DNA of 20,269 bases. Source: a virus. A program made the translations under genes and the position numbers. Below are positions 1 to 20,269 of this stretch, one piece after another. How positions within the stretch are numbered: the stretch's first letter is position 1; the number at the start of each line of letters is the position of its first letter. The stretch lies in the IMG/VR virus record IMGVR_UViG_3300028831_000166, positions 1-20,269 of that record. One strand, written 5' to 3'. Below the pieces are notes generated by a model. The model saw nothing but the letters and a program-made list of their open reading frames with translations, had not been told where the DNA came from and made no database searches.

Positions 1-34
1 CGCAGGGGGCACGAAAAATCCCTGCGCACGCAGG
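1..34. repeat. Overlapping inverted repeats at the left window edge
   Basis: CGCAGG occurs at 1-6 and 29-34, and its reverse complement CCTGCG at 21-26. The central arm can pair with either flank: 1-7 with 20-26 (7 bp, 12-nt loop) or 21-26 with 29-34 (6 bp, 2-nt spacer). The two stems exclude each other. The left arm touches the window edge and may be incomplete. No complete gene can be assigned to bases 1-85. Two frames stay open from base 1, with stops at 71-73 and 97-99, so the tail of an upstream gene such as a small terminase subunit is possible but not recognisable. Confidence 0.4.
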
Positions 35-85
35 CACATCGTCGCGAGCTGCCGCCGACTTGTCTGCCTCTAACGATGGTGTCCC

Positions 86-1603
86 GTGGTCGTCGCTGAG
101 CTCCAACTTCACCGAACGGGCAACCGCAACGCCTCCAAGCGTCTGGCGGACGTCTCGTCCGGCCCTTGGAAGCGGTGGCGCAACGAGTCGCGCTGGAGCC
201 GGGCCATCCGCTTCATCGAGACCTACTGCCGCGCTCCCAAGGGCAAGGGCTACGGCGAACCACTCAAGCTCGCCCCCTTCCAGAAGCACTTCCTCGAGGA
301 GTCGCTGGCCGATGGGGTGGATGCGGCGATCCTGCAGACCCCCCGTGGCAACGGGAAGTCCACGCTGGGTGGAGCACTGGCGACCTGGGCGCTGTATGAC
401 GACGACGAGACCGGAGCGCCCCAGGTGCCGATCATCGCCACCACCGTCGGGCAGGCCATCCGTTCGTGCTACGGCGTGGCGGCAGCGATGGTCAATGCTG
501 AACCGGAGTTGCTGAATCGGGCGCTGATCTACACCGGCACAGCTACCAACCGGATCAAGACTCCCTTCAACGGCGGCGAGCTGTTCCCGATCGCCAACGA
601 TACCGACGGCCTGCAGGGCTTGGATCCCTCGCTGGCCATCGTCGACGAGATCGGCTTCCAACCTCTTGAGAGCTGGGATTCGCTCAGGCTGGCTTCGGGT
701 AAGAGACCGAGATCGGTGACCATCGGGGTCGGGACGCCGGGCTTGGATCGCGAGAACGCGCTGTTTTACCTGCGCAACGCCGTTCAGGAGTCCGGCTCCC
801 TGCCGGGCGTCGTGTTCCACGAGTACGCCATGCCAGAGTCCTATGCCATCGACGACCCCGAGGGCTGGAAGATCGCCAACCCCGCGCTGGAGGCCGGCTT
901 CCTGCGTTCGACCCTCGAGGCCGAGCTGCCTCCCGCCACCCCCGAAGGCCATTACCGCGTCTTCCGCCTCGGTCAGTGGTATCAGGGCGTGGATTCCTGG
1001 CTCGGCCCTTCAGGTGGGGCGATCTGGGACGGTCTGATTCAGCCTTACACCTTTAAGGACGACTCGGCGACCTGGATCGGCATCGACATGGCCCTGGTTC
1101 GCGACACGACGGCAGTGGTTGCGATGCAGAAACGTCCCGATGGCCGCTTCCATGCCTCGTGTCGTATCTGGGTGCCAACTCCTGACCGTCCGGTGGACGC
1201 CACCGATGTCATGCAGCACATCCGCAACCTTTCGCAGGCTTATCCGCTGGAGGCGGTGTCCTACGACCCGCGGTTCTTCGACGTCCCGGCCAAGATGCTG
1301 TCCGACGAGGGACTGCCCATGTTCGAGGTCCCTCAGAGCGTAGAGCGCATGACTGCCGCCATCGGATCCCTGTACGAGGGCATCCTCAACGGTCAAATCA
1401 CTCACGAGGACGATCCGGCCTTCGCCGTTCAGGTCCTCAACGCTGTTCCACGATTCAGCGAACGGGGCTTCATCCTTGAGAAGAAGAAGAGCCGGGGCAA
1501 GATCGACGCCGCCATCGCCCTGGCTCTGGCTTATGACCAGGCCCTGAGACACGAACCCGACGGCCCCTCGGTGTACGAGACCCGGGAACTGGTGAGCGTG
1601 TGA
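86..1603 (+). CDS. terL: Phage terminase large subunit (ATPase and nuclease)
   Basis: This is the DNA-packaging motor subunit that translocates DNA through the portal and cuts the concatemer. The 505-aa protein has the length and domain order of HK97-type large terminases. The N-terminal ATPase has a Walker A-like loop TPRGNGKS at residues 85-92 and a Walker B-like LAIVDEIG at 183-190, with the acidic pair D187/E188. The C-terminal RNase H-like nuclease shows the expected acidic residues: D334 in GIDMALVRD, D394 in YDPRFFD and D474 in GKIDAAIALA. The start is GTG at 86, because an in-frame TAA at 71-73 leaves no room upstream. Its stop overlaps the next gene (GTGA at 1600). The usual small subunit is not visible and is probably left of the window. 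Confidence 0.95.
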   Translation: MVVAELQLHRTGNRNASKRLADVSSGPWKRWRNESRWSRAIRFIETYCRAPKGKGYGEPLKLAPFQKHFLEESLADGVDAAILQTPRGNGKSTLGGALATWALYDDDETGAPQVPIIATTVGQAIRSCYGVAAAMVNAEPELLNRALIYTGTATNRIKTPFNGGELFPIANDTDGLQGLDPSLAIVDEIGFQPLESWDSLRLASGKRPRSVTIGVGTPGLDRENALFYLRNAVQESGSLPGVVFHEYAMPESYAIDDPEGWKIANPALEAGFLRSTLEAELPPATPEGHYRVFRLGQWYQGVDSWLGPSGGAIWDGLIQPYTFKDDSATWIGIDMALVRDTTAVVAMQKRPDGRFHASCRIWVPTPDRPVDATDVMQHIRNLSQAYPLEAVSYDPRFFDVPAKMLSDEGLPMFEVPQSVERMTAAIGSLYEGILNGQITHEDDPAFAVQVLNAVPRFSERGFILEKKKSRGKIDAAIALALAYDQALRHEPDGPSVYETRELVSV

Positions 1604-1755
1604 ACCTGCCCCAGATCGACGACTCCGATAGGGCAACCCTGGCCTTCATGGTCGGTTACCTGCTGATCCTTTCCGCGGCCTGGCTGATCGCCCCTGTGCT
1701 GGGTCTGCTGGCCCTGGGTCTGTCCCTGGCCGTGTACGGCTACCGGAGGCTGTGA
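1600..1755 (+). CDS. Small membrane protein, 51 aa, between terminase and portal
   Basis: GTG at 1600 overlaps the terminase stop by 4 bp (GTGA), and the TGA at 1753-1755 overlaps the portal ATG by one base. The protein begins MNLPQIDDSDRATL and is then almost entirely hydrophobic from about residue 14 to 48, ending GYRRL. This fits one long or, more likely, two short transmembrane helices with a Pro near the turn (residue 32) and positive residues at the C-terminus. No family is recognised. The tight coupling on both sides and the coherent hydrophobic profile support a real gene. A holin-like or membrane-anchoring role would be a guess. Confidence 0.7.
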   Translation: MNLPQIDDSDRATLAFMVGYLLILSAAWLIAPVLGLLALGLSLAVYGYRRL

Positions 1756-3428
1756 TGGGTGCCATCTCCAAGGCCCTCGGTCTCAAGACCGCCTCAGCCG
1801 GCCCCAACATCAGTTGGGACGGCACCTTCAGCGTCCAGCCGCTGTTCAACTCGTTCCTGGGCTGGGGAGGACGAAGCAACGCGGGGCCGATCGTGTCGGT
1901 CGACTCCTCGATGGGCCTGGCCACCCTGTACGCCTGCGTGCGGGTCCTCGCCGAATCGGTGGCGCAGATCCCGCTGATCCTCTACCACCGCCTGCCCGAC
2001 GGAGGGAGTCAGCAGGCCGAGGACCACCACTTGTACCCCATCTTCCACGACGCCCCCAACCCGGAGATGACCAGCTTCGTGTGGCGCGAGACGATCGTCA
2101 GCCACCTCTGCACCTGGGGCAACGCCTACTGCGAGATTGCCTTCGACCAGAGCGGACGGATGGAGCTGTGGCCGGTCAGCCCGGCTCGCATCCAGGTCAG
2201 CTTTGAGGGTGGGCGCAAGGTGTACGACTACCTCAAGCCCGACGGCAACAAGCTCCGCTTCCCCGACGGCAAGATCTTCCACATCCCCGGCATGAGCTCC
2301 AACGGGTTGGTAGGGATGAGCCCCATCTCCATCCACCGCGAGACGCTGGGTCTGTACCAGGGACTGCAGGACTTCGGGGCCTCGACCATGCGCAACATGG
2401 CCAGACCTTCGGTGGTGATGACCCATCCCAAGACCCTGTCCAAGGGCGCCATCGAACGCCTGGCGACGCAGATGGACGAGCTCAGAGGGTCGGGCAACGC
2501 GGGCAAGACCATCGTCATGGAGGAGGGCCTGACCCTGACCGAGGTTGGTATCCCGCCCAAGGACGCGCAGTACATGGAGGCGCGCCAGTTCCAGTCGCGC
2601 GAGGTGCAGCGCATGTTCCGCATGCAGCCTCACATGGTGCAGGACCTGGAGCACGCCACCTTCACCAACATCGAGCACCAGTCGCTCGACTTCGTGAACT
2701 TCACGCTCACTCCCTGGCTGTCAAGGATCGAGCAGCAGATCACGCTCGACTTCCTGTACGGCGAGCCGGACTACTACATCAAGTTCGCCAAGGAAGAGCT
2801 GCTGCTCGGGGATTCGGAGTCACGCGCCAAGGCGCTCAACATCCAGCACGACGCCGGGGTCCTCTCAGATAACGAGTGGCGCGCCATCGAGCACCGCAAC
2901 CCGAAGGTCACAGACAACTTCTGGCAGCCGTCGGGGGCCAACTACATCCTCAACCCCGTGGATACCCCTGGGGAGCAGACCCTGCCCGAGGACCAACCGA
3001 CCCTGACCGTGGTCAAGTCGGCCGGCATCCGCTGCCTCAACTGCAACCACAAACTGGCTGAGATGGCTACCGCCCCGTATCGCTTCACCTGCTCCAAGTG
3101 CAAGGCGGTGACCGAGGACACCACGGTCCCTGAGCCGGTCAAGTCCGCCGACCCGATGCTGGGCTTGACCGAGGCAGTCATTGCCTTGGCCAACCGAGAG
3201 CAGCCGACCCCGCAGATCACGGTCACCACCCCGGAGATCCACGCCGAGCTGCATGTTCCAGACATCCAGCTGCCACCTGCTGAGCCGGCCGAGGCCCCGG
3301 TGGTCAACGTCCATACCGACTCGTTCGTGGAAGCCATAGCTGATCTAAAGACGATGCTGGCCCAGCCTCGCAACAAGCGCATCCTGCGCGACCCCGACGG
3401 GCGGATCGTGGGAGTGGAGGACGCATGA
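1755..3428 (+). CDS. Portal protein (HK97-like) with C-terminal zinc ribbon
   Basis: The portal ring forms the capsid vertex through which DNA enters and to which the tail joins. Residues about 45-410 have the HK97-family portal pattern: an early LATLYACVRVLAESVAQIPL segment, PNPEMTSFVWRETIVSHLC at about 102-119, GLVGMSPI at 184-191, and a C-terminal clip/stem segment with REVQRMFRM near 282-290. The start is ATG at 1755, preceded by GGAGG at 1744-1748; a GTG one codon earlier is possible. The 557-aa length exceeds a plain portal by about 130 residues. The extension carries C427-x2-C430 and C446-x2-C449, a Com-like zinc ribbon, then a Pro-rich linker and a terminal KRILRDPDGRIVGVEDA of the kind portals often end with. 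The portal call is firm; the role of the ribbon is unknown. Confidence 0.93.
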   Translation: MGAISKALGLKTASAGPNISWDGTFSVQPLFNSFLGWGGRSNAGPIVSVDSSMGLATLYACVRVLAESVAQIPLILYHRLPDGGSQQAEDHHLYPIFHDAPNPEMTSFVWRETIVSHLCTWGNAYCEIAFDQSGRMELWPVSPARIQVSFEGGRKVYDYLKPDGNKLRFPDGKIFHIPGMSSNGLVGMSPISIHRETLGLYQGLQDFGASTMRNMARPSVVMTHPKTLSKGAIERLATQMDELRGSGNAGKTIVMEEGLTLTEVGIPPKDAQYMEARQFQSREVQRMFRMQPHMVQDLEHATFTNIEHQSLDFVNFTLTPWLSRIEQQITLDFLYGEPDYYIKFAKEELLLGDSESRAKALNIQHDAGVLSDNEWRAIEHRNPKVTDNFWQPSGANYILNPVDTPGEQTLPEDQPTLTVVKSAGIRCLNCNHKLAEMATAPYRFTCSKCKAVTEDTTVPEPVKSADPMLGLTEAVIALANREQPTPQITVTTPEIHAELHVPDIQLPPAEPAEAPVVNVHTDSFVEAIADLKTMLAQPRNKRILRDPDGRIVGVEDA

Positions 3429-3730
3429 CCACCATCCTTCAAGCCGAGCGGCTGTGGGTATGCCCCAACTGCAAGGTTCAGGACGTGACCCGCGAAGCGC
3501 GCCCCCACACCCGCTTCCACGCCTGCGCCGGGCTCCGCGGTCTGACCGCCCCTTTGGTGGAGGCGGGGGACCGGGTCAAGGTCACTGTCAGGGAGCGGGA
3601 GGACTACATCGGCGACGAGATCGTGACTTCGGTCGAGGGCCGTCCAATTATGTCCGTTCTCACCGAGCGCGAGGACGGGTCCAATGACGTGGTGGTGTTC
3701 GCCCCGGCGGCCCACGGAAAGGTGAGCTAA
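3425..3730 (+). CDS. Small Cys/His zinc-binding phage protein, 101 aa
   Basis: ATG at 3425 overlaps the portal stop (ATGA), with GGAGG at 3416-3420. The N-terminus has C13-x2-C16 followed by H28, H32 and C34 within a RPHTRFHAC segment, a plausible zinc site. The rest is a short beta-rich domain containing REREDYIGDE. I recognise this type as a conserved hypothetical protein of actinobacterial siphophages near the portal; its function is not known to me. It is the second protein in a row with a zinc-type Cys arrangement, after the portal C-terminus. Confidence 0.75.
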   Translation: MTTILQAERLWVCPNCKVQDVTREARPHTRFHACAGLRGLTAPLVEAGDRVKVTVREREDYIGDEIVTSVEGRPIMSVLTEREDGSNDVVVFAPAAHGKVS

Positions 3731-4009
3731 ATGGCAGACAAGAGCAGCGGAGCGGCCAGTGCATATAGCGCCATGGTCAAGACCCAGGACGGCCCTGTGC
3801 CGGCCGACGATCCATCGCACGCCATCAGGCGCGATGCGGCCAAGGACCTGATCAGTCGGATCAAGAAGCAGATCGCGCAGGCCGAAAAGGACCTGCCCGA
3901 AGCGAAGGATGGGGAGGAACGCAAGGCACTCAAGGCTCTGATCAAGAGCCATCAGGACTATCTAGCCCAGGCCGAAGCTGACCTGGCACAGCTCAAGAAA
4001 GGGAAGTAA
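3731..4009 (+). CDS. Hypothetical protein with coiled-coil C-terminus, 92 aa
   Basis: The ATG directly follows the TAA of the preceding gene, with a purine-rich GGAAAGG just upstream. Residues 1-30 are polar and look unstructured. Residues about 31-92 are rich in Ala, Lys, Glu and Leu with heptad-like spacing (ISRIKKQIAQAEKDL, LIKSHQDYLAQAEADL), so a helical hairpin or coiled coil is likely. No family is recognised. The position between portal and fibre-type genes suggests a virion or assembly role, which remains an inference. Confidence 0.75.
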   Translation: MADKSSGAASAYSAMVKTQDGPVPADDPSHAIRRDAAKDLISRIKKQIAQAEKDLPEAKDGEERKALKALIKSHQDYLAQAEADLAQLKKGK

Positions 4010-4012
4010 CTC

Positions 4013-4498
4013 GTGGCCTGGACCAACTCCAAGATCTTCTCGGCGTACATCACCGACGTACTCAACAACACGACCGCCATGGACCTCAACACCGACGCCC
4101 TGCTGGAGGCGGCGCTGTTCGACAACACCGTCACCCCCTCCCAGACGGTTGCCTCCGCATCCAGCGCTTACGGAACTGGCGTGTGGGCTGCGGGTGGCGT
4201 GGTGGATACCGGCTCATCGGCTCCTGCTGGCTGGCCTGCTCTCGGTCGCCCGCTGGCCTCGGTGACCTCGACCTTCGCCTCCAACGTCTACACCTTCGAT
4301 GCCGCAGACACGGTCAGCGCCAACGCGGTGACCACCCTGACCAACGCCTACGGCTGCCTGATCTACGACCACTCCATCGCAACCCCGGTGGCGGACCAGG
4401 GCATCTGCTTCAACTACTTCGGCGGGGCCAACACCGTCACCCTTGGCACGTTCACCATCGTATGGAACGCCTCGGGCATCTTCACGCTGACGCTGTGA
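4013..4498 (+). CDS. Conserved phage structural-type protein, 161 aa
   Basis: GTG at 4013 lies 3 bases after the preceding TAA, with a purine stretch (AAAGGGAAG) upstream. The protein starts MAWTNSKIFSAYITDVLNNT and ends WNASGIFTLTL. It is rich in Thr, Ala, Val and aromatic residues in alternating patterns expected of a beta-sandwich. I recognise the overall form (an N-terminal short helix, a VADQGICFNYFGG segment, and the WNASGIF end) from predicted virion or tail-associated proteins of actinophages, without a defined function. It may be a decoration or fibre-related protein. Confidence 0.75.
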   Translation: MAWTNSKIFSAYITDVLNNTTAMDLNTDALLEAALFDNTVTPSQTVASASSAYGTGVWAAGGVVDTGSSAPAGWPALGRPLASVTSTFASNVYTFDAADTVSANAVTTLTNAYGCLIYDHSIATPVADQGICFNYFGGANTVTLGTFTIVWNASGIFTLTL

Positions 4499-4818
4499 TG
4501 AAGCTCCTGATCGCGATCTCGCTCGCCATCGCGCTGTCAGCAGGAGGAACCACCATGGCAGCCAATCAGACCTCGCTGACTGCCTCGCCTACTACGGTGG
4601 CGGTGAACGGCACGGTAACGCTGACTTGGTCCGGCATTCCCAAGAGTCCTGGGGCTGTGATGCGGCTGATCGGCCCCTATTTCGATGCCATCGAGGTGCT
4701 GGACCTGTACACCAACACTTCATGGCAGTACCAGCCGCCGGTGGAGGGTTCGTACACAGCTGAGATTCAGCAGCACAACAGGGTCTTGGCCTTGGCCACG
4801 TTCACCGCCACGCCCTAG
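4498..4818 (+). CDS. Small Ig-like domain protein with signal-like leader
   Basis: ATG at 4498 overlaps the previous TGA by one base. From this start, residues 1-20 (MKLLIAISLAIALSAGGTTM) look like a Sec signal peptide: Lys, hydrophobic core, then small residues. The rest (TSLTASPTTVAVNGTVTLTW and onward) is a beta-sandwich of Ig-like type, ending VLALATFTATP. An internal in-frame ATG at 4555 has a near-perfect Shine-Dalgarno and would remove the leader, giving an 87-aa protein that starts MAANQTSL. The sequence alone cannot decide whether the leader is made. An open reading extends upstream to 4183 in the same frame but lies inside the preceding gene and is rejected. Confidence 0.7.
   Translation: MKLLIAISLAIALSAGGTTMAANQTSLTASPTTVAVNGTVTLTWSGIPKSPGAVMRLIGPYFDAIEVLDLYTNTSWQYQPPVEGSYTAEIQQHNRVLALATFTATP
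4542..4547 (+). promoter_or_regulatory. Strong internal Shine-Dalgarno for ATG at 4555
   Basis: AGGAGG lies 7 bases before the ATG at 4555, inside the reading frame that begins at 4498. It is the best ribosome binding site in this part of the window, whereas the ATG at 4498 has none. It either marks the true start or allows two forms of the protein, with and without the hydrophobic leader. Confidence 0.6.
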
Positions 4819-6363
4819 ATGGCCATCCTAGTCGGGGCCACCGCAGGCAATAACGGTGGTGGCGGTACCAGCCTGACCCTGACGGTCAGCAGTCCGACTG
4901 GCCACTGGACCGCAGGGGCGCCATTAGATGCGTCCAATAGCTTCTTTGGCGTGGCTTATGGCGGCGGATACTGGGTGGCCGTGGGCAATAACGGCAGGCT
5001 GTACTGGACTACTGATCCGACCGGGACTTGGACCCAGAATAATCAGGGAACGACGAACTTCGGTCGTCATGGGGTGGTCTACGGCAATGGCTACTGGGTG
5101 GTTGTCGGTGCCAGCGGGGTGCTCTACTACGCCACCGATCCCACCGGGGTATGGACTTCGAACACCCAAGGCAGCACGCAGCTGACCTCAGTTGCCTACG
5201 GCAATGGCTATTTTGTCGCGGTCGGGGCTAGTGGAACCCTCCTATATCACGCGACTGATCCGACCGGGACTTGGACCTCAAACGCGCAGGGTTCGGTCAC
5301 CTTCCGAGGCGCGGCCTATGTCAACGGCTACTGGGTGGCCGTCGGAGACAGTGGAACCCTGTGGTATCACCTTACCGACCCCACCGGCACTTGGACTCAG
5401 AATAATCAGGGCTCCACGGCTCTCTATGACCTGGACTACGACGGTACTCGTATCGTTATCGCGGGCCTCACTGGAACCATCCTCTATCGTTCCACGGACC
5501 CAACTGGAGCTTTCACCTCTAACCAGCAAGGCGGGGGAACGCCTCAGTTCACCGCCGTCGCTTACGGAAACGGTTACTGGATCGCGCCGCATGACACCTC
5601 GAATACTGGTGAGGTCTATTACGCCGCCGATCCGACGGGAACGTGGACCAGCAACGCGACCGGCTACACAGTCGCTGCGGCGGAAGACGTGATCTTCGCC
5701 GGGGGATACTGGCTGAGTGTGGGTGACACGGGCCAGATGAGCTACATGGGCAGCGTACTTGATAACGATGTGTTGCTGATGCAGGCCACTGTGGTTGGGG
5801 GAACCGGAACGACCATCACCGCGACCGGCTGGCAATTGCTCAACAGAACCAACAGCGGCACAGCGCTGGCGCAGGGACTCTATTGGCGACTGGCAGCCAG
5901 TGAGCCTGCGAGCTACGCGCTGACCATCACCAGCAACAAGGCATCGGGCGTAATCGCCATCATCCGCAACGCAGAAACAACCCAGCCGGTCAGCGCCCAG
6001 TATGCGGGACAGGCCAACGCGTCGAGCCTGACGGTGACCTATCCAACCCTCAGCACCTGGACCTCGACAGACGGGGTGGACTCGGTATTTGGTGGGATTG
6101 CTCAGGCTGACACTCCCGCCGCTCCCACGAATTACACCCAGACTGTCACCAGCCAATCCACTGGTGGTGGCGCGAGCAGCCGCACCACCTCTGAGCATGC
6201 GTTCCGCGCGTTGTCGGCGGTGACGACGGTAGGCCAAGTCACCGCGACTTGGACAGGAACCGCTGCGGTGAACATCGGTCACCACGTCTTCATCAAGACT
6301 GTTCCTGCTGCCGTCTCCCAAGTGCCCTACGTCAATCCAATGCCTTCCCTTCTAGCCCAGTGA
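4819..6363 (+). CDS. Beta-propeller-type phage protein (probable surface or receptor-binding protein)
   Basis: The 514-aa protein starts at ATG immediately after the upstream TAG, with no clear ribosome binding site, so coupling is likely. Residues about 41-310 contain seven units of about 40 aa. Each has an AYGNGYWVAVG-like strand pair, a SGTLxY strand and a DPTGTWTSN turn; DPTG occurs at 66, 107, 147, 187, 227 and 271. One unit per blade fits a seven-bladed propeller. Residues about 311-514 form a second beta-rich domain (VLLMQATVVGGTGTTITA, YWRLAASEPASYALTI) of a type seen in phage structural proteins. No signal peptide is seen. Carbohydrate or receptor binding is inferred from the fold and position; the exact role is unproven. 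Confidence 0.75.
   Translation: MAILVGATAGNNGGGGTSLTLTVSSPTGHWTAGAPLDASNSFFGVAYGGGYWVAVGNNGRLYWTTDPTGTWTQNNQGTTNFGRHGVVYGNGYWVVVGASGVLYYATDPTGVWTSNTQGSTQLTSVAYGNGYFVAVGASGTLLYHATDPTGTWTSNAQGSVTFRGAAYVNGYWVAVGDSGTLWYHLTDPTGTWTQNNQGSTALYDLDYDGTRIVIAGLTGTILYRSTDPTGAFTSNQQGGGTPQFTAVAYGNGYWIAPHDTSNTGEVYYAADPTGTWTSNATGYTVAAAEDVIFAGGYWLSVGDTGQMSYMGSVLDNDVLLMQATVVGGTGTTITATGWQLLNRTNSGTALAQGLYWRLAASEPASYALTITSNKASGVIAIIRNAETTQPVSAQYAGQANASSLTVTYPTLSTWTSTDGVDSVFGGIAQADTPAAPTNYTQTVTSQSTGGGASSRTTSEHAFRALSAVTTVGQVTATWTGTAAVNIGHHVFIKTVPAAVSQVPYVNPMPSLLAQ
4939..5748 (+). repeat. About seven coding repeats of ~120 bp (propeller blades)
   Basis: The DNA encodes tandem units of about 40 residues with the recurring core GNGYWVAVG followed by DPTGTW. 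Units 1-6 are clear and unit 7 is shortened (FAGGYWLSVGDTGQMSY). Codons differ between copies, so the similarity is mainly at protein level. This points to old duplication with conserved blade structure rather than recent expansion. Confidence 0.8.
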
Positions 6364-6370
6364 GGACACG

Positions 6371-6862
6371 ATGAGCCGGTACACGATCACCATGGCCAAC
6401 GCGACCGTCATCGCCAACGGCGAGCTCATCACGCTCCGGGCGGCGACCTCCTTCACCTCAAGAGCCTCGCTGCTATCTATCCTTCGCATGACTGTTAGTC
6501 AGCAGGGCACCTCTACCAGCCAGCAACTTGCCGTGCGTTGGGGCCTGAAAGCATCGGCGTTCGGGACGTTCACCGCTGCTACACCCTCTCCGGCCGTCCT
6601 CAACGCCGTTGCGTCGGCCATCACCGGCTCGACCACCAACGCGGCCTCGTCGGCTGGCACGAACGCCAGTGCAAACGGGGCGGGGACGCTGACGGTGATG
6701 GGCCAGGAAGGCTTCAACAATCTCAATGGCTGGCTGTGGGTACCGACCCCTGACGAGCAGGTCCTGGTGGGGCCTGACCTGACTTTCCTGTTACAACTCC
6801 AAGGCACACCGACCACTCTGACCGGTTGGAACGCCACCCTCTTCTTCGAGGAGCTCACCTAA
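6371..6862 (+). CDS. Conserved phage structural-type protein, 163 aa
   Basis: ATG at 6371 lies 7 bases after the upstream stop, with a GAGGA run (6362-6366) overlapping that stop. The protein is Thr/Ala/Ser-rich and mostly beta. Its C-terminal part contains NNLNGWLWVPTPDEQ and ends LTGWNATLFFEELT, a pattern I associate with small virion-related proteins of siphophages that accompany capsid or fibre genes. The middle, residues about 70-105, is a low-complexity Ala/Ser/Thr stretch. No enzymatic motif is seen. It is probably a decoration or fibre-associated protein. Confidence 0.7.
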   Translation: MSRYTITMANATVIANGELITLRAATSFTSRASLLSILRMTVSQQGTSTSQQLAVRWGLKASAFGTFTAATPSPAVLNAVASAITGSTTNAASSAGTNASANGAGTLTVMGQEGFNNLNGWLWVPTPDEQVLVGPDLTFLLQLQGTPTTLTGWNATLFFEELT

Positions 6863-6874
6863 GGGAGACGCCCC

Positions 6875-9595
6875 ATGCCGCAACGGGGCATCTTCCGGCA
6901 CCCGCCGCGACCGACCTTCCGACGCCCGACCCAGGTCATCTCTGGGGCGGCGGCCCAGAACGCCCTTGCTGAGGTCGCGACCGGCACAGGCGCTGCCAAT
7001 GACGCCGCTGTCTCCCTTAAGCCCAACTCGGCGCTGTCGAGCGGGACTGGCGCATCGAATAATGCGGCAGCCAACCTCCAGCCGAACGCTGGCAATAGCG
7101 CAGGCACCGGTGCAGCAGGAGGTGCCACCAGCAAGGTATCGCCTGTCGTTCAGGTTGCGACTGGGACGGGAACTTCCCAGGCTCCCCACGCCAACGTCCA
7201 GCCCAACGCCGGATCTGGGGCAGGAACCGGCCTCGCCAACAACGCCATTGCTTCTCTGGCTCCTAATGCTGGGAACGCTGCCGGGACCGGAGCGGCGAAC
7301 GCTCCAGCAGCCAGCATCGCGACAAATGCGGACAACGCTCCAGGGACGGGGACTGCCTATCAACCCGGAACCGGTCGTACACCCCAGGCTGCGACCGGAA
7401 CCGGAGCCGCTGGGAACGCCGCTGCCAGCATTTCAGTCAGTGCTGGCCTTGGAACCGGCACCGGACTCGCTAACGCCCCAGCGGACGTTGTAGCGGCCCC
7501 ACAGGGCACAGCTACAGGGTCGGGTGCGGCCAACCAGCCTTCGATAAGCCTCGCGGTCAATGCGGGCCTCGCTGCGGGCACAGGTGCGGCTTATCAGCCC
7601 GGAACGGGAAGAACGCCGCAGGTCGCCTCGGGTACAGGCGCGGCGTATGACGCCACCGTCACCACCGGCAAGAGCGCCTTCGCCGAAGTAGCCACCGGAA
7701 CCGGGGCTGCCTATGTCGCAAGCACCTCGATCGCCCCGGCTGGCGGCCTCGCCGCTGGGACAGGCTCGGCTGGAGCCGCTGCCCCGACCGTCGCTCCGAA
7801 CGCAGGGAGTGGAGCAGGGACCGGACAGGCTTATACACCGGGCACAGGACGGACTCCGGGAATCGCCACCGGTACTGGAGCGGCGGCCAACGCCTCGGTC
7901 AGCGTCCAGGCCAGCGCAGGGCTTGCAGCGGGAACCGGGGCTGCTCTAACCCCGACCTTCATCCTGGCTGGCTCCGAGGGGACGGCGGCCGGGACAGGCT
8001 CCTCTAACCAGCCGTCGGTCAGCATCGCTGCCAGTGCCGCGATCGCTACAGGAACGGGCGCGGCGTATCAACCCGGCACCGCTCGCACTCCAGGAGTCGC
8101 AGCCGGAACCGGGACTGCCTCGGATGCAGCGACCAGCATCGCCCCGACGGCAGGACTGGCGAGCGGAACCGGAGCCGCATCCAATCCTGCTGCCAGCCTC
8201 CAAGCCAGTGTCGGCAGCGCGTCTGGGGTCGGTGCTGCGAATCAGGCTGCGGCCAACGTCGCTCCGACTGCTGGCGCGGCGACTGGAACCGGAGCGGCCT
8301 ACATCCCCGGCACGGCTAGGACGCCCGGTGTCGCTACCGGGACAGGCCTCGCTAACAACGCGGCTGCGAGCGTGGCAGCCAGCGCCGGACTGGCCAGTGG
8401 ATCCGGACAGGCTTACGCCCCGGCCGACGTCATCGCGGCCATGGAGGGGGTGGCCAGCGGCTCAGGTGCAGCCAACGACGCAGCGGCCAATGTTCAGGTC
8501 AACGCGGGTCTGTCCACGGGTACGGGCGCCGCCTACATTCCCGGAACCGCTAGGACTGCAGGGATCGCCACTGGAACCGGCGTGGCTGCCGATGCGACCC
8601 CCTCGGTCTCGGTCAGCGCCGGAGTTGCATCAGGTACTGGGGCGGCTTACGGGGCGAACACCGTTGCCTCTGCCTCTGCGTCTGCGGCAACAGGAGCCGG
8701 AGCCGCATACAACCTCTCCGCCTCAGTCGCGGCCTCGATCCAGGTTGCAACGGGAACAGGAACAGCCTTCGATGCGGCTGGCATTCAGGCAGTCGATGCC
8801 CTTGCTCAACTGGCCTCTGGCAGTGGGCTGGCGTCCGACGCCACGACTTCGGTCGCTCCGGTCATCGAGGCTGCGCAAGGCAGCGGCCAGGCTTACAACC
8901 CGACCATCGCGGGTTCGGGGACGGTCAACGCCGGCCTCGCGTCCGGGACTGGACAGGCTTACGACCTCTCGGCTGCCATCGCTCCGGTTATCGAAGTTGC
9001 GAGCGGAACCGGATCCGCCCTCGACGCGACCGTCACCACTACCGCCGCGGGCGCCGCCAATGCTGAAGTTGCCACAGGCAGCGGAGAGGCCCTCGACACC
9101 TCCACCGCAATCGAGGTCAACGCCGAGCTTGCCTCTGGTTCTGGCCAGGCGTTCGGCTTCGGTGAAGACATCCAAGCCTCTGCCCAGGGCGCGAGTGGAA
9201 TTGGCGAAGCCTTCGGCCCGGCCCCATCCCTCCAAGTCTTGGCGGGGGGGGCCGCCGGTACCGGCTCGGCCCGGGATGCCACGGTCAGCACCGGAGCCGC
9301 CGCGACCAGCGCCCAGGCTGGGCTGGCCTCCGGTACGGGTACCGCCTACGACGCCACCATCAGTACCCCGGTCACTCTTGTCACCCACGGTGCGGACATC
9401 CTCGGCCGCAGGAGACCTCGCCGAGGCTATCGCGTCGACCAGTTCGGCTATCCCGAGGAGCCCGACTGGGTCACCCGTCCAAGGCTGGTTGCAGTTGAGG
9501 CCGAAGTTGCTCGAGGGGTGGGTGAGGCCTACGACGCGAGCATTGAGTGGAACGACGACGAGACCGCGATCCTGATGCTGCTGGACGTGGCTTGA
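6875..9595 (+). CDS. 906-aa Gly/Ala/Thr-rich repeat protein (probable fibre or surface protein)
   Basis: ATG at 6875 has GGGAG at 6863-6867. Residues 1-34 are Arg/Pro-rich. Residues 35 to about 837 consist of roughly 40 tandem units of 17-25 aa, each opening with an ATGTGAA-like motif (small residue-x-Gly-x-Gly-x-Ala). Six units carry AYxPGTxRTP and recur every fourth unit. The C-terminal 69 residues are non-repetitive: a basic GRRRPRRGYR, then DQFGYPEEPDW, one last degenerate GVGEAYDAS unit, and an acidic/hydrophobic end NDDETAILMLLDVA. Short regular Gly-x-Gly units suggest a beta-solenoid or trimeric fibre shaft. The exact family is not recognised. The large number of Thr and Ser makes it a possible target for the glycosyltransferases encoded at 13787-17035. 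Dense open frames on both strands here are by-products of composition. Confidence 0.8.
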   Translation: MPQRGIFRHPPRPTFRRPTQVISGAAAQNALAEVATGTGAANDAAVSLKPNSALSSGTGASNNAAANLQPNAGNSAGTGAAGGATSKVSPVVQVATGTGTSQAPHANVQPNAGSGAGTGLANNAIASLAPNAGNAAGTGAANAPAASIATNADNAPGTGTAYQPGTGRTPQAATGTGAAGNAAASISVSAGLGTGTGLANAPADVVAAPQGTATGSGAANQPSISLAVNAGLAAGTGAAYQPGTGRTPQVASGTGAAYDATVTTGKSAFAEVATGTGAAYVASTSIAPAGGLAAGTGSAGAAAPTVAPNAGSGAGTGQAYTPGTGRTPGIATGTGAAANASVSVQASAGLAAGTGAALTPTFILAGSEGTAAGTGSSNQPSVSIAASAAIATGTGAAYQPGTARTPGVAAGTGTASDAATSIAPTAGLASGTGAASNPAASLQASVGSASGVGAANQAAANVAPTAGAATGTGAAYIPGTARTPGVATGTGLANNAAASVAASAGLASGSGQAYAPADVIAAMEGVASGSGAANDAAANVQVNAGLSTGTGAAYIPGTARTAGIATGTGVAADATPSVSVSAGVASGTGAAYGANTVASASASAATGAGAAYNLSASVAASIQVATGTGTAFDAAGIQAVDALAQLASGSGLASDATTSVAPVIEAAQGSGQAYNPTIAGSGTVNAGLASGTGQAYDLSAAIAPVIEVASGTGSALDATVTTTAAGAANAEVATGSGEALDTSTAIEVNAELASGSGQAFGFGEDIQASAQGASGIGEAFGPAPSLQVLAGGAAGTGSARDATVSTGAAATSAQAGLASGTGTAYDATISTPVTLVTHGADILGRRRPRRGYRVDQFGYPEEPDWVTRPRLVAVEAEVARGVGEAYDASIEWNDDETAILMLLDVA
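6977..9385 (+). repeat. Hierarchical coding repeats: ~60-bp units inside 234-bp super-repeats
   Basis: About 40 units encode a [A/S/T]-x-G-x-G-x-A core. The Tyr codon of the AY(Q/I/T)PGT(G/A)RTP motif falls at 7358, 7592, 7832, 8066, 8300 and 8534. The spacings are 234, 240, 234, 234 and 234 bp (78 or 80 aa), so four short units make one super-repeat. Synonymous codons vary between copies. Units before 7290 and after about 8600 lack the RTP element and are less regular. Confidence 0.85.
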
Positions 9596-9604
9596 CGGTA
9601 AAAT

Positions 9605-9630
9605 AGGGGAGGCGTGTGACCGCCTCCCCT
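9605..9630. terminator. Perfect 10-bp hairpin after the fibre block
   Basis: AGGGGAGGCG (9605-9614) and CGCCTCCCCT (9621-9630) pair perfectly around the 6-nt loop TGTGAC, 10 bases after the stop of the repeat protein. No U-run follows on the plus strand. On the minus strand the stem is followed by TATTTT, so it looks more like a reverse-direction terminator or a transcript-stabilising or processing hairpin. It marks the boundary between the fibre block and the HNH gene. Confidence 0.55.
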
Positions 9631-9654
9631 CGCAACGACAGGAGTGAGCTGCCG

Positions 9655-10236
9655 ATGCCTTCTCAGACTACCGAAGTCCGCTGCCCAGAGTGCGCGAGGT
9701 TGCTCTTGGGCCTTTCTGATGACTTCGTTGGTGCTGTGTCGGCGCGCTGCCGTCATTGTCGGATCGACGGAAGTTATCCGAGAAGTGGTGACGTTCCAAC
9801 TATCCGACTTAACTGCCGGTGTGGTCGTTGGATCGCGACTGGTCGGGTTGAGAGAGGGAGCGTGAGGGCGCATTGCCGTCGCTGCCGTGCGCTCATGGCT
9901 ATAACAGCCTCGGCGACTCTCGCCTTCGAACAGGCCGTGCCCCGTCCTACAACAGAGCCTGACTTGGTGGCAGCCATAGAGGCTCGCTGGCTCGCCATGG
10001 GAATGGATCGGGCTCGGCGGAGCGCAGTGGCAGTCGGAATACGGTTTGAGGTGTTCCAACGTGACCACTTCCGGTGCCGATATTGCGGCGCCAGCCCTGA
10101 CGATGGGGCGGTTCTGGAAGCGGATCATGTCGTTCCTCTGTCTGTGGGTGGGGAGACCACATTGTCGAACCTTGTCACGGCGTGCTGGGACTGCAATCAC
10201 GGGAAAGGTGCAAGGAGGGTTGACTTCAGAACCTAG
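9655..10236 (+). CDS. HNH endonuclease with two N-terminal Com-like zinc ribbons
   Basis: The start is ATG at 9655 with AGGAG at 9640-9644; an upstream GTG at 9616 lies inside the hairpin and is less likely. The 193-aa protein has three parts. Residues 8-37 form a zinc ribbon (C10-x2-C13, C32-x2-C35). Residues 51-82 form a second one (C54-x-C56, C74-x2-C77). Both resemble the Com family, of which phage Mu Com, an mRNA-binding translational activator, is the known member. Residues about 130-190 are an HNH nuclease: CRYC at 141-144, ADHVVPLSVGG with H158, SNLV with N172, and CWDCNH with H182. A homing-type or packaging-associated nuclease is possible. Sampled lines have lower GC (about 53-60%) than neighbouring genes, suggesting later acquisition. 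It stands alone between hairpins, without an interrupted host gene. Confidence 0.85.
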   Translation: MPSQTTEVRCPECARLLLGLSDDFVGAVSARCRHCRIDGSYPRSGDVPTIRLNCRCGRWIATGRVERGSVRAHCRRCRALMAITASATLAFEQAVPRPTTEPDLVAAIEARWLAMGMDRARRSAVAVGIRFEVFQRDHFRCRYCGASPDDGAVLEADHVVPLSVGGETTLSNLVTACWDCNHGKGARRVDFRT

Positions 10237-10291
10237 GGAGTGATACTCCCGACAACCTAGTCGGGCGTAGGGCTCCGTCCCTCAGACCGAC
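10236..10291 (+). other. Alternative stem-loops after the HNH gene
   Basis: Several stems overlap. GGGAG (10236-10240) pairs with CTCCC (10246-10250). CCCGAC (10248-10253) pairs with GTCGGG (10260-10265). GTCGG (10260-10264) can instead pair with CCGAC (10287-10291), enclosing AGGG (10269-10272) with CCCT (10279-10282). ACCTAG is repeated directly at 10231 and 10255. The first stem shares bases with the second and the second with the third, so different folds compete. It could be a terminator-like end of the HNH transcript or part of a structured leader of the following gene. Confidence 0.5.
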
Positions 10292-10304
10292 AATGAGACG
10301 TGGG

Positions 10305-10349
10305 CCTCCTACCGCGCAGTGCCCCGAAATCGCGCGGGTCCTTAGGAGG
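10305..10349 (+). promoter_or_regulatory. Hairpin sequestering the Shine-Dalgarno of the protease gene
   Basis: CCTCCTA (10305-10311) is the exact complement of TAGGAGG (10343-10349), which is the ribosome binding site of the TTG start at 10358 (8-nt spacing). Directly inside, CCGCGC (10312-10317) pairs with GCGCGG (10332-10337), leaving a 14-nt loop and a 5-nt bulge (GTCCT) on the right. The 13 base pairs cover the whole Shine-Dalgarno. TCTTTT follows the stem, so an intrinsic-terminator reading is also possible. Either way, expression of the capsid genes downstream could be gated here. Confidence 0.65.
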
Positions 10350-10357
10350 TCTTTTGC

Positions 10358-11512
10358 TTGTCCACGACGGACGGAACCAAGGCAACTCTGACCACCGCGC
10401 AGCGCGACGCTCTACCGGACTCGGCCTTCGCCTGCATCCAGGGCTCGGGCGACAACAAGGAACGCTTCTACCCGCACCACCACACGGACGGCTCCATTGA
10501 TCTGCCTCATCTGCGAGCCGCCTTGGCCCGAGTCGCCGATCCGAGCAACCAGCAGTGTGGCAAGGCCCATCTTCAAGCCCACGCCAAGGAAGAGCTCGGC
10601 GAGGCTGCTGATGCTGAGACCGGGCCCGGTGAGAAGAGCGCATCTAATCCCGTCCTGCGGGCGCTGAAGTTCACGGGTCCCAACACCATCGAAGGCTTGG
10701 CCATGCCCTATGGCGGGCTGTACTACGACGGCAAGGACGTGGATGGCGAGGCGTTCATTCCCAAGACCGACTTCTGCTTCGACTGGTTTGGGAAGTCTGG
10801 GCGGCCTCTGCTCTATCACCACGGGTTGGATCCGACGATGGGGCCGGCGGTCATCGGTCGGCAGACCGACTACGAGCAGCGTGCCGAGGGCATCTGGGCC
10901 GAGTCTCAGCTCGAGACCGCAGCCAAGTTCCGGAAGGGTGTGGATCGCCTGATTGAGGCGGGTGCGCTGACCTACTCATCCGGTGCCATGCCACACCTCG
11001 CCACGAAGAACGCGAACGGCCACATCACTCGCTGGCCATGGGTCGAGCTGACCCTAACCCCCACGCCAGCCAATGAGCTGGCCGCCGTTCATTACGTCAA
11101 GTCCTCGGACCTCATAGCCCACATGCAAGAGGTGGACATTGAGGTTCCGCACCCACTCAAGGCCGCCCTCGAGGCGCTCGACGAGTGGGCTGATTCTCGC
11201 GACGAATCCCTGCCTGCCGGGGTGAAGTTCGCCGAACACGCCGACCGCCTGCTGGACGACGTGGAGGCATTCCGTGACCGGGTCACGAGGCTCGGAGATC
11301 TCCGTGCCAAGGCCGGTCGCGTCCTGTCAGCCGCCACTCGTGAACGGCTGGCCCAACATCCCGCAGCTCTCCGCCAGCTGGCTGATGACCTCGACGAGCT
11401 GATGGCGAGCGCGGACGCCGGCAAGAACGCCCTCGTGGCCCAACTCCTCTCCATGGAAGTTGAGCGGGCGCGGCGGCTCGGCGTTGTCACCCCCGAAGGA
11501 GACCTAAGTTGA
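10358..11512 (+). CDS. Prohead (capsid maturation) protease with N-terminal extra domain
   Basis: The start is TTG at 10358 with TAGGAGG at 10343-10349. Residues about 18-78 (LPDSAFAC, HLRAALARVADPSNQQCG, HLQAHAKEE) form a small domain that I know from other actinophage proteins, sometimes fused to capsid proteases. Residues about 98-248 look like the HK97/herpesvirus-type serine prohead protease, with a candidate catalytic His in LLYHHGLDP (H154/H155) and Ser in ALTYSSGA (S207/S208). The C-terminal 130 residues are helical and charged (DRLLDDVEAFRDRVTRLGDL), possibly a scaffold-like tail. It directly precedes the capsid gene, as usual, and overlaps its start by 4 bp (TTGA). Confidence 0.85.
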   Translation: MSTTDGTKATLTTAQRDALPDSAFACIQGSGDNKERFYPHHHTDGSIDLPHLRAALARVADPSNQQCGKAHLQAHAKEELGEAADAETGPGEKSASNPVLRALKFTGPNTIEGLAMPYGGLYYDGKDVDGEAFIPKTDFCFDWFGKSGRPLLYHHGLDPTMGPAVIGRQTDYEQRAEGIWAESQLETAAKFRKGVDRLIEAGALTYSSGAMPHLATKNANGHITRWPWVELTLTPTPANELAAVHYVKSSDLIAHMQEVDIEVPHPLKAALEALDEWADSRDESLPAGVKFAEHADRLLDDVEAFRDRVTRLGDLRAKAGRVLSAATRERLAQHPAALRQLADDLDELMASADAGKNALVAQLLSMEVERARRLGVVTPEGDLS

Positions 11513-12768
11513 CCCTCCAGGCAGACCTCATCGCTGCGAACGACAAGATCGCAGCCAAGCAGGCCGCCATGTACTCGCTGCTGGACGGTGTGGACGACCT
11601 CACCGGCACCAAGGCATCCGAGCGCGCGGCAGCCATCAAGGCGGCCAACGATGAACTCAGCGACCTGGGAACGGAGCGCGACAAGCTCCAGGACCAGGTG
11701 GATGAGATCGAGAAGGCACGCACCTCCATGAAGGCGGCCTCGCGCCGCAGCGACCGCATGGTCGATCCCAGCATCGACAAGGACGAACCCGACGAGCCGG
11801 TCGAGACCGGCTACAAGTCAGTGGGGGCTATGCTTTCCGGGCTCATCAACGAGCAGGCCGGTCTCAAGGCATCCGGCGAGGGTCTCAAGGGCTTTCGCGG
11901 ACGCCTCGGTGAGCTGAATGGGCTCAAGACGCTGATCACCTCTGCTTCTCTGGCACCGCTGCCGGATCGGCAGCCCATCGTCCCTTCCGCGCAGGAGACC
12001 GCCACCACGGCGGACCTGATGCTGCAGGGAACCACCAACGCACAGGTCATCGACTACTACGAGGAGACGACCTTCACTAACGCCGCCGTCGAGGTGGCTG
12101 AGGGAGTGGCCAAGCAGGAAAGCGCGCTCGACTTCACCCTGCGTCAGGCTCCGGTTCGCAAGATCGCGACCTGGATCCCGGTCACCGACGAGATGCTGGC
12201 CGACGTGCCGGCTTTCGAGTCCTACCTCCGCGAGCGGCTGGGCTTCATGGTCCGACTGCGCGAGGAGGCCCAGATCCTCAACGGCAATGGCTCGACCCCG
12301 AACCTCGAAGGGATCATGCACCGCACCGGCGTCCAGACGGTCACCGGCTACGGGCTATCCACCATCGACTCGGTCTACAAGGCCATCACCCTGATCCGGG
12401 CCAATGCCTTCTCTGAGCCGACCGGCTTCGTGGTCAACCCCAACGACTGGTTCGACATCCGGACCAGCAAGGCGGTCAGCGCTGGCGACTACCTGCTTGG
12501 TTCTCCGGCCAATGAGGGCGATCTGCGGCTGTGGGGCCTCCAGGTGCGGGTCACCACCCAGATCGCCGAGAACACCGGACTGGTGGGGGCCTTCCGGCCT
12601 CACGCCCAGATCTTCCGGCGAATGGGCATCGAGCTGGCGATCTCGACCGAGAATGAGGACTACTTCCTGAAGAACAAGGTGGCGGTGAGGGCCGAAGAGC
12701 GACTCGCTCTGGCCGTGTACCGGCCGGCCGCGTTCTGCAAGGTCGAAGCCCTGGTGCAAGGCAGCTAA
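11509..12768 (+). CDS. Major capsid protein (HK97 fold) with N-terminal delta domain
   Basis: This 419-aa protein builds the icosahedral shell. TTG at 11509 overlaps the protease stop and has GAAGGAG at 11495-11501. Residues 1 to about 80 are a coiled coil (DELSDLGTERDKLQDQVDEIEKA), the delta/scaffold region that the protease removes in this family. After a charged linker, the HK97-like core begins with SASLAPLPDRQPIVPSAQ and includes PVRKIATWIPVTDEMLAD, RLREEAQILNGNGSTPNLEG and FVVNPNDWFDIRTSK, ending with the beta strands of KNKVAVRAEERLALAVYRP. These are typical of the family. A TTG start for the most abundant virion protein is unusual; the next in-frame ATG (11569, residue 21) lacks an equally good ribosome binding site. 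Confidence 0.93.
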   Translation: MTLQADLIAANDKIAAKQAAMYSLLDGVDDLTGTKASERAAAIKAANDELSDLGTERDKLQDQVDEIEKARTSMKAASRRSDRMVDPSIDKDEPDEPVETGYKSVGAMLSGLINEQAGLKASGEGLKGFRGRLGELNGLKTLITSASLAPLPDRQPIVPSAQETATTADLMLQGTTNAQVIDYYEETTFTNAAVEVAEGVAKQESALDFTLRQAPVRKIATWIPVTDEMLADVPAFESYLRERLGFMVRLREEAQILNGNGSTPNLEGIMHRTGVQTVTGYGLSTIDSVYKAITLIRANAFSEPTGFVVNPNDWFDIRTSKAVSAGDYLLGSPANEGDLRLWGLQVRVTTQIAENTGLVGAFRPHAQIFRRMGIELAISTENEDYFLKNKVAVRAEERLALAVYRPAAFCKVEALVQGS

Positions 12769-12776
12769 CCGCAGCG

Positions 12777-13358
12777 ATGATCCTGACCGTCGACGAGCTC
12801 CGGGGGCATATCTCCTCGTCGCTCGACGATGACACCCTGCAGCGTCTGCTGGACGCTGCCGAGTACGACATCGTCGACTTCGCAGGTCCCCCCGGAGCGG
12901 TGACGGAGATCATCGATGGAGGCTATCGCCGGCTGACCCTCAACCGGCCGGCGATAGCCATCAACTCCATCGTCGAGACCATCGGTCTGACGCTGACCAC
13001 CCAGATCACGCTATCCCCGGACGACTATCGCCTGCGGGCCTACGGCTACGTCCTCGAGCGGCTCGGTACCGGAACCAACCCGCGCTGGTACTGGGGCCGG
13101 CTGGTGACCGTCGAGTACACCTACCTCGACGACGCCAAGCTGCGCGAGACGGTGCAGATCGACCTCATCAAGCTGGAGCTCACCTTCTCGGCCGGGGTGG
13201 CCGCGGAGCGTATCGGGGACTACTCGCAGTCCTTCCGAGTCTCCACCGCAGAAGGAAGCCAGCAGCAGATGCGGCAGGACATCCTGTCACGCCTGAATGC
13301 CGAGCCGGAGATGAGAGTGGTCGGTACTCCACTGCTGCCTTGGGATGTCGGTCAGTGA
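12777..13358 (+). CDS. Head-tail connector (gp6-like adaptor)
   Basis: The 193-aa protein follows the capsid gene by 8 bases. It begins with a helical segment (TVDELRGHISSSLDDDTLQRLLDAAEYDIVDFAG), typical of gp6-like adaptors that bind under the portal. A beta-rich centre follows (RRLTLNRPAIAINSIVETIG, LVTVEYTYLDD) and then a helical C-terminal half (IDLIKLELTFSAGVAAERIG). Gene order (capsid, then connector) supports the call. The expected next partner, head closure, is displaced by 3.9 kb to 17252. Confidence 0.85.
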   Translation: MILTVDELRGHISSSLDDDTLQRLLDAAEYDIVDFAGPPGAVTEIIDGGYRRLTLNRPAIAINSIVETIGLTLTTQITLSPDDYRLRAYGYVLERLGTGTNPRWYWGRLVTVEYTYLDDAKLRETVQIDLIKLELTFSAGVAAERIGDYSQSFRVSTAEGSQQQMRQDILSRLNAEPEMRVVGTPLLPWDVGQ

Positions 13359-13361
13359 GCG

Positions 13362-13790
13362 ATGAACCGTGTCGTCCTGACCCTTGGTGCCTTTGACCTC
13401 TTCCACGTCGGTCACCTAGAACTCCTGCAGGCCTCGCGTGAGCTAGCAGGAGATGGTCGAGTCGTAGTCGGGCTCAACACCGACCGCTTCATCACCGACT
13501 ACAAGGGTCGCTCTCCGATCCAGCCCTACGTCCAGAGAGAAGCCATGCTGCGCGCCTGCCGGCTGGTGGACTTGGTAGTGGCGAATATCGGGGGAGCGGA
13601 CTCCAAGCCCTGCATCGAGATGGTCCATCCTGACTTGTTGACGATCGGGGATGATTGGTATGAGCGCGACTACCTCGGGCAGCTGGGAGTGACGCAGGCA
13701 TGGCTGGACGAACGGCGGCTGCGGATCGCCTATATCCCCAGGACGACAGGAGAGAGCAGCACCCGTCTGCGCGCTTTGCTGGCGTCGTGA
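13362..13790 (+). CDS. Cytidylyltransferase family protein (TagD-like)
   Basis: The 142-aa protein has the hallmarks of the small nucleotidyltransferase family that makes CDP-glycerol or similar CDP-activated alcohols. It shows the HxGH motif in FDLFHVGHLELL (H15, H18), the GDDWY segment at 96-100, and RTTGESST at 127-134, matching the RTxGISTT signature. Length is close to glycerol-3-phosphate cytidylyltransferase (about 130 aa). The substrate cannot be fixed from the sequence; glycerol-3-phosphate is favoured because the TagB/F-like gene at 16037 would use CDP-glycerol. It starts 3 bases after the connector gene and overlaps the next gene (GTGA), so it is expressed in the late operon. Confidence 0.85.
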   Translation: MNRVVLTLGAFDLFHVGHLELLQASRELAGDGRVVVGLNTDRFITDYKGRSPIQPYVQREAMLRACRLVDLVVANIGGADSKPCIEMVHPDLLTIGDDWYERDYLGQLGVTQAWLDERRLRIAYIPRTTGESSTRLRALLAS

Positions 13791-14467
13791 GCCAGGTCAT
13801 CATCCTGTGCCCCAGCCGGGGCAGGCCCTCGCGTGCGCTGGCCATGGCCTCATCGGCGGAGGAGATGGCCGAGGGACGCATCGAGGTCCGCATCCTGGTC
13901 GATGAGGACGACCCGTCTCTGCCGGAGTACAGGGCCTTGGGCATGCACGTCTTCGAGATGCCCAAGGACCTCGGTTTCTCGGGAACCCTCAACTATGTCG
14001 CCAAGAGCCTGTGGCACGACCCAACTCACATCTTGGGAGCGTTCGGGGACGACGTCATCTTCCGCACGCCGGGCTGGGACAAGCAGATCGAAGAGGCCCT
14101 AAAGACCCCGGGCATCGCCTACGGTGACGACCTGATCCACGGCGAGAAGCACCCCAGCGCGGTGTTCATGTCTGCCTCGATCGCCAAGGCTCTGGGCTGG
14201 CTGGCCCTCCCTGCCTCCAAGCACCAATGGGTCGACGATGGCTGGAAGCGCCTGGGTCAGGCGACCGGCACGCTGCGTTTCGTGCCCATCATCGTGGAGC
14301 ACATGCATCCTGCGGTGGGCAAGGCCGAGATGGACGACGGCTATCGACGGGTGTTCGACGGCGAGAACGCCAAGCGTGACTACGAGGGCTTCGAGGGTTG
14401 GGTCAAAGACGGGCTGCACGCCGACACGCTCAAGGTGCAGATGCTGCTCAAGGGCAGAGTGGAGTGA
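13787..14467 (+). CDS. Glycosyltransferase, GT-A/family-2-like
   Basis: The start is GTG at 13787, overlapping the stop of the TagD-like gene; an open frame to 13700 lies inside that gene and is rejected. The 226-aa protein opens with VIILCPSRGRPSRA, a nucleotide-binding beta strand and loop typical of GT-A folds. It has LVDEDDPSLPEY at 38-49, GFSGTLNYVAK at 63-73 and a metal-binding-like GDDVIF at 87-92, followed by TPGWD. EHMH at 171-174 may be a further metal or catalytic site. Donor and acceptor are unknown. It is coupled by GTGA to the next glycosyltransferase. Confidence 0.8.
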   Translation: MSQVIILCPSRGRPSRALAMASSAEEMAEGRIEVRILVDEDDPSLPEYRALGMHVFEMPKDLGFSGTLNYVAKSLWHDPTHILGAFGDDVIFRTPGWDKQIEEALKTPGIAYGDDLIHGEKHPSAVFMSASIAKALGWLALPASKHQWVDDGWKRLGQATGTLRFVPIIVEHMHPAVGKAEMDDGYRRVFDGENAKRDYEGFEGWVKDGLHADTLKVQMLLKGRVE

Positions 14468-16047
14468 AGACCGTCTTTCTCGTGCCGCGGCGGCCCGACA
14501 ACGGACCGCGAGACAGATCATGGGAATACTGTCGGGCTCGGTGGGAGCGCTATTTCCCTGAAGTGGCTGTCGTGGAGGGCCACCACATTGAGGGACCCTT
14601 CAGCCGCTCAAAGGCCATCAACTTAGCTGCGCGGCTGGCCGATGAGGGTGGGCGTTGGGACTTCGCCATCGTCATCGACGCGGACGTGATGCTTAAGGTT
14701 TCTCAGGTTCGCCAAGCCATGAAGACGGCGAAGGCCACCGGCAAGGTCACTTGGGCCCATCGTCGCTGGCGGGGCATCACCAAAGACTGGACGGAACGGA
14801 TCGTCGCTGATCAGCACGAATGCGGCCCAGAGATTGACCACGACGACGTGGACGTGTGGGTCGAGAGGACAACGCCGATCTCATGGTCCTGCTGCTTTGT
14901 CGTACCCCGAGCGGTCTTCGATGATCTCGGGGGATTCGATGAGCGCTTCGTGGGCTGGGGATTTGAGGATCTCGCGTGGCAGGCTTCAGTGGTCGGGTTG
15001 TACGGTCACGAGCGTATCGAAGGCGACGTCTACCACTTCTGGCACCCGCGCTCGGAGGAGCGGATCATCCAGGGCCAGCCCGGATCCACCGCCTCGCGGG
15101 CCTATGTCCTGAATGCCAGATTGGGACGAAGGTACATGCTCGCTCTCAGAAGGGATCACGGGCTGCACGACCGTCCCGGCCTGCCCGCTTCCGAGCAGGA
15201 GCGCCAGCAGGACATCGCCAACCTGAAGCGCGACGACGCCAAGCTGGCCGCTCAGAATCAGGGAATGGGCCTGCCTGATTGGTCTAAGTGGTGGCCGACG
15301 CTCGAGGAGCTGAGAGAAGGGGCCAAAGGCCATCTGGAACCCCATGTCACCTTAGTGGTCATGTCGGGGGGCCTTCCGTCAACGTGGCAGCAGCGCCGGG
15401 CCTACCTGGAGAAGGCCGTTGCCTCGCTGAAAGAGAACGTGCAGGGGCCGATCGCCAAGCGGGTGATCTACTCGACCTGGCCTGACGAATCCATCCGCGC
15501 CTGGCTGCGCAAGGCGTTCCCCGACTTCTACATCGTGGGACCTGAGCCCCACGAGATCGTGGCCTGGCCGGAGGCCGAGCGTCACGCACGCTCCATGTCT
15601 GCCCTGTTCAAGTACCTGTCTCGCAAGGCGCTGACCGAGTACGTCTTCCTGGCCGAGGACGACTTCGTCTACACGCACAAGGTGGAACTCCGCCCCCTGG
15701 TAGAGGCGCTGGACACCCATCCCCACCTCGTCCAGATCGCGCTCCTGCGCCAGCCCGTCCATCCGAGAGAGATTGAGAAAGGCGGCGTGCTGGGCTGGCC
15801 GCGCGAGTCATTTACCTCCGAGCACCTCAACGGCTTCCACTGGCTCGAGCATCGCAACTTCTGGACGAACAACCCGAGCCTGTTCAGGCAGTCACTGACC
15901 TCTCAGGGCTGGCCGGTACAGCCTTCATCCGAACGCCTGTTCGGGAACACGCTGCTGCGCGACGTCAATCTGCGCTTCGGGATCTGGGGCGACGGGGAGG
16001 CTTGGGTAGAGCACATCGGGGAAGTCAGGTCGTCGAGTGCCTATTGA
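14464..16047 (+). CDS. Two-domain glycosyltransferase (527 aa)
   Basis: The start is GTG at 14464, overlapping the previous stop (GTGA). The N-terminal domain, about residues 1-235, is a GT-A enzyme with DAD at 72-74 and GGFDERFVGWGFEDLAW at 156-172. That motif is the galactosyl/GalNAc-transferase C-terminal signature (GT7/GT27-like), including the acidic pair E168/D169. Residues about 240-290 form a charged linker. The second domain, about 293-520, starts LEPHVTLVVMSGGLPSTW and carries FLAEDDF at 395-401, a DxD-like site. Two catalytic domains in one chain could add two sugars in sequence, as in polymerising transferases. Donor, acceptor and processivity are unknown. Confidence 0.82.
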   Translation: MKTVFLVPRRPDNGPRDRSWEYCRARWERYFPEVAVVEGHHIEGPFSRSKAINLAARLADEGGRWDFAIVIDADVMLKVSQVRQAMKTAKATGKVTWAHRRWRGITKDWTERIVADQHECGPEIDHDDVDVWVERTTPISWSCCFVVPRAVFDDLGGFDERFVGWGFEDLAWQASVVGLYGHERIEGDVYHFWHPRSEERIIQGQPGSTASRAYVLNARLGRRYMLALRRDHGLHDRPGLPASEQERQQDIANLKRDDAKLAAQNQGMGLPDWSKWWPTLEELREGAKGHLEPHVTLVVMSGGLPSTWQQRRAYLEKAVASLKENVQGPIAKRVIYSTWPDESIRAWLRKAFPDFYIVGPEPHEIVAWPEAERHARSMSALFKYLSRKALTEYVFLAEDDFVYTHKVELRPLVEALDTHPHLVQIALLRQPVHPREIEKGGVLGWPRESFTSEHLNGFHWLEHRNFWTNNPSLFRQSLTSQGWPVQPSSERLFGNTLLRDVNLRFGIWGDGEAWVEHIGEVRSSSAY

Positions 16048-17035
16048 CGCCATCGCGGGGGAGCCGCAGTTCCTCGACCATCTGGCTCCGGTCTGGAAGG
16101 CGCTGCCACCCGCAGTGCGAGGTCGCTTTCTGGTCGCGTTCGAGATGGCCGAGCAGGCACAGCGGCTTGAGATCGACGCCATCCTCAAGCAGTTCACGGT
16201 CGGCACCGAGGCCGGCTCCAAGGGCGAGCCGCGCGGACCGAAGTGTCTGGTCGCCAGCTACGGTGACGTGAAGAAGGCACGCCGACTGGGATACGGTGAC
16301 TTCGCGCGCTTTGAGCATGGCATCGGGCAGGCCTACTCCAACACGCATCCCTCCTACGCTGGCGGGCGGGATGCCTCGGACCATTCCTTGTTCCTGATGC
16401 CGAACGAGTATTCGGCCAACCTGTGGTGGACTGCCTACCCCAGCGCCCGGGTCGAGGTCGTCGGATCTCCTCGCCTCGACTCTCTACCTCAGCGTGAAGG
16501 CGAACCCGGACGGGTGGTGGCCTTCTCGCTGCACTGGCGCTGCAACGTGGCGCCCGAGACCTACCCGGCGGGCGAGTTCGCGTCAGCCCTGCCTGCCCTC
16601 TCTAGGAGATTCACGGTGCTGGGGCACGGTCACCCACGAGGAATCGGGGACCTGATGCCCTACTACCAACGGCTAGGCATCGAGTTGGTGCCCGACTTCG
16701 AGGAGATCTGCCGCAGGGCGGACGTGTTCGTGGCGGACAACTCGAGCGCGATGTACGAGTTCGCGGCGACCGGTAGACCTGTGGTCGCGCTGAACAGTCA
16801 GAACTGGCGGCGGCACGTCCATCATGGCCTGAGATTCTGGGACGCGGTGCCCGGAGAGCAGGTGGACGACCCGGCGGATCTGATCGATGCCGTGGAGCGC
16901 GCCTTGGGCGACCCAGACTGGCTGAGAGCGGTCAGAGAGCACGCGCTGGGGATTGTGTACCCCTACCGTTCCGGGGCGGCACAGCGGGCGGCACAGAGGC
17001 TCGCTACTTGGGCGCAGGTTGCAGTGGCAGCCTGA
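16037..17035 (+). CDS. CDP-glycerol glycerophosphotransferase-like protein (TagB/TagF-like)
   Basis: GTG at 16037 overlaps the preceding gene by 11 bp. The 332-aa protein looks like the catalytic half of the family that transfers glycerol phosphate from CDP-glycerol: RFEHGIGQAY (H94), VVGSPRLDSL at 141-150, TVLGHGHPRG at 193-202 (H197, H199), and the donor-site pattern VADNSSAMYEFAATGRPVVALN at 232-253. Members also use other donors, so the substrate is inferred from the TagD-like gene three positions upstream. No membrane helix is visible, so it probably acts in the cytoplasm on a soluble acceptor. Its 3' end overlaps the convergent RHH gene (17004-17035). Confidence 0.75.
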   Translation: MPIDAIAGEPQFLDHLAPVWKALPPAVRGRFLVAFEMAEQAQRLEIDAILKQFTVGTEAGSKGEPRGPKCLVASYGDVKKARRLGYGDFARFEHGIGQAYSNTHPSYAGGRDASDHSLFLMPNEYSANLWWTAYPSARVEVVGSPRLDSLPQREGEPGRVVAFSLHWRCNVAPETYPAGEFASALPALSRRFTVLGHGHPRGIGDLMPYYQRLGIELVPDFEEICRRADVFVADNSSAMYEFAATGRPVVALNSQNWRRHVHHGLRFWDAVPGEQVDDPADLIDAVERALGDPDWLRAVREHALGIVYPYRSGAAQRAAQRLATWAQVAVAA

Positions 17036-17195
17036 TGGGTTCCTCGATGACTTGGCCCACGCTGTCGATCCTCACCTTGCGGAACAGGATGGCCCGGATC
17101 AGGTCGCTCAGGGTGCGTCCTTCACGCTCGGCCCGCTCCTTGAGCAGGGCCAGTTCGGCGTCGGTGAGCCTGACCGGCACGATGTGAGGACGCAC
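17004..17195 (-). CDS. Ribbon-helix-helix DNA-binding protein (CopG/Arc type), 63 aa
   Basis: This is the only reverse-strand gene that I accept. GTG start at 17195-17193, stop at 17006-17004. The sequence IVPVRLTDAELALLKERAER followed by EGRTLSDLIRAILFRK gives the beta strand, helix A, turn and helix B of an RHH dimer. The final 23 residues are Pro-rich. RHH proteins of this size are usually autorepressors or phage/plasmid regulators. It converges on the glycerophosphotransferase gene with a 32-bp overlap and diverges from the head-closure gene. Its upstream region holds a 25-bp symmetric element, so autoregulation and an effect on the downstream genes are plausible but unproven. Confidence 0.8.
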   Translation of the reverse strand: MRPHIVPVRLTDAELALLKERAEREGRTLSDLIRAILFRKVRIDSVGQVIEEPIRLPLQPAPK

Positions 17196-17197
17196 TG

Positions 17198-17222
17198 TGC
17201 AACAGGGTATTACAAACTTGCA
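17198..17222. promoter_or_regulatory. Symmetric operator-like element upstream of the RHH gene
   Basis: TGCAA (17198-17202) and TTGCA (17218-17222) are inverted arms, and GTATTAC (17207-17213) sits between them. Both share one dyad centre at 17210, giving 8 paired positions out of 12. The element begins 3 bases upstream of the RHH start codon and 30-54 bases before the forward gene at 17252, in a locally AT-richer stretch. On the minus strand it contains a TAATAC that could serve as a -10 element. This is a suitable place for RHH dimers to bind and block transcription. Confidence 0.55.
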
Positions 17223-17251
17223 TTCGGACCTAGGCCTGCCTTACTGCACGA

Positions 17252-17641
17252 GTGAGTTTTTCTGATCTGCTGATCCATGATCTGCTGATCAAGAGCCCCG
17301 ACCCCGCCATCTCACCCGACACCACTGGCCAGCTCCACTACGACTCGACCGGTCAGCCGGTGGGCGACACCACCGACAGCGTGGACGAGGACTGGAACTC
17401 AGCAGACTTCGCCAAGGGCCTGGTGCAGGAGCTGACCGCCAAGTGGCCGATGGGACCCGGAGCGGGGCCTGAGCTGGTGGATACCCGCATCTTCCTGCTG
17501 CCCGACACGGTTATTCACGAGCTCGACAAGATCAAGCGCACCGACATCGACCCTGAGCAGGTGTACCAGGCCGTGTTCGTCAGGGACGCAGCCGGCCGAG
17601 GTCACCACATCGAGGTCCAGGCGCGGAGGATCCCACTGTGA
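17252..17641 (+). CDS. Probable head-closure / head-tail joining protein, 129 aa
   Basis: GTG at 17252. The N-terminal part contains a repeated DLLI (SDLLIHDLLIK), produced by a 13-bp direct repeat at 17263-17275 and 17278-17290. The middle is acidic and Thr/Ser-rich (TTDSVDEDWNSADF), and the C-terminal half is beta-rich (TRIFLLPDTVIHELDKI, QVYQAVFVRD). By size and place before the gp10-like gene, it fits the stopper or head-closure protein that seals the connector. The assignment rests mainly on synteny. Confidence 0.6.
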   Translation: MSFSDLLIHDLLIKSPDPAISPDTTGQLHYDSTGQPVGDTTDSVDEDWNSADFAKGLVQELTAKWPMGPGAGPELVDTRIFLLPDTVIHELDKIKRTDIDPEQVYQAVFVRDAAGRGHHIEVQARRIPL

Positions 17642-17991
17642 TTCGTCTTGAAGGGCTGACCGGGGTCCTTGAGTCGCTGGCCAAGCACGAGGAGAAGGTC
17701 GTGGGCGCAGGAGTGGCCGGGGTGACGCTGGCCGCCGAGCGCGTGCAGGAGGCGTGGATCAACAACATCATCGGCGACGACCTCGTCCTGACTGGGCACT
17801 ACCGCGACTCGATCAAGGTCCACCCCGACGGCCTTGAGGCGATCGTGCGCAGCGACGACACGCCCTACGCCGATATCTTGGAGTTCGGCGACTCGCGCCA
17901 AGCCGCCCACTATCCAGCCACTCGGGCGGCGGACGAGTCGCACGAGGAGATCATCAACGCCGTGGCCGAGACGGTGGGCAAGGTGCTATGA
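17638..17991 (+). CDS. HK97 gp10-like tail-joining protein
   Basis: GTG at 17638 overlaps the previous stop (GTGA), with GGAGG at 17625-17629. The 117-aa protein has the gp10-like layout: an N-terminal helix (VLESLAKHEEKVVGAGVAGVTLAAERVQEAWINNI), a TGHYRDSIKV segment, the PYADILEFGDSRQAAHYPATRA core, and a C-terminal helix. Members of this family join the tail to the head or act in tail completion. The next gene, a tail terminator, overlaps by 4 bp (ATGA), as is usual for the pair. Confidence 0.87.
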   Translation: MIRLEGLTGVLESLAKHEEKVVGAGVAGVTLAAERVQEAWINNIIGDDLVLTGHYRDSIKVHPDGLEAIVRSDDTPYADILEFGDSRQAAHYPATRAADESHEEIINAVAETVGKVL

Positions 17992-18386
17992 CCGATCCCG
18001 AGCTGATCTTCGACGCGGTCACCTCCGACATCACTCTGGCCCAGCTGATCGGGGGCCGCATCTACCCCGTCGTCTTGCCGGAGGAGCCGGAGATGCCGGC
18101 CATTACCTACGGGCTGGTTTCGCAGCCCACCGAGGTCACCCAGGACGGGGCGCAGTACCGCTGGCCGCGCTGGCGCTTCCGCATCTACTCCCTGAAGTAC
18201 GCCGACCTGGTTCCGGTGGCTAAGGCCATCGCCGCCATCTTCGGCGATCGCACCGTCTCACCTCTGCCCAGTTCGCGGATTGAGTACCCGGCCAGCACTG
18301 CCGAGGGGCAGGAGATCGACACCCACCGTTACTGGCGGTCCATTGACGTCATCGCATTCGACGTGGCTGGAGGAGCTGCGCAGTGA
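17988..18386 (+). CDS. Tail terminator-like protein (DUF3168-type)
   Basis: The 132-aa protein starts with an ATGA overlap. It shows the helical start DAVTSDITLAQLIGGRIYPV, then PEMPAITYGLVS, RFRIYSLKYADLVPVAKAIAAIFG, and the terminal beta strands of YWRSIDVIAFDV. This is the pattern of the DUF3168/tail-completion family, which caps the tail tube and sets the head-proximal tail end. Order (gp10-like, terminator, tail tube) is as in other siphophages. Confidence 0.85.
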   Translation: MTDPELIFDAVTSDITLAQLIGGRIYPVVLPEEPEMPAITYGLVSQPTEVTQDGAQYRWPRWRFRIYSLKYADLVPVAKAIAAIFGDRTVSPLPSSRIEYPASTAEGQEIDTHRYWRSIDVIAFDVAGGAAQ

Positions 18387-18520
18387 CCAAGAGAAAGACC
18401 CCTGAGAAGCCCCCTGAGGAGGAGCCGAGACCGAAGCAGCCCGAAGCTCCAGCACGGAGTCAGCCCACCCAGAAACTCCAGTTTCACCGTCGACCCCGAC
18501 CCCTAATGAGAGGAACCTAA
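18383..18520 (+). CDS. Small basic Pro-rich protein, 45 aa
   Basis: GTG at 18383 overlaps the terminator gene (GTGA) and has GGAGGAG at 18369-18375, a very good ribosome binding site. The peptide begins MTKRKTPEKPPEEEPRPKQP and ends HRRPRPLMRGT. It is highly charged and Pro-rich, with no expected fold. No family is recognised. The strong signal and coupled start argue for translation; it could also be a linker-type remnant. Confidence 0.5.
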   Translation: MTKRKTPEKPPEEEPRPKQPEAPARSQPTQKLQFHRRPRPLMRGT

Positions 18521-18524
18521 GCAA

Positions 18525-18914
18525 ATGGCAGGCCTGACCCACACCTACCTTCACACCATCAAGAACGACGCCGGCGCGTCGGTGATCACCGACAAGATCG
18601 TGATCACCGCTGACACTGAGGAGAACTTCAGCGTGGCAGTGCCAGCCACCTCCTTCGTGGAGGTGGTGCTGGCCTTCGATAAGGACGCGCTGGTCAGCTT
18701 CTTCGTGGAGCTCGACCAGGCCGGCACGTTTGACACCAACGCCCACGGCGGGGCGGGCGGCAACACGTTCCCGCTGGCGGCCAAGACGGCGCTGTTCTGG
18801 AACAACACCCTGCAAAACGCCAACCCGATCACGGTCAACGTGACCTCCATCTTCATCAGCAACACCAGCTCTGTGGCGGCTACCGCCAAGGGCGGCTTCC
18901 TCATCCAGCAGTAA
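18525..18914 (+). CDS. Unknown small virion-type protein, 129 aa
   Basis: ATG at 18525 with AGAGGA at 18509-18514. The protein is beta-rich, Thr/Val/Ala-rich and lacks Cys: DKIVITADTEENFSVAVPAT, VEVVLAFDKDALVSFFVELD, NTFPLAAKTALFWNNTLQN, and a final TVNVTSIFISNTSS strand pair. This resembles a compact beta-sandwich, as in phage decoration or tail-associated proteins. No specific family is recognised. It lies between the tail terminator and the tail tube gene, so a virion role is likely by position only. Confidence 0.7.
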   Translation: MAGLTHTYLHTIKNDAGASVITDKIVITADTEENFSVAVPATSFVEVVLAFDKDALVSFFVELDQAGTFDTNAHGGAGGNTFPLAAKTALFWNNTLQNANPITVNVTSIFISNTSSVAATAKGGFLIQQ

Positions 18915-18937
18915 GACGACCAGCAAGGAGACCACGC

Positions 18938-19345
18938 ATGAGTAACGCAGTCGCGGGTCCGGGCTGGTTGCTATCGCACAACGGGACGTTGATTGCCGAA
19001 GTCAAGGACATCAACGGACCGGAGCAGGAGGCGGAGACCGACGACGTCACCAACCAGTCCAGCCCCAACCACTATCAGGAGATCATCACCACACTGCTCA
19101 AGGGCGGCAACGTCACGTTCGTGTGCAACTACGTCCCGGGCGACTCGTCCCAGACGGGGCTGCTGACGGCCCTCCAGGCCCGGGGCGTGGAGACCTTCAC
19201 CATCGAGAACGGCACGGGCGTGGGCTCGGCGGCGACCATCGCCTTCGACGCCCGGGTGTCCAAGTGGGGCAGCAAGTTTCCGGTGTCCAAGGCCGCCACG
19301 CTCGACATCACCCTGGCCGTCACTGGCCCGGTCACCATCACCTAG
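18938..19345 (+). CDS. Major tail tube protein
   Basis: ATG at 18938 has AAGGAG at 18925-18930, one of the best sites in the window, as expected for an abundant protein. The 135-aa sequence has the tail-tube pattern: GWLLSHNGTLIAEVKDINGP, DDVTNQSSPNHYQEIITTLLKGG, VTFVCNYVPGDSSQTGLLTA, and a KAATLDITLAVTGPVTIT end. It polymerises as hexamer rings around the tape measure. The following chaperone and tape measure genes support the call. Confidence 0.87.
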   Translation: MSNAVAGPGWLLSHNGTLIAEVKDINGPEQEAETDDVTNQSSPNHYQEIITTLLKGGNVTFVCNYVPGDSSQTGLLTALQARGVETFTIENGTGVGSAATIAFDARVSKWGSKFPVSKAATLDITLAVTGPVTIT

Positions 19346-19362
19346 CAGATGAGCAGGCCAGC

Positions 19363-19578
19363 ATGGCCTCAATCGGGAATCGCTCGCTCATCTATTGGCA
19401 GACGCGCCCAGATGGTCCCGGTGACACGCCTGAGGCCATTCTGGAGCTCGTCTGCCGTCGTTTGCGTGCGCTCAATGCCGCTGACGGGGCGCGTGAGTTG
19501 AGCCTCGCCATCCAACGAGCAGAGGAAGCGCAGCACTGGCTACGCGCCCTCAGCGAGAGAAGGAGTGCGTCAGAATGA
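19363..19578 (+). CDS. Small helical protein, possibly Acb2/Tad1-hairpin-like (anti-CBASS)
   Basis: ATG at 19363 follows the tail tube gene; the same frame is open further upstream, but that part lies inside the tube gene. The 71-aa protein starts MASIGNRSLIYWQTRPDG and then has two helices. The second helix, about residues 43-64, contains ARELSLAIQRAEEAQHWLRA, close to the R-E-x-S-L-A...E-E-A...W pattern of the Acb2 hairpin family. Acb2 proteins bind cyclic nucleotide signals and block CBASS immunity. The similarity is short and judged by eye. It overlaps the chaperone gene (ATGA). If the family call is wrong, it is simply a small helical tail-region protein. Confidence 0.5.
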   Translation: MASIGNRSLIYWQTRPDGPGDTPEAILELVCRRLRALNAADGARELSLAIQRAEEAQHWLRALSERRSASE

Positions 19579-20018
19579 CCACCAAGCTCAAGCCTCTATC
19601 CCGCGACGACATCCTGGCGGTTCAGGACCGTGCCACCGAAGAGGTTGAAGTCCCGGAGTGGGGCGGCACCGTCACCGTCCGAGCCTTATCTGGCAATGAG
19701 CGCGACCGCTACCAGAACGGCATGCTCAAGTACGGCCGCAACGACCGCGGGGGGATCGAGATTACTGCCGTCGACGCCGACACCATGCACGCCACCCTTG
19801 TCTCCTTGTCTGTTGTCGACGCCGAGGGCAAGCGTATGTTCGCCGACAAGGACGTCCTTGCTCTGGGGGATAAGTCCGGTGCCGCCTTGGATCGGGTCTA
19901 CAACGTGGCCCTGCGTCTGTCGGGCCTCACCGATCTGGCGCTGGAGGCAGCCAAGGACGGGTTAAAAGGCGACCGGAACGGCGCCTCTGGTTCCAGCTCG
20001 CCCGAGACCTTGGCATGA
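19575..20018 (+). CDS. Tail assembly chaperone (lambda gpG-like short form)
   Basis: ATG at 19575 overlaps the previous stop. The 147-aa protein begins KPLSRDDILAVQDRATEEVEVPEWGG, then VRALSGNERDRYQNGM, as chaperone proteins of actinophage siphoviruses usually do. The helical part near the end includes LTDLALEAAKDGLKG. It lies directly upstream of the tape measure gene, its expected substrate. A -1 frameshift near 19964-19967 would replace the last 16 residues with the downstream reading frame, giving a longer second form of about 204 aa. Confidence 0.85.
   Translation: MTTKLKPLSRDDILAVQDRATEEVEVPEWGGTVTVRALSGNERDRYQNGMLKYGRNDRGGIEITAVDADTMHATLVSLSVVDAEGKRMFADKDVLALGDKSGAALDRVYNVALRLSGLTDLALEAAKDGLKGDRNGASGSSSPETLA
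19961..19994 (+). promoter_or_regulatory. Candidate -1 frameshift site with downstream stem
   Basis: In the chaperone frame the codons are GGG TTA AAA GGC (19959-19970). The four A at 19964-19967 let the tRNA on AAA slip one base back. GGAAC (19975-19979) pairs with GTTCC (19990-19994), starting 7 bases after the A-run. The -1 frame is open from here through the ATG at 20015 to 20188. The heptamer is not a textbook one, since the preceding TTA would mispair, so the exact slip site is uncertain. Confidence 0.6.
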
Positions 20019-20188
20019 GCCTGCGGCGAGTACAGAGCGAAGTGGACAGCCCCGAATTCACGGAGTGGGCGGCCCTGTATGCGCTTGAGCACGAGGAGCA
20101 GACCGGCGAGAAGTCGCAGCCCAGCTCCTACGAGCTCGGGGACAAGCTGCGAGCTTGGGCCCTGATGCACAACGCCACGGTGAAGTAG
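20015..20188 (+). CDS. C-terminal part of the frameshifted tail assembly chaperone (gpGT-like)
   Basis: An ATG at 20015 overlaps the chaperone stop, but the homologous-looking sequence starts before it. The -1 frame reads RRLWFQLARDLGMSLRRV just upstream and across this ATG, then DSPEFTEWAALYALEHEEQ. The pattern LARxLGMSLxxL...S.EFTEWxALY is typical of the second reading frame of siphophage tail chaperones. This favours production as a fusion from 19575 rather than an independent 57-aa protein. No ribosome binding site is seen before 20015. Confidence 0.75.
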   Translation: MSLRRVQSEVDSPEFTEWAALYALEHEEQTGEKSQPSSYELGDKLRAWALMHNATVK

Positions 20189-20269
20189 ATGGCGACTGTC
20201 GGCGAGCTGCTAATTCGGCTGGGGCTGGATAACCGTGCCTTGGCCTTGGGCTTGGCCGAGTCCAAGGGC
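20189..20269 (+). CDS. Probable tape measure protein, N-terminus only
   Basis: ATG at 20189 directly follows the chaperone TAG and stays open to the window edge (27 codons). The start MATVGELLIRLGLDNRALAL resembles the beginning of tape measure proteins, and the position after the frameshifted chaperone is where the gene is expected. The gene is cut by the window end, so length and domains cannot be judged. Confidence 0.7.
   Translation, partial: MATVGELLIRLGLDNRALALGLAESKG

Follow-up and report, generated by a model that had tools for sequence, protein, structure and literature searches.

The phage fragment analysed here (the window: 20,269 nt, IMG/VR virus record IMGVR_UViG_3300028831_000166) carries, within its head-tail gene block, a cassette of four genes encoding a cytidylyltransferase-like protein (NT), a single-domain glycosyltransferase (GT), a two-domain glycosyltransferase (dGT) and a TagB/F-superfamily transferase (GPT). 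By analogy with the type A modification of Clostridioides difficile flagellin, we lean slightly towards a role of this cassette in the late decoration of virion proteins with a glycan bearing a CDP-activated, phosphodiester-linked cap. This reading draws on observed gene content, folds and motifs, on the association with virion genes seen in different phage groups, and on a flagellin-linked cellular relative.

Organization of the cassette

The four genes are co-directional and open over their full length between positions 13362 and 17035 (Table 1). NT starts with ATG, whereas GT, dGT and GPT each start with GTG. Consecutive genes overlap by 4 bp (NT/GT), 4 bp (GT/dGT) and 11 bp (dGT/GPT), so that the coordinates and overlaps given by the sequence-only reading for four ORFs in the head-tail block were all reproduced. 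Its description of the cassette as fused into the late operon applies to these internal junctions, but not to the borders: a 3-nt gap separates the adaptor gene from NT, and the 3′ end is unfused, because a 216-bp interval with a minus-strand ribbon-helix-helix gene precedes the next + strand gene. The latter is assigned as a stopper-like connector by synteny, since neck1, terminator and major tail protein genes come next; its cluster also adjoins adaptors in other loci. In a close relative (L081/L151; MCP 59% and TerL 66% identical), the adaptor and stopper genes are adjacent and dGT/GPT are located elsewhere, which supports the claim that the cassette splits two normally neighbouring connector genes. 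The G+C content was even from the cassette into its flanks, signals for promoters or terminators did not exceed those of shuffled sequence, and no DNA-level match to deposited phages was found.

Table 1. Features of the cassette and of its surroundings in the window.
Feature	Coordinates	Strand	Evidence
Ala/Gly/Thr/Ser repeat protein, 906 aa, candidate acceptor	6875..9595	+	composition, spacing
Head-tail adaptor	12777..13358	+	phrog_442 1.3e-6; directly upstream of NT
NT, cytidylyltransferase-like, 142 aa	13362..13790	+	PF01467 1.1e-13; phrog_7878 2e-33
GT, single-domain GT-A glycosyltransferase, 226 aa	13787..14467	+	phrog_14945 4e-40; GDD motif at 87
dGT, two-domain glycosyltransferase, 527 aa	14464..16047	+	PF00535 4.9e-7; phrog_1721; phrog_3047
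GPT, GT-B TagB/F-superfamily transferase, 332 aa	16037..17035	+	PF04464 7.7e-11
Ribbon-helix-helix gene	17195-17004	minus	PF21983 1.3e-8; inside GPT 3′ interval
Stopper-like connector	17252..17641	+	phrog_1059 E 0.23, weak; placed by synteny

Predicted functions of the four proteins

NT scored 51.9 bits against PF01467 (CTP_transf_like superfamily; cut-off 21) and matched ethanolamine-phosphate (2e-17) and glycerol-3-phosphate (8e-16) cytidylyltransferases in the PDB. It exhibits the motifs HVGH (position 15), YKG (47), GDDW (96) and RTTGESS (127), and thus all of the TagD-type motifs HxGH, GDDW (as in 1COZ) and RTxGxSS. It was nevertheless below the cut-offs of both the TagD equivalog (TIGR01518; 67 bits versus 165.4) and the HldE adenylyltransferase domain (TIGR02199; 68.1 bits versus 181.5), the two scores being tied.

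GPT reached 42 bits against PF04464 (Glyphos_transf superfamily; gathering cut-off 22.1), with its best stretch in the C-terminal half, and one relative (L129) reached 47 bits; against the TarF model (NF041712), GPT scored 13 bits versus a cut-off of 550. Its AlphaFold model (pLDDT 94) was most similar to UDP-GlcNAc 2-epimerase (Z 22.1) and also matched TagF (Z 20.2), and a viral structure library returned generic GT-B matches. Residues H94, G95, H166, P200, D234 and S237 were invariant in 55 sequences.

Profile matches far stronger than chance place the proteins encoded at 13362 and 16037 in the superfamilies to which TagD and TagB/F belong, as had been suggested, but outside the curated TagD and TarF models. 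NT is proposed to make a CDP-activated small phospho-compound and GPT to act as a CDP-X:glycan phospho-X transferase. As NT fails the TagD cut-off and GPT the TarF cut-off, glycerophosphate is but one candidate among several for the CDP-activated group; for the synthesis and transfer of CDP-glycerol in particular, as first put forward, the TagD-type motifs and the Pfam superfamily of GPT speak in favour and the missed cut-offs against.

The AlphaFold model of GT (pLDDT 85) showed a GT-A fold resembling WrtF (Z 15.9) and ppGalNAc-T2 (Z 15.6); no useful Pfam match was obtained (best 0.17). The N-terminal half of dGT matched phrog_1721 (2e-22) and its C-terminal half phrog_3047 (6e-8), two halves that correspond to adjacent separate genes in mycobacteriophage Nappy.

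Distribution of GPT and linkage to virion genes

The GPT family is barely recognised, yet it is present in many uncultivated phages. A single record out of 50,697 deposited phage records contained it. In viral contigs, a single-sequence search gave no match and a two-row alignment found 10 viral loci (and no genome locus), whereas a ten-row alignment matched 182 viral stretches of IMG/VR, of which 80 were kept, as well as 8 genome loci. No match was found in plasmids, and no strong match in 398 Bacillota genomes besides the already known Robertmurraya copy. The locus set comprised 87 loci, or 55 after dereplication, with the genes of the relatives' contigs called by codon score.

Recognised virion genes, all co-directional, were present in 42 of the 46 loci flanked left and right by at least 4 kb (on both sides in 39) and in 26 of the 30 such dereplicated loci (both sides in 24), with similar results at 2, 6 and 8 kb, a linkage that is inflated because IMG/VR contigs are partly chosen by hallmark virion genes. 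Most of these virion-gene labels came from profiles built on those same loci; with the window proteins alone as queries, a virion-gene match was obtained in just 18 out of 54 dereplicated loci. On a 38-row tree, the slot of GPT (after the portal, MCP, adaptor or stopper gene) shifted at least nine times, never leaving the head-neck-tail virion block. Such repeated occurrence within late virion operons, seen in many phages, makes the particle the likely target, in keeping with the idea of virion-protein decoration put forward earlier, in which the acceptor itself is a matter of candidates. These may be the Thr-rich 906-aa protein of the window, which shows a GTGAA-like repeat about every 20 residues (clear at the protein level, with no DNA tandem repeats found at 4000-10000), and, in close relatives, collagen-like proteins encoded in the same portal-protease interval.

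Among the dereplicated loci, GPT was accompanied by a glycosyltransferase in 42 out of 55 and by a methyltransferase in 19 out of 55 (34 out of 87 before dereplication). NT was found at only 10 of the 87 loci (7 out of 55 dereplicated), so that the majority would depend on a CDP compound from the host or on a different donor; alternative nucleotidyltransferases fail to account for the missing NTs (PF02348 and PF00483 in one each of 42 contigs). The complete NT-GT-dGT-GPT order recurs in L045/L046 at 46-62% identity, and another phage group exhibits NT and glycosyltransferases between MCP and adaptor, without GPT. In relative L049, GPT is fused to a PF03407 domain; two companion glycosyltransferases of L047 had no match in deposited phages. 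Moreover, adjacent homologues of NT and GT occur in Streptomyces and Arthrobacter phages (Karp gp76-77, Evy gp35-36, Mimi gp177-178), but, unlike the cassette described here, these genomes have no PF04464 match and, in the stretches examined, their pairs did not adjoin head-tail genes.

Comparison with known modification systems

The type A flagellin modification of C. difficile involves the glycosyltransferase CD0240, the nucleotidyltransferase CD0242 and the TagF-like CD0244, which is required for GlcNAc-phosphodiester-N-methylthreonine on FliC; its CDP-threonine steps are a proposed model (PMC10714395). As in the cassette, a glycosyltransferase, a nucleotidyltransferase and a TagF-like transferase are encoded together next to a gene for a surface protein that self-assembles. 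CD0244 shares with GPT a resemblance to UDP-GlcNAc 2-epimerase, a function that the authors rejected for it on mutant data (PMC10714395), and a methyltransferase (CD0243 in C. difficile) also accompanies many GPT relatives. The cassette differs in its location in a phage virion operon instead of a flagellar one, in its larger number of glycosyltransferase domains, and in NT, which is of the CTP_transf_like type whereas CD0242 belongs to a different nucleotidyltransferase family. Neither a ThrH-like phosphotransferase (CD0241-like) nor a methyltransferase was recognised among the proteins scanned in the 20-kb fragment. The Robertmurraya relative of GPT, the sole PF04464 match of its genome, is located in a flagellin-linked glycosylation island that also holds csrA, flagellin (PF00669 1e-49), a Maf-like PF01973 gene, a PseB-like gene and NeuB.

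In the PA1088-PA1091 system of Pseudomonas aeruginosa (b-type flagellin), PA1091 joins a glycosyltransferase and a phosphotransferase, comparable to the fusion of GPT with a PF03407 glycosyltransferase domain in relatives such as L049, but PA1091 is bacterial and the fusion partner and order differ (PMC11833859). Mycobacteriophage Corndog, likened here by description, has a methyltransferase and glycosyltransferases (gp35-gp38) amid virion genes in the portal-protease interval, for which capsid modification was suggested, with no NT or PF04464 gene described (PMC4351075). The wall teichoic acid enzymes TagD, TagB and TagF have superfamilies and several motifs in common with the cassette; the curated TagD and TarF cut-offs are missed, however, and there is no wall-polymer context here. 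A coat of the flagellin type A kind thus fits the gene set better than the teichoic-acid-like coat originally envisaged.

Proposed mechanism and alternative explanations

The cassette would be expressed late and act on virion proteins of the phage itself. A virion protein that is abundant or exposed at the surface would receive, on Ser/Thr, a short O-glycan assembled by GT and dGT; NT would use CTP to activate a small phospho-compound, possibly glycerol-3-phosphate, or alternatively a phospho-amino acid, phosphoethanolamine or a phosphonate. GPT would then move this compound from CDP onto the glycan, yielding a phosphodiester-linked cap. Here, the acceptor, sugar, donor and step order are what we infer.

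Plain glycosylation of virion proteins, in which GPT would transfer a sugar or epimerise a nucleotide sugar and NT, acting like HldE, would make a nucleotide-activated sugar, appears unlikely, but deserves weight. Indeed, the best structural matches of GPT are UDP-GlcNAc 2-epimerases, at least equal to TagF, NT scores alike with the HldE and TagD models, and NT is absent from most GPT loci. CD0244 is likewise epimerase-like, however, and there this function was rejected on mutant data (PMC10714395). Sequence profiles also favour PF04464, GPT giving no match to the UDP-GlcNAc 2-epimerase profile (Epimerase_2, PF02350) up to E 1 despite a fold Z of 22, and the motifs and PDB matches of NT favour CTP-dependent enzymes.

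We consider it improbable that wall glycopolymers of the host are altered late, sparing progeny from adsorption to debris or excluding other phages, the latter an alternative already raised by the sequence-only reading. Members of the TagB/F and TagD superfamilies are most familiar as enzymes of wall teichoic acid synthesis, and phage glycosyltransferases acting on host surface polymers have precedent; however, no membrane-span-like segment was found in NT, GT, dGT or GPT, the cassette sits in a late virion operon, and the cellular relative is flagellin-linked, not part of a teichoic acid locus. Hypermodification of DNA, with the enzymes decorating modified bases of the phage genome, is very improbable given the consistent position of the cassette among virion genes and the scarcity of thymidylate synthase (4 out of 27) and Thy1 (0 out of 27) in the longer GPT contigs, which are fragments. 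Pointing the other way, the NT-GT pair of Streptomyces phage Karp lies near DNA-metabolism genes, and phage SP-15 has a gene annotated as CDP-glycerol glycerophosphotransferase in a cluster with a proposed DNA-modification role, a report that also tempers the view that a glycerophosphate step would be unusual in a phage.

For a few actinophages, glycosylation of the virion has been documented, and the literature searched gave no example of virion proteins modified by a CDP-dependent phosphotransferase. With regard to the capped virion glycan that we favour, there is about an even chance that widespread phage CDP-dependent phosphotransferases add phosphodiester-linked caps to the glycans of virion proteins, so that the particles would bear a charged phosphoglycan coat such as has so far been described on bacterial flagellins. 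The 182 viral stretches set against one deposited record suggest that a surface chemistry common among environmental phages has been overlooked.

Organization of the cassette

The window is an entire IMG/VR contig (20,269 bp). Four successive ORFs, encoding a cytidylyltransferase-like protein (NT), a single-domain glycosyltransferase (GT), a two-domain glycosyltransferase (dGT) and a PF04464 transferase (GPT), overlap by 4, 4 and 11 bp. The cassette starts after a 3-nt gap from the head-tail adaptor gene and ends 216 bp before a stopper-like gene, followed by neck1, terminator, major tail protein and tail assembly chaperone genes; TerL, portal, protease-like and MCP genes lie upstream. A ribbon-helix-helix gene, found in none of the other GPT loci scanned, shares 32 bp with the 3' end of GPT. 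Zinc-ribbon-like cysteine pairs were noticed by eye in the C-terminal part of the portal and in the next small ORF.

Coordinates of the cassette and of other features
Feature	Stretch	Position	Strand	Remark
NT	window	13362-13790	+	ORF
GT	window	13787-14467	+	ORF
dGT	window	14464-16047	+	ORF
GPT	window	16037-17035	+	ORF
Ribbon-helix-helix (NikA/CopG-like)	window	17004-17195	-	63 aa; between GPT and stopper
HNH endonuclease	window	9616-10236		between repeat protein and protease-like gene
Portal	window	1752-3428		cysteine pairs
Small ORF	window	3425-3730		cysteine pairs
514-aa protein	window	4819-6363		between portal and protease
ORF, 170 aa	L149	13708-14220	-	between dGT and GPT
CTP_transf_3 (PF02348) cytidylyltransferase	L149	7508-8254		portal-protease interval
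Flagellin-linked bacterial GPT	L129	9980-11425		C-terminal PglD_N-like match

Protein families

NT matched CTP_transf_like, as well as solved ethanolamine-phosphate and glycerol-3-phosphate cytidylyltransferases, and fell below the TagD and HldE equivalog cut-offs. GT has a GT-A fold, and dGT comprises two glycosyltransferase domains. GPT exceeded the PF04464 cut-off, and its model was a confident GT-B fold (pLDDT 94), with structural matches to UDP-GlcNAc 2-epimerases (Z 22) and TagF (Z 20); the fold alone is not decisive, and sequence profiles favour PF04464. Residues H94, G95, H166, P200, D234 and S237 were invariant across 55 homologues; judging by the aligned ranges, H94 is plausibly the counterpart of the mutated H444 of TagF.

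Distribution and probable exchange of GPT

Among 50,697 deposited phage records, GPT was present only in Rctr41k, where it sits between an SU10-type adaptor and the connector genes that follow, within otherwise unrelated head genes. In IMG/VR, 182 stretches matched, and the examination covered 80 of them. The eight loci on genome contigs were two Bacillaceae islands (L129 and L131), five weak partial matches and a Coriobacteriia MAG stretch, L130, which carries TerL, portal and MCP and is probably phage. L129 starts with csrA and flagellin, followed by a PseB-like gene, a Maf-like PF01973 gene, an FkbM methyltransferase, GT8, GPT, GT2, LuxE/LuxC and NeuB. L131 has the downstream genes in common with it; since no flagellin was seen within the L131 stretch and its GPT is split over two gene calls, L129 is the only one of the two islands for which a flagellin link is shown.

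Close relatives of the window (L073/L149, L150, L081/L151) share its MCP at 56-59% identity. L073 has the order adaptor-dGT-GPT-stopper, without NT or GT; L081 carries GPT and dGT in the portal-protease interval, its adaptor adjoining the stopper; and L150 stops after dGT. The window GPT is nearer to those of L047 and L055 than to those of L073 or L081, which points to exchange independent of capsid genes. L149, which lacks NT, carries another cytidylyltransferase and an additional ORF (see table).

NT is also found where GPT is absent. Phages of a different group (L002-L022) carry it between MCP and adaptor, preceded by a glycosyltransferase of PF13692 and a GT-A-like gene. The NT-GT pair of Streptomyces and Arthrobacter phages is located elsewhere, and the three such records gave no PF04464 match. 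NT-like genes of other viruses have been described as auxiliary metabolic genes.

Neighbourhood of GPT loci

After gene calling by a codon-score script, neighbouring genes were grouped into clusters and labelled using window genes and library scans of representatives. At least 4 kb on each side was available for 46 of 87 GPT-bearing loci. Virion genes occurred in 42 of these, all co-directional, and on both sides in 39, counts to be read in the light of the partial choice of viral contigs by hallmark genes and of virion-gene labels derived mostly from profiles of these same loci. Because many loci were near copies, the count was repeated on alignment A3, whose 55 sequences had been dereplicated at a threshold of 80% shared 4-mers: 30 loci met the 4-kb rule, with virion genes in 26 (all co-directional) and on both sides in 24, and fractions were similar with 2, 6 and 8 kb cut-offs. 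With window proteins as sole queries, virion genes were recognised in 18 of 54 dereplicated loci. Companions included glycosyltransferases (42/55), methyltransferases (19/55) and NT (7/55). On a quick 38-row tree of modest support, the GPT slot changed at least 9 times, versus a shuffled mean of 19.7; the slot is thus clustered by descent, yet not fixed.

Proposed function

In C. difficile, CD0244 is needed for the addition of phospho-N-methylthreonine to GlcNAc on FliC, the proposed donor being CDP-threonine made by CD0242; P. aeruginosa PA1091 joins a glycosyltransferase and a phosphotransferase; and the modification genes of Corndog lie between portal and protease. By analogy with these systems, the cassette would produce a virion phosphoglycan. 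Virion-protein decoration of some kind, either a glycan with a CDP-derived, phosphodiester-linked cap or glycosylation without the phosphodiester step, is likely. That the glycan carries the phosphodiester cap is the reading we favour, if only slightly. Glycerol, the group put forward in the sequence-only reading, is no better supported than other small phospho-compounds.

The 514-aa protein, with repeated TDPTGTWTSN-like units, probably belongs to the virion as a surface or propeller-like protein. Collagen-like runs occurred in 11 of 90 GPT stretches (some from the same contig) versus none of 39 NT stretches. As many of the NT stretches are shorter, the difference is suggestive only; in L151, a collagen-like gene lies directly 3' of dGT. 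Candidate acceptors are these collagen-like proteins of relatives and, in the window, the 906-aa repeat protein (11% Thr, 9% Ser).
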